From Methanoculleus caldifontis (GTDB lineage: Archaea; Halobacteriota; Methanomicrobia; Methanomicrobiales; Methanoculleaceae), in NCBI RefSeq assembly GCF_032842345.1, contig NZ_WBKO01000001.1:1302001-1366000 (forward strand): a stretch of DNA of 64,000 nucleotides, given 5' to 3'. Position 1 is the first letter of the stretch. Each line of letters begins with the position of its first letter. Below are positions 1 through 64,000 of the stretch, in pieces. The notes below the pieces were generated by a model. That model did not search any database. It saw only the letters and a program-made list of their open reading frames with translations, and was not told the DNA's origin. The position numbers and the translations under genes are program-made.

Positions 1-2075
1 GACGTCGTGATCCAGTTCGGACCGCAGATGTTGTACCGTGCCTCATACCCGTCTCCGGCGTTTCCGGCTCCGGTGATGGCGTGCCGGCAGTAGTCGAAGT
101 AGTTCGCCTCGATGAGCGCTACCGCGCCACCGGAGAGGCAGACACCATATCCAAGACCCGCCACCTGGTTGTGGTGGATGTTGTTGTGGTGGATGTACGC
201 GCCCGTCTTCATGTCGGAACCGCCGGTGCCGACAATGCCGATTGCGGCATTGCCCCAGCCGAAGATCTCACAGTTGTCCACTTCGAGATTCCGGTAGGTG
301 GTGTAGATACCGACGTTCGTCGACGATGCGCTGGTGCCCTTCTGAGGGCCTTCGATACGGAGACCGGTGATCCTCACATTCTGGCCCCCGACCGTAAAGA
401 GCCGGGTTCCGGCCGTCGTCTGGTAGATCCTGCCGCCGAGCGACCCGTTCTCGCCACGGTTGCTCGCGAGGGTAACCCCGGCGCGTATCGTGGTGGTCCG
501 GCCGCTCATGTCGATGTTGGCGTTCTCCTCAACCCAGATGATCTCTCCGGACTTTGCGGAGCTGAGCGCGTTTACGAGCTGGTTCGTCGTGCTGACGACG
601 TAGTTCGCACTGCTCTTGCTGACGCCGTTCTTGTACCCGCTACCTCCCCCTACCGGGCTTCCCGTGGGGTTGGCGTCCGCCCCATAGACGTTCTGGCCGG
701 GCGTCGGCGTCGGTGTCGGCGTCGGTGTCGGCGTCTTCGTCGGCGTCGGGGTCGGAGTTGCGGTAGGTGCCGGTGTCGGCGTCTTTGTAGGCGTCGGCGT
801 CGGCGTTGCCGTGGATGCACTCACCGTCATCGTCCTGGTGAGGACGTTGTTGGTCTCGTTGCTCTCCGCGATCCTGTCCACGTCGTCGACCGTCGCGGTG
901 ATCGTGTAGGTGCCTGCGGCTGCAGTCCAGGTTGAACCGGAAACGCCGCCGTTGGCAGTCACCGTGGCCGATTCGCCGGGAGCGATCGAGGCCGTGTGGT
1001 TGTCGGACCAGACCGCGGATCCCAGACTTCCGCTCGACGTAAAGGCTACGCCATGAGCCTTGCCGGACGGTGTCGCAGCAGTACCCTGGTTCGCAATCAC
1101 CGCTTTCATCGTGATCGTGTCACCGGTTACCGGGTTTTCCGGCACCCAGGAGATCTCGGTCACGACAAGGTCGGGCGTGCCGGGTGCTGCCGTGGGGGTT
1201 GCCGTCGGCGTCGCGGTCGGCGTTGCCGTTGGCGTGGGTGTTGGTGTCGCCGTCACTGTCGGTGTCGGCGTGGGAGACGACGTCGATTTAAACTCGACGT
1301 ATGCCATGTCGACCCATCCGGTGTCCATGGCTATCTGCACTGTGTGCTTGCCGGCGGTGAGCGGAATCTGCGCTGTGACCGGGGCAAACGTGTACCAGCT
1401 GCTGGTGTTGGGAGCGTTGACCGTGGCGACCTTCTCCCCGTCCACCAGCACCGAGAAGGTTCTGTCGTTCCCGGTGGTGCTGACGTAGAATGTGGCGTCG
1501 TAGGTGCCCGATGCAGCCACCTCCACTCCGGAGAACGTAAGCCATTCTCCTGCGTAGGTGTAGGCAATGACCGGCACGTCGACGGCGTTCCGTGTGCTGA
1601 TATCCACGTCTGTGTCATCGGTGCGGTATGTTGCATCGCCCTGGTTGCCGGCTACGGTGTCATGGTAGGCAACCCCTTCCCCTCCATAGTCGAAATCAAC
1701 AAAGTTGATACGGCCGGGCACTGAGTGCGCCTTGTAGGGCTTCTGCGCATCGGAAGGATCTTCCGTGCCAGTATCGGGGTTTGAGACTTTAACTTCGACC
1801 GGACTGCCCAGAGCATAGGTTCCGGCCTGGAAGAGTATGGTCCCGTTGCCGATGGCCTTTACTGCGGTCTGTATGACGTTGCTGTCATCCTGTCCCGCGA
1901 CTCCGCTGCTGATCACCTGACCAGTGCTGTCTTCTGCAATGACCGTTGTACCGTCGATGTACACAAGGATATCGTAGGTACCCTGTGATACCTCCTGATT
2001 TTGCGCGGCCTGTGCCGGTGCAGCCATGACAACTGCCAGGCACATTACCAGCGCAAGAAATAGGGGTTTTTTCAT
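1..2075 (-). CDS. Secreted beta-helix surface protein with CBM6-like and CARDB domains (C-terminus beyond window)
   Basis: A large secreted protein, 691 codons visible and still open at base 1. It starts at ATG 2075 with an AGGAG ribosome site 6-10 bases upstream. Residues 1-24 are a Sec signal peptide. About 60-95 resemble the first coil of a pectate-lyase-type helix. About 115-260 are a carbohydrate-binding CBM6/CBM35-like domain (PGRINFVDFDYGGEGVAYHD, GEWLTF). A Thr-Pro linker follows, then a CARDB adhesion domain (about 295-400), a second Thr-Pro linker, and a right-handed parallel beta-helix from about 450 (NVGIYTTYRNLEVDNCEIFG, YIHHNNIHHN). It probably binds or processes polysaccharide at the cell surface. 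Substrate and catalytic activity cannot be told from the visible part. Confidence 0.85.
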   Translation of the reverse strand, partial: MKKPLFLALVMCLAVVMAAPAQAAQNQEVSQGTYDILVYIDGTTVIAEDSTGQVISSGVAGQDDSNVIQTAVKAIGNGTILFQAGTYALGSPVEVKVSNPDTGTEDPSDAQKPYKAHSVPGRINFVDFDYGGEGVAYHDTVAGNQGDATYRTDDTDVDISTRNAVDVPVIAYTYAGEWLTFSGVEVAASGTYDATFYVSTTGNDRTFSVLVDGEKVATVNAPNTSSWYTFAPVTAQIPLTAGKHTVQIAMDTGWVDMAYVEFKSTSSPTPTPTVTATPTPTPTATPTATPTATPTAAPGTPDLVVTEISWVPENPVTGDTITMKAVIANQGTAATPSGKAHGVAFTSSGSLGSAVWSDNHTASIAPGESATVTANGGVSGSTWTAAAGTYTITATVDDVDRIAESNETNNVLTRTMTVSASTATPTPTPTKTPTPAPTATPTPTPTKTPTPTPTPTPTPGQNVYGADANPTGSPVGGGSGYKNGVSKSSANYVVSTTNQLVNALSSAKSGEIIWVEENANIDMSGRTTTIRAGVTLASNRGENGSLGGRIYQTTAGTRLFTVGGQNVRITGLRIEGPQKGTSASSTNVGIYTTYRNLEVDNCEIFGWGNAAIGIVGTGGSDMKTGAYIHHNNIHHNQVAGLGYGVCLSGGAVALIEANYFDYCRHAITGAGNAGDGYEARYNICGPNWITT
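693..815 (-). repeat. Thr-Pro linker coded by GTCGGC hexamers
   Basis: Tandem degenerate GTCGGC/GTCGGT hexamers encode a (Thr-Pro)n linker between the CARDB domain and the beta-helix of the surface protein. A second tract of the same kind lies at about 1191-1273. Such tracts change length easily by slippage. Confidence 0.75.
1191..1273 (-). repeat. Second Thr-Pro hexamer tract
   Basis: Gene-internal GGCGTTGCCGTC-type hexamers encode a Thr-Pro/Ala linker between the CBM6-like domain and the CARDB domain. Confidence 0.7.
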
Positions 2076-2165
2076 GTCGATTCTCCTAGATCCCCCCTGA
2101 GAGGAACCGTTGGCCCTCCCGGAGGGGAGGTGAGGGTGAATCCCTCAGAGTTAATTCATCTTTCT

Positions 2166-2177
2166 CATATTTAAAAC
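2166..2177 (-). promoter_or_regulatory. Probable TATA box of the beta-helix protein gene
   Basis: On the minus strand the AT-rich word GTTTTAAATATG lies about 90 bases before the start codon, implying a leader of roughly 65 bases. This fits an archaeal promoter; the position is inferred by eye. Confidence 0.45.
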
Positions 2178-2781
2178 AGTATGTCGGATGAACGCTAGTT
2201 AAAATGCTCAATATGGTTATTTCACGAAAAATAATCGTTGGTTTTCTTGTATGGGTGATATTCAAACAAATTGTAACCAGAAAGGATTTATATTATATTT
2301 GGATATTTTGTCTGACTGCCCGCTGGAACCGGAGTTTGAGACGTCGGCAGGTTTCGGGCAGGACCGAAGCGCCGTCCGGCGCCTCCCTGCCGCACCCTGT
2401 CGAGCAGAGTGGTTCTCCGGGTTACCTGGCGGCGCAAGCCGGATCGTAGCCGCTGTTTCTACCGGGGGAAGAACCGTTGCCGGAATGCGGTCGCGGAAAA
2501 GGATTCCCGGGAAGATGACCGCCTTTCTCACCCGGCCCGGACGAGCTCAAGCCCCCGCCGGCGTCGGCGACGTCCCGCATCCGGGTGGCCGATCGCCATC
2601 GACCCATCAGCCCGGATGGGAGACCTTCCTGCATTGGGGAGAGCCTCTCCACGCACTGCTCGATCGCATGGGTTCGTTCGCCGCTCTTCTCTGCCGTCCG
2701 GGGTTTAACGGTCAGATAAGCGTTGTCGGGCGGGGACTGCAAAATGGTGGTGCGGGGGATCTCAACCCGCCCCCGGCCCCG
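2178..2781. other. Intergenic region without a recognisable gene
   Basis: The first part (to about 2310) is unusually AT-rich for this genome and holds a plus-strand TATA-like word, GGATTTATATTATATTTGG, near 2285-2303. The rest is GC-rich. Open frames here on both strands have no recognisable family features and read like shadow coding. No tRNA-like fold was noticed. Confidence 0.5.
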
Positions 2782-3939
2782 TTATCTCGAGAAGAGGAGG
2801 GAGAGGAGTTCGGGTGCCTGCACGAGCCCGAACGACCCTTTCGCCGCATCGCGCTCGGAGAACGCACGGACGTCATCCTTTCCCTTCCCGAGCACCGCGA
2901 ACGGCACCGGGTCGGCGGTGTGGGTCTTACACCTGATCGGCGTCGGGTGGTCGGGGAGGACCGCGACGGTCGTCTCCGGCCGGTCCAGGATGATCCCGAT
3001 CACCTCGTCGAGCCGCTCGATCGCGCGCACCTTCTCCTCCACGCTCCCCATGTGCCCGGCCTCGTCGGGGGCCTCGACGTGCATGTAGACGAAGTCGAGG
3101 CGCTCGAGGGCGTCGAGCGTGTACCGGGCCTTCGCTTCGTAATCGGTGTCGAGGAACCCCGTCGCGCCCGGGACCCGGATCGTCTCCATCCCGGCGAGGC
3201 GGGCGATGCCGTTTAAGAGGTCGACGGCGGAGATGACACCGCCGGCAAGGCCGTACTTCTCCTGGAAGGACGTAATGGACGGTCTCCTGCCGCCGCTCCA
3301 CGGCCAGACCTCCGTTGCCGGGGTCTTCCCCTCCTCTCTGCGGCGCCGGTTGACCGGATGGTCGGCAAAGACCTCCCGGGACCGCTCCATGCAGTCGAGG
3401 AGGATACCGGCATCCTCTCCGCGCGGGAGGTAGTCTTCGACCGACCTGCCGACGATGTCGTGGGGCGGGGTGGTCGCGGCGCCGTGCGCTCCGGAGACGA
3501 CCATCAGGTTCCGGTAACTGATCCCCGGGTAGACCCGGACATCGTCGCCGAGCGCAGCGCCGAGGTCGCGGAGGAGCTCGGCACCTTCGGCGCTGGAGAT
3601 GTGCCCGGCGTTGAAGTCCTCCATCGTCCCGTCCCGGATCGCGACCAGGTTGCACCGGTAGGCCATCTCCCCGTCCCCGATGGCGACTCCCATGCTGGCC
3701 GCTTCGAGCGGCCCCCTCCCTGTGTATGCGGTGCGGGGGTCGTAGCCCAGGATGGAGAGGTTCGCGACGTCGCTCCCCGGCTCAAATCCCGGCGGCACGG
3801 TCCGGAGCATCCCGCACCGGCCTTCCCGGGCGATCCTGTCCATATTCGGTGTCTCTGCGTATTCGAGGGGTGTCCTGTTCCCCAGTTCGGCAAGCGGCTC
3901 GTCGGCCATGCCGTCTCCGAGAATGATGACGTACTTCAT
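2782..3939 (-). CDS. apgM: 2,3-bisphosphoglycerate-independent phosphoglycerate mutase, archaeal type
   Basis: Interconverts 3- and 2-phosphoglycerate in the cytoplasm for gluconeogenesis/glycolysis. The 385-residue protein belongs to the alkaline-phosphatase-fold, metal-dependent archaeal family. Visible signatures are the N-terminal metal site GDGMADE, the motif PGSDVANLSILGYDP with the phospho-accepting Ser, HVEAPDEAGHMG, and the C-terminal metal site LPDHPTP. Length is close to other archaeal ApgM proteins. ATG 3939 directly precedes KYVIILGDG, the usual N-terminus. It stands alone, convergent with nothing and followed by a long spacer. Confidence 0.95.
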   Translation of the reverse strand: MKYVIILGDGMADEPLAELGNRTPLEYAETPNMDRIAREGRCGMLRTVPPGFEPGSDVANLSILGYDPRTAYTGRGPLEAASMGVAIGDGEMAYRCNLVAIRDGTMEDFNAGHISSAEGAELLRDLGAALGDDVRVYPGISYRNLMVVSGAHGAATTPPHDIVGRSVEDYLPRGEDAGILLDCMERSREVFADHPVNRRRREEGKTPATEVWPWSGGRRPSITSFQEKYGLAGGVISAVDLLNGIARLAGMETIRVPGATGFLDTDYEAKARYTLDALERLDFVYMHVEAPDEAGHMGSVEEKVRAIERLDEVIGIILDRPETTVAVLPDHPTPIRCKTHTADPVPFAVLGKGKDDVRAFSERDAAKGSFGLVQAPELLSLLFSR

Positions 3940-4007
3940 GTGAATCCTGGTGCAATCCTGATGGTCCCTGAACCGCTGCTCCGGCCGAAAAGGGCGGGGT
4001 CGGCCCT

Positions 4008-4940
4008 TTACCCGAGCATGGCGCGAACCGCCGCGCGGACGCTCTCTTCAGACGTGGTCCGGCACCGCCAGCCGAGACCCTTGAGTTTCTCGACCGAGAG
4101 CTGCATCCTCGGGACATCGCCGACCCAGCCGCGCGCGCCGCCGGTGAACCGGTACCTGACACCCGATAGACCCATCTCTTCCGCGACGATATCGGCGATC
4201 CTGACGACGTCGATCCAGTCCTCAGAACCGATGTTGAAGGTGTTGACCGGGTCGTGCGAGTGCTCGATCCCGAACCGGACGGCGCGGACGCACTCCCCCA
4301 CCTCCAGGTAGGACTTCGTCTGCCTCCCGTCGCCGAGGATCTCGAGTTCGTGCGGGTTCTCGCGGAGTTTCCGGATGAAGTCGGAGATGACGCCGTGACC
4401 GCTCCGCTCGCCGATGATGTTTGCGAACCGGTAGACCCAGGACGTCATCTCAAACGAGTGGCAGTAGGACGATATGAGCGCCTCGCAGGCGAGTTTCGTC
4501 GCACCGTAGACCGATATCGGCTCGAGGGGCGTATACGTCTCGGGCGTCGGGATGACGGAGGCTTCGCCGTAGACGGTCGAGGTCGAGGTGAAGACCAGTT
4601 CCGGAACACCGTGCGCCCGCATCGCCTCGAGCACCCGGTAGGTGGCGACGATGTTATTCCTTATCTGGGAGTCCGGGGTCACGGCGCTCTGCCGGACATC
4701 GGGGTCTGCGGCGATGTGGTAGACCCGGTCTGCGCCGCTGAAGCGTTCCTGCCAGCCGTCGTCGAGCAGGTTCTGCCTGACGAAGGCGACCTGCCCGCTC
4801 GCCGCGTGCCGCGCGAGGTTCCTCTCGGTGCCCGCGCTGCAGTCATCGATGACCAGCACGTCGTCGCCCGCCGCGACCAGCGCGTCGACGATGTGCGAAC
4901 CGATGAAGCCGGCACCGCCCGTTACGATACAGAACATCAT
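4008..4940 (-). CDS. NAD-dependent sugar-nucleotide epimerase/dehydratase (GalE-like)
   Basis: Extended short-chain dehydrogenase, 310 residues. The N-terminal NAD-binding motif TGGAGFIGS, the catalytic Ser/Thr region TSTSTVYG and the YGATK catalytic pair (YxxxK) are intact, and a substrate-domain segment RFANIIGERSGHGVISDF follows. Most likely it interconverts UDP-sugars for surface glycans. The start is ATG 4940 (or 4937) with GGGAGG about 12 bases upstream; an upstream in-frame extension to 5198 lacks family similarity and was not used. The exact sugar substrate cannot be read from sequence. Confidence 0.88.
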   Translation of the reverse strand: MMFCIVTGGAGFIGSHIVDALVAAGDDVLVIDDCSAGTERNLARHAASGQVAFVRQNLLDDGWQERFSGADRVYHIAADPDVRQSAVTPDSQIRNNIVATYRVLEAMRAHGVPELVFTSTSTVYGEASVIPTPETYTPLEPISVYGATKLACEALISSYCHSFEMTSWVYRFANIIGERSGHGVISDFIRKLRENPHELEILGDGRQTKSYLEVGECVRAVRFGIEHSHDPVNTFNIGSEDWIDVVRIADIVAEEMGLSGVRYRFTGGARGWVGDVPRMQLSVEKLKGLGWRCRTTSEESVRAAVRAMLG

Positions 4941-5366
4941 AGAATAGTATCCCTCCCATGCTATAGGGTTACTGGATGCGACGCCGGGGGAGGGGCCGGA
5001 CCGGCGGCTCCCGCCTCCGCATCCGGCCCTGCGGGATTCGGGCGAACATACATCGATCCTCCCCGGGACAGTGACCTCTGCGTCGTCCCGGTGACGGCGC
5101 CGGCGCGGTGCGTGAGGAAAGGTTAATGCCTTTGTCTGGTTCACGTTATGGCCCGGTAATATGCACCGGGGCATCTTTTTCATAAGCGCCTCCGGCATAT
5201 CAGGATCACAAGGAGTTGTTCAGTTGAGAGAGTCCCATACCCGTGGCAGGTCCGGCCGGCTTTCGGTCGCCGCTGCCGAACCGATCCCCGCCTTCGTCCG
5301 GGCATCCGCCGGCTCCGGCCGTACCGGCATCCCGAAGCGCACCCTCGCCCGTCACGGAGCCGGAGC
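4941..5366. other. Divergent intergenic region, no gene recognised
   Basis: 426 bases between the divergent epimerase and DUF368 genes. It contains a short inverted repeat CCCGG-N9-CCGGG around 5154-5172 and presumably both promoters. Open frames through it lack family features. Confidence 0.4.
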
Positions 5367-6239
5367 ATGAACCCGCGTCCGGATCTGCGGGAGCATGCCG
5401 GGATCTACCTGCGCGGCCTCGCGATGGGGGCCTGCGACATCGTCCCCGGCGTATCGGGGGGGACGATCGCCCTCATCACCGGGATCTACGAGCGGCTGAT
5501 CGGGGCCATCGGCAGCGTCGACCCGACCTCGGTGAAACACCTCGCGAGGGGGGACTTCGGGTCGTTCCGGGCAGATCTCGAGAAGATCGACCTTCTCTTT
5601 CTCATCGCGCTCCTTGCCGGGATCGGCACCGCCTTCCTCCTGATGTCGCGGGTGATCCTCTTCCTCCTCGAGAACCACGCGGTGGAGACCTACTCGTTCT
5701 TCCTCGGCCTCATCATCGCCTCTGCGGTCGCTATATTCCTCGAGATCCGTTCTCCTGGCGCGGCCACCCTCGTCTACCTCGGCGTCGGGACCGGTGTGGG
5801 CTACCTCATCGGGGGTCTCGGCCACCTTGAGATCGGTCACTCCCTGCCGATCCTCTTCCTCACCGGGATGGCGGCGCTCTGCGCCATGATCCTCCCCGGG
5901 ATATCGGGGGCCTACATAACCCTGGTCCTCAACCAGTACGAGTACATGCTTGCGGCGATCAGGACCTTCTCGCTCCCCGAGATCGTCGCCTATGTCGCCG
6001 GCGGCGTCGTCGGCCTCCTCCTCTTTACCAGGGGTCTCAAGTATCTCCTGAAGACCCACCACGCCGCGATGCTCGCCCTGCTCACCGGGCTGATGCTCGG
6101 CTCGGCGAGGATGCTCTGGGAGAGGGGCGCCGCGGCCGGCGATATGCTGGCCGGCGGCCTGGTCTTCTTCCTCGTCGGGCTCGTCGCTGTCGGCGCGGTG
6201 GAGTATCTGAAGAGGCGCTACCGGGGCGCCGCGGCCTGA
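5367..6239 (+). CDS. DUF368 membrane protein, probable polyprenyl-phosphate translocase
   Basis: A 290-residue polytopic membrane protein. The N-terminal RGLAMGACDIVPGVSGGTIALI and the repeat-related LCAMILPGISGAYITLVL later in the chain are the paired DUF368 signatures, which reflect an internal duplication. DUF368 members of bacteria (PopT) have been shown to recycle undecaprenyl phosphate across the membrane. In an archaeon the corresponding lipid would be dolichyl phosphate, so a role in recycling the glycan carrier is an inference. A T-run at 6249-6254 just after the stop may end the transcript. Confidence 0.88.
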   Translation: MNPRPDLREHAGIYLRGLAMGACDIVPGVSGGTIALITGIYERLIGAIGSVDPTSVKHLARGDFGSFRADLEKIDLLFLIALLAGIGTAFLLMSRVILFLLENHAVETYSFFLGLIIASAVAIFLEIRSPGAATLVYLGVGTGVGYLIGGLGHLEIGHSLPILFLTGMAALCAMILPGISGAYITLVLNQYEYMLAAIRTFSLPEIVAYVAGGVVGLLLFTRGLKYLLKTHHAAMLALLTGLMLGSARMLWERGAAAGDMLAGGLVFFLVGLVAVGAVEYLKRRYRGAAA

Positions 6240-6248
6240 CCTCTGCCC

Positions 6249-6254
6249 TTTTTT
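6249..6254 (+). terminator. U-rich terminator after DUF368 gene
   Basis: A run of six T nine bases after the DUF368 stop codon, the usual archaeal oligo-U termination signal. Confidence 0.4.
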
Positions 6255-6307
6255 ACGGGTCGATCCGAAAACTTACTTCCGCCCGAAGGTGCAACGAGAT
6301 CCATATC

Positions 6308-7180
6308 ATGTTCATCGGCATCGATCACGGCACAACCGCGATGCGTTTCTCTACCGGGACACAGGAGTTCAAGATCTCCCGTGAAGAGGCCAGGAATTTC
6401 TCGGTCGGCGACCTTGCCTGCCTCTCCCCTCTTGAGGAGATCGAGGGAATTGCCGTCTGCTACTCGATGGGCGACGGCATCTCTGCCATCACCGATATCA
6501 GAAAGGTCGAGAACCGGGGCGTCATCTCGCGGGAGGGCGCCGGTAAGCACATCGGCGGCGGCACAAGAGTCTACGACGAGATCAGAGAGAGCGGGCTCCC
6601 CGCCGTCGTGATCCCCGGGCTGCACCGCGCGTCGCCGACCGATCCGAGGTTCAAGGCATACTCCCACCAGGCCAGCCCTGAGAAGATCGGGATCCTGTAT
6701 GAGGTCGTGCACGACCTCGGTGGAGACGTCGTGGTCTGTGACGCGAGTTCCAACACCGTCACCCTTCTATCGACCGGCGGCCGGGTCACCGGCGCGTTCG
6801 ATGCCTGCATCTTTGCGCCCGGCACCCAGCACGGCGCGCTGGACGTGGACGCCATCCGGCGGATCGACGGGGGCGAGTCCACGGCGAACGACGCCTTCCT
6901 CCACGCGGGCCTGGACTACACGGTGCCGGCCGAGATCAGGGTGGAGACGATGGCGATGTTCGCCGCGATGGAGTGCGCCGCGATGCTCCTCATAAATCCG
7001 GGCGCAGAGATCGCTCTCGCCGGATCCATGGCGCCCGCGATCGCACCCGGCGTGGAGGCGCTCCTCTCCCGCGAGGTCGCCGTCTACGACGAGTGGTGCG
7101 CAGCCCGCGGGCTTGCCCGGATCGCCCGCGACGTCTTCTCGGGAGCAGCCGGGATCCTCGGCCTTCCCGTGGAGCGGTGA
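6308..7180 (+). CDS. Methanogenesis marker protein 12
   Basis: A 290-residue member of the ASKHA (sugar kinase/Hsp70/actin) fold family found in essentially all methanogens and used as genome marker 12 for methanogenesis; the biochemical role is not established. The N-terminal phosphate-binding loop GIDHGTTAMRF and a second nucleotide-site segment VVVCDASSNTVTLL are visible, followed by DACIFAPGTQHGALDVDAIR. It is related to acetate/butyrate-kinase-type proteins. It starts at ATG 6308, 68 bases after DUF368. Confidence 0.9.
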   Translation: MFIGIDHGTTAMRFSTGTQEFKISREEARNFSVGDLACLSPLEEIEGIAVCYSMGDGISAITDIRKVENRGVISREGAGKHIGGGTRVYDEIRESGLPAVVIPGLHRASPTDPRFKAYSHQASPEKIGILYEVVHDLGGDVVVCDASSNTVTLLSTGGRVTGAFDACIFAPGTQHGALDVDAIRRIDGGESTANDAFLHAGLDYTVPAEIRVETMAMFAAMECAAMLLINPGAEIALAGSMAPAIAPGVEALLSREVAVYDEWCAARGLARIARDVFSGAAGILGLPVER

Positions 7181-7304
7181 CTCCCGCTCGCGGCTGGCGC
7201 AGCGCTCCTGCGGGGAAAATCGGGGAGGGAACGGCCCTCCTCTTTTGTAATCTTTTATGTGGTGCCGGGTAGTATAGTGGAACGAGGAGGAACCAGTAAC
7301 AAGC

Positions 7305-7922
7305 ATGCAGCCCGACTGCCCCAGCATAGCCGACCTCATGCTCCTGATGACGTCACGTCTCGAAGAGACTGCGCGCGCGATAGACCAGGAGAGAGCAGGT
7401 CGGTTTCTCGACGAGATCCTCAGCGCAAAACGGATATACCTTGCCGGTGCCGGACGTTCGGGTCTGGTCGCGCGGGCGTTCGCCCAGCGCCTGATGCACC
7501 TCGGCTTTGAGAGTTACGTCATCGGTGAGACGATCACGCCCGCGTTCGGGCACGAAGATGTTCTTGTTGCGTTCTCGGGCTCGGGCGAGACCCAGTCCGT
7601 CGCGGATGCATGCGAGACCGCAAAGGAGATCGGGGGGAAGATCTGCCTCATCACCTCGACGCCCGATTCGCACATCGGCCGTATGGCCGACTGCATCGTC
7701 GAGATCGGGAACGACCTGTTCAAAGACCCGGATATCCCGCGGGACTTTGAGATCCGCCAGCTCACCGGGCAGTACCGGTCGGTCTCCCTCTCCTTTGCCC
7801 CGCTCGGGACCCTCTTTGAGACGGCGGCATTGGTCTTTTCGGATGCTGTCGTCTCGGCTCTGATGGAAGTGCGGCACTGCACTCTCGAGGATTTGAGAAG
7901 CCGTCTTGCGAACGTCCAGTGA
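7305..7922 (+). CDS. hxlB: 6-phospho-3-hexuloisomerase
   Basis: Isomerises D-arabino-hex-3-ulose 6-phosphate and fructose 6-phosphate. With hexulose-6-phosphate synthase (the fused gene at 44219) it forms the ribulose monophosphate route that many archaea run in reverse to make ribulose 5-phosphate for nucleotides, in place of the oxidative pentose pathway. The 205-residue protein is a single SIS domain: AGAGRSGLVARAFAQRLMHLG, VAFSGSGETQSV and the C-terminal helix LMEVRHCTLEDLRSRLANVQ. GAGGAGG at 7284-7290 is the ribosome site, spaced somewhat far (14 bases) from ATG 7305; no nearer in-frame start exists. Confidence 0.9.
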   Translation: MQPDCPSIADLMLLMTSRLEETARAIDQERAGRFLDEILSAKRIYLAGAGRSGLVARAFAQRLMHLGFESYVIGETITPAFGHEDVLVAFSGSGETQSVADACETAKEIGGKICLITSTPDSHIGRMADCIVEIGNDLFKDPDIPRDFEIRQLTGQYRSVSLSFAPLGTLFETAALVFSDAVVSALMEVRHCTLEDLRSRLANVQ

Positions 7923-8044
7923 ATGGAACCCCCTTCGCCTATCGGCCGGCACTTCCCGGTCATCGGCAAAAAATTAAGTTGTCTCGCGGCCAACGGGTGC
8001 TCCAGCACGCCTGCGACACCTGCGGGTCTTGTCGGGTGCCGGAG

Positions 8045-8054
8045 TATTTATATT
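8045..8054 (+). promoter_or_regulatory. TATA box of the por operon
   Basis: TATTTATATT in a strongly AT-rich island about 40 bases before the TTG start of porC. With usual archaeal spacing, transcription would begin around 8075-8080, leaving a very short leader that still includes the AAAGGGGG ribosome site at 8072-8079. Confidence 0.55.
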
Positions 8055-8086
8055 ATTAATCATTAAGATTTAAAGGGGGTTTTTGT

Positions 8087-8632
8087 TTGAGAGAGTTACG
8101 CATTCATGGCCGGGGTGGCCAGGGCTCCGTGACCGCCGCCGAACTCATTGCTTTCGCGGCGTTTGAGGGCGGCGTGTATGCCCAGGCATTTCCGGCCTTC
8201 GGCGTGGAGCGCCGGGGTGCCCCGGTTCAGGCGTTTGTCCGCTTCAGCGATGCCAGAATCCGGCTGCGCAGCCAGGTCTACGAACCCGACTACATCATCG
8301 TCCAAGATCCCACCCTGATCAGGGATGTGGACGTCTTCATGGGCATGAAGTCGGGCGGTATCGCCATCGTCAACACCGAAAAACCCGATTTCGACGCCCG
8401 GGTCCCGGAGGGCGTGAAGGTCTACACCATCGATGCAACGACCATCGCGCTCGAAGAACTCGGTGTACCCATCACCAATACCACCCTGATGGGCGCTTTC
8501 GCCGCAGCAACCGGCGAGATCAAGCTCGAGTCGCTCGAACATGCACTGCGGAACCGGTTCTCCGGGAGCATGGCCGATAAGAACGTCCGGGCGGCACAGC
8601 GCGCATACAATCAGGTCGGGGGTGCTCTTTAA
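8087..8632 (+). CDS. porC: Pyruvate:ferredoxin oxidoreductase gamma subunit
   Basis: Gamma subunit (181 residues) of the four-subunit 2-oxoacid:ferredoxin oxidoreductase that makes pyruvate from acetyl-CoA and CO2 in methanogens. The family opening IHGRGGQGSVTAAELIA and the segment FPAFGVERRGAPVQAFVR are conserved. Translation starts at TTG, chosen because AAAGGGGG lies 8 bases ahead and the protein begins at the usual place. It is first of four abutting genes (gamma-delta-alpha-beta), the methanogen Por order; its TAA overlaps the ATG of porD by one base. Confidence 0.93.
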   Translation: MRELRIHGRGGQGSVTAAELIAFAAFEGGVYAQAFPAFGVERRGAPVQAFVRFSDARIRLRSQVYEPDYIIVQDPTLIRDVDVFMGMKSGGIAIVNTEKPDFDARVPEGVKVYTIDATTIALEELGVPITNTTLMGAFAAATGEIKLESLEHALRNRFSGSMADKNVRAAQRAYNQVGGAL

Positions 8633-8892
8633 TGGCATTGCGAGTCGGCTGCGCTGCGGCACCTGGCAGGGCGCTTGACAATAAGACCGGCGCCTGGCGG
8701 GTCTTCAAACCGGGATTCGAGCCCGAGAAGTGTACGAAGTGCGGCATGTGCGCTCTGGTCTGCCCGGAGGGGTGCGTCCGCGAGACGGAGGAGGGCACGT
8801 TCGAGCCCGACCTCGACTACTGCAAGGGTTGCGGCATCTGCGCGGAGGTCTGCCCGAAGAAAGGCATCACGATGGAGAAGGAGGAGAAATAA
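8632..8892 (+). CDS. porD: Pyruvate:ferredoxin oxidoreductase delta subunit (2x[4Fe-4S])
   Basis: Small electron-transfer subunit, 86 residues. Two bacterial-ferredoxin motifs are complete: CTKCGMCALVCPEG and CKGCGICAEVCPKKG, each with three clustered Cys plus the distant CP Cys. It passes electrons from the thiamine-diphosphate site of alpha/beta to external ferredoxin. It overlaps porC by one base and porA by one base (ATAATG), implying coupled translation. Confidence 0.94.
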   Translation: MALRVGCAAAPGRALDNKTGAWRVFKPGFEPEKCTKCGMCALVCPEGCVRETEEGTFEPDLDYCKGCGICAEVCPKKGITMEKEEK

Positions 8893-10046
8893 TGCTGGAA
8901 TTTATGGAAGGGTCGCATGCGGTTGCCGAGATAGTGAAGCGCTGCCGCCCGCAGGTCATCGCGGCCTATCCGATCACGCCGCAGACGCATATCGTCGAGG
9001 ACCTCGCCCAGATGGTGGCGAACTGTGAGATCGATGCCGAGTACATCACGGTCGAGAGCGAGTTCTCCGCCCTCTCCGCCTGCCTCGGCGCGAGTGCCGC
9101 GGGCTCCCGGGTCTACTCGGCGACGACCTCCCAGGGGCTTGCCCTGATGTTCGAGGTCTGCTTCAACGCGGCGGGGATGCGCCAGCCGATCGTGATGACG
9201 ATCGCGAACCGCTCTCTCGGCGCGCCGCTCTCGATCTGGAACGACCAGCAGGACTCGATATCTCTGCGCGACTCCGGGTGGCTGCAGCTCTACGCTGAGG
9301 ACAATCAGGAGACCGCCGATCTGCACATGATCGCCTACAAGGTCTGCGAGGACCACGATATCCTTCTCCCGGCGTTCGTCTGCTTCGACGGGTTCATCCT
9401 CACGCACACCTACGAGCCGGTCGCCCTCCCCTCCCAGGAGGAGGCGGATGCCTACCTGCCTGCCTTCAACCCGTACCAGCGGCTGGATGCCGCAAAACCC
9501 CTGAGCATGGGGATGTACGCGACGCCCGAGTACTACATGGAGTTCCGCTACGAGATCGACCAGGCCATGCACCGCGCCAAACAGGCGCTCGTCAAGGCCG
9601 GGCGCGAGTTCGGCGAGCAGTTCGGCAGGGACTACTCCGGTCTCGTCGAGGGCTACCGCCTCGATGACGCCGATGTCGCGCTCGTCGCCATGGGTTCCAT
9701 CTGCGGCACCGTCAAAGATGCCATCGATGAGATGCGCGAGGCCGGCCGGAAGGTGGGGCTCCTCAAGATCCGGACCTACCGGCCGTTCCCGGCCTCCGAG
9801 ATCGCGGACGCGTTGAAGAACGTCTCGACGGTGGCCGTGCTCGACAAGAACATCTCGCTCGGCAACGGCGGGGCCGTCGGGACCGAGGTGAAATCCGCGC
9901 TTTACGGCTCCGGCATATCGGTATACGACTACATCATCGCCCTCGGCGGGCGCGACGTCCGGAAGCGGGATATCGCTGCGGTCGTCGATCTTGCCGAGAA
10001 AGGAAAAGGGGATATGTTCTATGGGTTACGGACGGAGGTGCTCTGA
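8892..10046 (+). CDS. porA: Pyruvate:ferredoxin oxidoreductase alpha subunit
   Basis: Alpha subunit, 384 residues from ATG 8892, which overlaps the porD stop by one base. YPITPQTHIVEDL and the segment TVESEFSALSACLGASAAGS belong to the pyrimidine-binding/substrate domain; the later LKIRTYRPFPASEIADAL and AVLDKNISLGNGGAVGTEV mark the middle transketolase-C-like domain. In-frame codons upstream of 8892 run through porD and are not part of it. Confidence 0.95.
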   Translation: MLEFMEGSHAVAEIVKRCRPQVIAAYPITPQTHIVEDLAQMVANCEIDAEYITVESEFSALSACLGASAAGSRVYSATTSQGLALMFEVCFNAAGMRQPIVMTIANRSLGAPLSIWNDQQDSISLRDSGWLQLYAEDNQETADLHMIAYKVCEDHDILLPAFVCFDGFILTHTYEPVALPSQEEADAYLPAFNPYQRLDAAKPLSMGMYATPEYYMEFRYEIDQAMHRAKQALVKAGREFGEQFGRDYSGLVEGYRLDDADVALVAMGSICGTVKDAIDEMREAGRKVGLLKIRTYRPFPASEIADALKNVSTVAVLDKNISLGNGGAVGTEVKSALYGSGISVYDYIIALGGRDVRKRDIAAVVDLAEKGKGDMFYGLRTEVL

Positions 10047-10952
10047 ATGGCTGAAGTAGAAGGAGGATGCGAGCTCTTCTCGGCCGGACACCGGGCGTGC
10101 GGAGGGTGCGGGCCGGCGCTTGCGGCCCGGCTTCTCCTCAAGGCGACCGGAAAGAACACGATCCTGGTCGCCTCGACGGGGTGCATGGAGGTCTTCTCCA
10201 CGCCTTACCCCGAGACCGCGTGGGGGGTCCCCTGGATCCACTCGCTCTTCGAGAACGCTGCGGCGGTTGCCTCGGGCATCGAGGCGTCGTTGAAGAGGCA
10301 GGGGCGCAGCGAGAAGGTCGTCTGCGTCTGCGGCGACGGGGCCACGTTCGACATCGGGGTGCTCTGCATCAGCGGCGCCTTCGAGCGGGGCCACGACATC
10401 ACCTACATCTGCTACGACAACGAGGCCTACATGAACACGGGCATCCAGCGGTCGGGCGCGACGCCCTACGGCGCGAGCACCACGACGAGCCCGGCAGGGT
10501 CGTGCTCGCTCGGTAACACGCTCAGGAAGAAGGATATGCCCGCGATCCTCGCCGCCCACGGCTCACCCTACGTCGCGACCGCCTCGATCGCCTACCCGAA
10601 CGACTTCGTCCAGAAGGTCGAGCGGGCGATCAACACCCCCGGCCCCTGCTACATCCAGGTGCACGCGCCCTGCTGCACGGGGTGGGGCTTTGAGGCCGGC
10701 GAGACGCTTGCCATGGGCAAGCTCGCCATCGAGACCGGTCTCTGGGTGAACTACGAGATGGTCGACGGCGTGGTGGAGAAGGCAAAGAAGGTGAAGCGCA
10801 AGCCCGTCGAGGAGTACCTCTCGAAGCAGAAGCGCTTCCGGCACCTCTTCAAACCCCGGCGGGACGACGAGATCGCGAAGATCCAGGCGATCGCCGATGC
10901 GAATGCCGAGCGGTTCGGCATCGACATCAAGGCAAAAGAATCGTCTGAATAA
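10047..10952 (+). CDS. porB: Pyruvate:ferredoxin oxidoreductase beta subunit (TPP-binding)
   Basis: Beta subunit, 301 residues, carrying the thiamine diphosphate site: [21 protein letters not shown] with the GDG...(N) type pattern and [20 protein letters not shown]. The N-terminal [19 protein letters not shown] supplies Cys ligands for the proximal [4Fe-4S] cluster. ATG 10047 immediately follows the porA stop codon. Its last 26 bases overlap the convergent LysE-family gene. Together porCDAB supports carbon assimilation from acetyl-CoA. Confidence 0.95.
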
Positions 10953-11502
10953 AGTACAGCCCGAAGACGATCATGGCGAGTCCGCTCGCCTGCACCACTT
11001 TTTTGTAATGGGAGCCGAGGATGTTTGCTCCCCGTGAGGCGGCAAGGGCGAGAAGGCCGAGCCAGACGATATCCGCACCGATGTGCCCGATAAAGAATGC
11101 CCCGAACGACGGGTGAAGCGCGAGGAATCCGACCCCGAACGTGAGCCACCATACCCACCAGTAGGGGTTGCCGAGGGTGCAGGCCACCCCCAGCGCGACC
11201 GGCGCCGTGGCCTCTCTGCTCACGGTGACGGTCTCTCCCGCGCGGAAGAACTGCATGGCGCCGAGCGCGACGAGGACACCCGAGCCGATGAGGGCGACGA
11301 GATCGATGTACGGGACGTCGCGCACCCCATACGCTATGGCCGCGACCATGGCGATCTCGGGGATGCCGTGCCCGGCGACCAGTCCTGCAACGAACGGCAC
11401 CGGCCGCCGCGAGCCGAGGCCGAGGACCGAGGCGGTCATGGGGCCGGGCGATGCGGCCCCCGAGAGCCCGATAAGGAACGATGCAACGACGATCTCGATC
11501 AT
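10927..11502 (-). CDS. LysE/RhtB-family amino acid or metabolite exporter
   Basis: A 191-residue membrane protein of the LysE translocator superfamily with about six hydrophobic segments. The N-terminal [19 protein letters not shown] carries the family SPGP motif, and [15 protein letters not shown] lies in the second half. It probably exports a small solute; the substrate is unknown. ATG 11502 overlaps the stop codon of the upstream gene by two bases with GGGGGGAGGG directly in front. Confidence 0.87.
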
Positions 11503-12113
11503 CCCTCCCCCCTCCGCCGCGAGAAGGCGAAGGGGAGGAGGACGACGATCGCGATCGCGAGCCAGATGGTGCCGAACGCGCCGAGCAGGAGCTCCCGGTC
11601 GGGAGAGTAGAAGCGGACCTCCGCGACGGTGATCCGGTCCCAGGCGACCTCGGTGGTTCCGTTCTCTCCGGGAGAGATGGTCCCGCCGGGGCTGATCATG
11701 CCGATGAGCGGGTTCCTGACGTCGAACCCCTCGGGGATCGAGACCGTTACGGCATACTGCTCATCGAAGGCCGCCACAAGGTGGTTATTCCGTATGGGGG
11801 CCTGGTAGGTGATCGTGTAGTTGCCCTCCGGGAAGGTGATGACCCCGCGGCCCGCCTCCTGGTGCTCGACCGGGCCCGAGGGGCCGAGCACCTCGACCTT
11901 CTCGACCTGGAGCGGGACCCGTTCCCCCATCAGGCCCGGGGTCCAGAGGGTATGCTCGCCCCCGTCGACCTGGACCGAGGCCTCGTAGGTGGTGCCGCCG
12001 GGAAGCACCCGGAAGACGGCTTCCTGTGCCGCCGCCGGGGCGCAGATCAGTATCAGCGCGAGGCAGAGAGCAGCGAGTGCAGGTCCGCGTCGATCTCGAT
12101 GGGGGGCTCGCAT
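11499..12113 (-). CDS. Secreted membrane-anchored protein, possibly DUF5803
   Basis: A 204-residue protein with an N-terminal signal segment (ALAALCLALILICAPAAAQ), an extracytoplasmic beta-rich domain of about 140 residues (GGTTYEASVQVDGGEHTLWTPG, FPEGNYTITYQAPIRNNHL) and one C-terminal membrane helix (TIWLAIAIVVLLPFAF) followed by a positively charged tail. The pattern resembles archaeal DUF5803 proteins, but that match is from memory. Function unknown. Its first 61 bases overlap the 3 prime end of thrC and its stop overlaps the lysE-family start. Confidence 0.65.
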   Translation of the reverse strand: MRAPHRDRRGPALAALCLALILICAPAAAQEAVFRVLPGGTTYEASVQVDGGEHTLWTPGLMGERVPLQVEKVEVLGPSGPVEHQEAGRGVITFPEGNYTITYQAPIRNNHLVAAFDEQYAVTVSIPEGFDVRNPLIGMISPGGTISPGENGTTEVAWDRITVAEVRFYSPDRELLLGAFGTIWLAIAIVVLLPFAFSRRRGEG

Positions 12114-13258
12114 TGTCGTACCACTGTTTCTGGATCTTTTAAGAGGTGACCGGTCACCACGCAGACTATCCGCTCGTCCCTGTCGATCAGGCCGAGTTCG
12201 GCAAGTTTCCGTATTCCGGCGACCGAGGCCGCGGAGGCGGGTTCGACACCGATCCCCTCCTTTCTCGCAAGGTCGCGCTGCATGGCAAGGATCTCCTCGT
12301 CGGTCACGGAGGCCGCCGTCCCGCCGGTCGCGCGGATGGCGACGAGCGCCTTCTCCGCGTTCACCGGGGCGCCGATCCGGATCGCCGTCGCAACGGTCTC
12401 GGGCGCGGACTCCGGCACCAGCACATCGAGGTTCTGCTCGATCGCCTTCACCACGGGCTGCGAACCCGCCGCCTGGATGCCGGTCATCATCGGCAGCCGG
12501 TCGATGAAGCCGAGCGCCTCGAGTTCGCGGAGACCTTTGTAGACCGCGGAGATGTTGCCCGCGTTCCCGACGGGAAGGACCATCCTGTCGGGGACCTCGC
12601 CGCCGAGCTGGTCGATCGCCTCAAACCCGATCGTCTTCTGCCCCTCCAGGCGGTAGGGGTTGACCGAGTTCAGGAGGTAGAGGCCCTGGCTGATGCAGAG
12701 TTCGTGCACCATCTCGAGCGCCTTATCGAAGTTGCCGCGGATGGAGATGACCCGGGCGCCGTGCATGAGCGCCTGGGCGACTTTGCCGATGGCGACCTTC
12801 CCCGCAGGCAGGAGTACGATGCAGGGGATGCTGGCCTTCGCGGCGTAGGCGGCGAGGCTTGCGGAGGTGTTGCCGGTGCTCGCGCAGGCGACGCTCGTCA
12901 TCCCGAGTTCCCTGGCCATGCTGACGCCCACGGTCATGCCGCGGTCCTTGAACGAGCCGGTCGGGTTCATCCCCTCGTGCTTGGCGTAGAGTTCGGGGAT
13001 GCCCAATTCCTTGCCTATGTTCTTCAAGTGGTAGAGCGGGGTGCCTCCTTCCTGGAGAGAGACCGGTTCGCCCCTGACCGGGAGGAGCTCGCGGTAGCGC
13101 CAGACCGAGAGGCGGCGCCGGTTCCATTCGTCCCGGGAGACATCGATGCCGTCAAGGTCGTATTCGACGGTCAGCAGGTGTCCGCAGCGGCTGCAGGTAT
13201 AGATGATCTGGTCCGGTGTGTAGGTTGCACCACAGTGAACACAGACGAGACGGTACAT
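12053..13258 (-). CDS. thrC: Threonine synthase
   Basis: PLP enzyme converting O-phosphohomoserine to threonine, 401 residues. An N-terminal zinc-ribbon-like segment CVHCGATYTPDQIIYTCSRCG is followed by the fold-type II core. The PLP lysine lies in GMNPTGSFKDRG, STGNTSASLAAYAA is the phosphate-contacting region, and LPVGNAGNISAVYKGL is the glycine-rich loop. ATG 13258 (MYRLVCVHCG) is the usual N-terminus; a longer open frame upstream runs through unrelated sequence. Confidence 0.93.
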   Translation of the reverse strand: MYRLVCVHCGATYTPDQIIYTCSRCGHLLTVEYDLDGIDVSRDEWNRRRLSVWRYRELLPVRGEPVSLQEGGTPLYHLKNIGKELGIPELYAKHEGMNPTGSFKDRGMTVGVSMARELGMTSVACASTGNTSASLAAYAAKASIPCIVLLPAGKVAIGKVAQALMHGARVISIRGNFDKALEMVHELCISQGLYLLNSVNPYRLEGQKTIGFEAIDQLGGEVPDRMVLPVGNAGNISAVYKGLRELEALGFIDRLPMMTGIQAAGSQPVVKAIEQNLDVLVPESAPETVATAIRIGAPVNAEKALVAIRATGGTAASVTDEEILAMQRDLARKEGIGVEPASAASVAGIRKLAELGLIDRDERIVCVVTGHLLKDPETVVRQCEPPIEIDADLHSLLSASR

Positions 13259-13329
13259 GGAAAAGCGTTGATCGCCCGGATACGTATAGATATGGTATCC
13301 GGGTCCGGGGGCGGGCGGAGCCGACCCGC

Positions 13330-14073
13330 TCACCTGCGCCGCTCGCCCCGGACGCGGCAGACGAGCATGAAGACGATCCAGAGGACGAGGGTGCCGCCGA
13401 GTGCAAGAAGCCTGAGGTCTTCTGAGGGCACGGTGGTCACGAAGGTTGCGGCGAGCATCCCGGCCGCGGCGAGGACGAGCACGATGGCGAAGGCCGTCGG
13501 ACGCACATCGGCGTCTTCCAGTGCCCGGACGCGGCCCGCCACCCTGCCGCGGAAGAAGGGGTAGAGCCACGCGACGCCGGCAGGGGTGCAGGTGTCCTCC
13601 ATGAGGTGAAGGACGCACCCGGCAAAGAACGCGCACCCGAATGCCGGGAGGAGCGCGAGGGGCCAGTTGAGCCCGGCGAGGATGAGCCCGAGGTAGCCGG
13701 AGAGGATCACGGAGGTCAGGGCGACGCCCGCGAGCGAGTGGAGGAGGCCCCGGTGCCGGTGCCGGTAGCTCTTCCGGAGGAGGAGCGAGAAGACCAGGGA
13801 GAGCGGGTAGTAGATGAGGTACCTGATGGTATACCCGAAGACCGGGAGCACCACCGCAAAACCGTTCAAGACCTGCCCTTTCTTCCCCTTAACCCCGCCG
13901 ATCCGGCCGTTGAAGATCGCCGCGTCGACGGCGTCCGCATCCGGCGCAAGCGACCCGACGAAGACGCCGAAGAGGAGGACGGCGATCAGCGCGGGGTCGA
14001 GGACAGAAACCCAGGGAGCGATGAGAAGCCCTGCTGTCGCGAGACTGAGCGATACGTGCTGGTCACCCCGCAT
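13330..14073 (-). CDS. YdjM/LexA-binding-type membrane metal-dependent hydrolase
   Basis: A 247-residue membrane protein of the DUF457/YdjM group. Conserved polar positions in membrane context are visible: GSLAPDADAVD, RHRHRGLLHSLAG and CVLHLMEDTCTPAGVAWLYPF, a His/Asp-rich set thought to bind metal. Several transmembrane helices lie between. Family members have been called inner-membrane hydrolases without proven substrate. ATG 14073 lies 9 bases after the nitrilase stop on the same strand, so it is probably co-transcribed with it. Confidence 0.8.
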   Translation of the reverse strand: MRGDQHVSLSLATAGLLIAPWVSVLDPALIAVLLFGVFVGSLAPDADAVDAAIFNGRIGGVKGKKGQVLNGFAVVLPVFGYTIRYLIYYPLSLVFSLLLRKSYRHRHRGLLHSLAGVALTSVILSGYLGLILAGLNWPLALLPAFGCAFFAGCVLHLMEDTCTPAGVAWLYPFFRGRVAGRVRALEDADVRPTAFAIVLVLAAAGMLAATFVTTVPSEDLRLLALGGTLVLWIVFMLVCRVRGERRR

Positions 14074-14082
14074 GGAATATCT

Positions 14083-14877
14083 CTACAGTTTTGAGAGTAA
14101 TCTGTGATAAAGGTCGCTTCTGCGGTCTGAAAGTGTCGGGAGCCGTATTCGGGCCTCTCGAACCGTCGCTGGATCGATATCGACGGTCAGGAGCTCGCTC
14201 CCGGTCCCCCCCCGGGCGATGACGGAACCGTCCGGGTCGGCGGCGAGGGACCCCCCGCAGCAGGCCCCTCCCGGCCTCGCGGCAGTGTTGATCCCGGCGA
14301 CGTAATAGCGGTTATCGAGAGCCCGTGCCGGGATCAGGGTCTCCCAGTGGCGGAGCCGGCAGCACGGCCACGCGGCCGGTACGATCATGCACTCCACGCC
14401 GGCGAGCGCGTAGACCCGGAAGAGTTCGGGGAACCGGAGGTCGTAACAGACGGCAAGCCCAAACGTCGCCCCGCCGACGGTGAAGGTGGCAGGCCGGTCG
14501 CCTGCCGCGTAGTTGCGGTCCTCGCCGTCGGGAGAGAAGAGGTGAATCTTCGCGTAGGCGGCAAGGAGTTCGCCGTCTCCGCCGAAGACCACGGCGGTGT
14601 TTCGCGGCCGCTCCCCTCCTTCCTCGACGATCGATCCCGCGACCGCGATCCCGGACTCCTGTGCCATCCGGCTGAACGCGGTGGCGGTCGGGCCGTCCAG
14701 GGGTTCCGCCGAACCGGGTCCGACCGCCGGGGACCACCCTGTCACGAACTGTTCGGGAAAACAGACGAGCGCCGCCCCGGCTGCCGCGGCCTCCCCGGCC
14801 ATCCGGCCGGCCGCATCGAGCATCCGGGCGGGGCTCGCGCTCCCGCCGGCAACCTGGGCGAGCGCTACCCTCGTCAT
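14083..14877 (-). CDS. Carbon-nitrogen hydrolase (nitrilase superfamily amidase)
   Basis: A 264-residue cytoplasmic amidase-type enzyme. The catalytic triad is complete: Glu in CFPEQF, Lys in YAKIHLF and Cys in CYDLRFPEL. It resembles omega-amidase/Nit2-like branches that hydrolyse small amides, but substrate is uncertain. ATG 14877 overlaps the stop of the small membrane-protein gene by four bases (ATGA). Confidence 0.9.
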   Translation of the reverse strand: MTRVALAQVAGGSASPARMLDAAGRMAGEAAAAGAALVCFPEQFVTGWSPAVGPGSAEPLDGPTATAFSRMAQESGIAVAGSIVEEGGERPRNTAVVFGGDGELLAAYAKIHLFSPDGEDRNYAAGDRPATFTVGGATFGLAVCYDLRFPELFRVYALAGVECMIVPAAWPCCRLRHWETLIPARALDNRYYVAGINTAARPGGACCGGSLAADPDGSVIARGGTGSELLTVDIDPATVREARIRLPTLSDRRSDLYHRLLSKL

Positions 14878-15083
14878 CGCCGGGACGGGTCCGCCGCCCC
14901 GGTACCCTTGCTCGAGAGGACGAGCATCGCGGCGCCGAGGACGACGAGGGCCGCGAGCAGCACCATGACGTACGGTGCGAACGGGATCTCGACCGCGAAC
15001 ATCAGGGCTCCGGTGAGGATCCCGCCGGCGATGATGCAGGTGCTGAGCAGGATCGCCCCGGTCAACGTAAGATCGAGTCTCAT
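14874..15083 (-). CDS. Small two-helix membrane protein, function unknown
   Basis: A 69-residue protein made almost entirely of two hydrophobic helices (LTGAILLSTCIIAGGILTGA and YVMVLLAALVVLGAAMLVL) and a short polar tail. It overlaps marC upstream and the amidase gene downstream by four bases each, so it is translated as part of a three-gene unit. No family recognised. Confidence 0.7.
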   Translation of the reverse strand: MRLDLTLTGAILLSTCIIAGGILTGALMFAVEIPFAPYVMVLLAALVVLGAAMLVLSSKGTGAADPSRR

Positions 15084-15736
15084 ATGAGGCCTCCGGTAGT
15101 AAGTATGGGGAACGCGGTCCTGAGCCCTATGATGATGAACTGGACCGCGATCGCGATGAGGAGCATGCCCATCAGCCGGTTGACCGCACGGTACTCCCGC
15201 TGGCCGATGCGCTGGACGATGTCGTCGGAACGCTGCATCATGGCATAACTGAGCCCGATGGCCGTGACGGCGGCGAGCACCACGATGGCGATTGCGGCGG
15301 CTCCCATATCGATCGCCTCGTTCATCAGCACGATCGCGGAGGTGATGGCGCCCGGTCCCGTGATCATCGGTATCGCCAGCGGCATGACGGCGATATCGTC
15401 CGCGTCCTGCCCCTCGTACTTCTCGGTTGCGGTCATCTTCGTCCGCGAGGTCTTCGCATAGACCATGTCCATACCGATCCCGAAGAGGAGGAGGCCGCCT
15501 GCGATCCGGAACGCCTCGATGGAGATACCGAAGAGTTGCAGGATCCAGCCGCCCGCGACGGTGAAGAGGAGCAGGATCAGGAGGGCGAACCGGCTTGCGT
15601 CACCCGCGACCTTGAGTTTTGCTTCCCGGTCCATCGTGCCCGTGAGGGAGACGAAGATCAGGGTGGCCGCGAGCGGGTTCACTACGATGATGATCGAAGA
15701 GAAACTCAGCAGCGCGAAACTCAGGAGATCCGCCAT
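15080..15736 (-). CDS. MarC family integral membrane protein
   Basis: A 218-residue polytopic membrane protein of the MarC (UPF0056) family, part of the LysE-like superfamily. The opening FSSIIIVVNPLAATLIFVSL and the central AVMPLAIPMITGPGAITSAIVLMNE are characteristic. A transport role is suspected but no substrate is known; the old link with multiple antibiotic resistance has not held up. It begins the unit with the 69-residue protein and the amidase. Confidence 0.88.
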   Translation of the reverse strand: MADLLSFALLSFSSIIIVVNPLAATLIFVSLTGTMDREAKLKVAGDASRFALLILLLFTVAGGWILQLFGISIEAFRIAGGLLLFGIGMDMVYAKTSRTKMTATEKYEGQDADDIAVMPLAIPMITGPGAITSAIVLMNEAIDMGAAAIAIVVLAAVTAIGLSYAMMQRSDDIVQRIGQREYRAVNRLMGMLLIAIAVQFIIIGLRTAFPILTTGGLI

Positions 15737-15897
15737 TCGTGATCAGATATGCGGCAGGTTCGATATTAGCACTTGTGGTTTGGCCGGCGGGTGGACGGTT
15801 CGTTTCTCCAGAAATGCCCGGCAGTGCGGATTTTTTCCGTCGCGAGGTCGCAGTGATACGGGGTCAGTGCTCCTGGTGCTCTGTTGGGAGCGGAGAC

Positions 15898-16300
15898 CCG
15901 TCGCTCTCGAAGCCGGACGGCTTCTCATGCTCCGCTCCTGCGGGGCGTCACACTTCGGGCGAAACCTTCTACCCGTCAGTTCACGCGAAGTTAGGCAAGT
16001 GGGCGTACAACTCTCCGCACCTGACGGCGCTCATGCTCCGGGCGTCCCGTCCATCGCATCTCGCACCTGACGGCGCTCATGCTTCGCTTGCGCTTGCACT
16101 TCGCGTTCTTCGCGGCTTCACGTGAGGTAATTGGTGCAGATAGCGATAGGGCCTCACGCGAAGCCGTGAAGCCGCGAAAAACTCCGGGCGTCCCGTCCAT
16201 CGCACCTTGCACCTGGCGGCACTCATGCTCCGCTTGCGCTCGGACTTCGCGTCGGACCAGCCTATGTTCCCGGATTGAAACTGCCATGTCGTCAAACCGG
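15898..16300. repeat. Composite dispersed-repeat region A
   Basis: A 682-base spacer between marC and ndk carries a mosaic of short repeats. The word GCACCTGACGGCGCTCATGC occurs at 16017 and again at 16063, with a variant near 16213. GGGCGTCCCGTCCATCGCA occurs at 16039 and 16186 and, with two changes, at 42919. A unit CTCGAAGCC-N5-GCTTCTCATGCTCCG near 15905 matches units at 31.6 kb (opposite strand) and 42.63 kb. Open frames here are by-products of the repeats. Confidence 0.7.
16109..16178. repeat. Large inverted repeat (hairpin) in region A
   Basis: Left arm 16109-16127 (TTCGCGGCTTCACGTGAGG) pairs with right arm 16152-16178, whose complement is the same sequence with an extra 8-base GCGAAGCC-like unit inserted. 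The loop is about 24 bases. The same arm family recurs at 31876-31968. Confidence 0.7.
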
Positions 16301-16387
16301 GGGTACGTCTCGCGGTAAATAAACCACGATTCTCCAGCAGTAGCGTCCGGCCATCGCCGGGCACCGCTATCCGGTCAAAAACTCAAG

Positions 16388-16393
16388 AAAAAA
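16388..16393 (-). terminator. U-rich terminator after ndk
   Basis: On the minus strand a run of six T follows about 25 bases after the ndk stop, with a further T-run at 16377-16381. It probably ends the rpl7ae-rps28e-rpl24e-ndk transcript. Confidence 0.45.
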
Positions 16394-16418
16394 GTGTATG
16401 CGGTTTTTCCGCCGGTCT

Positions 16419-16868
16419 TCACTCGTAGAGGACGGGCTCGTCGATCCGCGAGTAATCGACCAGTTCCCCGACCCCGAAGTGGATGCCGAGTTCGCGGGCG
16501 GCGCTCTCGGGAGAGTCGGACGCGTGGATCACGTTCCGCCCGATGTCGAGAGCGAAGTCGCCGCGGATCGAGCCCGGTGCGGCCTCGGCAGGGTTGGTGG
16601 CGCCGATCATCCTGCGGACGACCGCGACGGCACCCTTACCCTCCCAGGCCATCAGGAAGCAGGGCCCGCTCATGATGTATGTCTTGAGGCCCGGGAAGAA
16701 GGGCCTCTCCAGGTGTTCCCGGTACTGCTCGACGACCCGCTCCTCGGGGAGGCGCTCTAACTTCGCTCCCGCGAGCTTGAGTCCCTTCGCCTCGAACCGG
16801 GAGACGATCTCCCCGACGAGTCCGCGCTGGACGCCGTCGGGCTTGACCATCACGAAGGTGCGGTCCAT
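16419..16868 (-). CDS. ndk: Nucleoside diphosphate kinase
   Basis: Transfers gamma-phosphate between nucleotides through a phospho-His; 149 residues, the standard length. [17 protein letters not shown] is the N-terminal ATP-site motif and [20 protein letters not shown] contains the catalytic His. ATG 16868 gives the family N-terminus ([12 protein letters not shown]); a GTG at 16877 that overlaps the L24e stop is an alternative. Last gene of the ribosomal operon, an arrangement common in Euryarchaeota. Confidence 0.96.
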
Positions 16869-16873
16869 ACCGA

Positions 16874-17065
16874 TCACTTCTTACCGCGGGCCTTACGTCC
16901 GGCTGCGGTCCACTCGACGCGGCGCGGCACCCGGCCGAGCCGGTAGTTGTTCTGGCACTTGGTGCTGCAGAAGTAGAAGACGGTCCCGTCCCGGCGGACA
17001 AACATCTTGCCGGTGCCGGGCTCGAGAGGCTCGCCACAGAAACTGCAGATGTAGTTGTCGACCAT
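16874..17065 (-). CDS. rpl24e: 50S ribosomal protein L24e
   Basis: A 63-residue archaeal/eukaryotic-type ribosomal protein with a zinc ribbon: CSFCG and CSTKC, four Cys in all, then a basic tail ([16 protein letters not shown]). It lies two bases after rps28e and runs into ndk. Confidence 0.96.
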
Positions 17066-17067
17066 TT

Positions 17068-17277
17068 TTACCGCCTCGAGAGTTTCTTCGCTTCACGCTC
17101 GGTCTCAAGCAGCGAGAGGATGTCACCCTCCCTGATGGGACCCACCGTGTTGCGGGTGATGATCCGCCCCTTGTTCGGGCCATCGAGGATCCGGCACTTG
17201 ACCTGCTGGGCTTCCCCATGCATGCCGGTCATGCCGATGATCTCGATGACTTCTGCGGGCGTTCCGTCGTTTGCCAT
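17068..17277 (-). CDS. rps28e: 30S ribosomal protein S28e
   Basis: A 69-residue OB-fold small-subunit protein. The family C-terminus [19 protein letters not shown](K)L is intact. It lies 10 bases after rpl7ae and 2 bases before rpl24e. Confidence 0.96.
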
Positions 17278-17287
17278 GATTTACCCC

Positions 17288-17656
17288 TCACGCTCTCAGT
17301 GCTGCGATCTGCTTTGCAATCTCGTCGACGAGGTCCTTCGCCTTGCCGGACTTGACGATGGCGGCGGCTGCCGAGCCGACCTCGAGGCCGCTCGCAGAGC
17401 CGATATCGTTCTGCTTGCTGATGTAGACGAACGGGATCTGCTTCTCGTCGCAGAGCAGCGGCAGGTGCATCACGATCTCTTCAGGCTCAACGTCCGAACC
17501 GATGAGAACCAGCTGGGCGATGTTCCGCTCGACTGCTTTCGTTGCCTCGTTGGACCCCTTCTTCACCTTACCGGTGTCTCTTGCGATCTCAAGAGCTTCA
17601 AGGGCCTTATTCTGGATCTCTTCCGGAATCTCGAATTTTACATATGCCTTTGCCAT
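17288..17656 (-). CDS. rpl7ae: 50S ribosomal protein L7Ae
   Basis: A 122-residue kink-turn RNA-binding protein of the large ribosomal subunit; in archaea it also serves in box C/D and H/ACA RNPs and RNase [23 protein letters not shown] is the RNA-binding signature, followed by [20 protein letters not shown]. First gene of the four-gene operon. Confidence 0.96.
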
Positions 17657-17839
17657 AACTCACCTCTTTCGGGGGCAGCCCTCTGCTGCACCGTCATCAT
17701 TCATCAGTAGCGTAGCTGATCGAATGTGCTCTATTAGGTCAATAAGAAGGGAGATAAAGGTTTGTCATTCGACCCTGCAGAAGAGGGTGCGATCCGGTCA
17801 ATTCAGTGGCCGCCCGCACGAGCGTGGCAGCCTGCAAAG

Positions 17840-19840
17840 TTATTCCGGGATCCGGTAGATCTGGACGCCGTCCGCGTCGTAGATGAGTTCGAGCGCTTCC
17901 GTCGGGAGCGAGACCCGGTAGCGATCGCGCTCGCTCTCGCCCACGTACAGCAGGGTGGCGTTGTACGCCCGCGCAAGGTCCAGGGTTCTCGACGGTTGTT
18001 CGTAGATCGTCCGGACATCGGCGCTCCGCTGGCCTACCCGCCCCTCGTCTCCCCGCCACATATGCTCGTGGAACGGCATCCCGATGATCGCAGGGATTCC
18101 CGTGAACGACGAGATCCGGGAGTAGTAGGTGTAATCCCCGCCCTCCGCCTCGACGAGGATGTGGTCGCCGGGAAGGTCCCTGAGGAACGCGATCGCCGCC
18201 GCGTCTCCCGGGTGCGCTCCTTCGAGATATGCCGAGCCGTCGAGGGTACGGCTCCCGTAGCCGAAATCGATGTTGATCGCAAAGGGCGCGGCGAGGAGGA
18301 GAAGCACCGCGAGGGCCGGCAGCATCCTCTCCGTCCCGGCAGGCATGCGCCGGCCGCCCCCGGCGCCCCGGAGCCACTCCCCGATGACGGCAAGGCTCGC
18401 CGTCCCGAGGAGGAACCAGGCGGGAAGGTAGAACTTGAAGATCGTGTTCATCCGGTAGTATACCTCCCCCATGTTGTCCACGAGGTAGACGAGCTCGGTC
18501 GCAAGGATGATCGAAAGACCGAGGACGGCGAGCGTGTCGGTGGCTGCGAACCGGCGGCGGGCGAGGAGGTAGACCAGCGGGACGGCGGCGAGTGCTGCCG
18601 CCGGGTAGCCGGCGAGGACGAACGGCACGGCGACGGCAAGGAGGTAGGGGCGTTCCCTGATATCGGGGGCGCAGGAGGCGACGAGGATCGCGAGGAAGAA
18701 CCCGTGGACCAGCAGGAACTCTACCGGTGCGGAGGGCGCCGGGACAAGCCCGATCCCCCCGATGCCGGGGCTGTTCAGCTGCAGGTAGAACGGGAGATAG
18801 GCCGCTATCGCGAGCGGCGGCACCGCCGCAAGCACCATCCACGACCGCTCTCCATCGAACGCGAAGTTGCCGTAGCGCCGCCATACGAGGAGGCCGAAGA
18901 CGAGCGTGACCGGCGCGTAGACGAGCACGTCCCAGGAGTTGAACCCGGGCATCGAGCCGAGGCTGACGGCGGCAAGTCCGCAGAGGAGCGCCCTTCCCCG
19001 CATGGAGAGGGTCCCCCATCGCATATAGGCAAAGACCAGGAGGAAGATCAGGAACCCCTGGTTGAAGAAACTCATGACGTGCGGGTGGACGTCGCCCCAG
19101 AGCATCGAGAAGATGGGATACTCGTTGATGGTGTTCTCTATCGTCCGGGTGCTTCCCCAGAGGACGTCGAACCATGAGTCGCCGATGACGATGTGGTAGA
19201 TCGCGGATGGGTTCGGGATGAAGAGCGCGAGCACCGGGAGCCACCGGTGGCGGTCGAGGAGGAGATGGCCGAGAGCGTAGAGCGCGACGACCGAGAGGCC
19301 GAGCACCGTCGGGAGGGCGAGGTTGAAGGTGACCGTCGACGGCACGCCGGCGACGAGGCCGAGCGCCCCGTTCATCCAGTAGCCGAGGTAGTAGTAGACG
19401 TCGAGCGTCCCCCCCGCGTACCAGGGGTCGAGGGGCGGGACGGTCGGCTGCCGCATGATCGAGGCGAGGATGGCGTGATCCATGAACTTCTCGGCATAGG
19501 AGATGGTCGGATTGATCCAGCGCACCTCGAGCATGAAGAGGAAGGGGGCCAGGAAAGCAAGGTCCCAGGTGAGGGCTCCTCGCAGGCGCTCCTTCGTGTA
19601 GAACCGCCGCACCCCGGCGAGGGCGGCTGCGCCCGCAAAGGGCAGGAAGGCGAGCCAGACCGGGAGGCCGAAAAGACCGCAGTACCAGGCACCGAGCGTG
19701 AAGAGGAGGGCCGATGCCGGGTACGCGGCTGCTGCTGCAAGGCTGCCGAAGGTGCGGTCGAGGGCCGGCCAGGCGCCGAGGTGGAGCACCTTGATGACGG
19801 CAAGCCAGAGCAGTACGGGAAGGATGAATTCACCCGTCAA
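17840..19840 (-). CDS. DUF2298 polytopic membrane protein (GT-C-like)
   Basis: A 666-residue, strongly hydrophobic protein of the DUF2298 (Chlor_Arch_YYY) family. Conserved loop segments include EVRWINPTISYAEKFMDHAI, PPLDPWYAGGTLDVYYYLGY and MLWGDVHPHVMSFFNQGFL; the acidic/aromatic first loop and many transmembrane helices resemble GT-C glycosyltransferases using lipid-phosphate sugars. No family member has an established reaction to my knowledge. Its start overlaps the upstream flippase-like gene by 11 bases and it ends a four-gene operon. An ancillary C-terminal soluble region (about 550-666) ends the protein. Confidence 0.88.
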   Translation of the reverse strand: MTGEFILPVLLWLAVIKVLHLGAWPALDRTFGSLAAAAAYPASALLFTLGAWYCGLFGLPVWLAFLPFAGAAALAGVRRFYTKERLRGALTWDLAFLAPFLFMLEVRWINPTISYAEKFMDHAILASIMRQPTVPPLDPWYAGGTLDVYYYLGYWMNGALGLVAGVPSTVTFNLALPTVLGLSVVALYALGHLLLDRHRWLPVLALFIPNPSAIYHIVIGDSWFDVLWGSTRTIENTINEYPIFSMLWGDVHPHVMSFFNQGFLIFLLVFAYMRWGTLSMRGRALLCGLAAVSLGSMPGFNSWDVLVYAPVTLVFGLLVWRRYGNFAFDGERSWMVLAAVPPLAIAAYLPFYLQLNSPGIGGIGLVPAPSAPVEFLLVHGFFLAILVASCAPDIRERPYLLAVAVPFVLAGYPAAALAAVPLVYLLARRRFAATDTLAVLGLSIILATELVYLVDNMGEVYYRMNTIFKFYLPAWFLLGTASLAVIGEWLRGAGGGRRMPAGTERMLPALAVLLLLAAPFAINIDFGYGSRTLDGSAYLEGAHPGDAAAIAFLRDLPGDHILVEAEGGDYTYYSRISSFTGIPAIIGMPFHEHMWRGDEGRVGQRSADVRTIYEQPSRTLDLARAYNATLLYVGESERDRYRVSLPTEALELIYDADGVQIYRIPE

Positions 19841-20810
19841 TACGCTCCTCCTTCTCGATCTCGCGGTTGAATACCCGCTTTAAGAGGTCCGCGGACCAGT
19901 CGCCGAAGTAGTAGATCGACCCGACGCCCCCGACGAGCGTGACCAGGTTCTTGATGAGGTGGTCGACGACCGCGATCAGCGTCGCGGTGGCCGCCGGCAT
20001 TCCCGCGAGGCCCAGGGTCAGCGCGAGCGCGAGTTCATAGGTCCCGACGCCTCCCGGCGTGATCGGGACCGCCTTGACCAGGTTGCCGATGACGATCGCG
20101 AGCACGACGACGGCGAACGCGACCGTCTCCTGGAACATCAGGACGACCGCGTAGCAGACCAGCACGTCGACGAGCCATATGAGGAGCGAGGACCCGCTGA
20201 GCATGGCGAGCGCCCGGGGGTGGAGGGAGGCCCGCTTCACCTCGTCGAGCATCCCCTGGACGGCGACCACGATGCGGTTCCCCGACTTCATCCTGCCCGA
20301 CCAGAGGAGCACCACGAAGAAGACGCCGCCTGCGGCGAAGGGGACGATGATGGCCGTGATGAACCAGTCGGGGACGTTTAAGACCGCGAGGACGAACGGA
20401 AGGGCTATAGCGCCGAGCACCGCGATCATCAGGATATCGAAGACGCGCTCGACGATGAGGGACGAGAACCCCTGCGAGTAGGTGGCGTCGTCCTCGTGCT
20501 TGAGGATGAGCATCCGCACGAAGTCGCCGAGACGTGCGGGGACGATGAGGTTCGCCGTCTGGGAGATGAAGATGCAGGCGGTCGAGAACGTGAGGGTCTT
20601 ACGGATATCCAGTCCTCGCAGGATGAACTGATACCGGTATCCGCGGAGGACCCACGCGAGGATGCAGATCCCGACGCCGGCAAAGAGGTAGGGCACCACG
20701 GCGTGCTCGAGCGTCAGCAGGAGGTCGTCCCAGACGCGGTAGAGCATGTAAGCGAGGATCCCGACCGCGATCAGGGTGGGGATGACGATGGCACTAACCT
20801 TTTTCCACAT
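19830..20810 (-). CDS. Flippase-like membrane protein (LPG synthase TM-domain family, UPF0104)
   Basis: A 326-residue membrane protein of the lysylphosphatidylglycerol-synthase transmembrane family. Signatures include LRGYRYQFILRGLDI near residue 60, VPARLGDFVRMLILKHE, and ITPGGVGTYELALALTLGLAG near 250. Relatives (AglD/AglR neighbourhoods in haloarchaea) are suspected to act in moving or using lipid-linked sugars. It overlaps both neighbours (17 bases with the GT2 gene, 11 with DUF2298). Confidence 0.86.
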   Translation of the reverse strand: MWKKVSAIVIPTLIAVGILAYMLYRVWDDLLLTLEHAVVPYLFAGVGICILAWVLRGYRYQFILRGLDIRKTLTFSTACIFISQTANLIVPARLGDFVRMLILKHEDDATYSQGFSSLIVERVFDILMIAVLGAIALPFVLAVLNVPDWFITAIIVPFAAGGVFFVVLLWSGRMKSGNRIVVAVQGMLDEVKRASLHPRALAMLSGSSLLIWLVDVLVCYAVVLMFQETVAFAVVVLAIVIGNLVKAVPITPGGVGTYELALALTLGLAGMPAATATLIAVVDHLIKNLVTLVGGVGSIYYFGDWSADLLKRVFNREIEKEERIDG

Positions 20811-21513
20811 GGAGGCGCCACCAGAGGCGAAGAATCGCCGATCCCATCTCGACGACGTCTTTTCTACGCACGGTCGTTCCTTCTCCCTGCTGCCATCGCA
20901 CCGGGAACTCCCGTACCCGGTAGCCGCTCTTCTGCGCCCGCACGAGCACCTCGGTGTCCCAGAACCAGTGGTCCGCTGTCACCGACGGGATCATGGAGAG
21001 AAGGCGGTCCCGCCGGAACGCTTTGAACCCGCACTGGTGGTCGTAGAGGCTGCTCCCGAGGATCGTCCGGACAAGCATGTTGTAGCCCCGGCTTGCGATC
21101 TCCCGTCCGCCGCTCCGGACGATCTTACTCTCGGGGAGGAGGCGGGAGCCTGTCGCAATATCGTAGCCCTCGCGGACGGCGTCGACAAGTTCGGCGAGGT
21201 GCTCCATATCGGTGGCAAGGTCGACGTCGTAGTAGCAGACGATCGATCCCCGGGCTCCGGCGAGAGCGCGGTTGAGCGCCCGGCCCCTGCCGAGCCGCTC
21301 GTCGGCATGAAACAGGCGAACCCGGGGGTCTTTCGCCTCGTAGTCCCTGACGAACTCCATGCTCCCGTCGGTGCTCCCGTCCTCGGCGACGATCAGCTCA
21401 AAACCTCCCGGCGCGATCGCCTCGAGCGTCTCAAGCGACCGCGGTATAGCGGCCCTGAGCGCCGCAAGGTCGTTGTAGACCGGCAGGACGGCGCTTACCT
21501 CGACTTCACGCAT
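20794..21513 (-). CDS. Family 2 glycosyltransferase (dolichyl-phosphate-sugar synthase type)
   Basis: A 239-residue GT-A fold enzyme. AVLPVYNDLAALRAAIPRSL opens the nucleotide-sugar domain; IVAEDGSTDGSM and YYDVDLATDMEHLAEL carry the acidic metal-binding positions; YDHQCGFKAFRRDRLL and DTEVLVRAQKSGYRVREFPV are typical of dolichyl-phosphate hexosyltransferases. No C-terminal membrane helices. ATG 21513 is chosen because GAGGT lies 7 bases upstream; it overlaps the FAD-protein stop by 8 bases. It probably charges dolichyl phosphate for the neighbouring GT-C-like enzyme. Confidence 0.88.
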   Translation of the reverse strand: MREVEVSAVLPVYNDLAALRAAIPRSLETLEAIAPGGFELIVAEDGSTDGSMEFVRDYEAKDPRVRLFHADERLGRGRALNRALAGARGSIVCYYDVDLATDMEHLAELVDAVREGYDIATGSRLLPESKIVRSGGREIASRGYNMLVRTILGSSLYDHQCGFKAFRRDRLLSMIPSVTADHWFWDTEVLVRAQKSGYRVREFPVRWQQGEGTTVRRKDVVEMGSAILRLWWRLHVEKG

Positions 21514-22738
21514 CCGGGTACCTCGCAAGAACCCGTTCTGCCACTTCCTGCCCGGCGACGACCGAACCGTTCATGCTCCGTTCCGGGTAGTTCGGAGGGC
21601 TGAACATCCCGGCGAGGAAGAGCCCGTGCTTCTCGTAGGGAGGCAGGCGGTCGCGGAGGCCGGTCGTGTAGACCGGGCCTGCGTACGGGTCGACGGCGAG
21701 CCGGTGCCAGTGAACCTCGCGTTCGCTGACGGAGAACCGCCGGCAGAAGTCCGCGAGCATCGACCGCTCAAACTTGTCGGGGAGCCGGCCGGAGAAGTAG
21801 GACGCGAGGTAGACGAGGTGCTCGCCGTACCACTCGAGCGGGGCGAAGTTGGTGTGCGAGACCACCGCGCCGTAGGGGGCCGGATCCTTCATGTTCAGCC
21901 AGTATATGCCGTCGGTCACGTCCCGGTCGAGCGCGAGCGTCATGCAGGCGGCGCCCTGGTAGGGGACCCGGGGGATATCGAGGCCGGCGAGATCCGCAGT
22001 CATCTGCGGGGGGAGCGTCGAGATGACGCAGTCGTAGGCCTCGCCGTTGACGAGCCAGCTCCCGCCCGCCCGCCGGATCTCCTCGACAGGGGAGTCGAGC
22101 ATGATGGACCCACCCTGTCCCGCCACCTCCTCCTGGAGCCGGGCGATGAGGTGCTGGAACCCTCCCTTCAGGTAGCCCAGGCGCTCGCCCCCGGTGCCCC
22201 GGTTCGAGCGGATCGCGATGCGGGATATGAGCCAGGCGGCCGAGACCTCCTCGCGTCGGTCCCCGAACTTGCTCTTCAGGAGCGGTTCGAAGAACGAGGC
22301 ATAGATGCCGGCACCGAGGTTGTCCAGGATGAACTCCTTCGCGGTGATCCCGTCGAGTGCGGAGACGTCGAACCGCCGGGATTGGAGAGTCAGGAGGCCG
22401 AGACGGGCCTTCTCGGCGATTGTGAGGTGGGGATAGCGCAGGATCTCAACCGGGGTGGTGAGTGGGTGGATGGCACCGTTGATATGGTAGCCGGTGGTGC
22501 CCTGGAGCCATTCCAGCCGGTCGGCCACCTGCAGCCTCTCGAAGAGGTCGAGCAGGGCGGTATCGCCGGCGAAGCAATGGTGGTAGTACTCCTCGATCCA
22601 GTAGTCACCGATCCGGTATGAGCCGAGGCAGCCGCCTGCGATGTGCCTCCGCTCGAGGAGATCGACCTGGTGTCTGCCGGCGAGCTCGAGAGCCGAGACC
22701 AGGCCGCATACTCCTCCCCCCACAATGCAGATCTTCAT
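21506..22738 (-). CDS. FAD/NAD(P)-dependent oxidoreductase (amine-oxidase/protoporphyrinogen-oxidase-like)
   Basis: A 410-residue flavoprotein. The N-terminal dinucleotide motif CIVGGGVCGLVSALELAG and the following ERRHIAGGCLGSYRIGDYWIEEYYHH fit the UDP-galactopyranose-mutase/protoporphyrinogen-oxidase branch; GLFLAGMFSPPNYPERSMNG near the C-terminus is the second FAD contact. As first gene of an operon with GT2, flippase-like and DUF2298 proteins, it probably modifies a lipid or sugar precursor. The substrate is unknown. Confidence 0.85.
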   Translation of the reverse strand: MKICIVGGGVCGLVSALELAGRHQVDLLERRHIAGGCLGSYRIGDYWIEEYYHHCFAGDTALLDLFERLQVADRLEWLQGTTGYHINGAIHPLTTPVEILRYPHLTIAEKARLGLLTLQSRRFDVSALDGITAKEFILDNLGAGIYASFFEPLLKSKFGDRREEVSAAWLISRIAIRSNRGTGGERLGYLKGGFQHLIARLQEEVAGQGGSIMLDSPVEEIRRAGGSWLVNGEAYDCVISTLPPQMTADLAGLDIPRVPYQGAACMTLALDRDVTDGIYWLNMKDPAPYGAVVSHTNFAPLEWYGEHLVYLASYFSGRLPDKFERSMLADFCRRFSVSEREVHWHRLAVDPYAGPVYTTGLRDRLPPYEKHGLFLAGMFSPPNYPERSMNGSVVAGQEVAERVLARYPDA

Positions 22739-22759
22739 TGCTCACCACTATGTCTGGGA

Positions 22760-22790
22760 ATTATAAGAACACTTTTGAGTAATAAAGTAT
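22760..22790 (-). promoter_or_regulatory. Promoter of the FAD/GT2/DUF2298 operon
   Basis: On the minus strand TACTTTATTA (about 22780-22790) and TCTTATAATT (about 22761-22771) are TATA-like words 25-50 bases before ATG 22738. Confidence 0.4.
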
Positions 22791-22797
22791 ACAACGT

Positions 22798-22808
22798 CTT
22801 TATACATA
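22798..22808 (+). promoter_or_regulatory. TATA box of cetZ
   Basis: CTTTATACATA lies about 46 bases before the cetZ start. Expected initiation is near 22830, followed by the GAGGGTGTG ribosome site at 22838-22846. The region is shared with the divergent FAD-protein promoter. Confidence 0.5.
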
Positions 22809-22853
22809 AACGTCGATATTATTGATTAGTCCAATATGAGGGTGTGAAGCTGG

Positions 22854-24020
22854 ATGAGGGTCTTCTTCATAGGATTCGGACAGGCTGGGGGCAAAATTGT
22901 CGATATGTTCATCGAACAAGACAAACGAATGCAGACCCAGAATTTCAGAGGTATCGCAGTAAACACAGCACGAACGGACCTGATGGGGCTTAAAAACATC
23001 GAGCTCAAGGACCGGCTGCTGATCGGGCAGACCGTGGTCAAAGGCCACGGTGTCGGGACCGATAACGTGACCGGGGCACGGGTGACCGCCGACGAGATCG
23101 ACGCCATCATCAACGCCATCGATTCGAGAGGCACCCATGACATCGACGCTTTCGTCATCATCGCCGGCCTCGGCGGTGGAACGGGTTCCGGTGGTTCGCC
23201 GGTTCTCGCCCGGCACTTGAAGCGCATCTACCGGGAACCGGTCTATGCCATCGGGATCCTGCCCGCTCCCGAGGAGGGTCGGCTCTACTCCTATAATGCG
23301 GCCCGCTCGCTGAGCACTCTGGTGAATGAGGCGGATAATACCTTCATCTTCGACAACAGTGCCTGGAAGAATGAGGGAGAAAGTGTCAAGGATGCCTATA
23401 ACAGGTTGAACGACGAGATCGTCCGGCGGTTCGGTGTGCTCTTCCGCGCAGGCGAGGTCGGCAAGGCAGGCATCGGTGAGATGGTCGTCGACTCAAGCGA
23501 GGTCATCAATACCCTGCGCGGCGGCGGAATCAGCACCATCGGATACGCTATCAGCGAGAAGGTCAGCCCCCGCACGAAGCAGAACCAGGGGCTTCTCTCC
23601 GGCCTCCGGCGGAGAAAGGAGAAGACCGAGGAGGTGCTGACCGGAGAGGACAAGTCGGCGAAGATCATCGCTCTCGTCAGGCGCGCCATGCTCGGCCGCC
23701 TCACCCTGCCGTGCGACTACTCGACGGCGGAGCGGGGTCTCGTCCTTCTTGCCGGGCCGCCGGACGAGATGGACCGGAAGGGCGTCGAGAAGTCGAAGAG
23801 CTGGGTTGAGGAGAACATCGCCGGCGTCGAGGTGCGTGGCGGCGATTACCCGGTGCAGAGCGACTATGTCGCCGCAGTGGTGGTCCTTGCGACGATCGGG
23901 AACGCCCCCCGGATCACGGACCTTCTTGAGATTGCAAAAGCCACAAAGGAAGATGTCATTAAATCGAAGGAGAAGCGCTCGACCATGTTTGATGATGGGA
24001 TCGAGCCGCTGTTTGAGTGA
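22854..24020 (+). CDS. cetZ: CetZ-type tubulin/FtsZ superfamily GTPase
   Basis: A 388-residue cytoskeletal GTPase. FFIGFGQAGGKIVDMFI is the T1 nucleotide loop, NTARTDL the T3 region, and GLGGGTGSGGSPVLARHL the tubulin signature T4 loop; the NEADNTFIFDNSAW segment matches the base-binding region. The tubulin-like rather than FtsZ-like pattern and lack of the standard FtsZ C-terminal motif place it with CetZ proteins, which control cell shape and motility in haloarchaea. It is followed after 9 bases by a secreted coiled-coil protein gene, probably co-transcribed. Confidence 0.88.
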   Translation: MRVFFIGFGQAGGKIVDMFIEQDKRMQTQNFRGIAVNTARTDLMGLKNIELKDRLLIGQTVVKGHGVGTDNVTGARVTADEIDAIINAIDSRGTHDIDAFVIIAGLGGGTGSGGSPVLARHLKRIYREPVYAIGILPAPEEGRLYSYNAARSLSTLVNEADNTFIFDNSAWKNEGESVKDAYNRLNDEIVRRFGVLFRAGEVGKAGIGEMVVDSSEVINTLRGGGISTIGYAISEKVSPRTKQNQGLLSGLRRRKEKTEEVLTGEDKSAKIIALVRRAMLGRLTLPCDYSTAERGLVLLAGPPDEMDRKGVEKSKSWVEENIAGVEVRGGDYPVQSDYVAAVVVLATIGNAPRITDLLEIAKATKEDVIKSKEKRSTMFDDGIEPLFE

Positions 24021-24029
24021 GGGGACGTT

Positions 24030-25127
24030 ATGAAGGCAAGCATCAGCAGATTGGCCGTCCTGTTGCTGGCACTGGTCTGCATCGTGCAGGCGGCGTCGGC
24101 TGCGGCGGGCTTCGAGGTCAAGACCGAGACCATCAACCCTGCAAGCGGGAATCTCGAGCCCGGCCAGCAGGTGACTGTACGCTACGTGCTCACCTACGAA
24201 CTGGCTACCATCAACAATGCCAACGACGAGACGTTTGAGTTCAGCACCGGGCTATCGAACCCGTCCTGGGACTTCACCATCTACCGTGACGGGGTAACCA
24301 TTCCCATTCCCAAGAGAAGCGGATACTACCCCGTCCTGACGGAGTATGAGTTCAACTACGGCGATGCCGAAACTCAGCTGGATGTTCAGTTGCGCGGGAC
24401 CGTGCCTTCGGGAGCGAGCAGTAAAATCGAGGTCGTCAAGATCCAGCAGAAGCAGGGCGACACCGTGAGGGACACCCACTCCGTGGTTCGCGATGTGGTG
24501 AGCAAGGCCCAGGTCGAGGGTTCGCTCTCCACCCAGCAGAATAACCTCAAGGCCCTGAAGGCCGACCTCGACGCCAAGGCCGCACAGGGCGTCGATACCG
24601 CTGCCGCACAGGCCAAGTACGAGGCTGCAAACCAGGCGCTTGTCAGCGCCGCATCTGCAAGCCCGTCCCAGGCGGCGAGTTACCTGACCACGGCCTCGAA
24701 GGCCATGGACGAGTCGAAGGTCCTCCTTGACAAGGCATGGACCCAGAAGGAGGTCGCAAACGCTGCAGAGAAGATCGAGTCTCTCGACGGCATGATCACC
24801 AACTTCGTGGAGAACCGTTCCATGGGCAGCGACCCGCAGGTGGTCGCTATCATGACCAAGCGGGAGAGCGCCGTCCAGTTCTACTCCCAGGCAAAGGATG
24901 CCCTGAACGCGAACAACAACTCGCTCGCGCGTTCGAAGGCAGCCGACGCCACCAATAAGGCGAACGAGGCTCTGACCGACGCGAACAGGCTCCAGGAGAA
25001 GATCAGCCAGGGATTCAGCCTGAGCGGCGACTTCCTCCTCTACATCGGTGTCGGGATCGTCCTTGTCCTTGTCATCGTGGGTGTCGTGATCTACCGGAGG
25101 AAGACCGGCTGGGACGAGCTCGGATAA
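24030..25127 (+). CDS. Secreted coiled-coil protein with C-terminal membrane anchor, next to cetZ
   Basis: 365 residues, no recognised family. Residues 1-25 are a signal peptide; about 28-160 form a beta-rich extracellular domain (EPGQQVTVRYVLTYELATI); about 165-330 are Ala-rich heptad-like helices (LSTQQNNLKALKADLDAKAA, ASPSQAASYLTTASKAMDES); about 337-357 form a single membrane helix (FLLYIGVGIVLVLVIVGVVI) followed by a short basic cytoplasmic tail, RRKTGWDELG. The tail could contact a cytoplasmic partner such as CetZ, but that is inference from gene order only. A strong T-run ends the unit. Confidence 0.8.
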   Translation: MKASISRLAVLLLALVCIVQAASAAAGFEVKTETINPASGNLEPGQQVTVRYVLTYELATINNANDETFEFSTGLSNPSWDFTIYRDGVTIPIPKRSGYYPVLTEYEFNYGDAETQLDVQLRGTVPSGASSKIEVVKIQQKQGDTVRDTHSVVRDVVSKAQVEGSLSTQQNNLKALKADLDAKAAQGVDTAAAQAKYEAANQALVSAASASPSQAASYLTTASKAMDESKVLLDKAWTQKEVANAAEKIESLDGMITNFVENRSMGSDPQVVAIMTKRESAVQFYSQAKDALNANNNSLARSKAADATNKANEALTDANRLQEKISQGFSLSGDFLLYIGVGIVLVLVIVGVVIYRRKTGWDELG

Positions 25128-25159
25128 CCCCGGTAGTAGAAACCCTCTTCCACATCCGA

Positions 25160-25172
25160 TTTTTTTATTTTT
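25160..25172 (+). terminator. U-rich terminator of the cetZ unit
   Basis: A 13-base stretch of T interrupted by one A about 33 bases after the stop codon of the coiled-coil protein gene, the strongest oligo-U tract in this part of the window. Confidence 0.6.
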
Positions 25173-25596
25173 GCACCTTCCCGTTCCGGGTTTTCAGGAC
25201 GACTCCCCGGGGAGGAGTTTTCGATCGTAAAGGGGCTAACCTCCATCTCTCTCCGGAGCGGATTGCCTCCGCGTCTCAACCCTGCGTGGCGCATCCGCGT
25301 GCCCTCTCAGCGAGTGCGGGTTCAAGCACCGCCCGGGTGCCGAGCCCGGTCTCTTCCACGGGCAGGGGCAGCCGGAGGATGAGGCGCGGACAGATCGGCA
25401 CGAACGTCTATCCGATGAGATGAAAGTGGTGCAGAAGGGCCCGCGAAGGCGGGTGGCAGCATGGCCTCGCCGGGCGGTCGTGATGGTAGAAGCGATCTTA
25501 CAGATCGACAGCATGACCTGTCGTGTCCGGCTAGAGAGGCAGCCCCGGATCCCGGTCAATGAGCCGGGAGTCTCCGGGGCTGCTGCCAGGGGAGTC
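25173..25596. other. Intergenic region, no gene recognised
   Basis: About 420 bases between convergent genes. Short open frames occur on both strands but none shows family features or a convincing start. No tRNA-like fold or clear repeat was seen. Confidence 0.4.
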
Positions 25597-27279
25597 TCAG
25601 GCGGTTGCCCCTGCGGGGACCCTCGAGAAGACGTCGATGTTCCTGCTTCCCGACTTCCCGTCCCGCAGGAAGTAGTACTCGAGCAGCCTGTCTTTGTTCT
25701 CTTCATACGAGAACCAGTAGTTCAGCCGGTAGGTCTCCTTCTCGTACCCTTCGAGAGCCGGGTAGGTGTTGCCGTCGTGGGTGATCACGAGGTCGTAGTT
25801 GCCCCCGTAGATCGTCTGCTCGCTCACTTTCTGGCCGAAATAGGATAGTTTCGAGGCTCCCTCCCCCCGGTAGTACCACGGCAGCGGCCAGTAGTTGTCG
25901 GTCGCGATCGCCACGCGGTCCGCGGCATCGATCATGGAAAAGACCTCCCGGAGGTCTTCGGAGTTCTGCACCTGCACGATGGGGCCGTTGATATCCGCCG
26001 GGGTGAACGCCACGTGGAACATCACCGCGACCAGGAAGATGCTTGCCGCGACGGCGATGACTGCCTTTCTCGTGGTCATCGCATAGACCGCAACGAAGAT
26101 CATCGGCAGGAGCTGGTGGAGGATCAGCCACGGCACCTTCTCGCCGATGTAAGCGTAGGCTGCGATCGAGAGAAGCATCCAGAAGATGGCGAACCGTGTA
26201 AACTCCTTCTGCCGATCGATCGGCTGGATCTCCCCGCCACCCGAAAGGATCTCACGGAGCCGGTCCGTCCAGCCCTGTGGCTGGAGGGCGGGGGGAGGAG
26301 TCGCAACCTCAGGGATTCCCTCTTCCGCTTCCTCGGCCTCTCCTCCTTCTTTAAGGGTTCCTGCATGACGCATCTTCCGCTCTCTCCGGCGGGAGATACT
26401 ACCCCGGATATCTATGAACTGCAACGCCCCAATAACTGCGAGGATCAGGATCGGCAACTCATAGAGGATGAAGAGCAGCATGTAGAAGTAGGGCGGCCCT
26501 CCGAGGCGCTGCATCTGGTGCATCGAGGTCCAATGCTCGATGGCCCGGAGCCACCACGTCGTGATCATCTCCGGGTGGGCGCCGAACGACGAGTAAAAGG
26601 TTGCCATGATCCCGAAGACTATGAGGGCGACGAGCGCGAGATCCCGGACCCAGTGTATCGGGAGCCGCACCTTCCTCGCCCAGACCAGGTAGAGAAGATA
26701 TGCCCCGAAGATCAGGATGACGATCGGCATGTTCTCCATCGTGGAAATTCCGAGGCCGATCACCGTCCCGGCGATGAGTGCATACCTCATCTGGTGCCGC
26801 TCAAAGTAGTAAAGCAGGGCGACGAGGAGCACCATCGTGAAGAAGATGATGAATGGATCGTCCCGGAGGAACCGCGAGAAGTAGACCATGTTCGGCGATA
26901 CGGCGATGAAGAGCGCCGCTACCAGGGTCTGCTTCTTATCGAGGTATCCGAGTTTGTAGATCGGGTAGAGCAGCGGAACGAGCAGAGTGCCGAGCAGCGC
27001 CGGGACAAGCCTCCCTACGAGATCTGAGTCGCCGAGGAGTGCAAACATCCCGGCCGTGACGTAGTAGCGCAACGGCCCGTGATACATGGGGTCGTAGATG
27101 TAGGTCCCTTCGGTCAGGAGCCGGTACGAGAACCACGCGTGAATGGCCTCGTCGTGGTGAAAGAGCTTTAAGTCGAGAGCGTAAAAACGGAGAGCAATTG
27201 TGGCCAGAAGTATGAGGAGGAAAAGCCCCTCGAATGAGAGCAGCTCACGGCCTCTTGCCGTGAACGTGGCGGCCTTCAC
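25597..27279 (-). CDS. Agl23-like TIGR03663 membrane protein (GT-C/PMT-related)
   Basis: A 560-residue polytopic membrane protein of the TIGR03663 family, annotated in haloarchaea as flippase-activity-associated Agl23. The first extracytoplasmic loop carries the acidic motif LFHHDEAIHAWFSYRLL, as in PMT-type GT-C enzymes; HGPLRYYVTAGMFALLGDSD and YFSRFLRDDPFIIFFTM follow. A charged cytoplasmic insert (about 290-330) and a soluble C-terminal region complete it. It begins only 12 bases after the rps10 stop codon, so it probably shares the tuf-rps10 transcript. The reaction is unproven. Confidence 0.85.
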   Translation of the reverse strand: MKAATFTARGRELLSFEGLFLLILLATIALRFYALDLKLFHHDEAIHAWFSYRLLTEGTYIYDPMYHGPLRYYVTAGMFALLGDSDLVGRLVPALLGTLLVPLLYPIYKLGYLDKKQTLVAALFIAVSPNMVYFSRFLRDDPFIIFFTMVLLVALLYYFERHQMRYALIAGTVIGLGISTMENMPIVILIFGAYLLYLVWARKVRLPIHWVRDLALVALIVFGIMATFYSSFGAHPEMITTWWLRAIEHWTSMHQMQRLGGPPYFYMLLFILYELPILILAVIGALQFIDIRGSISRRRERKMRHAGTLKEGGEAEEAEEGIPEVATPPPALQPQGWTDRLREILSGGGEIQPIDRQKEFTRFAIFWMLLSIAAYAYIGEKVPWLILHQLLPMIFVAVYAMTTRKAVIAVAASIFLVAVMFHVAFTPADINGPIVQVQNSEDLREVFSMIDAADRVAIATDNYWPLPWYYRGEGASKLSYFGQKVSEQTIYGGNYDLVITHDGNTYPALEGYEKETYRLNYWFSYEENKDRLLEYYFLRDGKSGSRNIDVFSRVPAGATA

Positions 27280-27291
27280 GCCGCTTTCACC

Positions 27292-27600
27292 TCAACTCTC
27301 CAGCACAATCTCTATGCCGATGTCTTTTGGCACCTGAATGCGCATCAGCTGACGCAGTGCACGCTCGTCGGCGTCGATGTCGATGAGCCTCTTGTGCACC
27401 CGCATCTGCCAGCGGTCCCAGGTTGCAGTACCTTCGCCGTCAGGGCTCTTCCTGGTGGGCACCACGAGTTTCTTCGTGGGCAGCGGGATCGGACCTGCCA
27501 GATTGACGCCGGTACGCTCTGCTATCTCTCTGATCCTGTCACAGACCATCTCGATTTTCTCAAAGTCAGTGCCTGAAAGACGTATTCTGGCCTTCTGCAT
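27292..27600 (-). CDS. rps10: 30S ribosomal protein S10
   Basis: A 102-residue protein with the family segments [39 protein letters not shown] and the C-terminal [19 protein letters not shown]. It follows EF-1 alpha by 28 bases, the normal archaeal tuf-rps10 order. Confidence 0.97.
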
Positions 27601-27628
27601 AGTTCCACCAAAAAATATGGGTACCTGG

Positions 27629-28906
27629 TTATCTCATCTGCTTGGGGGTGATGTTGATGCACACACCTGCCGCGATGGTCGATCCCATATCACGGACAGC
27701 GAACCGGCCGAGCTGCGGGATCTCTTTGACCTTCTCGATGACCATGGGCTGAGTCGGCTTGATCTTGACGATAGCGGCATCGCCGGTCTTGAGGAACGTG
27801 GGGTTCTCCTCCTTGACCTGACCTGTGCGGGGGTCGAGCTTCTTCTGGAGTTCGACGAAGGTGCACGCGATCTGGGCGGTGTGGCAGTGGAAGACCGGGG
27901 TGTAGCCGACGGTCAGAGCGCTGGGGTGGTGAAGCACGACGACCTGCGCGATGAACTCGTCTGCAACGGTCGGCGGCACGTCGGCGGGACCGCAGACGTC
28001 GCCACGGCGGATGTCACCCTTGCCGATACCACGGACGTTGAACCCGACGTTGTCGCCGGGGAGCGCCTGCGGGATCTCTTCGTGGTGCATCTCGATGGAC
28101 TTGATCTCACCATCTTTGTTCGCGGGCATGAAGTTGACCTTCATTCCCTTCTTCATGATGCCGGTCTCGACACGGCCGACAGGCACGGTCCCGATACCGG
28201 AGATGGAGTAGACGTCCTGGATGGGGAGGCGCATGGGCAGGGTCGTGGGCTTCTCGGGCTCGGTGAGCGTGTTGAGTGCGGCGAGCAGCGTGTTTCCCTT
28301 GTACCAGGGGGTGTTCGCGCTGGGCTTGGAGATGTTGTCCCCAACGAACGAGCTCATCGGGATGAAGCTGATGGCCTCGGGCTTGTAGCCGACCATCTTA
28401 AGCAGCTGGGAGAGCTGTTCCTTGACCTCGTTGTAGCGCTTCTCGTCGTACTTGACGGCATCCATCTTGTTGATGCCGATGATCAGCTGGTTGATGCCGA
28501 GCGTACGGGACAGGAAGACGTGCTCCTTGGTCTGCTCCATCACGCCGTCGGGTGCGGCGACGACCAGCAGTGCGGCGTCTGCCTGGGAGGCGCCCGTGAT
28601 CATGTTCTTGACGAAGTCACGGTGGCCGGGGCAGTCCACGACCGTGAAGTAGAACTTGTCGGTGTCGAACCGCTTGTGGGCGATATCGATGGTGATACCA
28701 CGCTCACGCTCTTCCTTGAGGCTGTCCATAACCCAGGCGAACTCGAACGAGCCCTTACCCTTGGATTCGGCCTCCTTCCTGAACCCCTCGATGATGTGGG
28801 GCGCTACCGCTCCAGTCTCAAAGAGCAACCGGCCGACGGTGGTAGATTTCCCGTGGTCGATGTGTCCAATTACTGCTAAATTCATGTGGGGCTTTTCAAC
28901 TGCCAT
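27629..28906 (-). CDS. tuf: Translation elongation factor 1 alpha
   Basis: The GTPase that delivers aminoacyl-tRNA to the ribosome; 425 residues, full length. All G motifs are present: [10 protein letters not shown], the switch region [26 protein letters not shown] and NKMDAVKYD. Domains 2 and 3 follow ([12 protein letters not shown] type segment [20 protein letters not shown]). It heads the tuf-rps10 unit. Confidence 0.98.
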
Positions 28907-28986
28907 AGATAGTATCCTCCACTCAAATAGGCGTGTCAGCTCGAACAGCCTGCTTATGCGAGTATCTTATACGTAGGACGTTCTCA

Positions 28987-28996
28987 ATATAAAGCA
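28987..28996 (-). promoter_or_regulatory. TATA box of the tuf-rps10 operon
   Basis: On the minus strand GCTTTATATT lies about 82 bases before the tuf start, implying a leader of about 55 bases. It is the most box-like TATA sequence in the spacer. Confidence 0.55.
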
Positions 28997-29084
28997 TTTC
29001 TGTCTGCGTCAAAAGCGTACATTCTCCGGAATCCCTTGCTAATCGACAGAATCTTATTCTCCTGAAATCTACGTTCTTCGTACC

Positions 29085-29387
29085 ATGAAGACGCTTGAGT
29101 TTCACCGTGACGGTGCCGGGGACCGGGTGACGGTCACATGCGCAGATCGTGAGGTCTCGGTCCACTCCCACTGCGGCTACTGCCGGCACTGTGCGGGTGT
29201 CCGGGTGGGTAGGCGGACGATTCCGACGCCGCAGCGCCAGGCTCTCTCGGGTATGGGGGGGAGCCCGAACCCGGACGAGAGCCTGCTGAACGCCGCAGTC
29301 ATGTTCAACACCCTCGTCCGGGACGGCAGCGCCATCGAGTGCGAGGACGATGCGGGCAAAGGGTTCTGCTCGATGTACCGCCGCTAG
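29085..29387 (+). CDS. Small Cys-containing hypothetical protein
   Basis: A 100-residue cytoplasmic protein with no family I can name. It has a CGYCRHCAG motif at about 40-48 plus isolated Cys at positions near 20, 86 and 94, so a small metal or Fe-S site is possible. The remaining sequence (PNPDESLLNAAVMFNTLVRD) is plausible globular protein. No clear ribosome site precedes ATG 29085, which may mean a leaderless transcript. Confidence 0.55.
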   Translation: MKTLEFHRDGAGDRVTVTCADREVSVHSHCGYCRHCAGVRVGRRTIPTPQRQALSGMGGSPNPDESLLNAAVMFNTLVRDGSAIECEDDAGKGFCSMYRR

Positions 29388-29458
29388 GTCCGGTACCTCT
29401 CTCTGCGGGGCGGTCTTTGGCCGTAGCCGCCTCCGCAGCCGGCGCGGGGGCGGTCCCC

Positions 29459-30340
29459 TCACTCCGCTGCCGCGATCTCTTTCGGCCCGAACTCTTTCTG
29501 AATCCCTTCGGCAAACTTATCGTACCCGATCTCGTCCATCTGGTCGGCGAGGAGCCGGTCGCTCCAGGCGTTGCGATAGATCCAGTAGACGATACGATCG
29601 ATCACCTCGACGACCTCCTCTTCGGTCTCGACGGTGACGAGTTCCCGTCCTGCGCGGGGCGCGGCGCCGCGGCGCCCCCCTACGGTGATCTGGTAGTGAG
29701 CGTACTCGGATTTCAGGAGGTGGTAGGGGCAGGAGTGGACGCAGATGCCGCACTGGGTGCACTTCCCCTCGTCAAGGATGGAGATGCCGTTCTTTATGGC
29801 TATGGCGCACTGTCTGCAGTACTCCACGCAGGTGCCGCACCCCGTGCAGAGTCCGGTCGTGCGCAACGGCCGGATCCTGCCGATGATCCCGATGTCGTTT
29901 AAGAGCGGGCTGTTGCACATGTGGGTGCAGCCGGATATGGCTATGCGAAGCCGTATCGGGAGTTCTTTCCCGAAGACCTTCTCGTCGACCTTTCGGGCCA
30001 GATCGATCGTCTCGCAGTTGGCATACTTGCACCGCTCCGTGCCCGGGCAGGCCATGATATTCACGACCTCGTTGTGCTCCGCCCCGATCGGGGTTCCGTT
30101 CTTCTCGAGGGCTCTGGCTATCTTCGTGAGGTTCTCGGGCTTCACATGGGGGATCTCCACCGCCTGGCGCATGGTGAGGTGGAGGGAGCCGTCTCCGTAC
30201 TTCTCGCTGATCTTTGCAAGGTGTTTGATCTGATCTGCGGAGAGGACTCCTGCCGGAACTCGCAGCCGCACCGTCGCGTAGTCCGCGTTCCGCTCGGTGA
30301 TGATCCCTCCCCGGGAATGGAGGGTATGATCGTGCATCAT
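29459..30340 (-). CDS. Small sulfite-reductase-like siroheme/Fe-S protein
   Basis: A 293-residue redox protein of the dissimilatory-sulfite-reductase-like group found in methanogens. After an N-terminal ferredoxin-like half-domain it has the siroheme-[4Fe-4S] binding pattern: CPGTERC (C-x5-C) and CTHMC (C-x3-C). Two ferredoxin clusters are inserted, CTGCGTCVEYC...C and CTQCGICVHSC. It may reduce sulfite or a related small molecule; the physiological role of this group is open. ATG 30340 (MMHDHTLHS) is used; an extension to 30391 adds an odd Cys/Tyr-rich stretch and was not accepted. Confidence 0.85.
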   Translation of the reverse strand: MMHDHTLHSRGGIITERNADYATVRLRVPAGVLSADQIKHLAKISEKYGDGSLHLTMRQAVEIPHVKPENLTKIARALEKNGTPIGAEHNEVVNIMACPGTERCKYANCETIDLARKVDEKVFGKELPIRLRIAISGCTHMCNSPLLNDIGIIGRIRPLRTTGLCTGCGTCVEYCRQCAIAIKNGISILDEGKCTQCGICVHSCPYHLLKSEYAHYQITVGGRRGAAPRAGRELVTVETEEEVVEVIDRIVYWIYRNAWSDRLLADQMDEIGYDKFAEGIQKEFGPKEIAAAE

Positions 30341-30377
30341 TCTACAGTAGTAGCAGCAACCGGGATAAAAAAGGTAG

Positions 30378-31088
30378 TTACAGGAGTGCAAGGAGGAGAA
30401 TGACGCCGGCTCTGACGATCTCGTTTGAGGCGCCGACGACGTCGCCGTTCACCCCGCCAAAGAGGCGCCGGGAGAGAAAGAGCATCAGTGCGACGATGGC
30501 GGCCGTGACCGCGAGGGCGAGCGCGACACCTGCCGGGGGTACCGGCAGCAGGAAGAGGGGGAGCGTGAGCAGCGTTGCCGGGACGAGAAACCACGGCCGT
30601 GCAAACTGGTGGAGGTAGGAGTGGATCCCTTCGCGGAACGGTGCGCCGAGCGTCGTGAGATAGGACATCGCGGTCTTTGCGCAGACCTCGGCGATGAGGA
30701 TGGCTGCCGGGAGGTACGCGACGGTCTGGAGGCCTGAGAACGCGATGAGCGTGACGATGATCCCTGCCGCGACGGCGCCGGCCCCGGTGGTCCGGTCGGT
30801 CATGGCGGCGATCCTCTTCTCCCGGCTCCCGTGGGCCATGAGCCCGTCGCCGAAGTCCAGCAGCCCGTCGAAGTGGTTGCACCCGGAGAGGACGAGCGCC
30901 GTGGCGAGGGCGACGGCCGCGCCCACCACCGGCGAGGCTATCACGGAGACGACGGCGGCCGCTATCCCGCCGATCACGTACCCGGCTATCGGGTACAGGT
31001 AGGAGCGGCGGGCGAAGTGGTCGAACTCGACCGGTCTCCCCAGGGGGAGCGAGGTGCAGAACTGCAGGAGGGCGAGGACGGATTTCAC
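30378..31088 (-). CDS. cobS: Adenosylcobinamide-GDP ribazoletransferase (cobalamin synthase)
   Basis: A 236-residue integral membrane enzyme joining adenosylcobinamide-GDP with alpha-ribazole (phosphate) in the last part of corrinoid synthesis. The active-site region SGCNHFDGLLDFGDGLMAHG with its acidic residues and the following RIAAMTDRTTGAGAVAAG are diagnostic. It overlaps cobZ by four bases, so the two are translationally coupled. Methanogens need corrinoid for the Mtr methyltransferase. Confidence 0.95.
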   Translation of the reverse strand: MKSVLALLQFCTSLPLGRPVEFDHFARRSYLYPIAGYVIGGIAAAVVSVIASPVVGAAVALATALVLSGCNHFDGLLDFGDGLMAHGSREKRIAAMTDRTTGAGAVAAGIIVTLIAFSGLQTVAYLPAAILIAEVCAKTAMSYLTTLGAPFREGIHSYLHQFARPWFLVPATLLTLPLFLLPVPPAGVALALAVTAAIVALMLFLSRRLFGGVNGDVVGASNEIVRAGVILLLALL

Positions 31089-31528
31089 ATCGATCCCATC
31101 GACTCGCTGTAGAGGCGCGACGTGCAGCCCGCGATCAGCCCGGCGACGGCGTCGTCGAGGAACGGTCCGAGTTTGGCGAGGATTCCCGGCTTCTTCTGGT
31201 CGTAGCGGGTGAACTCGAACCGCGCATAGGTTCCCCCGATAACTTCCGCAATAGCCATCCCGATGATCTCGTCGGAGAGCAGGAAGACCGGGTCGTCGGC
31301 GATCTCGGAGTTCTTCCGCTTCCAGTAGAGTTCGTCCTCGAGCAGGACGGCGGAAAGGAGGAGGGACGAGACGTTCGGGTCCCGGAGGGCCTTCTCTATC
31401 TTCGCATCCAGCCTGCTTGCAGCCTCGTCCGCACTGATCCCGTGGGAGACGTAGAGTTCCATCGCGGAGGCGACGATATCGCTCCTCGTGATGCCTTTCT
31501 CCTCCAGCCTGCGCTCTATCTCGAACAT
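31085..31528 (-). CDS. cobZ: Alpha-ribazole phosphatase, PgpA-related CobZ type
   Basis: 147 residues from ATG 31528 (MFEIERRLEEKGI), related to the phosphatidylglycerophosphatase A fold. In Methanosarcina mazei the homologous CobZ dephosphorylates alpha-ribazole-5-phosphate, replacing bacterial CobC. The segments FLLSDEIIGMAIAEVIGG and KLGPFLDDAVAGLIAGCTSRLY are the PgpA-like motifs. Its overlap with cobS supports the cobalamin role over lipid metabolism. Longer frames upstream run into the 74-base repeats and are not coding. Confidence 0.87.
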   Translation of the reverse strand: MFEIERRLEEKGITRSDIVASAMELYVSHGISADEAASRLDAKIEKALRDPNVSSLLLSAVLLEDELYWKRKNSEIADDPVFLLSDEIIGMAIAEVIGGTYARFEFTRYDQKKPGILAKLGPFLDDAVAGLIAGCTSRLYSESMGSM

Positions 31529-31592
31529 CGTTGAAGTATTGGCACCGGGAGGTATTTTGGCGTTTGGTAATTTGCGACGGGCGCTCGCGCCC

Positions 31593-31850
31593 GCAGGCGC
31601 GAGCGGCCGGAGCTTGAGAAAACGCGAAGCGTTTTCGAGTGCGACGGGCAAAAAGGCCTTAGCGCCGCAGGCGCGAGCGGCCGGAGCTTGAGAAAACGCG
31701 AAGCGTTTTCGAGTGCGGCGGGCGAAAGAGCCTTAGCACCGCAGGCGCGAGCGGCCGGAGCTTGAGAAAACGCGAAGCGTTTTCGAGTGCGACGGGCAAA
31801 AAGGCCTTAGCGCCGCAGGTGCGAGCGGCCGGAGCGGCCGGAGTTTGAAC
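31593..31850. repeat. 74-bp tandem repeat, three full copies plus a partial
   Basis: Copies begin at 31593, 31667, 31741 and 31815, an exact 74-base spacing. Each has the perfect hairpin GAAAACGC-GAA-GCGTTTTC and the GC-rich words GCGAGCGGCCGGAGC and GGCCTTAGCGCC. Copies differ at few positions. The reverse complement of the unit contains TTCTCAAGCTCCGG, shared with the 42.63-kb repeat and, with a change, with 15.9 kb. Confidence 0.9.
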
Positions 31851-31875
31851 CTGATCTGGCGTGATGCCACACGGG

Positions 31876-31968
31876 CTCACGCGAAGCCGCGAAGGCGCGA
31901 AGTCGGAGCATTGATTGGCTCCTGATCGGCTCCTTCACGTTCTTCGCGGCTTCGCGCCTTCGCGTGAG
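31876..31968. repeat. 27-bp-arm inverted repeat next to the tandem repeat
   Basis: Left arm 31876-31902 and right arm 31942-31968 are complementary over 27 bases except four positions, where GCC and GGC units are swapped. The arms are built of GCGAAG modules and enclose a 39-base loop. Related to the inverted repeat at 16109-16178. Confidence 0.8.
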
Positions 31969-32086
31969 ATCACACCTGTTCAGGGCTCTCTGAAGTTCGA
32001 GCACCCGAAGCCCGCGGCTCGCGGGCGCACTCCGTCCCGCCCCCTACCGTAACCTCTTCCATCCCGCGGCGCCAACCCTGTACGTA

Positions 32087-33103
32087 ATGTCTCACCCCTT
32101 CCTCTCCGAAGATCCCGGATTCCGGCCTCGCCGCCCGATGATGGCGCTGGTCCTCGGCAATACCATGCTCTCCACCGTCCCCGGCATATCGGGCGCCGGG
32201 CCTACCCCGGAAAAGACCCTGCTCACGCCGGTTCTCGACGCGGAACTGGTCACCACCGGCGCGATCACGAGCGTCCCGGCCCGGCCGAACACCCCTACCG
32301 GGTGCCCGACGCCCGCGACCATCACCCGGTCCATGATGGAACTGACCGGTCTCGCCCCCGTCATCATCAACGCCGGGCTCGCCCACTCTCCCACCGTCCC
32401 CTGTCTCGACGTCTACGGGAGCGCGGGCGGCGATCCGCGGGTGGAGGACGCGGTGCCGCAGGCGGCGCTCCTCTTCGAGCGCGGGGAGATGGTCGGCAGA
32501 CTGCTCTCGCAGTATAGCGACCTCCTGATGCTCGGCGAGTGCGTCCCCGGCGGGACGACGACCGCTCTCTGTGTCCTCCGGGCGCTCGGCTACGATGCCT
32601 CGGTCAGCAGCGCCTTCGCCGAGAACCCTCTCGGCCTGAAGGATGCCGTCTGCAGGGAGGTGCTTGCCCGGGTCCGAAAGACCGGTGCGAGAGAGCCCCT
32701 GGAGATCCTCCGTGCCGCGGGCGACCCCATGATGCCGGTCGCGGCAGGGATCGCGAGCGCGTATGCCGGGGATATCCTCTTTGCCGGCGGGACGCAGATG
32801 CTTGCCGTCGCGGCTACCCTGAAGGCGCTCGGGAAGAGGGTGCCGCACCTTGCGACGACGGTCTACGTCAGGGACGATCCTTCCGCCGGGTTCTCGCGGT
32901 CGGTCGCTGACGTCGGCACCAGGGCCTACTTCGTCGACCCGAACTTCGCCGGCATCGGGCATCCCGGCCTCGCCCGCTACTGCATCGGCGAAGTCAAGGA
33001 GGGGATGGGGGCCGGCGGCGCCCTGACGCTTGCCTATCTTATGGGCCACGAGCCCGAGGCGATCACGAGAAAAGTCTTTGATTTCGTCGGGCAGTATGCC
33101 TGA
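32087..33103 (+). CDS. cobT: Archaeal CobT, nicotinate-nucleotide-dependent phosphoribosyltransferase
   Basis: A 338-residue protein of the archaeal CobT (TIGR00303/UPF0284) family, which activates the lower-ligand base to alpha-ribazole phosphate for cobalamin. Characteristic stretches are LGNTMLSTVPGISGAGPTPE, PTVPCLDVYGSAGGDPR, GECVPGGTTTALCVLRALGY and the Gly-rich MGAGGALTLAYLMGH at the C-terminus. It faces away from cobS-cobZ, from which it is separated by 558 bases of repeats. Confidence 0.9.
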   Translation: MSHPFLSEDPGFRPRRPMMALVLGNTMLSTVPGISGAGPTPEKTLLTPVLDAELVTTGAITSVPARPNTPTGCPTPATITRSMMELTGLAPVIINAGLAHSPTVPCLDVYGSAGGDPRVEDAVPQAALLFERGEMVGRLLSQYSDLLMLGECVPGGTTTALCVLRALGYDASVSSAFAENPLGLKDAVCREVLARVRKTGAREPLEILRAAGDPMMPVAAGIASAYAGDILFAGGTQMLAVAATLKALGKRVPHLATTVYVRDDPSAGFSRSVADVGTRAYFVDPNFAGIGHPGLARYCIGEVKEGMGAGGALTLAYLMGHEPEAITRKVFDFVGQYA

Positions 33104-33141
33104 GGGAAGGACTATACCTTTTTACACCCATCTTATAAGCA

Positions 33142-33696
33142 ATGCTTCCACTCTATGTGGTCAACAATCACGGACAGTTCAATCACCTGATCCTCAGGGC
33201 GCTCCGCGACATGGACGTCGAGGCCACGATGATCTCAAACGAGACCCCCCCTGCCGAGGTCGCCCGGGGCTGCCGGGGTATCATCCTCGGCGGCGGCCCG
33301 ACCCTCGATCGCATCGGGGCCGCTCCCGCGTACCTTGATCTCGGCCTCCCGGTCCTCGGCATCTGCCTCGGGCTGCACATCATGGCGACGGCCCGCGGCG
33401 GCGCCGTCCGCCGGGGGGCAAGCGGGGGGTTCGGCGCGGTCGAGGTCGATGTCCTCGACCGGGACGGCATCCTCCAGGGCTACCCGGAGAGGATGCAGGT
33501 CTGGGCGTCTCACGCGGATGAGGTCTCGGTGGTCCCGGAAGGGTTTGTCCGGCTCGCGGAATCGGCTATCTGTGGCGTGGAGTCGATGGCGTCTCCCGAT
33601 GAACGCCTCTACGGTGTCCAGTGGCACCCGGAGGTCAGTCATACCGTCAATGGACGGCTTCTCCTTGAGAACTTCAACCGGATATGCTCGGAGTAG
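33142..33696 (+). CDS. guaAA: GMP synthase glutaminase subunit
   Basis: A 184-residue class I glutamine amidotransferase that supplies ammonia to the separate ATP-pyrophosphatase subunit of archaeal GMP synthase. The nucleophile Cys is in LGICLGLHIMA, and the His-Glu pair in QWHPEVSHT. ATG 33142 directly follows TATAAGCA, so the message probably has a very short leader. Its last 13 bases overlap the next gene. Confidence 0.94.
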   Translation: MLPLYVVNNHGQFNHLILRALRDMDVEATMISNETPPAEVARGCRGIILGGGPTLDRIGAAPAYLDLGLPVLGICLGLHIMATARGGAVRRGASGGFGAVEVDVLDRDGILQGYPERMQVWASHADEVSVVPEGFVRLAESAICGVESMASPDERLYGVQWHPEVSHTVNGRLLLENFNRICSE

Positions 33697-34226
33697 ACGA
33701 TGTTGCAGGCAGGGTCGGAACCATCGGGTTCCGCTGCCGGGGGTGCGGGGCCTGCTGCCGGCGGGTCGCTGAGGACTCGAACCTGGTGCTGGTGAGCCCT
33801 GCTGAGGTCCGGGCGATCATGGCTGCGACCACTATGGCCTGGGACGAGGTCGCCGAGCCGTACCCCGAGTTCATCGATGCCGGAAACGGCGGGGAATACA
33901 CGCTCGCCTGGTGCGTCCGCCGCACTGCCGACGCCTGCATCTTTCTCTGCGAAGGACGGTGCTCCATCTACGCCCATCGCCCCTGGATCTGCCGCACGTA
34001 CCCGTTCATGCTCGTGGATGACGACCTGATGGTCTCCGAGTGTCCCGGCATCGGGGCGCCCATCTCCCCCCGCGACGCGCAGGCTCTCGGTGCCGACCTT
34101 TGCAGTCGGCAGGCGGCAGAGGGGGCGGAGGAGGCCGGTCTCCGCGGAGTCTTCGAGAGAACGACGGTGCCGCCGGGGAGGCGTGCCGTGATCGACAGCG
34201 AAGGCGTGAAGGTGGTCCATGGCTGA
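33684..34226 (+). CDS. YkgJ-family Cys-cluster (zinc/iron chelatase-like) protein
   Basis: 180 residues with the CxxCxxCC-type metal-binding core: FRCRGCGACCRRVAED near residue 17, then CEGRCSIYAHRPWICRTYPF near 88-107. The family is known as putative zinc- or iron-chelatase/Fe-S protein of unknown function. Overlap with guaAA (13 bases) and with the TraB gene (8 bases) places it in a translationally coupled three-gene unit. Confidence 0.88.
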   Translation: MLGVDDVAGRVGTIGFRCRGCGACCRRVAEDSNLVLVSPAEVRAIMAATTMAWDEVAEPYPEFIDAGNGGEYTLAWCVRRTADACIFLCEGRCSIYAHRPWICRTYPFMLVDDDLMVSECPGIGAPISPRDAQALGADLCSRQAAEGAEEAGLRGVFERTTVPPGRRAVIDSEGVKVVHG

Positions 34227-35421
34227 GATCCGTCTCGTCGGGACCGCCCACGTCTCGCAGAAGAGTGTCGATGAAGTCCGGGCCGCGATCGAGGAGTTCC
34301 AGCCCGATATCGTCGGTGTCGAGCTCGACCAGGGCAGGTATGTCTCGCTCACGCAGGAGACGACCGAGGAGCCCCCGATCACCGAGATCCTCAAAGGCGG
34401 GAACTTCGGCCGGCTCCTCGTCCAGTGGGTGCTCGCCTACATCCAGCAGCGGATCGGCGCCGAGACCGGCGTGAAGCCCGGTGCCGAGATGCTGGCCGCC
34501 ATCGATGAGGCCAAAGCGCACCAGAAGCCCGTGGCGCTCATCGACCGGGATATCCGGATCACGCTTGCCCGGTTCTGGGGCAGGATGGGGGTCTGGGAGA
34601 AGATCAAGCTCACCGGGGCCCTGGTCTACTCGCTCGTGAGCGTCGAGAGGCAGCAGATCGAGGTGGACGAACTCATCGACCAGGACGTGGTGAGCGCCGC
34701 GATGGAGGAGTTCCGTAAGTTCTCTCCGCACGGTGCCCGCGCCCTGATCGATGAACGGGACGCGTACCTCGCGCACCAGATCCTGATGCTCGGCGGGCGG
34801 TACGAGCGGGTGCTCGCGGTCGTCGGTGCCGGGCACATCCGGGGGGTGGAGCGCTACCTCGATGCGCCGGCGACGCTGCCCCCGCTTGCAACCCTTACTG
34901 CCGAGTCGAAGGGCGGCCTGCCGTGGGCGAAGATCCTCGGCGTGGCCGTCACCGCCCTCTTCCTCCTCCTGATCGCGGCAATTGCCCTCTCCGGCGTGGG
35001 GCTCAACGTCCTGCTCGCCGCCCTCCTCTACTGGATCCTGATCAACGGGATCCTGAGTGCGGGATTCACCCTGCTTGCGGGGGGGCACCCCCTCTCGGCA
35101 GCCACGGCGTTTGCCGTCTCCTGGATGACGTCGCTCAACCCGCTGCTCGCGGCGGGGTGGTTTGCCGCCATCGTCGAGGCGAAGATCAGAAAGCCGGCCG
35201 CCGGTGAGTTCCGGCAGATCCTCGCGGCGGAGACGCTCTCGGAGATGCGGAGGATCCCGCTCTTCCGGGTGGTGCTGGTCGCCGCTCTTGCGAACGTCGG
35301 AAGCACGATCGGGACCTTCGCCTACTTCCTGTTCATCTTTCCGGTGCTCGGGATCGACCCTGCCACGGTCATCGTCGACGGCTTCTCGAATATGCTGCAG
35401 CTGATACAGGGCCTCTTCTAG
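34219..35421 (+). CDS. TraB-family protein with C-terminal membrane domain
   Basis: A 400-residue protein of the archaeal TraB family (TIGR00261). The soluble half contains LVGTAHVSQKSVDEVRAAI, VGVELDQGRYVSL and AVVGAGHIRGVERYL, the His/Glu/GxGH motifs shared with erythromycin-esterase/Tiki-type proteases and with pheromone-shutdown protein TraB. Residues from about 235 form several membrane helices. A protease role is suspected by homology; the target is unknown. It ends the guaAA unit. Confidence 0.88.
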   Translation: MAEIRLVGTAHVSQKSVDEVRAAIEEFQPDIVGVELDQGRYVSLTQETTEEPPITEILKGGNFGRLLVQWVLAYIQQRIGAETGVKPGAEMLAAIDEAKAHQKPVALIDRDIRITLARFWGRMGVWEKIKLTGALVYSLVSVERQQIEVDELIDQDVVSAAMEEFRKFSPHGARALIDERDAYLAHQILMLGGRYERVLAVVGAGHIRGVERYLDAPATLPPLATLTAESKGGLPWAKILGVAVTALFLLLIAAIALSGVGLNVLLAALLYWILINGILSAGFTLLAGGHPLSAATAFAVSWMTSLNPLLAAGWFAAIVEAKIRKPAAGEFRQILAAETLSEMRRIPLFRVVLVAALANVGSTIGTFAYFLFIFPVLGIDPATVIVDGFSNMLQLIQGLF

Positions 35422-35500
35422 GCGGCTGCTCTCCTGCCCGGGGGTCTTCCGACCCCCGTTTCCCCAAGGTATTTAGGCCAGGAGTGCCCACCATCGTTGC

Positions 35501-36028
35501 ATGAGTCCGATTGGTGGAACGGTTAATCTCGGTGTCACGGTCATACGGAGCAGGCACAGCGTCCGGAAGTACAAGGACAAGCCGATCGAGGAGAAGATCG
35601 TCAAGGATGCCCTCGACTGCGCGCGCCTTGCTCCGACCGCACGAAACGAGCAGCCCTGGCTCTTTGGGACCATCCAGAACCGCGAGACGCTGGCTGCGAT
35701 CGCGGGCCTGGCCGAGAACGGCAGGTTCATCGCCGATGCGCCCATCTGCTTCGCCGTCTTTGGAAGAAGGGACGCGAAGTACTATCTTGAAGACTGCTGT
35801 GCGGCCACGGTGCAGATCCTCCTCGCGCTCCAGGCATGGGGGGTCGGGTCCTGCTGGGTTGCGGGGGAGAAGAAGGACTACGCCGAGGACGTCCGGAAAC
35901 TCCTCAACGTCCCTGAAGGGTATGCGCTCGTCTCCCTCATCCCCGCGGGATACCCCGAAGAGATCAAGATCGCGCAGAAGAAGGTCATAGACGAGGTCGC
36001 CTTCTTCGAGCGCTACGAAGAAGAGTGA
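35501..36028 (+). CDS. Nitroreductase-family FMN oxidoreductase
   Basis: A 175-residue flavoprotein. VIRSRHSVRKYKDKPIEE and LDCARLAPTARNEQPWLFG are the FMN-binding N-terminal motifs; WGVGSCWVAGEKKDYAEDV and LIPAGYPEEIK form the C-terminal half. Shorter than many nitroreductases (about 200). The electron acceptor is not predictable. A T-run about 20 bases after the stop may terminate transcription. Confidence 0.9.
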   Translation: MSPIGGTVNLGVTVIRSRHSVRKYKDKPIEEKIVKDALDCARLAPTARNEQPWLFGTIQNRETLAAIAGLAENGRFIADAPICFAVFGRRDAKYYLEDCCAATVQILLALQAWGVGSCWVAGEKKDYAEDVRKLLNVPEGYALVSLIPAGYPEEIKIAQKKVIDEVAFFERYEEE

Positions 36029-36047
36029 GTCACTCATATAAATCCAC

Positions 36048-36054
36048 TTTTTTT
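36048..36054 (+). terminator. U-rich terminator after nitroreductase
   Basis: Seven consecutive T about 20 bases after the stop codon, preceding the convergent DUF2115 gene. Confidence 0.45.
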
Positions 36055-36102
36055 GCCGCCCTGGCCTGATCCTGGCGCACTCGTGCGGAGACTCCGCTCT
36101 TC

Positions 36103-36660
36103 TCAAACCTCGCTCTGCTTTGCCGGGCAGTAGGGGCAGAGAGCGTTTGAGACGTCGTCGGCCTTCTCCCGGACGGGGCAGAGGTACTCGCCGTCCCTGA
36201 CCTCGACCTCGAGCCCGCCGGGAAAGGGCGTGCCCACCGGGTGGGCGGGGCGGCCGAGGACGAAGATGTTGAACGCGGCAAGGAGGAAGTAGAGGAGCTC
36301 AAGGTGCTCCTCCTCTTCGTCGGTGTTCAGGCATGTCCTCTCGACCATCCCGCAGAAGTCCTGGAACTCCTCTGCAAGCGGCCCGTCCTCCAGCTCCGGG
36401 TTGCCCCGGCGCATGGTGGCGATCAGGGTATGATGCGTCTCAAAGATCATCTCCATCATCCGCGGGTAGAGGCGCCGGCGGTACCCGGCGGGGACGGACT
36501 GGAGGTCGCGCTCCATCCTGCCCCGCATCGCCTGGAGGTCGAAGAGCGAGTAGCCGGAGACCTCGCGGTAGAGGGCGGCCGCAAGTTCCCTCCGCGTCGT
36601 TGCCGGCCGGAGACGGGCGCAGGCACGGCGGATGCCTGCCGGGCCACGAGTCGCGCTCAT
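36103..36660 (-). CDS. DUF2115 (UPF0305) family protein
   Basis: About 185 residues from ATG 36660, function unknown. The C-terminal segment YLCPVREKADDVSNALCPYCPAKQ resembles the Cys-containing end I recall for the methanogen family UPF0305/DUF2115, suggesting a metal site (three Cys visible). The rest is helical and charged. An alternative start further upstream at ATG 36696 (or TTG 36699) would add 12-13 residues; neither start has a clear ribosome site. Confidence 0.7.
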   Translation of the reverse strand: MSATRGPAGIRRACARLRPATTRRELAAALYREVSGYSLFDLQAMRGRMERDLQSVPAGYRRRLYPRMMEMIFETHHTLIATMRRGNPELEDGPLAEEFQDFCGMVERTCLNTDEEEEHLELLYFLLAAFNIFVLGRPAHPVGTPFPGGLEVEVRDGEYLCPVREKADDVSNALCPYCPAKQSEV

Positions 36661-36875
36661 CGGATCACGCGGATAACATTCGACCCCCGGGTGCATCAAT
36701 GATGCCCCGGTGCGACCCTGGGGGTGCAGTCATGCTTCATCCGGCCGGGCGGCACGTTGTGCCGCCCTGAAGATGGGAGGACGTGTAAAAAGAGGTGTGG
36801 TGCCCGGGAGCCGCACGGGCTTACCCTCCTGGCCTGCCTGGGGGGAGGGTCCGGGGGTATGGCATGGTGTCGCGG

Positions 36876-38629
<1,754 letters not shown>

Positions 38630-38646
38630 GCTCACCTGTCTATCAG

Positions 38647-38674
38647 ATGGTAGAAGGAAGTTTCCTTCTACCAT
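38647..38674. promoter_or_regulatory. Palindromic operator in front of amt1 (NrpR-like)
   Basis: A perfect inverted repeat with 13-base arms (ATGGTAGAAGGAA and TTCCTTCTACCAT) and a 2-base centre, lying 18-45 bases before the amt1 start and just after the minus-strand TATA-like CATAAATATGG. Its half-site AACTTCCTTC (read on the minus strand) is identical to half-sites before amt2 and amt3. Position at the likely transcription start suits a repressor of the NrpR type, which in methanogens binds GGAA-N6-TTCC. Confidence 0.75.
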
Positions 38675-38897
38675 ATTTATGTGTTTCTATTTTTGTGCGG
38701 GGCCCTCGGCGTGAGCAGCCTTCCCGGGCGTCGCCCGTCGGGGCGCGGATACTTCTGCACTGCTCTCTCCGGCTGGCGGTACTGTATCCTATGCGCGGAT
38801 CTGTCCGGGGTGCTCCGATCGTGTTTGCGGGATCTCTGTTCCTGCGCTGCGCGCGATGGGGCTGTCGGATCGGCGGCATCGCCCTTTTTTTAAAAAA

Positions 38898-38929
38898 CTT
38901 TATATGCATAGGAAGGTAACTTCCTTCCA
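38898..38929 (+). promoter_or_regulatory. TATA box and GGAA-N6-TTCC operator of amt2
   Basis: ACTTTATATGCAT (38898-38910) is a clear TATA box. It is followed at once by GGAAGGTAACTTCCTTCC (38912-38929), containing GGAA-N6-TTCC. The operator sits between TATA box and expected start site, ideal for repression. The gene start is 51 bases further on. Confidence 0.75.
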
Positions 38930-38979
38930 ATGTATGGTGACGGCTACCTCTATGAAATGGACGTCCCGGGGGCCGGAGC

Positions 38980-40173
38980 ATGATTGATTCCGGTGCTACG
39001 GCGTTTGTCCTCATCTGTACGGCTATGGTCATGCTGATGACTCCTGGCGTGGGGCTCTTCTACGGCGGGCTCGTGCGGCGGAAGAACTTCATCTCCATGA
39101 TCGCGCTGGCGTTCATTGCATTTGCCGTCGTCGCCCTCCAGTGGGTGATCTTCGGCTACAGTCTGGCCTTCGGGTCCGATATCGGCGGGCTGATCGGAAA
39201 CCTCGATTACGTCTTCCTGCATGGCGTCGGCATGGACGGCGACGGCATCCCCGACCTGCTCTTCATGGTCTTCCAGCTGGTCTTTGCCGGGCTGACTTTG
39301 GCCATCGTCACGTCGGCGGTCGCCGAACGGGTGAAGCTGAGTTCGTTCATCATCTTCGGCCTGCTCTGGACGACGCTGGTGTATGACCCGCTCGCCCACT
39401 GGGCGTGGGGTGGGGGCTGGGCAGCGCAGCTCGGGGCCCTGGACTTCGCGGGCGGAACGGTCGTCCACATCAGTTCCGGGTTCTCCGCGCTCGCGCTCGC
39501 ACTCGTCATCGGGAAGCGCGTCGGGTTCGGGCAGTACAGCATGGAGCCCCACAACATCCCGATGACCCTGCTCGGAGGGGCGCTCCTGTGGTTCGGGTGG
39601 TTCGGGTTCAACGCCGGCAGCGCGCTGGCAGCCGACGGCCTGGCAGCCAACGCCTTCGTTGTCACCATTATCGCCGCGGCCGCAGGGGCTCTTGCCTGGC
39701 TCTTCGCTGCCTGGATTCGCGGCAAGCCGAGTTCGGTCGGCATGATCAGCGGCGCCCTCGCCGGGCTTGTCGCCATAACTCCGGCGGCCGGGTTCGTCGA
39801 TCCCATGGCTTCGATTGCGATCGGTGCGGTCGCAGGCATCATCTGCTACTGGGCCCTGCTCTTCCGGATGCGGAAGGGTCTGGACGAGAGCCTGGACGCC
39901 TGGGCCGTCCACGGCGTCGGTGGTTTCTGGGGCGCTCTGGCGACCGGTATCTTTGCGGTTGCGGCAGTCGGCGGTGTCGATGGCCTGCTCTACGGAAACC
40001 TCGGCCAGTTCGTCATTCAACTGGTTGATGCGGCTGTCGTCGTCCTCTACGCCTTCGTCGTGACCTTCGTGCTTGCCAAAGTCGTCGACACGGCGCTGGG
40101 GCTCCGGGTGAGCGAGGAGGAAGAATATGTCGGGTTGGATATCGCACAGCATGGGGAATCGACCCAGCTGTGA
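38980..40173 (+). CDS. amt: Ammonium transporter 2
   Basis: A 397-residue Amt without a cleavable signal. It begins [21 protein letters not shown]-like sequence, the usual Amt helix 1, followed by [12 protein letters not shown]. Pore His residues are in [13 protein letters not shown] and [15 protein letters not shown]. It is closely related to amt3: long stretches around 39507-39660 and 41449-41600 are almost identical in DNA. It is followed after 13 bases by glnK2. Confidence 0.96.
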
Positions 40174-40186
40174 GGCGGTGATTGGC

Positions 40187-40525
40187 ATGAAGATGGTTAC
40201 GGCAATTATCAGGCCTGAGAAGTTTGATTCGGTAAAATCGGCCCTTGAGGCGAGCGGGATCTATGGTATGACCATCAGCGAAGTGCGGGGGCGCGGAGCA
40301 CAGAAGGGGATCTCGCTCCAGTTCAGGGGCAAGACGGTGCCGGTCGATCTCATCCCCAAGATGAAGATCGAGATGGTGGTCAAGAGCGCAGAGGTGGACG
40401 AGGTCATCCGGATCATCCGGGAGCACGGGCGGACCGGAAAGTTCGGGGACGGCCGGGTCTTCGTGATGCCCATCGAGACCATGTGCAAGGTGCGGACCGA
40501 CGAGGTCGACCCGGTCGACCAATAA
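40187..40525 (+). CDS. glnK: GlnK/PII nitrogen regulator 2
   Basis: 112 residues from ATG 40187, placed by AGGCGGTGA 6 bases upstream. The PII core is intact (SEVRGRGAQKGI, GKFGDGRVFVMPIETMCKVRT). In the T-loop position 51 is Val and position 46 Phe, so the Tyr used for uridylylation in enterobacteria is absent; regulation would rest on nucleotides and 2-oxoglutarate alone. Paired with amt2. Confidence 0.96.
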   Translation: MKMVTAIIRPEKFDSVKSALEASGIYGMTISEVRGRGAQKGISLQFRGKTVPVDLIPKMKIEMVVKSAEVDEVIRIIREHGRTGKFGDGRVFVMPIETMCKVRTDEVDPVDQ

Positions 40526-40528
40526 TCC

Positions 40529-40534
40529 TTTTTT
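40529..40534 (+). terminator. U-rich terminator after glnK2
   Basis: Six T directly after the glnK2 stop codon, separating the amt2-glnK2 unit from amt3. Confidence 0.5.
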
Positions 40535-40685
40535 CTCTCCTCCGAACGTGCTCTGCTCCTGATCCGATGCGAACCGGGGCCGCAGGCGGGCCGCACCACG
40601 CTCCTCCTGGTGGATGGCCTGCCCGCCGGCCCTCCGGATCTGCCGGCCCCCTTTGGTTCTTTCGCCATCGAAGTGTATTAGAAAC

Positions 40686-40716
40686 GCTTAAATTATGTGG
40701 AAAGCAACTTCCTTCT
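40686..40716 (+). promoter_or_regulatory. TATA box and GGAA-N6-TTCC operator of amt3
   Basis: CTTAAATTA (40686-40694) is followed by GGAAAGCAACTTCC (40699-40712), the third copy of the operator, with the same AACTTCCTTC half-site. Initiation here leaves a leader of roughly 200 bases before amt3, much longer than for amt2. Confidence 0.7.
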
Positions 40717-40918
40717 AACAGATGGCGGTATAGCGTCCCCGTATACTGTCGCACGGCAGAGCCGTCCGTTTGAGGTCCCAGCAGAGACATCCTGCGCGAT
40801 CACCGGCCGGGTGAAGAGACAGGGCCGTTCGTCTCGTCCCGATTTGTGAAAAGTCCGTGATGTCCGAGAAGAGGCACAAGCCGGTAGCGAACGCCATCTG
40901 TCACCAGGAGGAAGGAGC
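40717..40918 (+). other. Long leader of amt3
   Basis: About 200 bases between the operator and the amt3 start, holding no convincing gene on either strand. It ends in a strong purine-rich ribosome site, GGAGGAAGGAGC. Its length invites a search for RNA structure; none was obvious by eye. Confidence 0.35.
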
Positions 40919-42115
40919 ATGGTGCTTGATAATGGCGATACAGCGTTTATTCTGATCTGTACAGCGTTGGTTATGTTGATGACGCCGGGAGTGGGGCTCT
41001 TCTACGGCGGATTAGTTCGACGAAAGAACCTGATCTCGATGGTTGCCCTCTCGTTCGTTGCACTCTCGATCGTTACGCTTCAATGGGTTTTCTTCGGCTA
41101 CAGTCTGGCCTTTGGGCCCGATATCTCCGGGATCATCGGGTCGTTCACGTTCATCGGGCTTGAAGGCGTCGGAACAACCGGCGACGGCATCCCCGACCTG
41201 CTCTTCATGGTCTTCCAGATGGCCTTCGCTGCGATTGCCCTTGCCATCGTCACGTCGGCGGTCGCCGAACGGGTGAAGCTGAGTTCGTTCATCGTCTTCG
41301 GCCTGCTCTGGACGACGCTGATCTACGATCCGATCGCCCACTGGGTATGGGGCGGGGGCTGGGCTGCACAGATGGGCATCGTTGACTTTGCGGGCGGCAT
41401 CGTCATCCATATCTCGGCAGGCTTCTCGGCGCTCGCACTCGCGCTCGTCATCGGGAAGCGCGTCGGGTTCGGGCAGTACAGCATGGATCCCCACAACATC
41501 CCGATGACCCTGCTCGGAGGAGCGCTCCTGTGGTTCGGGTGGTTCGGGTTCAACGCCGGCAGCGCGCTGGCGGCCGACGGCCTGGCGGCCAATGCCTTCG
41601 TCGTGACCAACATCTCCGCCGCGTCCGGGGCGCTGGCATGGATGGGGGCGTCATGGGTCCGGGGCAAACCGAGCTCGCTCGGCATGATCAGCGGTGCCAT
41701 TGCCGGACTCGGCGCGATCACCCCGGCGGCAGGATTTGTCGGGCCCCTGGCGGCGGTCGTGATCGGCACGGTCTCCGGTCTGCTCTGTTACTACGCCCTG
41801 CTCTTCCGGATCAGGAAGGGCCTGGACGAGAGTCTGGACGCCTGGGCAATCCACGGCGTGGGAGGGTTCTGGGGAACGCTTTCGATTGGTATTTTTGCGA
41901 TCGCTTCCATAGGTGGTGTGAGCGGCCTCATCGCAGGAGCCGGAGAGCAGTTCCTTCTGCAGGCGTTCGGCGCCGTAGCCGTCACGGTCTTCTCGTTTGC
42001 GGGGACGTACGTCATAGCACGGTGTGTCGATGCGCTGATGGGTCTCCGGGTGAGTGAAGACGAAGAGTATGTCGGGCTGGACATCTCCCAGCACGGTGAG
42101 TCCATTCAGGTCTAG
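40919..42115 (+). CDS. amt: Ammonium transporter 3
   Basis: A 398-residue Amt, paralogue of amt2, no cleavable signal. Pore His in [13 protein letters not shown] and [15 protein letters not shown]. The C-terminal tail ([20 protein letters not shown]) matches that of Amt2 and is the region contacted by GlnK in known Amt-GlnK complexes. Followed after 9 bases by glnK3. Confidence 0.96.
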
Positions 42116-42463
<348 letters not shown>

Positions 42464-43104
42464 CTATTTTGGGTTGTTCCGGAGGGCCTTTGCCCTTGAG
42501 GGGCGGTTGGTGCCATAGAATGTCAAGCTCCGGACATTCAGTTTGCTGCCACTCGCACCTTCGCACCTCTGGTGCTCAAACTCCGTTCCTTCAGGAACGT
42601 CGTTCTTCGGTGCTCCTGCTCCCGTTCTCGAAGCCTAGCGGTTTCTCAAGCTCCGGACATGCCGTCCGTCACACCTTCGGCCCGTCGCCAGTCCAAGACC
42701 TTCGGTCTTCTCCAGCGATGTCCCGTGGGGACCTCGCCTATCGCCACGCACTGCCCCCGCCCCTCGGGGCGGGGGAGGAGGCCGAAGGCCGGCGGGGTGG
42801 GGGTTACAGGTGTCCAGGTACAAGGTAGAGACAGGGGAGGGGGGCATGCCCCCCTCGCACCTATCGGTGCTCTAGCTTGCTACGCTCGCACTCCGCACCC
42901 TTCGGATGCTCGAGCTCCGGGCGTTCCGCCCATCGCACTCCCCGTCAGCCCCTCCCCCAATGGCGATACTCCCACGGTCCACTGCACTGGGATCTCCCTC
43001 ATTTGTAGGTTTTACCTAACAAGACTCACAAACACTGATGTTTTCTGCCTCCCGGGCTCGCCCTTCCCGGGGTTTGCACTTCCCCAACCCCTCCTATAAC
43101 GCCC
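42464..43104. repeat. Composite dispersed-repeat region B
   Basis: A 641-base spacer after glnK3 of short repeated words and partial palindromes: TCAAGCTCCGGACAT near 42525 and 42646, TTCTCGAAGCC-N5-TTTCTCAAGCTCCGG near 42625-42655 (matching 15.9 kb and, inverted, 31.6 kb), and CTCCGGGCGTTCCGCC near 42915 (matching 16.04 and 16.18 kb). A GC-rich stretch around 42750-42840 precedes them. No gene is convincing on either strand. Confidence 0.65.
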
Positions 43105-44067
43105 TCACCCCCTGAACTGCGGCAGGATCTCCTTTGCGGCGAACTCCATGAACTCCCGCTGCTGCTGTCCGATCTGATGAATGCAGACGTGGTCGAACCC
43201 CTTCCTGACGCTCTCCTCGATCTTTTTTATGTAGGGCTCCGGGTCGGGACCGCAGACGACATGCTCTGCGACATCCTCCGGTGTCGCCATCTTCGCCACC
43301 TGCTCGTAGTGGACGGGGGTGGGGAGGAGCCTGTTGAGTTCCCCGGTGTTTGCCGGTATCGGCCACTGCTCGTAAGCGGTCCTCTGTCCTTCCTCCTCGG
43401 TCTCGGCCCAGCAGACCGAGGCCTCGACGTATGCCGGTTTATCGCCGCCCCCGGAGTCCCGGAAGATGATAAGGCTCTCCTCGTCGTTGGTGCCGGCATT
43501 GATGAACCCGTCACCGACCCGCGCGGCCATGGACGCGCTGATCGGGCCTTCCGACGCGATGTAGATCGGGGGGAGTTTCTCGGGAAGCGAGAAGACCTGC
43601 GCGTTCTCAAGCGTGTAGAACGAGCCGTAATAGTCCTGCATCCCCCCCTTCCAGAGCGTCCGGATAACCTCCACTGCCTCCTCAAGCATCTCTATCCTGA
43701 TCGGTGCCGGGGGCCAGCGGTCGCCGAAGACGTGCTCGTTCAGGTTCTCGCCCGACCCGAGGCCGAGAGCGAACCTCCCCGGCATCATCATGGCGGCGGT
43801 TGCGGCGGCCTGGGCGATGATGCCGGGGTGAATCCGTATCGTCGGGCAGGTGACCCCCGTCACCAGCGGGAGGGCCGCCGTCACCTGAGAGATCCCGCCG
43901 ATGACGCCCCAGACGAACGGGCTCTGTCCCTGTCGGGTCGTCCAGGGGTGGTAGTGATCCGATATCATGGCAAACATAAACCCGGCGTCCTCCGCCTGCC
44001 GGGAGTTGCAGACGAGATCCAGGGGTTCGTGCTCCTCGCATGCCAGTTTATAACCTATCTCGACCAT
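43105..44067 (-). CDS. F420-dependent LLM-class oxidoreductase (TIGR03557 family)
   Basis: A 320-residue TIM-barrel enzyme related to F420-dependent glucose-6-phosphate dehydrogenase and secondary-alcohol dehydrogenase. [20 protein letters not shown] with the active-site His, [20 protein letters not shown], and [18 protein letters not shown] with a catalytic-type Glu are family hallmarks. It would transfer hydride between F420 and an unknown small substrate. Monocistronic. Confidence 0.9.
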
Positions 44068-44186
44068 CCGTCATCACATCCGTGCCGCTATCGGCCGCTC
44101 CCGTATTCTCCGGGCATCACGGGGGCGGCGCGGGCGCCCGCTACCTCGCGCATCCGGGTTCATATATGTTTCCCCGGTCCGGCACC

Positions 44187-44197
44187 CCATAAATACA
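44187..44197 (+). promoter_or_regulatory. TATA box of the HPS-RraA gene
   Basis: CCATAAATACA lies about 25 bases before ATG 44219, so transcription probably starts at or next to the start codon and the message is likely leaderless. Confidence 0.5.
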
Positions 44198-44218
44198 ATC
44201 TTTGCCATACAGTACGGC

Positions 44219-45508
44219 ATGGCAACGCCGGTTCTCCAGGTGGCGCTCGATCTCCTCGAGCTCGATCGTGCGGTAGAAATCGCGGATGAGGCGGTCCGTG
44301 GTGGTGCGGACTGGATCGAGGCCGGAACGCCCCTTATCAAGAGCGAGGGGATGCAGGCCGTGCGAACGCTCCGCGAGCGCTTCCCCGGCCACGAGATCGT
44401 CGCGGACATGAAGGTCGCCGACACCGGCGCCGTCGAGGTGGAGATGGCCGCGAAGTCCGGCGCCGGTATCGTCTGCATCCTCGGCGACGCCGACGATACC
44501 GTGATCGCCGAAGCGGTTCGCTCGGCTCGCAAATATGGCGTCCGGATCATGGCCGATCTCATCAACGTCGGCGACCCCGTCTCCCGTTCCCGCGAACTCG
44601 CGGCACTCGGCGTCGACTACATCAACGCCCACGTGGGCATCGACCAGCAGATGCTCGGCAAGTCGTCGCTCGACCTCCTCCGTCGCCTCGCCGGGGAGGT
44701 GGGCGTCCCGGTCGCCGTCGCGGGAGGACTGGACGCAGCGACCGCATCTGAGGCGGTCGCCGCTGGGGCCTCGGTCGTCATCGTGGGAGGGAACATCATC
44801 AAGGCCGCCGACGTGGCCGGGGCGGCGCGGCGGGTCAGGGAAGCCATCGACCGGCCCGAGATCCGGCCGCGGGAGGAGGAGAGCCAGGATGCCGCCATCC
44901 GCCGTCTCTTCGAAGCGGTCTCCGCACCGAACGTCACCGACGCCATGCACCGGAAAGGGGCGATGTCAGGCGTCTTCTCCCTCTGCGGCCGGGTAAAGGC
45001 AGTCGGGAGGGCGGTGACGGTCCGGACCGTCGCCGGGGACTGGGCAAAGCCCGTCGAGGCGATCGACGTCGCGGGACCGGGCGATCTCCTCGTCATCAGC
45101 AATGACGGCAGGACGGACGTCGCGCCCTGGGGGGAACTTGCCACCCATTCCGCGAAGAACCGGGGGATCGCGGGCGTCGTGATCGACGGGGCGGTCAGGG
45201 ACGTCGACGACATCCGGGAGATGAAGTTCCCGGTCTTTGCCACGGCGACCGTCCCGAACGCCGGGGACCCCAAGGGCCTTGGGGAGATCAACACCGAGAT
45301 CGCCTGCTGCGGCCAGGAGGTGCGGCCGGGGGACTGGATCGTCGCCGACGAGAGCGGCGTCGTGGTGGTCCCGCGGGAACGGGCCTACGAGGTCGCGCGC
45401 CGGGCGATGGAGGTCAAAAAGACCGAGGAGAGAATCCGCGAGGAGATCCGGCGCGGAAAGACGCTCTCGGAGATCTCCGAACTCCTGAAATGGGAGAAGC
45501 GGCGCTGA
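44219..45508 (+). CDS. Bifunctional 3-hexulose-6-phosphate synthase / RraA-like protein
   Basis: A 429-residue fusion. Residues 1-210 are the hexulose-6-phosphate synthase barrel ([48 protein letters not shown]). Residues about 230-390 are an RraA/demethylmenaquinone-methyltransferase-like fold ([38 protein letters not shown]), followed by a basic helical tail. The synthase half pairs with hxlB at 7305 to turn fructose 6-phosphate into ribulose 5-phosphate plus formaldehyde. The RraA half is of unknown function in archaea, perhaps an aldolase-type activity. Confidence 0.93.
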
Positions 45509-45611
45509 CCGCGGACGAGCACTATCCATACCCGAATATATGCCGGGGTGAAGGACGGTCTATATCGGGTTTCGTCTGAAAACCCGCTTCTCTGCCGGAT
45601 GAGAGGGTATC

Positions 45612-47198
45612 TCAGACCAGCTCATTTTTCCGCAAGAACTCACGGATCTCCCGCGATTCTATCCATCCCCGGTCGAGTTGCCTGACGCGCGCATTTATCC
45701 GCAGGACCTGCTCCCTGATCTTCTCCGCGGTCTCTTCGTCCTCCATGAGATCGGCCCGGGCGAGTAGGACCTGCAGGGGATGGCGGACGTGGTCTCCGAG
45801 GATCGCAAACTGCTCCATGTTGTGCTCAATCTGCTCAAACGCCCTGTTTCGGAGGGACTCGTTCTCTTTGCGCCCGGTGATATCCTCGATCATCCCGATG
45901 ACAAACCGGATCCCGCCCTGCGGGTCGCGAAGGAGGGTGGTGGCCAGGCGGCCCCATACCGTCCGCCCGTCCTTTCTGATATAGCGCTTCTCCAGATGGT
46001 CCTCGTCATGTTTTCCTGCAAGCGTCTCCTGAAAGTGCAGACGGGCTGAATCCAGGTCGTCCGGGTGGACGAAATCGCCGATGTTCCGGCCCTGCATCTC
46101 ACGAGCCGGGTATCCGAGAAATCTCTCGAACGCCGGGTTTGCCCGCAGGAACCTGCCTTCTGTATCTACAAGGGCAATACCGATGCCCGCCCGCTCAAAG
46201 ACTCCACGGAACCGCTCTTCACTCTCCCTGAGCGCTCGCTCCGCCTTTTTCCGATCGGTGATGTCCTGGAAGACTCCGACTGCGCCGAGTATCTCCCCGC
46301 TTTTGTTCACGATCGGAGCTGCATTCACCAGGATCTCCCGCCGTTGTCCTCCCGGCTGGATGATCGCCCGCTCACGGCCGGTGACGGTCTCGCCGTGCTT
46401 TACCGCCCGTATCAGAAGAAGATCGTCGGGCTTGCACCGGTTGCCGTCCGTATCGTAGATCATTGTAGCCCAATAGGCGGCGTAATCCTCTCCCTCGGGA
46501 ACGGGTCGGGCGTTGATCGCCTCTGCAGCCCGGTTTGCCAGCCGGATGCGGGCCTGCGCATCGACGACGAGGATCGCCTCGGGTGCGCTGTCGATGATCA
46601 CCCGCAGCCGCGCCTTCTCCTCCTCAAGCATCCTTATGGTCCGGACCTGCTCGGTGATCTCCTGCCAGACGACGACTGCACCAAAGGTCCGGCCGTCATG
46701 GGTGAGGGGGGATGCCGACGCCAGGATATTGCGGCGCCCCCCTGCTCCGATCACAGCGTCCATCCTCTCGGCAGCCACCTTCTCTCCCTGCAATGCCCGG
46801 GTGCTCGGCAGATCCTCGACGGATACCGCCCTCCCGTCGCCTCTCCGGAGTCCTGTATGCCGGATCAGTTCGTCCCCGCTCATGCCGACGGGATCCTGCT
46901 CAAGACTCTCGGTTGCAGCCCGGTTCGCCCGGATGATTCTCCCTTCGGTATCGTAGACGAGCACCCCCTGTATGGCCGCCTCAAGCACAGCGTCGCGCTC
47001 CCTCTCAAGCCGCTCCCCCCTCATCCGGAGCTCACGGTTCTCTTTAGCCAGTCTGAGGTTCGTGAGTGCGAGTTCGTCGATGCCGGCAGTGAGGCGGGAG
47101 AAGGCTTCATGCCGGGCTGCGGTATCCGTACTCCGGAGGAGATTACGCAGGTCGCGGTGTATCTGCTCGATCTGATAATCCGGCGCCGTGTCGATCAT
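45612..47198 (-). CDS. PAS-domain sensor protein without ATPase domain
   Basis: 528 residues from ATG 47198 with AGGAGG 10 bases ahead. An N-terminal coiled coil (about 10-75) leads to three PAS domains at about 75-190, 205-325 and 330-455 (the third with PAC motif GRLATTLLRDPQGGIRFVIG). The last 75 residues form a helical hairpin like a kinase dimerisation domain, HNMEQFAILGDHVRHPLQVL, but the protein ends without a HATPase domain. It may signal by protein contact or through a separate kinase. ATG overlaps the end of a decayed kinase gene. Confidence 0.85.
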   Translation of the reverse strand: MIDTAPDYQIEQIHRDLRNLLRSTDTAARHEAFSRLTAGIDELALTNLRLAKENRELRMRGERLERERDAVLEAAIQGVLVYDTEGRIIRANRAATESLEQDPVGMSGDELIRHTGLRRGDGRAVSVEDLPSTRALQGEKVAAERMDAVIGAGGRRNILASASPLTHDGRTFGAVVVWQEITEQVRTIRMLEEEKARLRVIIDSAPEAILVVDAQARIRLANRAAEAINARPVPEGEDYAAYWATMIYDTDGNRCKPDDLLLIRAVKHGETVTGRERAIIQPGGQRREILVNAAPIVNKSGEILGAVGVFQDITDRKKAERALRESEERFRGVFERAGIGIALVDTEGRFLRANPAFERFLGYPAREMQGRNIGDFVHPDDLDSARLHFQETLAGKHDEDHLEKRYIRKDGRTVWGRLATTLLRDPQGGIRFVIGMIEDITGRKENESLRNRAFEQIEHNMEQFAILGDHVRHPLQVLLARADLMEDEETAEKIREQVLRINARVRQLDRGWIESREIREFLRKNELV

Positions 47199-47199
47199 C

Positions 47200-47690
47200 C
47201 GGTCAGGCCTCCTGGATCTTGTGTTCTTCCGTCTGCATGGTCGCTCTTTTGCAGTGTGAGCCTGGATGTCGCATCCTCTCCGGGATGACCGGGACCCCAT
47301 TCTCCGGCCCCGATCTCCTCAGCATGCCGCATGACAGGCGTTTTCGTGATATACAGGCCAGGTCCTTCGCCACGTTCTTCCTCCTCTCCCCGCTCAGAGC
47401 GGTAAAAGATCGACGCCCTCTTCTCGTCCGGGACATCCGGGCCGGGGTCTGCAACCGTCACCGCTACGTCACGGTGACCTGCACCTCCTACCCGCCGGAT
47501 TTGACCGCGTTACTCGACACGCTGGCAGAGACCTCGAGTGGCGACACCCCTTAAGATCTCAGTGCTCTTATCGGTTCCGTTCCCGGGTCTTCTTGCATAA
47601 GCCTTTCCTTCCTCAGAATGCGTCTCGATGAGATGACCCTCATGTCTGCAGGCGGCGGCGTTGGCGTCCCTGATCTCGTGAGTGATGGTC
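47200..47690 (-). pseudogene. Decayed histidine kinase (DHp and ATPase remnants)
   Basis: Reading the minus strand in more than one frame gives pieces of a kinase. ITHEIRDANAA and DKSTEILRGVAT (47530-47690) look like a dimerisation domain. SSNAVKSGG (about 47490-47517) looks like an N-box, but is followed by a stop codon in that frame. VTVADPGPDVPDEKRASIF and GEGPGLYITKTPV (47330-47461), in a shifted frame, are the G1/F/G2 boxes. Only about ten residues separate DHp and N-box pieces, so an internal deletion plus frameshifts is likely. Its final stop overlaps the PAS gene start (ATGA). Confidence 0.65.
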
Positions 47691-47883
47691 TCCGGACACC
47701 GGTCTGTTTCACGAAGAGGAGGCTGGAGAGAGGATCTGCAAGAAGTTCCAGGGCGGGCGGGCGCTCCCGGAGGTCTCAGAACTCCCAAGACGGGAGAAAC
47801 GGCGCCGATTGAGGGCGAGCGCCGTCTTTATCTGCGTTTGCGACAGAATAACTGATACCCGGCACTCAGGGAGGAGCGGCAAG

Positions 47884-48579
47884 ATGATGCAGGATATCAG
47901 GGAGGCGGTCTTGGAGGTTCTCCGGGCAGTTCTCCCGATAATCCTCGTCATCGTCGCCATCGAAGTGGGGCTGATCGGGACTTCGCCGTCGGATCTCCTC
48001 CAGTTCCTGCTCGGCAGCGGCATGGTCGTCCTCGGGATCGCCCTCTTCCTCTCCGGCGTCAAGGCGGGCCTCCTCCCTGTCGGCGAGGCGATCGGATCGG
48101 AACTGCCCGCCCGGGGTTCGCTTGCTCTGGTCGTCGTCGGGGTCTTCCTCTTCGGGTTCCTTGCCACCGTGGCCGAACCCGACGTCCGCGTCCTATCGGG
48201 CATGGTCGATACGGTCTCCGGGGGCGGCATCGCACAGGAGCCTCTCATCCTCGTTATCGGCGTCGGCGTCGGGTTTTTTGCCGCCGTGGCCGTTCTCCGG
48301 ATAGTCTTTGACATCCCTATTGCCTACCTCTTTGTAGCAGGCTACGGGGCCGTCCTCCTCCTTGCGCTGTTTACTCCACGGGATTTCCTCGCCGTTGCAT
48401 TCGATGCAGGCGGCGTGACGACCGGGCCGCTGACCGTCCCGGTCATCCTGGCGCTCGGGGCCGGTGTCAGTAAGGTCCTCGCGGGGCGCTCGCCTCTCAC
48501 GGACGGTTTCGGGCTGATCGGTCTCGCGTCGATCGGCCCCATCCTCGGCGTCATGCTGATGGGGGTGATCTACTCCTGA
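47884..48579 (+). CDS. DUF1538 membrane protein A
   Basis: 231 residues from ATG 47884 (GGAGGAG about 10 bases upstream), entirely polytopic membrane protein of the DUF1538 family. Shared motifs with the next gene are LATVAEPDVRVLSGMV and AVAFDAGGVTTGPLTVPVI; the acidic E-P and D-A-G-G-V-x-T-G-P positions inside the membrane suggest ion or small-solute transport. No function is established for the family that I know of. Overlap/spacing with B and a PII-like gene makes a three-gene operon. Confidence 0.85.
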   Translation: MMQDIREAVLEVLRAVLPIILVIVAIEVGLIGTSPSDLLQFLLGSGMVVLGIALFLSGVKAGLLPVGEAIGSELPARGSLALVVVGVFLFGFLATVAEPDVRVLSGMVDTVSGGGIAQEPLILVIGVGVGFFAAVAVLRIVFDIPIAYLFVAGYGAVLLLALFTPRDFLAVAFDAGGVTTGPLTVPVILALGAGVSKVLAGRSPLTDGFGLIGLASIGPILGVMLMGVIYS

Positions 48580-48584
48580 TTGCG

Positions 48585-49307
48585 GTGGGGCTTCTCGACG
48601 GCGTGGACAGGATCATCATCGAGGTCGCACGGGCGCTTCTTCCCCTGCTCGCCTTCTTCCTGGTCTTTCAGATCTTCTACCTGAAACTTCCGCGGGTCTA
48701 CCTCGTGAATCTGGCAAGGGGGATCCTGCTCACGTTCCTCGGCATGGTTCTCCTCCTCCAGGGCGTCCACGTTGCGTTCCTCCCCGCAGGGAGAGAGATC
48801 GGAGAGGCCCTTGCCATGTTCGACCAGCGATGGCTGCTCATTCCGTTCGGGTTTTTCCTGGGGTTTCTTGCCACCTATGCGGAACCTGCGGTCCGGGTCC
48901 TCTGTTATCAGGTCCGGGAGTCGTCGGGAGGCTACATCGGGGACACCCTGATCCTGTATACCCTCTCCCTCGGCGTCGCCTCCTCCGTAGCGGTCGGGAT
49001 GATCCGTATCGTCTACGGGATCCCGCTGCTGTACTTCATCATTCCCGGCTACCTCATTGCCATCATCCTTCTCTACTTCTCGGAAAAAGAGTTCGTCGGG
49101 GTCGCGTTCGACTCAGGGGGCGTCGCCACCGGCCCGATGGCGGTCACCTTCCTCCTCTCCCTTGCCGTCGGGGTTGCGGCGGGCATTGAGGGACGCAATC
49201 CCGTCGTCGACGGGTTCGGGCTGGTCGCGCTGATAGCGCTTGCACCCATCCTCTCGGTGCTGATGCTCGGCATCCTGTACCGGAGAACACGAGGTGAAGA
49301 AACGTGA
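48585..49307 (+). CDS. DUF1538 membrane protein B
   Basis: 240 residues, second DUF1538 protein, probably a heteromeric partner of A. It keeps LATYAEPAVRVLCYQVRES and GVAFDSGGVATGPMAVTFLL. Translation starts at GTG 48585, five bases after the stop of A, with GGGGGTGAT upstream. Its end overlaps the PII-like gene by four bases, so the regulator is coupled to it. Confidence 0.84.
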   Translation: MGLLDGVDRIIIEVARALLPLLAFFLVFQIFYLKLPRVYLVNLARGILLTFLGMVLLLQGVHVAFLPAGREIGEALAMFDQRWLLIPFGFFLGFLATYAEPAVRVLCYQVRESSGGYIGDTLILYTLSLGVASSVAVGMIRIVYGIPLLYFIIPGYLIAIILLYFSEKEFVGVAFDSGGVATGPMAVTFLLSLAVGVAAGIEGRNPVVDGFGLVALIALAPILSVLMLGILYRRTRGEET

Positions 49308-49681
49308 ACAACGATTACGGTAACGAACTGATCGTCACGATCGTAAAACGGGGCTGGTCCGAGCCGGTGCTCGCGGCGGCCCGCCAGGCCGGGGCCGAGG
49401 GAGGGACCATCCTCCTCGGCCGCGGGACCGGTATCCATGAAGTAAAGACCCTCTTCGGGATCGCCATCGAACCCGAGAAAGAGATCATCCTGACGGTCGT
49501 CGCCGTTCAGCAGACGGACCGGGTGCTGGACGCGATCGTCGCCGCCGCCGAGCTGGACCAGCCCGGGATGGGGCTTGCCTTCGTCATGCCGATCCGGCGC
49601 GTCGCAGGCAGGGTCCACATGTTCCGCACGGGCGAGACCGGAGAACACGAGGGCCCGGAAGTGCACCGGGCCCCGGTCTGA
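49304..49681 (+). CDS. PII-like regulator coupled to the DUF1538 pair
   Basis: A 125-residue PII-fold protein. LIVTIVKRGWSEPVLAAARQAGAEGGT is the first beta-alpha-beta unit; GRGTGIHEVKTLFGIAIEPEKE replaces the long T-loop of GlnK with a shorter one; a second unit and QPGMGLAFVMPIRRVAG follow. It is divergent from the three GlnK proteins of this window. Gene order suggests it senses a nucleotide or metabolite and gates the DUF1538 membrane complex. Confidence 0.83.
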   Translation: MNNDYGNELIVTIVKRGWSEPVLAAARQAGAEGGTILLGRGTGIHEVKTLFGIAIEPEKEIILTVVAVQQTDRVLDAIVAAAELDQPGMGLAFVMPIRRVAGRVHMFRTGETGEHEGPEVHRAPV

Positions 49682-49687
49682 TCCCGG

Positions 49688-50119
49688 TTACTGGGAGAAA
49701 GATGCCTTGAGGAGTTCGCCGCCGCGGGCGAGGATCTGCCGGACGGCGTCCTCGGCCTGGTCCACGCGCAGGATCAGGACCGCCCCGTCCCGGCCGGAGT
49801 AGGCGTAGGCATACTCGATGTTGATCCCGGCGTCCCCGAGGACCGACGCGATCTCCGAGAGGCCGCCGGGTTCGTCGCGCATCTTCACGCCGATGACGTC
49901 GGTGAACGAGACGCGGAAGCCGAGTTCGGTCAGCGTCCGGTGGGCGTCCTCCGGGCGGTCGACGAGCGCACGGACGACCCCGAACCCGTTTGCCTCGGCG
50001 ATACTGAACGCAAAGATGTTGATTCCCGCGTCCCGCAATGCGCCGGCGACTGCCGCGAGGCGCCCCGGCCGGTTCTCCGAAAAGATCGAGATCTGCTTGA
50101 CGATATACGATTTCTCCAT
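49688..50119 (-). CDS. Tandem ACT-domain protein
   Basis: 143 residues made of two ACT domains: FSENRPGRLAAVAGALRDAG (first) and DEPGGLSEIASVLGDAGINI (second). ACT pairs bind amino acids or similar ligands and regulate enzymes. It overlaps the start-proximal end of the adjacent CoA-ligase gene by one base; co-occurrence of such ACT proteins with arylacetate-CoA ligases suggests it senses an aromatic amino acid. Confidence 0.9.
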   Translation of the reverse strand: MEKSYIVKQISIFSENRPGRLAAVAGALRDAGINIFAFSIAEANGFGVVRALVDRPEDAHRTLTELGFRVSFTDVIGVKMRDEPGGLSEIASVLGDAGINIEYAYAYSGRDGAVLILRVDQAEDAVRQILARGGELLKASFSQ

Positions 50120-51420
50120 TATAACGACCTCCTGTCGACAACCTTCTTCGACTTGCCCTCAAACCGGGGCAGCGAGCCCGGTTCGACCAGTTCCGCATCC
50201 ACGCTCACGTTCAGGGAACTCCGGAGACGGTGCTCCACCGCCTTCTTGATCACCATGAGATCGGTGATCTTGTCGGAGAACGCCTCCTCGCTCACCTCGA
50301 CCCGCACGAGCATGGAGTCGAGCGCTCCCTTCCGGTCGACGACGATCTGGAAGTGCTTGCCGACCTGCGGGATCTCAAGGAGCGCGTGCTCCACCTGGGA
50401 GGGGAAGACGTTGATGCCCCTGATGATCAGCATATCGTCCACCCGCCCCCGTATCCGCCCGATACGCGGATGGGTCCGGCCGCAGGCGCAGACTCCTTCC
50501 TCGACTGCGGTGAGGTCGCCGATCCGGTACCGGACCATGGGGAGGGCCTCCTTCTGGAGCATGGTGATGGTCAGCTCGCCCTGCTCGCCGGCCTCCAGCA
50601 CCTCGCCGGTCGCGGGGTCCACAATCTCCACGAGCGCGAGGTCGCCCCAGACGTGGATCCCCTCCTGCTCGGCGCACTCGGTGAACATCGGGCCGGAGAG
50701 CTCGCTCGTCCCGTAGATGTCGTAGGCGCGGATCCCGAGCCACTCCTCGATCCGGCCCCGCATCTGCTCGGACCAGGGTTCGGCGCCGAGGAAGCCCATG
50801 CGAAGGTCGGTATCGTTCTTGATCGAGACGCCCATCTTCTCCGCCACCTCGCCCATGTGGAGGAGGTAGGAGGGGGTGCAGGCGATGGCCGTGACATGGA
50901 GGTCTTGCATCAGCTCGACCTGCCGCTCGGTGTTCCCGACGCTTGTGGGAAGAACGGTCGCCCCCACGCGCTCGGCGCCGTAATGGGCACCGAGGCCGCC
51001 GGTGAAGAGGCCGTAGCCGTAACTCACCTGGATGACGTCGCCCCGGCCGAGGCCGCAGGAGGAGAATCCCCGGGCCAGCGACTCGCTCCAGTTCTCGATG
51101 TCGCGCTCGGTGTAACCGACGACCGTCGGTTTCCCGGTCGTGCCGGAGGAGACGTGGTACCTGACCAGTTCGTTCCGCTCGGCGGTAAAGATCTTATCCG
51201 GGTAGCCGTCCCGCAGGTCCCGCTTGTACATGAACGGGAGTTTCGCGACGTCCTCAAGCGACCTGATATCGTCGGGATGGACGTTCGCCTCCTTCATCCG
51301 GCGCCGGTAGAACTCGTTGAAACTGTAGAGCCGGTAGACCAGGGACTTCGCGAGCTTGAACTGGAGCCGCCGGAGTTCGTCGGGCGGCATCTCCTCCGTC
51401 CGCGGGTTCCAGGGCGCCAT
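50119..51420 (-). CDS. Phenylacetate-CoA ligase family enzyme 2
   Basis: A 433-residue AMP-forming ligase. The P-loop SSGTTGKPTVVGYTERD and the adenylate motif YDIYGTSELSGPMFTECAEQ are complete, as is the hinge RGRVDDMLIIRGINVFPSQVE. Methanogens use such enzymes to activate arylacetates (phenylacetate, indoleacetate) so that indolepyruvate oxidoreductase can turn them into aromatic amino acids. It shares one base with paralogue 1 and one with the ACT gene. Confidence 0.92.
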   Translation of the reverse strand: MAPWNPRTEEMPPDELRRLQFKLAKSLVYRLYSFNEFYRRRMKEANVHPDDIRSLEDVAKLPFMYKRDLRDGYPDKIFTAERNELVRYHVSSGTTGKPTVVGYTERDIENWSESLARGFSSCGLGRGDVIQVSYGYGLFTGGLGAHYGAERVGATVLPTSVGNTERQVELMQDLHVTAIACTPSYLLHMGEVAEKMGVSIKNDTDLRMGFLGAEPWSEQMRGRIEEWLGIRAYDIYGTSELSGPMFTECAEQEGIHVWGDLALVEIVDPATGEVLEAGEQGELTITMLQKEALPMVRYRIGDLTAVEEGVCACGRTHPRIGRIRGRVDDMLIIRGINVFPSQVEHALLEIPQVGKHFQIVVDRKGALDSMLVRVEVSEEAFSDKITDLMVIKKAVEHRLRSSLNVSVDAELVEPGSLPRFEGKSKKVVDRRSL

Positions 51421-52709
51421 CAGATCGCCCCTCGCCGGTCGATGACCCGCTTTGCCTTCCCCTCGAACCGGGGCAGCGACCCGGGTTCCACCAGTCTCAC
51501 CGCGGTCCTGAGGCCGAGCGTGTTGTGGAGTTCGCCCCCGATCATCTTCTGCACGCGGGCGAGGTCCTGGAGTTCGCCGGAGAACCCCGCTCTGCTCATC
51601 TCTACCTCGATAGTCATCTCGTCAAGATGTTTGACGCGGTCGATATATACCATGAACTGTTCGCCGACCTCCGGAAGGGACCGGAGCACGTGCTCGATCT
51701 GCGATGGGAAGACGTTGATCCCCCGGATGACCAGCATATCGTCGCTGCGGCCCGTGATCCGCTCGATCTTCTGCCCGCGCCCGCAGGCACACCCGTCCTC
51801 GATCAGCCTGGTCACGTCGCCGGTGCGGTAGCGGACGAGCGGCAGGGCTTCCTTGACGAGCGGGGTGATGACGAGTTCGCCCCGTTCGCCGGGACCGAGC
51901 CGCTCGCCCGTCTCCGGGTCGATGATCTCTGTGAGGTAGCAGTCGTGCCAGATGTGGAGCCCGTTCCTCTCCGGGCACTCGAACGCCACTCCGGGGCCGT
52001 ACATCTCCGAGAGCCCGTAACTGTCGTAGGCCTTCACGCCGAGGCGCCGTTCGAGTTCGGTGCGCATGCTCTCCGACCAGGGTTCGGCCCCGAATATGCC
52101 GGTCTTGAGGGTGTCGAGCGTCTTTCCCATCGACTCGGCCACCTCGGCGAGGTGGAGGGCGTAACTCGGCGTGCAATGGATCGCGGTCACCCCGAAGTCC
52201 TCGATCATCTCGATCTGGCGGCGGGTGTTTCCCGTCGCGCTCGGGATCACGGTCATCCCGATCTTCTCGGCACCGTAGTGAAAGCCGAGGCCGCCGGTGA
52301 AGAGGCCGTAATTGACCGCGTTCTGGAAGATGTCGTCTTCGCCAAGACCTATCATCGACATGTTCCGCGCGATCAGTTCCGACCAGTTCTCCAGGTCCTG
52401 CCGCGTGTAGCCGACGACGGTTGGTTTCCCCGTCGTGCCGGAGGTGGTGTGGATCCGGACGATCTTTTGTAAGGGGACCGCAAAGAGGCCGAAGGGGTAT
52501 CCGGCCTGGAGCTCCTTCTTGGACGTGAAGGGAAGTTTCTCCACGTCTGCAAGCGTCCTGATGTCGTCCGGCGAGATGCCTGCTTCCTTGAATTTTTTCT
52601 GATATAACCCGACGTTCTCCGCCTGATGGAGCGTCCATCTCAGCCGCTTGAGCTGAAGGTCCGCGAGTTCATCCGGCCGGATTGTCTCCATCGCCCTGTT
52701 CCAGAACAT
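51420..52709 (-). CDS. Phenylacetate-CoA ligase family enzyme 1
   Basis: 429 residues from ATG 52709 (MFWNRAMETIRPDEL). TSGTTGKPTVVGYTRQDLEN, the KAYDSYGLSEMYGPGVAFEC adenylate motif and GRSDDMLVIRGINVFPSQIE are intact. It is a diverged paralogue of the next gene. Two linked ligases may have different aryl-acid preference. No strong ribosome site is visible; an in-frame GTG three codons upstream is an alternative start. Confidence 0.92.
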   Translation of the reverse strand: MFWNRAMETIRPDELADLQLKRLRWTLHQAENVGLYQKKFKEAGISPDDIRTLADVEKLPFTSKKELQAGYPFGLFAVPLQKIVRIHTTSGTTGKPTVVGYTRQDLENWSELIARNMSMIGLGEDDIFQNAVNYGLFTGGLGFHYGAEKIGMTVIPSATGNTRRQIEMIEDFGVTAIHCTPSYALHLAEVAESMGKTLDTLKTGIFGAEPWSESMRTELERRLGVKAYDSYGLSEMYGPGVAFECPERNGLHIWHDCYLTEIIDPETGERLGPGERGELVITPLVKEALPLVRYRTGDVTRLIEDGCACGRGQKIERITGRSDDMLVIRGINVFPSQIEHVLRSLPEVGEQFMVYIDRVKHLDEMTIEVEMSRAGFSGELQDLARVQKMIGGELHNTLGLRTAVRLVEPGSLPRFEGKAKRVIDRRGAI

Positions 52710-52815
52710 AATCGTAACCCGTTGGTGATTGCCCGGCGATGGCCCGCTGACCCCGGAACCCGCGCCGCCGGGCATGTGCTACCTCTACATGGGCGCCGGT
52801 GCCAAAAAAGGTTTG

Positions 52816-53853
52816 TCAGTCTGTGGCATGGTACGCTGTAGCAGCACCCGCCCCGGTCTCCATCGGCCGGGGCCATCCGGTGCCCCCTTCGCGGAACGCG
52901 TCCAGGGCGAACTCCATGAAGATCCGTGCCTCATCCGGGTGCGGGGCAGTCGCGGGGATGGTGACGGCATAGACGATCGGCTGGCCGACCCGCTCGCTCC
53001 CGATGGACCGGAACCGCTCAAAGCCGAGGGTCACGTGCACCTTCCGGTAGTCATCGGCATGTGCCGCGGAACCGAGGTTGATCCCGGCCGGGAGGTCGAT
53101 CCACCGGAGTCCGTGCTCCTCGGCGACGCTCTTATACTCGAAGGCGTAGTCGATCCCGCCGGAATCGAGGAGCGAGAGGAGGTAGATGCTCCCGTCCCTG
53201 ATGGCGACCTTCCCGTCCGCCGGCCTCATCCGTTCCGGCAGGGCGAGCGTCGTCATCCCGTCCACGCGGGCGGGCGTGAGCGGCGGGTCGAACGAGTTGC
53301 CGATGATGGCCCTGAAGAGCCCGGGCTCATCGTAATACTCCTCCGCAAGCGCCGTCACCATGAGCGCCCGGTAGCCGCAGGCATCGAGCATGGGGTTCGA
53401 GAACCCCACCCGCACGTCCGGGCGGGAGAGGACCCGGTGCCAGTTCTCCGGCGTGATCTCGTCGGCTCCCGCGCTCCGGCCGGTGCAGGCGATCACGATC
53501 TCGTTCTCCGCGAAGGGGATGTACCAGTCGGTGTAGTTTCCCTCACCGTCGCCCATCGGGATATACATCATATCCGGGATGAGCGAGGCGTCCGCGACCG
53601 CGACGACGTCTATCGGCCGCTTTAGATCCGTGACCTGCCTGATCGCCTGGATGCTCCCGTGCCCCTCGAGCCGCACGTCGATATCCGGGTGCCGGTCTTC
53701 GAAGGCAGCTTCAATCTCCTCAAGCGGGGAGAGGAGGCTCCCGGCCGGGACCACCGTGAGGACGGTGCGCTCCTGGCCGGTCCCGGTGCAGCCTGCGGAT
53801 ACCATGAGGACGGTGAGGGCGAGAGCCGTGAGGAGTGCTGCCGGCCGGGTCAT
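52816..53853 (-). CDS. wtpA: WtpA-type tungstate/molybdate-binding lipoprotein
   Basis: 345 residues from ATG 53853, overlapping the gene before it by four bases. A lipobox (LMVSAGC, Cys about 22) anchors it outside the cell membrane. The mature part matches the periplasmic-binding fold of WtpA/ModA: VPAGSLLSPLEEIEAAFEDR, DVVAVADASLIPDMMYIP and GFSNPMLDACGYRALMVTAL. It would capture tungstate or molybdate for an ABC importer. No permease or ATPase gene is adjacent on this side. It ends the seven-gene surface operon. Confidence 0.9.
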   Translation of the reverse strand: MTRPAALLTALALTVLMVSAGCTGTGQERTVLTVVPAGSLLSPLEEIEAAFEDRHPDIDVRLEGHGSIQAIRQVTDLKRPIDVVAVADASLIPDMMYIPMGDGEGNYTDWYIPFAENEIVIACTGRSAGADEITPENWHRVLSRPDVRVGFSNPMLDACGYRALMVTALAEEYYDEPGLFRAIIGNSFDPPLTPARVDGMTTLALPERMRPADGKVAIRDGSIYLLSLLDSGGIDYAFEYKSVAEEHGLRWIDLPAGINLGSAAHADDYRKVHVTLGFERFRSIGSERVGQPIVYAVTIPATAPHPDEARIFMEFALDAFREGGTGWPRPMETGAGAATAYHATD

Positions 53854-54419
53854 CCTCTGCGGACCTCGACCCGGTCGACCCACTTCACCCAGGGGCTTCC
53901 TTCGGTGATGACATCGGGCGTCTCTGTGATGACGACGAGGCGGAGCGGTCCGCCGTCTTCATAGGCCAGGGGCATTCCATCCCGTTCGTAGGCCAGGATC
54001 ACCCGGAGCGCCGGAGCCGGGATCTCATGCAGATTCTCGTCGAACGTGAAGAACTCCTCGCCTCGCAACTGCGTGGTATCGAAGACCCAGAGGTAGCCGT
54101 CTTCTGCGGAGACATAGATCAGGTCGTCTTCACCGATCCCTCCCGCCATCTCGACGAGATCGGTGAGTAATACACCGCGGTAGCGGTTCGGGCCGTACTT
54201 GATCCCGACCGTCGAGACCGAGTAACCGTAGCCCTCAACGTCAGGCAGCGCCTGGATCCCGGAATGCGTGAGCACCTGCTCCGTATCGCCGGCAAGCGTC
54301 AGGTTCCAGGCTACGTCGCCGGCGGCGGCTGCCGGACCGGGGCACCCGGATGCAAGGGTCGCACCGCCGATGAGCACCAGGGCAAGGAGAATTGGGGGCG
54401 TCCGGTGCACCGGGCTCAC
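53850..54419 (-). CDS. Secreted sulfite-oxidase-fold-like protein, small
   Basis: 189 residues. A lipoprotein-like signal (LIGGATLASGC) precedes one domain resembling the molybdopterin-binding oxidoreductase fold: GVLLTDLVEMAGG, VSAEDGYLWVFD, LAYERDGMPLAYEDGGPLRL and WVKWVDRVEV. The Cys that holds molybdenum in active enzymes is missing (the region reads GYGYSVSTVGIKYG), so catalysis is unlikely. It overlaps both neighbours by four bases. Perhaps a binding module. Confidence 0.7.
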   Translation of the reverse strand: MSPVHRTPPILLALVLIGGATLASGCPGPAAAAGDVAWNLTLAGDTEQVLTHSGIQALPDVEGYGYSVSTVGIKYGPNRYRGVLLTDLVEMAGGIGEDDLIYVSAEDGYLWVFDTTQLRGEEFFTFDENLHEIPAPALRVILAYERDGMPLAYEDGGPLRLVVITETPDVITEGSPWVKWVDRVEVRRG

Positions 54420-55243
54420 GCTCCTCTCCGGGCATGGAGCGCTGCTGCCCCGAGGGCTGCCGCAAGCGTCATTGCAAGAGAGAGCGGGGTTTCCGGCGCC
54501 TCCGTCGTCCTCGACACCGGACCGTCGAGCGATCCCGCGAGGGCTCCTTTCTCACCGTGGTATCCGCCGGAATAAACCCGGACCTCGTCGATCCACTTCA
54601 CCGTGAGGCCCCCGGTCGAGGGGTAGAGGTCGTAGAAATGCTGGGCAGACTCGGGGAGCGTGTCATACATATCCTGATTCCCGTAGACGTGGAGCCCCTC
54701 CGTATTGGTCGAGTTATCGGCAAAGAATACCAGGCGCATCCCGGTATAGTAATCCGGGACGTAACCGCATCCCTGCCGCTCGCCTGCCCCTGCTTCGTCG
54801 CCGTTGTACCAGCAGATCCCGATGGGTCCCTGGCGGGGATCGGGTTCGTAAACATTCTGATAAGCAAACTCGACGTGATAACCGTCGGCCGCTCTGACCA
54901 TGATCTCGTCGCCGGGTTCGGCGCCGCCGACCAGTTCGGCGAGGTCGCGGATGTTCGTGCCTTTCACGGCCCCCCTGTCCTTGAAGTTCGTCGTCTCTTC
55001 AGGGTCCCACTTGTCTCCTTCAAAGACCGGCCCCTGGTGGTAGTAGTGGGTCACGCCGTCCCCGAGGACCGGGAGGTTTGCCTCCAGCCAGCGGTAGTCG
55101 ACGGTCGTCTCGTTCAAGACGGTGGCGCCGTCGGCTGCAATCTTTACGACGTGCAGCTCTGTCGTCGGGGCCGCCGAGGCGGCAACGGCGAAGACGCTCA
55201 CGCAGAGGAGCGCGAGCAGCATCTGTGACAATTGTATACGCAT
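54416..55243 (-). CDS. Secreted sulfite-oxidase-fold-like surface protein
   Basis: 275 residues from ATG 55243, chosen because GGAG lies 8 bases upstream (a nearer ATG 55252 would have no spacing). Signal peptide to about 25, then a domain also found in the PEGA protein and in module D of the 1180-residue protein: VKGTNIRDLAELVGG, VRAADGYHVEFAYQNVYEPD, DEVRVYSGGYHG. A hydrophobic C-terminus (SLAMTLAAALGAAALHARRGA) looks like an archaeal surface-sorting anchor. No cofactor Cys seen. Confidence 0.75.
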   Translation of the reverse strand: MRIQLSQMLLALLCVSVFAVAASAAPTTELHVVKIAADGATVLNETTVDYRWLEANLPVLGDGVTHYYHQGPVFEGDKWDPEETTNFKDRGAVKGTNIRDLAELVGGAEPGDEIMVRAADGYHVEFAYQNVYEPDPRQGPIGICWYNGDEAGAGERQGCGYVPDYYTGMRLVFFADNSTNTEGLHVYGNQDMYDTLPESAQHFYDLYPSTGGLTVKWIDEVRVYSGGYHGEKGALAGSLDGPVSRTTEAPETPLSLAMTLAAALGAAALHARRGA

Positions 55244-55248
55244 GATCT

Positions 55249-56439
55249 TCATCTCCGTAATCTGTGTAGTTCTGATGAGTCGAGGAGAGATCCCGGCACG
55301 TCCCACCACGCGGGGGCCGCGTGGAGGCGGACGGCGTCGATCACGGTCCCTGGCGGGTACGGCGTCACTTCGCCGTCTTCCGTGACTCCCGCGACCGCGA
55401 CCATCTCGAGAGTGACGACGTCGGGGCTGACGGTGGCCCGGACGTAGCCGAGGGTCTGTTCGAGTCCCGCCCGGTACCCCGTGGGCTTCTCCTCTGAGAG
55501 GGCGTAGAACGGAGCCCCGCCGCATCCGACGACGATGTACTCCGTCCCGTTGATCCTGTAGCGCTCGTAGGCGTGGGTATGCGCGCTAAAGACGGCGTCT
55601 ACACCACTCCCGGACAGGATGCCGCACCACTCGGCCCTGAGCGCCAGGTCTCCTCCGGGATGCTGCCGGTCGGCGCTGAACGGCGGGTGGTGGAACGCTA
55701 CGAGCTTGTGGGGCAGGGGCGACAAGAGGTCCTCTTTCAGCCACGCGGTCTGCGAGTCCATATCCGCCCATGCGCGGTCGTTGCTGTCAAGGACAGTTAC
55801 GTGGAGGCTGCCGGCGTCAAAGGAGTAGTTGGCCGGGAGGCCAAAAGTGGCGGCGAACGCCTCCGCGGATCCGTCATGGTTGCCGGCCACCGGCACGAGG
55901 GTCGTGTTCCGGAGCATGGACCCTGCTACCGCGAAGAATTCATCCCACTCCTCTTCTTCGCAGACGAAGTCGCCGGTGTGGATGACAAAGAGGATATTCT
56001 CCTCAGCGGCTATCCTCTCCGCCACCAGGCCGTGCCGGTCGGCCTGGGTGAAGAAGGGCTTCTGCGCCCGGGTGTCGCCGTAGACTATGCAGGTGAACGC
56101 CTCGTCACCGAATGTCCGGAACCTGCAGCCCTCTATCGCCTCATTCCCGGCGCCGATCCGGTAACGGTAGGTGGTCGCCGGCGCGAGGCCTGTGAGCAGG
56201 ACCTGGTGCACGGCCCCCTCCCCGGAAGAGGGTATGTGGTATACCTCACCGCCCTCGGGGGCGTACTCGACCCAGCACTCCTCCGCCGGCGAGGCGGTCT
56301 TCCAGGTGATCGCCGCTGAGTTCTCGGTGGTGGTTGTGACGTACGGCCCCCAGACGACGGCGGCCATTGCCGCCGGGAGGAGGAGTGCGAGCAGCGCGGC
56401 TGCCGCTACAATCCTCCGGGCGTTCCGGTATCGGCTCAT
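55249..56439 (-). CDS. Secreted purple-acid-phosphatase-like metallophosphoesterase
   Basis: 396 residues from ATG 56439 with a signal peptide (to about 26) and an FN3-type beta domain (27-115; GLAPATTYRYRIGAGNEAIE). The calcineurin-like phosphoesterase core has all metal motifs: YGDTRA, HTGDFVC, GNHDGS, FHHPP and SAHTHAYER. It probably removes phosphate from extracellular esters. It overlaps the PEGA gene by four bases and precedes a surface-protein gene by 5 bases. Confidence 0.92.
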   Translation of the reverse strand: MSRYRNARRIVAAAALLALLLPAAMAAVVWGPYVTTTTENSAAITWKTASPAEECWVEYAPEGGEVYHIPSSGEGAVHQVLLTGLAPATTYRYRIGAGNEAIEGCRFRTFGDEAFTCIVYGDTRAQKPFFTQADRHGLVAERIAAEENILFVIHTGDFVCEEEEWDEFFAVAGSMLRNTTLVPVAGNHDGSAEAFAATFGLPANYSFDAGSLHVTVLDSNDRAWADMDSQTAWLKEDLLSPLPHKLVAFHHPPFSADRQHPGGDLALRAEWCGILSGSGVDAVFSAHTHAYERYRINGTEYIVVGCGGAPFYALSEEKPTGYRAGLEQTLGYVRATVSPDVVTLEMVAVAGVTEDGEVTPYPPGTVIDAVRLHAAPAWWDVPGSLLDSSELHRLRR

Positions 56440-58973
56440 GGCGCCCCCTCCTTCAGGGCCACCATGCACCGTGTCGTCTCTCCCGGTCTCACCAGCATGT
56501 CTTCGACCGTCCGGGAGTCGTTCTCCGAGACGGCCCTGACCTCGTAGGTGCCGATGCTCATGCCGGGGAAGGTGTGGGGCGCTTTCTCTCCGGTGTACCG
56601 GCCGTAGAGGTAGATCTTCGCGTCCGGAACCGTACTCTCGATGCGGAGATCCCCGTGGGTATACTCCCGGAGCGTGCAGGTTATCGTGCCGCCGTTGCCG
56701 GAGGACCCTTCCGGTATCGTGATCACCTCTTCGGCGGGGAGGTACCCGGGCATCGAGACCAGGATCCGGTGCCGGCCGGGAGAGAGGCCTCCAACCCGGC
56801 ACGGGGTCCGCTCGCCGGTAGGGAACCCGTCGACGAAGACCGGGGCGCCGGCGGGGTCTGAGCCGATGCCGACCGAGACGGTCTCCCCGCTCCAGGGCTT
56901 GATGAAGTATGTCCCATTGGCCGCGATACTGGAGGGAACGGCGAACGAGAGATACTTCCCGTCCCGGAGGACGGTGATCCAGGGTTTCATGCCCTCCACC
57001 GTGGCATCGCCGGGGATGGTGCCGGCCGGGAAGAGTCCGTTCACCGTGAACTGCTCCCCGGCATAGGCCTCCGAGTCGACCCGGATCGTCTTCCTGATCG
57101 TGGCGGTGACGCCGTCCAGGAAGACCGGAGCGATCGCGTCCGGATAGACCCAGGCCTGAACCGTCTCGAACTGGTAATCGGAGTCCTTCCGGCTGCTGCC
57201 CGGATCGCTCTTCTCGACCGTGACGCTGTGAAGCCCTTCGCGGAGGCCGTAAACGACGTGGGGCGTCTGCCACACCAGTCTCTTGTTGTCGACGACGATC
57301 GTCATGCCCGGTGGGTAGGATTCTATGTGAAGCCCCCCCGATTGGTTCTTCACGGACCGGGTATCGGCTGGCGTCGGCGTGGAGGGCACAGGGGTGTCGG
57401 TCGGCACGGGGGGTATAGCGCCTTCGTCGGGAGCCGGTGCGCTCTCCTGCTCCGGAGCGGGGGCCGGCAGGCTCTCTCCCATCCCCAGGAATGAGAGGAG
57501 CCCGTTCATGAGACTGAACACCGCCGCAATGAGGGCCTCCAGGGAGTTGTTCGACGCCGGGTGTCCGGTTGCGGACGTATCAGGGCCTGCGGTGGCGTTT
57601 GCTCCGGCCGTACTGCCTGCCGGGGAGAGGAGCAGGTCGAGGGTGATAGACCTGCTCTCCTCGACGGTGACCGTCCGGGCGGCATTCAGGTAGCCCGGCA
57701 TCACGAGTTCGATTGTATGCTCGCCGACCGGGACATCCAGGGTCGTGTTGGTCCAGAGCCCCGTAGCGTATCCGTCAAGGATGATGCTCGCGTTCGTCGG
57801 GACCGAGAAGACGACGATCTGCCCGGTCCCGCCGGTAGTCTCACCTGCGGTGCTGTTCTCGGGAGAGAGCACCAGATCGACGATACTGTAATCGTCCTTC
57901 TCGACGGTGACGGTCCGGGTGGCATTCCGGTAGCCCGGCATCACGAGTTCGACTGTATGCTCCCCGGTCGGAACCTCTTTCAGGGCCGTATCGGTCCGGA
58001 ACCCCGTCATATTCCCATCGAGGTAGATGCTCGCGTTCGTCGGGACGGAGGAGACGGCGATGCTCCCGGTCTCTGGAGTGAGGTTGAACTCAACTTCCGC
58101 GACGGTGTTTGCTTTTACGTTGACCCATACATCGCCGGGCTGGCCGAATCCCTCTTTCTCGACCCGGATGCTGTGGCCCCCTGTCTCGATCCCGGAGAGA
58201 GTGCAGGGGGTCACGCTGCCGGTCTCTTCGTCGTCGATGTAGACGGCGGCGCCGGGGGGTGCGGACGTTACAAGGATACTCCCGGTGGGCTCTTCCTCGC
58301 TGTAGATGATAATCTCAGTCACGTACTGTACCGAAAGGCCGGTGGTGGTCGGTACGTTGGGCTGGAAGAAGTACCAGTATTCGGGATCGAAGCACTCGTG
58401 CATGTCCCAGACACCGAAGGCATGGGTGCCGTTCGGGTTGGTCGACGTATCCGCAAAGAAGACGAGGCGCATCCCGGTGTAGTACTCGGGAACATACCCT
58501 TCGTCGGCCTTATACCAGGTGACGACGATCGGCCCCTGCCGGGGCTCCGGCTCGTAGACGTTCCTGTAGGGGAAGATCTTCGACATCCCATCCGCCGCCC
58601 GGACCTTGACGGTCTCTCCCCCGGCCATTCCGCCGACGAGGTCACAGAGGTCGGCAAGGTCCGTCCCCTTCACCGCGCCCATATCCTTACTCTGGACATT
58701 GGTGTCTTCTCCGGGGTTCCAGGGGTCCCCTGTAAAAACCGGTCCCTGGTGATAGTAGTGGGTCACGCCATCTCCCTGGACCGGGAGGTTTGCCTCCATC
58801 CGGCGGTAGTCGACGGTCGTCTCGTTCAAGACGGTGACGCCGTCGGCTGCGAGTTTCACGATATGCAACTCAGTCGTCGGGGCGGCGGCGGCCGGCACCG
58901 CCATTGTGAGGCAGATGCAGGCTGCAATGATGGCGGGATAGAGAACGCAGCCCTGCCAGTGCGCTGGTAACAT
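56436..58973 (-). CDS. Large secreted PEGA-repeat protein with N-terminal sulfite-oxidase-fold-like domain
   Basis: 845 residues. After the signal peptide, residues 30-250 repeat the domain of the 54.4-kb protein (VKGTDLADLCDLVGG, VRAADGMSKIFPYRNVYEPE). Six PEGA-type modules follow at about 252-320, 322-390, 400-465, 560-620, 715-775 and 780-845, e.g. VSSVPTNASIYLDGNMTG and GEHTVELVMPGY. Pro-rich linkers separate modules 3-4. PEGA domains are surface beta-sandwiches of unknown ligand. GAGGAG 8-13 bases upstream supports ATG 58973. No membrane anchor at the C-terminus. Confidence 0.85.
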   Translation of the reverse strand: MLPAHWQGCVLYPAIIAACICLTMAVPAAAAPTTELHIVKLAADGVTVLNETTVDYRRMEANLPVQGDGVTHYYHQGPVFTGDPWNPGEDTNVQSKDMGAVKGTDLADLCDLVGGMAGGETVKVRAADGMSKIFPYRNVYEPEPRQGPIVVTWYKADEGYVPEYYTGMRLVFFADTSTNPNGTHAFGVWDMHECFDPEYWYFFQPNVPTTTGLSVQYVTEIIIYSEEEPTGSILVTSAPPGAAVYIDDEETGSVTPCTLSGIETGGHSIRVEKEGFGQPGDVWVNVKANTVAEVEFNLTPETGSIAVSSVPTNASIYLDGNMTGFRTDTALKEVPTGEHTVELVMPGYRNATRTVTVEKDDYSIVDLVLSPENSTAGETTGGTGQIVVFSVPTNASIILDGYATGLWTNTTLDVPVGEHTIELVMPGYLNAARTVTVEESRSITLDLLLSPAGSTAGANATAGPDTSATGHPASNNSLEALIAAVFSLMNGLLSFLGMGESLPAPAPEQESAPAPDEGAIPPVPTDTPVPSTPTPADTRSVKNQSGGLHIESYPPGMTIVVDNKRLVWQTPHVVYGLREGLHSVTVEKSDPGSSRKDSDYQFETVQAWVYPDAIAPVFLDGVTATIRKTIRVDSEAYAGEQFTVNGLFPAGTIPGDATVEGMKPWITVLRDGKYLSFAVPSSIAANGTYFIKPWSGETVSVGIGSDPAGAPVFVDGFPTGERTPCRVGGLSPGRHRILVSMPGYLPAEEVITIPEGSSGNGGTITCTLREYTHGDLRIESTVPDAKIYLYGRYTGEKAPHTFPGMSIGTYEVRAVSENDSRTVEDMLVRPGETTRCMVALKEGAP

Positions 58974-59003
58974 TCACTGCTCCTCGGTGATTACGAAAAA
59001 TGG

Positions 59004-60089
59004 TTACTTCTTCCTCAGAACGAGGAAGGCTGCAACCGTGGCTATCAGCACGACTACGAGAGCTGGCACCCAGAGCGGGAGCACGGGTCCGGGCTCCCCG
59101 GCCGGCTCTCCGACCGGAGTCCTGGTTCCCTCCGCTCCCGCGGCCACGGCCGTGGTAGCCGGGACGGTCCACGCCAGGGCGTAGATGCTGAAGTGATCGA
59201 CCTCTGCAGTGACCGTCCGGGTAGCGGGGTCCATTGTGGCGGCGATCTCCTGCCATCCCCCTGTCTGTAGGTTGTACCACATCACCTTCGGCGTCGCACC
59301 TTCACCGATTCTCGCCCACTCTTCCGCGGAGAGAGTGTAGGTGAGGACGGCCGGCGGGTCGAAGGTGGCGCCCGCGGGGCCGCATGAGAGCGCGATGGCA
59401 ACCGTCGTTCCCGGCGGTGCCGGTGGGACCTCGGCCGGAGCGACCTCGCTGCAGGTCACCTCGCCGAGCGGGTTGCCGTTTCCGTCCAGGGCAGTGGTGC
59501 CCTCCGGAATCGTCACGGCTCCGGTCTCGTCATCGGTTCTGACCGTCACCGGTGTGAGCACCACGCCGGCCGCTGATGTGGTGAGGGACGCGCGTTCGGT
59601 GGACACTATGGGTGCGACAGGAGCGTTGGGGTCGTAGGTCAACTGCGATCCGGGGCTCGTGGAAGAGCCGCCGCTCCCGCTACCGCCGCCGTTACCGGGC
59701 GTGGGTGTGGGGGTGCTCTCCCCGGCCGTTGCGGTCAGGTCAAGAGCCGTAAACGCTCCGGACGTAAAGGTCGCGGTCTCCTGTGCGGCCACGCCGTTGA
59801 CGTAGAACGTGATCGTCGCTCCCGCCCGGTCCGCGGTCGCCGTCACGTCCAGGCGGCTCCCGAGACTCTCGTCGGGGCTACCGTACCGTCCGGCCTCTAT
59901 CATCTGAACCGAACCGCATCCGACCCCCGCGATCTTCGCGGTGATCACGGTCCCGGCCGGTGCGGGAGATCCGCCGATCGTCACGCTCCCGTAGAACTCA
60001 TGAGGCAAAACGGGGGTTGTATCCCCGGCCCCCGCCGCACTGGCGACGAGGCCGAGGATGAGGATCAGCACGGCGCCATACCGCATCAT
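59004..60089 (-). CDS. Membrane-anchored surface protein
   Basis: 361 residues from ATG 60089 (AAGGTGA upstream). Signal peptide to about 21; a beta domain at 25-125 (LPHEFYGSVTIGGSPAPAGT, TITFYVNGVAAQETATF) of a type common in methanogen surface proteins; a Gly/Ser/Thr-Pro linker; a second beta domain (PKVMWYNLQTGGWQEIAATM, AEVDHFSIYALA); and a C-terminal membrane helix (LPLWVPALVVVLIATVAAFL) with RKK end. It could anchor the neighbouring secreted proteins. Function unknown. Confidence 0.82.
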   Translation of the reverse strand: MMRYGAVLILILGLVASAAGAGDTTPVLPHEFYGSVTIGGSPAPAGTVITAKIAGVGCGSVQMIEAGRYGSPDESLGSRLDVTATADRAGATITFYVNGVAAQETATFTSGAFTALDLTATAGESTPTPTPGNGGGSGSGGSSTSPGSQLTYDPNAPVAPIVSTERASLTTSAAGVVLTPVTVRTDDETGAVTIPEGTTALDGNGNPLGEVTCSEVAPAEVPPAPPGTTVAIALSCGPAGATFDPPAVLTYTLSAEEWARIGEGATPKVMWYNLQTGGWQEIAATMDPATRTVTAEVDHFSIYALAWTVPATTAVAAGAEGTRTPVGEPAGEPGPVLPLWVPALVVVLIATVAAFLVLRKK

Positions 60090-60102
60090 CGCCTGTTCAC
60101 CT

Positions 60103-63100
60103 TCAGGCGCCGATGGCAGCAAGCGTGTCTGCCCCGGTCGTGTAGATCCAGTAGCCCTGCGTCGGCTCCATCGTGCGCTCCTCGCCGTGACGCCCGCTGG
60201 CGCCGCGGATGATCGAGACCTCATACTCCTGGGCCCCCGCGTCGAACCCGATCAGGGTCGTCCAGTGGTTGCCGAGCGAGAGCAGGGTGTTTACCGCAGA
60301 CTCAGGAACGGTATCCGAGAAACCGATCGCGTTCCAGCCTTTGCCAAGATTTTTCATGGGCGGGAGACCCGGTTCACCGGAGGCGAAGGTCAGGGAGACC
60401 GTGCAGGCCTCGTTTGAGTAGACCCAGACGCCGTCGAGCGGCCGGAACGAGTCGGTCGAGGCCACCGGTTTCCACTTCTGCTCCAGGCCGTCATAGAACT
60501 GGATCGAGTGGCCTGCAGTATCAACGATATCGAAGAAGACGGCGAACGTGTTGCTGCCGTCGGCAAGCTGCTTCGGGGTCGAGACGAAGTTCCAGCCCGC
60601 TTCAAGGGAGATCGTCGTGTCGCCCGTGGGCGGCTCCACGACAATCGGCACACCAGTGAGGACGATCTCGTCGATGCTCCCGATCCTCTGCTTGTTGGAG
60701 GTCAGGGCGGTGCCGACGAGTTTCAGCGGCCAGGTCTTGCCGTCGCTCGGGAGCGGCGCGCCGTCGATCTCATCCGCGACGATGATGTTGTTGTTCCGTG
60801 CGACGAATGAGCTGTTGAAGACGGCGGAGAAGTCGTCGTCGGTGCCTTTCGTGCCGTCCGGACCGTAGTCGATGACGGTGATGTTGTAGCCTGCGGCCGC
60901 GAGGTCGTCGCGGAAGGGGTCCGTTCCCGCGCTGTGCTTGTTGCCGTCGTCGACCCAGCCGCAGAGGAGCCAGAGCGGCATCCCCGACCAGACCTGTCCT
61001 CCGTCATCGGTCCAGGTCGCGCTGTGCATGCCCATGGCGCAGGCCTTGCCCGACTCGAAGTAGGACCGACCGATGGTGTCGGTGATCGCGCCCGTCAGGA
61101 CGAGGTTCCAGTTCTCCCGTGCACCCGGTTTGATCTTGATGGTCGCGATGTTCCTGTTGGAGACTCCCGCGGCCGAGGGGTACTGGATGCCGCCGGCCCA
61201 GTAGTAGTGCCAGTAATCTTCTTTGAGGCACGTTCCCATGTCTTCGGCACCGAAGATGCCGTCGGGCGTGTTGAAGAAGAGGCGCGGTCCGTCACGATAG
61301 TTGGGCGCGTAGCCCTGCCGCTCTGTCCACCAGGCGACGATAGCCTCGCCCTGCCGGTCGAGCGGAGTATAGAGGTTGGTGTAGTTCAGTTTGGCCCCGT
61401 AACCGTCGGATGCGACGAGTTCTACCTCGCCTCCTTCCGGAACACCGCCTACGAGATCGCAGAGGTCCCGGATAGAGGTCCCTTTCACAACCTCGTCGAC
61501 CTTGCCCGGGTTGATGTCCTCAGCTGGGTTCCAGAGGTCGTTCGGGTCGAAGGTGGGTCCCTGGAACCTGAGCCGGATACCGTCCGGGGCTCCGTAGACA
61601 TCCAGGTTCTCTTCCATCCACGTGATGGTCTTCGTCGTCTCCTCGACGACGGTCACGCCGTCGGAGGCATATCGAACGATGCGGATCGACGGGGCTTCCG
61701 TCGGCTCCTGGAAGTCGACGAGCTGGATCTTCTGGACGTTCCCGATGCTCTTGCTCCCGGCAGCCCCCTCGCCGACGAGGCGGAGCGGGTAGGCGCTCCC
61801 GTCGATACGCGTACCGTTGACCTTGCTTGCGACGATGTAGTTTAAGGGGCTCGCCATGATCTCCTGGCTGGTGAACTCCTTGCTGTAGGGGTTCTCCCCG
61901 CCGGAGGAGACGATCACCGTGTAGCCTGCCTGGGCCAGGGCGGTGTTGAATGCTCCCGAGCCGTGCATGACGTCGTCGTCGACCCAGCCGCAGAGGACCT
62001 TCAACGGGACGCCGGTCCAGATACTGACCCCGTCGTTATACTCCTTCGTGTGGTAGCCGCACTCCTCGAACTCTTCCTTCGTGAGGAGATCGCTGATCTG
62101 CGGTCCCTCGACCGCGAGCGTCCACTCAGATTCGGTGCTCTCGCCCGGCAGCCCCTCGAGGGTGATCGACGCGATGCTGCCGATCCGCTGCTTGTTGGAG
62201 GTCAGGGCGGAGCCGACGAGTTTCAGCGGCGCACCGTTATCCGCGCCGAGCGGTGCGGCGTTCATCTTGTCCGCAACAAGGAAGGTGTCGTTCCGGGCGA
62301 TATCAGCGCTGCTGAACGTGGCGGAAAAGCCGTCGCTCGCGGTCACCCGCACGGTGTAGCCCTCGGCCGCCTGCGCGTCATTCAGCGTCCAGTGGCTGCC
62401 GGTCTCCATATTGTCGACGACGGCCACCAGGTACCAGAGCGGTATGCCGGTCCAGACCTGCAGGCTCTCGTCGGTGTAACTCTCGCCGTGGCATTTGACT
62501 CCGTCCTCGAACTCCGCCTGCGAGAGCGTCCGGTTGAACGCGCCCGCGAGCGTGATCTCCCACTCACCGGAGGGTTCGGGGAGGCCGACGAGTTCGATCG
62601 CGGCGATGCCGCCGATCTTCTGGCCGGCGCTCACGTCGGGGCCGATGAGCTGGAGCGGCCAGCAGGGTTTTGCCTTCTCGCCGATGGTCTCGGGGAGCCC
62701 GGTGCCGTTGAGAGTATTCGCGACGATGATCCCGCTGTTCTTTGCGACGCTTGCACTCTCGAAGTTGATCGCGTACCCGTCGTCCGCGATGACCTTGATC
62801 GAGTAGCCCTGCGCGGCGAGTTCTTCATTGAACGCGCCGGATCCGTGCTTCAGACCGTCGTCGACGAGGCCGACGAGGTACCAGAGGGGCATGCCGCTCC
62901 ATATGGCTCCGTTCTCATCGGTGTAGGTGGCGACGTGCCCGCAGGCGATCCCGTCCTCGAAGTAGTCCTGGTCGACGGTCTCGGTCGACGCACCCTTGAG
63001 CGTGAGGCTCCAGCCCGACGGCGTGGGAGTTGGGGTCGGCGTCACCGAGCTGTCCAGGTCCGCTTCGATCCGGATCAGCACAGTGGCCGTCTCCGGCGTC

Positions 63101-63645
63101 GTGTCGACACCGTAACAGAAGACGACCACATCGCCGTCGGCAAGCGCTACGGCGTTGAGGGCGTCAGCAGAACTGCTGTAACCGTCCTTCTCGACGCCGT
63201 TGACGTAGCAGGCCCACCCGGCGCCGCCTTTCACGAACGCGTATTCCCCGATGTTGTCGAGCAGGAGGACTTCGTTGCTGCCTTCCACCCACTTCTTGTC
63301 GGTGACATCGTACGTGAAGCCCGTGCGCCCGGCTACTGCCTGGAGAGCTCCGAGCGGCGTCCGGTTATCAACCGTATAAGACACTCCGGAGTTGTAGGCC
63401 GTACATTCAAACGCGCCTGCCTCCAGTGCAACCGGCCCGTTGAAGAGCACTACAGGGTCATCAGCCAGGGCTCCGGCAGATCCTGTGTCTGATGTCTCCT
63501 CAGCGACGAACGTATCCTTCACGGCGCTCTCCGGCAGGCTCACACCTGCGTCGTCGAGTGCCTCTGCTGCTGCCGGTGTTGCCAGCAGCAGGCAGGCCAT
63601 CAGCACGATTGCAACGTACTGAATCTTTTTTCTCGAGAATTCCAT
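60103..63645 (-). CDS. Giant surface protein with five sulfite-oxidase-fold-like modules
   Basis: 1180 residues, first gene of the surface operon. Signal peptide 1-28; DUF4430-like domain about 88-178 (TPLGALQAVAGRTGFTYDV); Thr-Pro linker about 202-209. Modules A 211-356, B 360-500, C 507-646 and E 845-1000 share a pattern: Cys (235, 385, 529, 869), then 13-17 residues later W-(S/T)-G-(M/I/V)-P-L. This is the order of the metal-binding Cys and W-x-G-x-P-L in sulfite-oxidase/MsrP-type enzymes. Module D (652-840) lacks it and resembles the 54.4- and 56.4-kb proteins. A beta-rich domain (1008-1180) ends it. The Sec-type signal argues against export with a bound pterin. Confidence 0.85.
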   Translation of the reverse strand: MEFSRKKIQYVAIVLMACLLLATPAAAEALDDAGVSLPESAVKDTFVAEETSDTGSAGALADDPVVLFNGPVALEAGAFECTAYNSGVSYTVDNRTPLGALQAVAGRTGFTYDVTDKKWVEGSNEVLLLDNIGEYAFVKGGAGWACYVNGVEKDGYSSSADALNAVALADGDVVVFCYGVDTTPETATVLIRIEADLDSSVTPTPTPTPSGWSLTLKGASTETVDQDYFEDGIACGHVATYTDENGAIWSGMPLWYLVGLVDDGLKHGSGAFNEELAAQGYSIKVIADDGYAINFESASVAKNSGIIVANTLNGTGLPETIGEKAKPCWPLQLIGPDVSAGQKIGGIAAIELVGLPEPSGEWEITLAGAFNRTLSQAEFEDGVKCHGESYTDESLQVWTGIPLWYLVAVVDNMETGSHWTLNDAQAAEGYTVRVTASDGFSATFSSADIARNDTFLVADKMNAAPLGADNGAPLKLVGSALTSNKQRIGSIASITLEGLPGESTESEWTLAVEGPQISDLLTKEEFEECGYHTKEYNDGVSIWTGVPLKVLCGWVDDDVMHGSGAFNTALAQAGYTVIVSSGGENPYSKEFTSQEIMASPLNYIVASKVNGTRIDGSAYPLRLVGEGAAGSKSIGNVQKIQLVDFQEPTEAPSIRIVRYASDGVTVVEETTKTITWMEENLDVYGAPDGIRLRFQGPTFDPNDLWNPAEDINPGKVDEVVKGTSIRDLCDLVGGVPEGGEVELVASDGYGAKLNYTNLYTPLDRQGEAIVAWWTERQGYAPNYRDGPRLFFNTPDGIFGAEDMGTCLKEDYWHYYWAGGIQYPSAAGVSNRNIATIKIKPGARENWNLVLTGAITDTIGRSYFESGKACAMGMHSATWTDDGGQVWSGMPLWLLCGWVDDGNKHSAGTDPFRDDLAAAGYNITVIDYGPDGTKGTDDDFSAVFNSSFVARNNNIIVADEIDGAPLPSDGKTWPLKLVGTALTSNKQRIGSIDEIVLTGVPIVVEPPTGDTTISLEAGWNFVSTPKQLADGSNTFAVFFDIVDTAGHSIQFYDGLEQKWKPVASTDSFRPLDGVWVYSNEACTVSLTFASGEPGLPPMKNLGKGWNAIGFSDTVPESAVNTLLSLGNHWTTLIGFDAGAQEYEVSIIRGASGRHGEERTMEPTQGYWIYTTGADTLAAIGA

Positions 63646-63699
63646 ACAATCACCAGATTTCGTTCATACTCTTTCCCAGCAGCCCGCTGGTTAAGCGAC

Positions 63700-63708
63700 A
63701 GTTTAAAT
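63700..63708 (-). promoter_or_regulatory. TATA-like box of the surface operon
   Basis: On the minus strand ATTTAAACT lies 55 bases before the start of the 1180-residue protein, implying initiation near 63677. It is the best TATA candidate next to the operon. Confidence 0.45.
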
Positions 63709-63753
63709 CTGGGTTACGGCTATGGAAAAAATTTTCATTTAATTAATCTATTT

Positions 63754-63766
63754 GATTAAGTTAATC
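63754..63766. promoter_or_regulatory. GATTAA-G-TTAATC palindrome upstream of the surface operon
   Basis: A perfect 6+1+6 palindrome in a strongly AT-rich block (63723-63770) between the surface operon and the divergent gene. It lies upstream of the TATA candidate, so an activator or a divergent-gene operator is possible. Chance occurrence in AT-rich DNA cannot be excluded. Confidence 0.3.
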
Positions 63767-63885
63767 TCGTTGATATGGGGGGTCCGGCCCGACCGTCGTT
63801 CCATGCTCCGGGGATCGGGCAGTATCTCGGCAAATCGATGCATTAATCACCAAAAACCGCAAAATATTCACTTCCAGAGGATCTG

Positions 63886-64000
63886 ATGAGAGCGACGGAA
63901 TCCTGGCTCCCCGTCATCGGCTACGGGGGGCATATCAAGGCTACGACGCAGGACCTGGTCATCGCGTTCGGGAGCGAGACCCGGCGCTACCCGCTCCTGG
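63886..64000 (+). CDS. N-terminus of a possible Cas1-like protein (cut by window end)
   Basis: 38 codons from ATG 63886 with AGAGG five bases ahead. The text WLPVIGYGGHIKATTQDLVI followed by GSETRRYPL resembles the N-terminal beta domain of Cas1 (a GYG-x-I-x3-LVI-x-YPL pattern). No CRISPR array is seen in the window, so if correct it could be a stand-alone Cas1. The fragment is too short for certainty. Confidence 0.35.
   Translation, partial: MRATESWLPVIGYGGHIKATTQDLVIAFGSETRRYPLL

Follow-up and report, generated by a model that had tools for sequence, protein, structure and literature searches.

A Methanoculleus surface operon joining PruR-like modules to a distinct WtpA lipoprotein as a proposed tungsten or molybdenum acquisition apparatus

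CO2 reduction in hydrogenotrophic methanogens needs tungsten or molybdenum, and to our knowledge only plain oxyanion ABC importers have been described for these metals in such organisms. WtpA/ModA proteins bind tungstate or molybdate, and the described systems closest to the locus reported here are WtpABC (Pyrococcus furiosus WtpA, Archaeoglobus ModA/WtpA), TupABC, the sulfite oxidase (SUOX) family of enzymes (sulfite oxidase, SoxCD, SorA/SorT and MsrP/YedY; PF00174), and PruR, whose partners are DcpA or sensor kinases. We know of no SUOX modules in the TupABC systems described so far. PruR is a periplasmic SUOX-fold protein that has no Mo-ligating Cys and binds pterins without Mo (PMC13259868); its pterin contacts are Tyr104 and Trp160.

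The DNA analysed here, called the window, is a 64,000-nucleotide stretch of the 2.6 Mb genome of Methanoculleus caldifontis (contig NZ_WBKO01000001.1, positions 1,302,001 to 1,366,000). Open reading frames and their translations showed seven head-to-tail genes, g1 to g7, on the minus strand at 52816-63645. As a sequence-only reading of this DNA had described, they are separated by short gaps or overlaps: 13 bases between g1 and g2, 30 bases between g2 and g3, and four overlaps of exactly 4 bases each from g3 to g7, and such spacing suggests that all seven are carried on one transcript. Inspection by eye gives each product a signal peptide or a lipobox at its start; g6 and g7 are lipoproteins, and g5 and g2 end in a C-terminal membrane helix. 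SUOX-fold modules were found in four genes, g1, g3, g5 and g6, while domain searches and translations confirmed the membrane-anchored protein (g2), the secreted phosphoesterase (g4) and WtpA (g7) named in that reading as the other products.

The largest product, g1 (60103..63645), is a secreted protein of 1180 aa (PF00174, Oxidored_molyb, 5e-15), in which a DUF4430-like N-terminal region is followed by four type-1 and one g5-type SUOX-fold modules and a C-terminal surface domain. The DUF4430-like region (approximately 63076..63423) was assigned by sequence resemblance, as the Pfam match is seen in orthologues only; in one g1 orthologue (L037) DUF4430 exceeds its own cut-off at 6e-6. The type-1 modules M1 (62575..63012), M2 (62137..62562) and M3 (61711..62124) were delimited by Pfam, module boundaries and profile comparison, and M5 (60637..61110) by module boundaries and profile comparison. 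M4 (61126..61689) resembles g5 in sequence and is one of three g5-type matches in this genome, all of which lie within the operon or its coordinates. The next gene, g2 (59004..60089), encodes a secreted protein of 361 aa with a C-terminal membrane anchor; it is present in several relatives, and a Pfam search of it gave no family above its own cut-off. The product of g3 (56436..58973; 845 aa) carries a g5-type module at its N-terminus (approximately 58275..58877, from the translation and a g5-type match), followed by six PEGA domains (PEGA 3.5e-75).

The remaining four genes are shorter. g4 (55249..56439), overlapping g3, encodes a secreted metallophosphoesterase of 396 aa of the purple acid phosphatase type (PF00149, Metallophos, 2.4e-13; PF16656, 2.2e-11), with a purple-acid-phosphatase N domain and GD, GNHD and HTH motifs in its translation. 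g5 (54416..55252), overlapping g4, is a secreted g5-type module of 278 aa with its membrane helix at residues 257-277. g6 (53850..54419), overlapping g5, is a 189-aa lipoprotein consisting of a single SUOX/PruR-fold module without the Mo-ligating Cys (PF00174, 1e-10); its lipobox GC is invariant among 31 orthologues. g7 (52816..53853), overlapping g6, is a WtpA-type tungstate/molybdate-binding lipoprotein of 345 aa, assigned to class A as described below. The phenylacetate-CoA-ligase-like genes downstream (49688-52775) were considered as operon members and rejected; since they are found after g7 only in close relatives, we regard them as a separate unit.

The resemblance of these modules to the sulfite-oxidase fold, proposed from the letters alone, was borne out by both profile and structure comparison. 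Against canonical SUOX proteins, profile comparison gave E values of 4.7e-17 for g6, 3.7e-14 for the type-1 modules of g1 and 1.8e-5 for the g5-type module, which Pfam missed and which is related to g6 at E 2.9e-11. There are thus two module types, type 1 with four copies in g1, and the g5-type in g5, at the g3 N-terminus and once in g1. AlphaFold (AF2) models of g6 (pLDDT 87.5) and g5 (pLDDT 72.6) were compared with the PDB by Foldseek. The top match of g6 was PruR (7kom, 2.7e-7), followed by SoxCD, SorA, sulfite oxidase and YedY; the top match of g5 was also PruR (7kom, 6.9e-4; 7rkb, 4e-3), with YedY-type entries next. The A1 profile matched 7kom weakly (E 0.047). PDB phmmer matches of g6 to the designed Cake/Bagel propellers were dismissed as repeat artefacts. 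Like PruR (7kom, 7kp2, 7kos, 7rkb), g6 and g5 are exported SUOX-fold proteins without a Mo-ligating Cys. Unlike PruR, the g5, g6 and g1 forms are archaeal and are lipoproteins, membrane-anchored or multi-module, and pterin binding is putative here.

With the SUOX enzymes the modules share the domain superfamily, by profile and by structure, but the Mo ligand is missing from g5 and g6, no Tat export is available, and surface scaffolds carry the modules in repeated copies. Where the enzymes have their Mo-ligating Cys, g6 has Ser67 in the alignment, with S, A or G in 27 of 31 orthologues; g5 has no Cys there either. TatC was over its cut-off in 0/90 genomes of the order, whereas 11/14 control genomes were positive. 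It is therefore probable that the modules are exported unfolded and without cofactor. As Sec exports proteins in the unfolded state, they should reach the surface empty and gain any ligand outside. Together with the missing TatC, the lack of a Mo ligand in both g5 and g6 speaks for binding proteins rather than exported molybdoenzymes. One option raised by the sequence-only reading was an extracellular redox system, with the SUOX modules acting as molybdo- or tungstoenzymes outside the cell. The fold itself would suit this, as would the Cys and His present in 80% and 85% of 177 g1 type-1 modules, in the loop that bears the Mo ligand in SUOX enzymes, and the four g6 orthologues that do have Cys at the aligned position. 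However, the g1 Cys is not clearly placed on the Mo ligand by profile alignment, the operon has no haem or electron-carrier gene, a folded, cofactor-loaded protein would have no TatC to export it, and the closest structure, PruR, is a non-enzyme pterin binder. That suggestion was not supported, and we consider such a redox role very unlikely. One genome from which TatC is absent also has a SUOX protein that contains Cys and begins with a Sec-type signal (L171, G000:C3:140391-140819).

g6 is highly conserved, with DGY, W, K and E as invariant positions of polar and aromatic type; the conserved DGY and VKW of both g6 and g5 are candidates for the Tyr and Trp that contact pterin in PruR. The modules might instead be structural or adhesive surface domains, which hold an ordinary tungstate-binding lipoprotein in place or present it at the surface, and bind neither pterin nor metal. 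PEGA and other surface scaffolds do accompany them, several relatives also have g5-type modules in giant surface proteins that are not linked to the operon, and the type-1 modules of g1 are without the C-terminal KW motif found in g5 and g6. Yet the invariant residues of g6 are those expected of a binding site, the top structural match is a ligand-binding protein and the pairing with WtpA is obligate, so that we regard a purely structural role as unlikely, if still a serious alternative. Another explanation is pterin sensing in the manner of PruR-DcpA, regulating surface behaviour instead of uptake. PruR is the closest structure and, in Proteobacteria, senses pterins in the periplasm (PMC13259868). 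However, Pfam and NCBIfam searches of the seven genes found no DcpA or DTB regulator domain, no GGDEF/EAL gene and no histidine kinase gene in the operon, and its constant partners are W/Mo transport proteins. Sensing in place of uptake is thus highly improbable in our estimate.

The last gene is a WtpA lipoprotein, as had been proposed: g7 scored 323.8 bits against TIGR03730 (7e-97), above the curated cut-off of 242.75, and its PDB relatives are 3cfz, 3k6u and 3cij. In a tree, g7 falls in its own WtpA clade, class A, apart from canonical WtpA, including the canonical copy of the same genome, with support 100/99. Asp160 is a W ligand of P. furiosus WtpA (PMC10221389), and its equivalent in g7, D157, is kept in 84/84 class-A proteins. 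At the position inferred for the WtpA W ligand Glu218, class A and most canonical WtpA of the order have Ser; a second carboxylate, E239, is kept in 80/84 class-A proteins, is conserved too in the canonical WtpA of the order, and may substitute for Glu218 in W binding. Compared with WtpABC, g7 is thus alike in exceeding the WtpA cut-off, in being a lipoprotein, in the retained Asp ligand and in having WtpB/WtpC after it in relatives; it differs in forming a separate clade with the class-specific residue H65, in its tie to surface modules and in having no adjacent permease in this genome. Here wtpB and wtpC are absent beside g7 in the window and are present at the separate canonical wtpABC locus, and the genome has a tupABC elsewhere too.

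The operon was then compared across the order Methanomicrobiales, a check for which the sequence-only reading had called. Class-A WtpA and g6 were both present in the same 39/90 genomes and both missing from 51/90, a count that includes one class-A copy split into two frames. These genomes are related, so that a Fisher test of the pairing makes them look more independent than they are; nevertheless, presence and absence alternate across six families. At the 55 loci with enough flank, g6 was found beside g7 in 55/55, g5 in 53/55, g3 in 53/55, g4 in 34/55 and g1 in 33/55. These figures define g5-g6-g7 as the core, to which g3 is usually added, and make g1, g2 and g4 accessory; from their counts, neither the phosphoesterase nor g1 is essential. 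Gene order and co-occurrence are conserved in six families of the order, far beyond chance. A chance neighbourhood, with wtpA merely lying beside unrelated surface genes, might be argued from the downstream phenylacetate-CoA-ligase-like genes, which show that some neighbours are lineage-specific. It is refuted at the genomic level by the 39/39 co-occurrence, the 55/55 adjacency, the six families and the genomes outside the order, which leaves it a negligible probability.

Some minor observations were made during this comparison. One class-A wtpA (L055 5125-6127) is read in two frames, through a frameshift or a sequencing error, and the g5 and g6 of its cluster are open. Three genomes without the operon contain 75-codon frames 51-55% identical to the g7 C-terminus (G088:C106:13954-14172, G072:C80:13854-14027 and G058:C2:204778-204945), which are possible remnants of a lost g7 copy. 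Operon genes at about 75% identity also occur on a contig labelled Clostridiaceae (L069), and this label is most likely a binning error.

The neighbours of the cluster strengthen its link to W/Mo transport. Methanoregulaceae, Methanocalculus and other groups have WtpB and WtpC genes directly after g7 and on its strand (loci with WtpB and WtpC after g7 include L038, L044, L045, L046 and L056), these genes face g7 in Methanocorpusculum, and several genomes have a canonical wtpABC next door; the WtpB/WtpC neighbours score below the NCBIfam equivalog cut-offs. As for TupABC, whose solute-binding family differs from that of g7, TupA genes lie beside the cluster in some relatives, and directly upstream of it Methanolinea has TupA genes and a TupA-WtpA fusion (L088, L099). 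With the 39/39 co-occurrence, these neighbours bear out the W/Mo link that the first reading had proposed. Outside the order, one genome (L142) has g1, g3, g4, g5, g6, g7, WtpB and WtpC in one region on a single strand, and three further loci (L141, L143, L144) have parts of the set. In two genomes from another family (L146 3720-13379, L147 5012-12654), SUOX-like lipoproteins are found with an ECF importer and with a PF01663 phosphodiesterase/nucleotide pyrophosphatase. The importer's S component (PF09819) has an apparent SUOX-type C-terminal tail, and in L146 a TupA gene is also near. SUOX-like modules, a phosphoesterase and an importer thus recur together with another transporter class. Separately, the TupA-WtpA protein of Methanolinea is a natural fusion of 649 aa (L099 6052-8001; also L046 and L105), and in a Methanospirillum cluster (L111) wtpB and wtpC precede g5-g6-g7, with an FdhD-like gene nearby (1085-1834).

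Inheritance as a unit and the frequent tungstate importer neighbour make an outer W/Mo-collecting apparatus probable, and the modules are probably of binding type, with a constant WtpA partner that keeps D157 and E239. We therefore propose, with a probability of about 0.6, that the products of the operon form an apparatus on the cell surface by which tungsten (or molybdenum) is acquired. The lipoprotein g6 and the membrane-anchored g5 would serve as PruR-like, Cys-less SUOX-fold binding domains at the membrane, while PEGA and other surface scaffolds in g3 and g1 would hold further copies of the fold out from the cell. Having left through Sec without cofactor, the modules would bind an extracellular ligand and concentrate it at the surface; because PruR is the best structural match, we propose a pterin-like molecule or a W/Mo-pterin as the most likely ligand. 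Where present, g4 may take phosphate off the ligand. WtpA (g7) would then take the oxyanion to the WtpB/WtpC permease. Many relatives encode this permease in the immediate neighbourhood, and the genome studied here would presumably use that of the distant canonical wtpABC locus; the order of the steps in this scheme is a suggestion. The tungsten link is well supported by genomics, and the ligand is what we infer.

A more specific version is possible but tentative: in Methanomicrobiales and some related archaea, PruR-like surface arrays may trap tungsto- or molybdopterin from outside the cell, or a secreted pterin that chelates tungsten, and the metal may be stripped for WtpA, making a pterin-based metallophore or a cofactor-recycling route. 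The passing of cofactor from one organism to another has a precedent in C. elegans, which gets Moco from bacterial food (PMC9793310). MoaA was found in 87/90 and MoaC in 86/90 genomes of the order, unrelated to operon presence. Since almost every genome has both, whether or not it carries the operon, Moco auxotrophy was rejected, and the operon is not compensating for lost molybdopterin synthesis. Simple salvage of the whole cofactor is disfavoured by this and by the PruR site, reported as too small for Moco (PMC13259868). Metal-pterin scavenging with phosphate release, as raised by the sequence-only reading, may still take place; the phosphoesterase is present at 34/55 loci, and these genomes synthesise molybdopterin themselves.

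A search of open-access papers gave no description of such a system, and one portion of a recent PruR review shows archaeal SUOX-like proteins in a similarity network and describes no transport role there. The parts belong to known families; what is probably new is their assembly, in which a W/Mo ABC uptake system is joined by a surface apparatus. If true, this would offer a testable answer to how methanogens gather scarce W/Mo and give PruR-like proteins a transport role in archaea. It would also account for many surface proteins of archaea that currently bear the annotation molybdopterin oxidoreductase.

As for regulation, an Rfam search of 50000-64000 gave no riboswitch match, and a scan for bacterial-type promoters and terminators was uninformative. 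A candidate operator, ATTAACTTAA, lies on the minus strand at 63756..63765, about 110 bases upstream of g1, and is suggestive only. The pattern RTTAACTTAA has 6 sites in the 2.6 Mb genome (control, 0), three of which precede this operon, wtpABC and tupABC; the motif was found from two of these three, which leaves the tupABC site as independent. Relatives keep the exact decamer upstream of g1 but not of wtpA or tupA, which makes it a lead and no evidence of a regulon. Divergent from g1, a Cas1 gene starts at 63886 and continues past the window end (L052 1887-2819), and an acylphosphatase gene lies beyond it.
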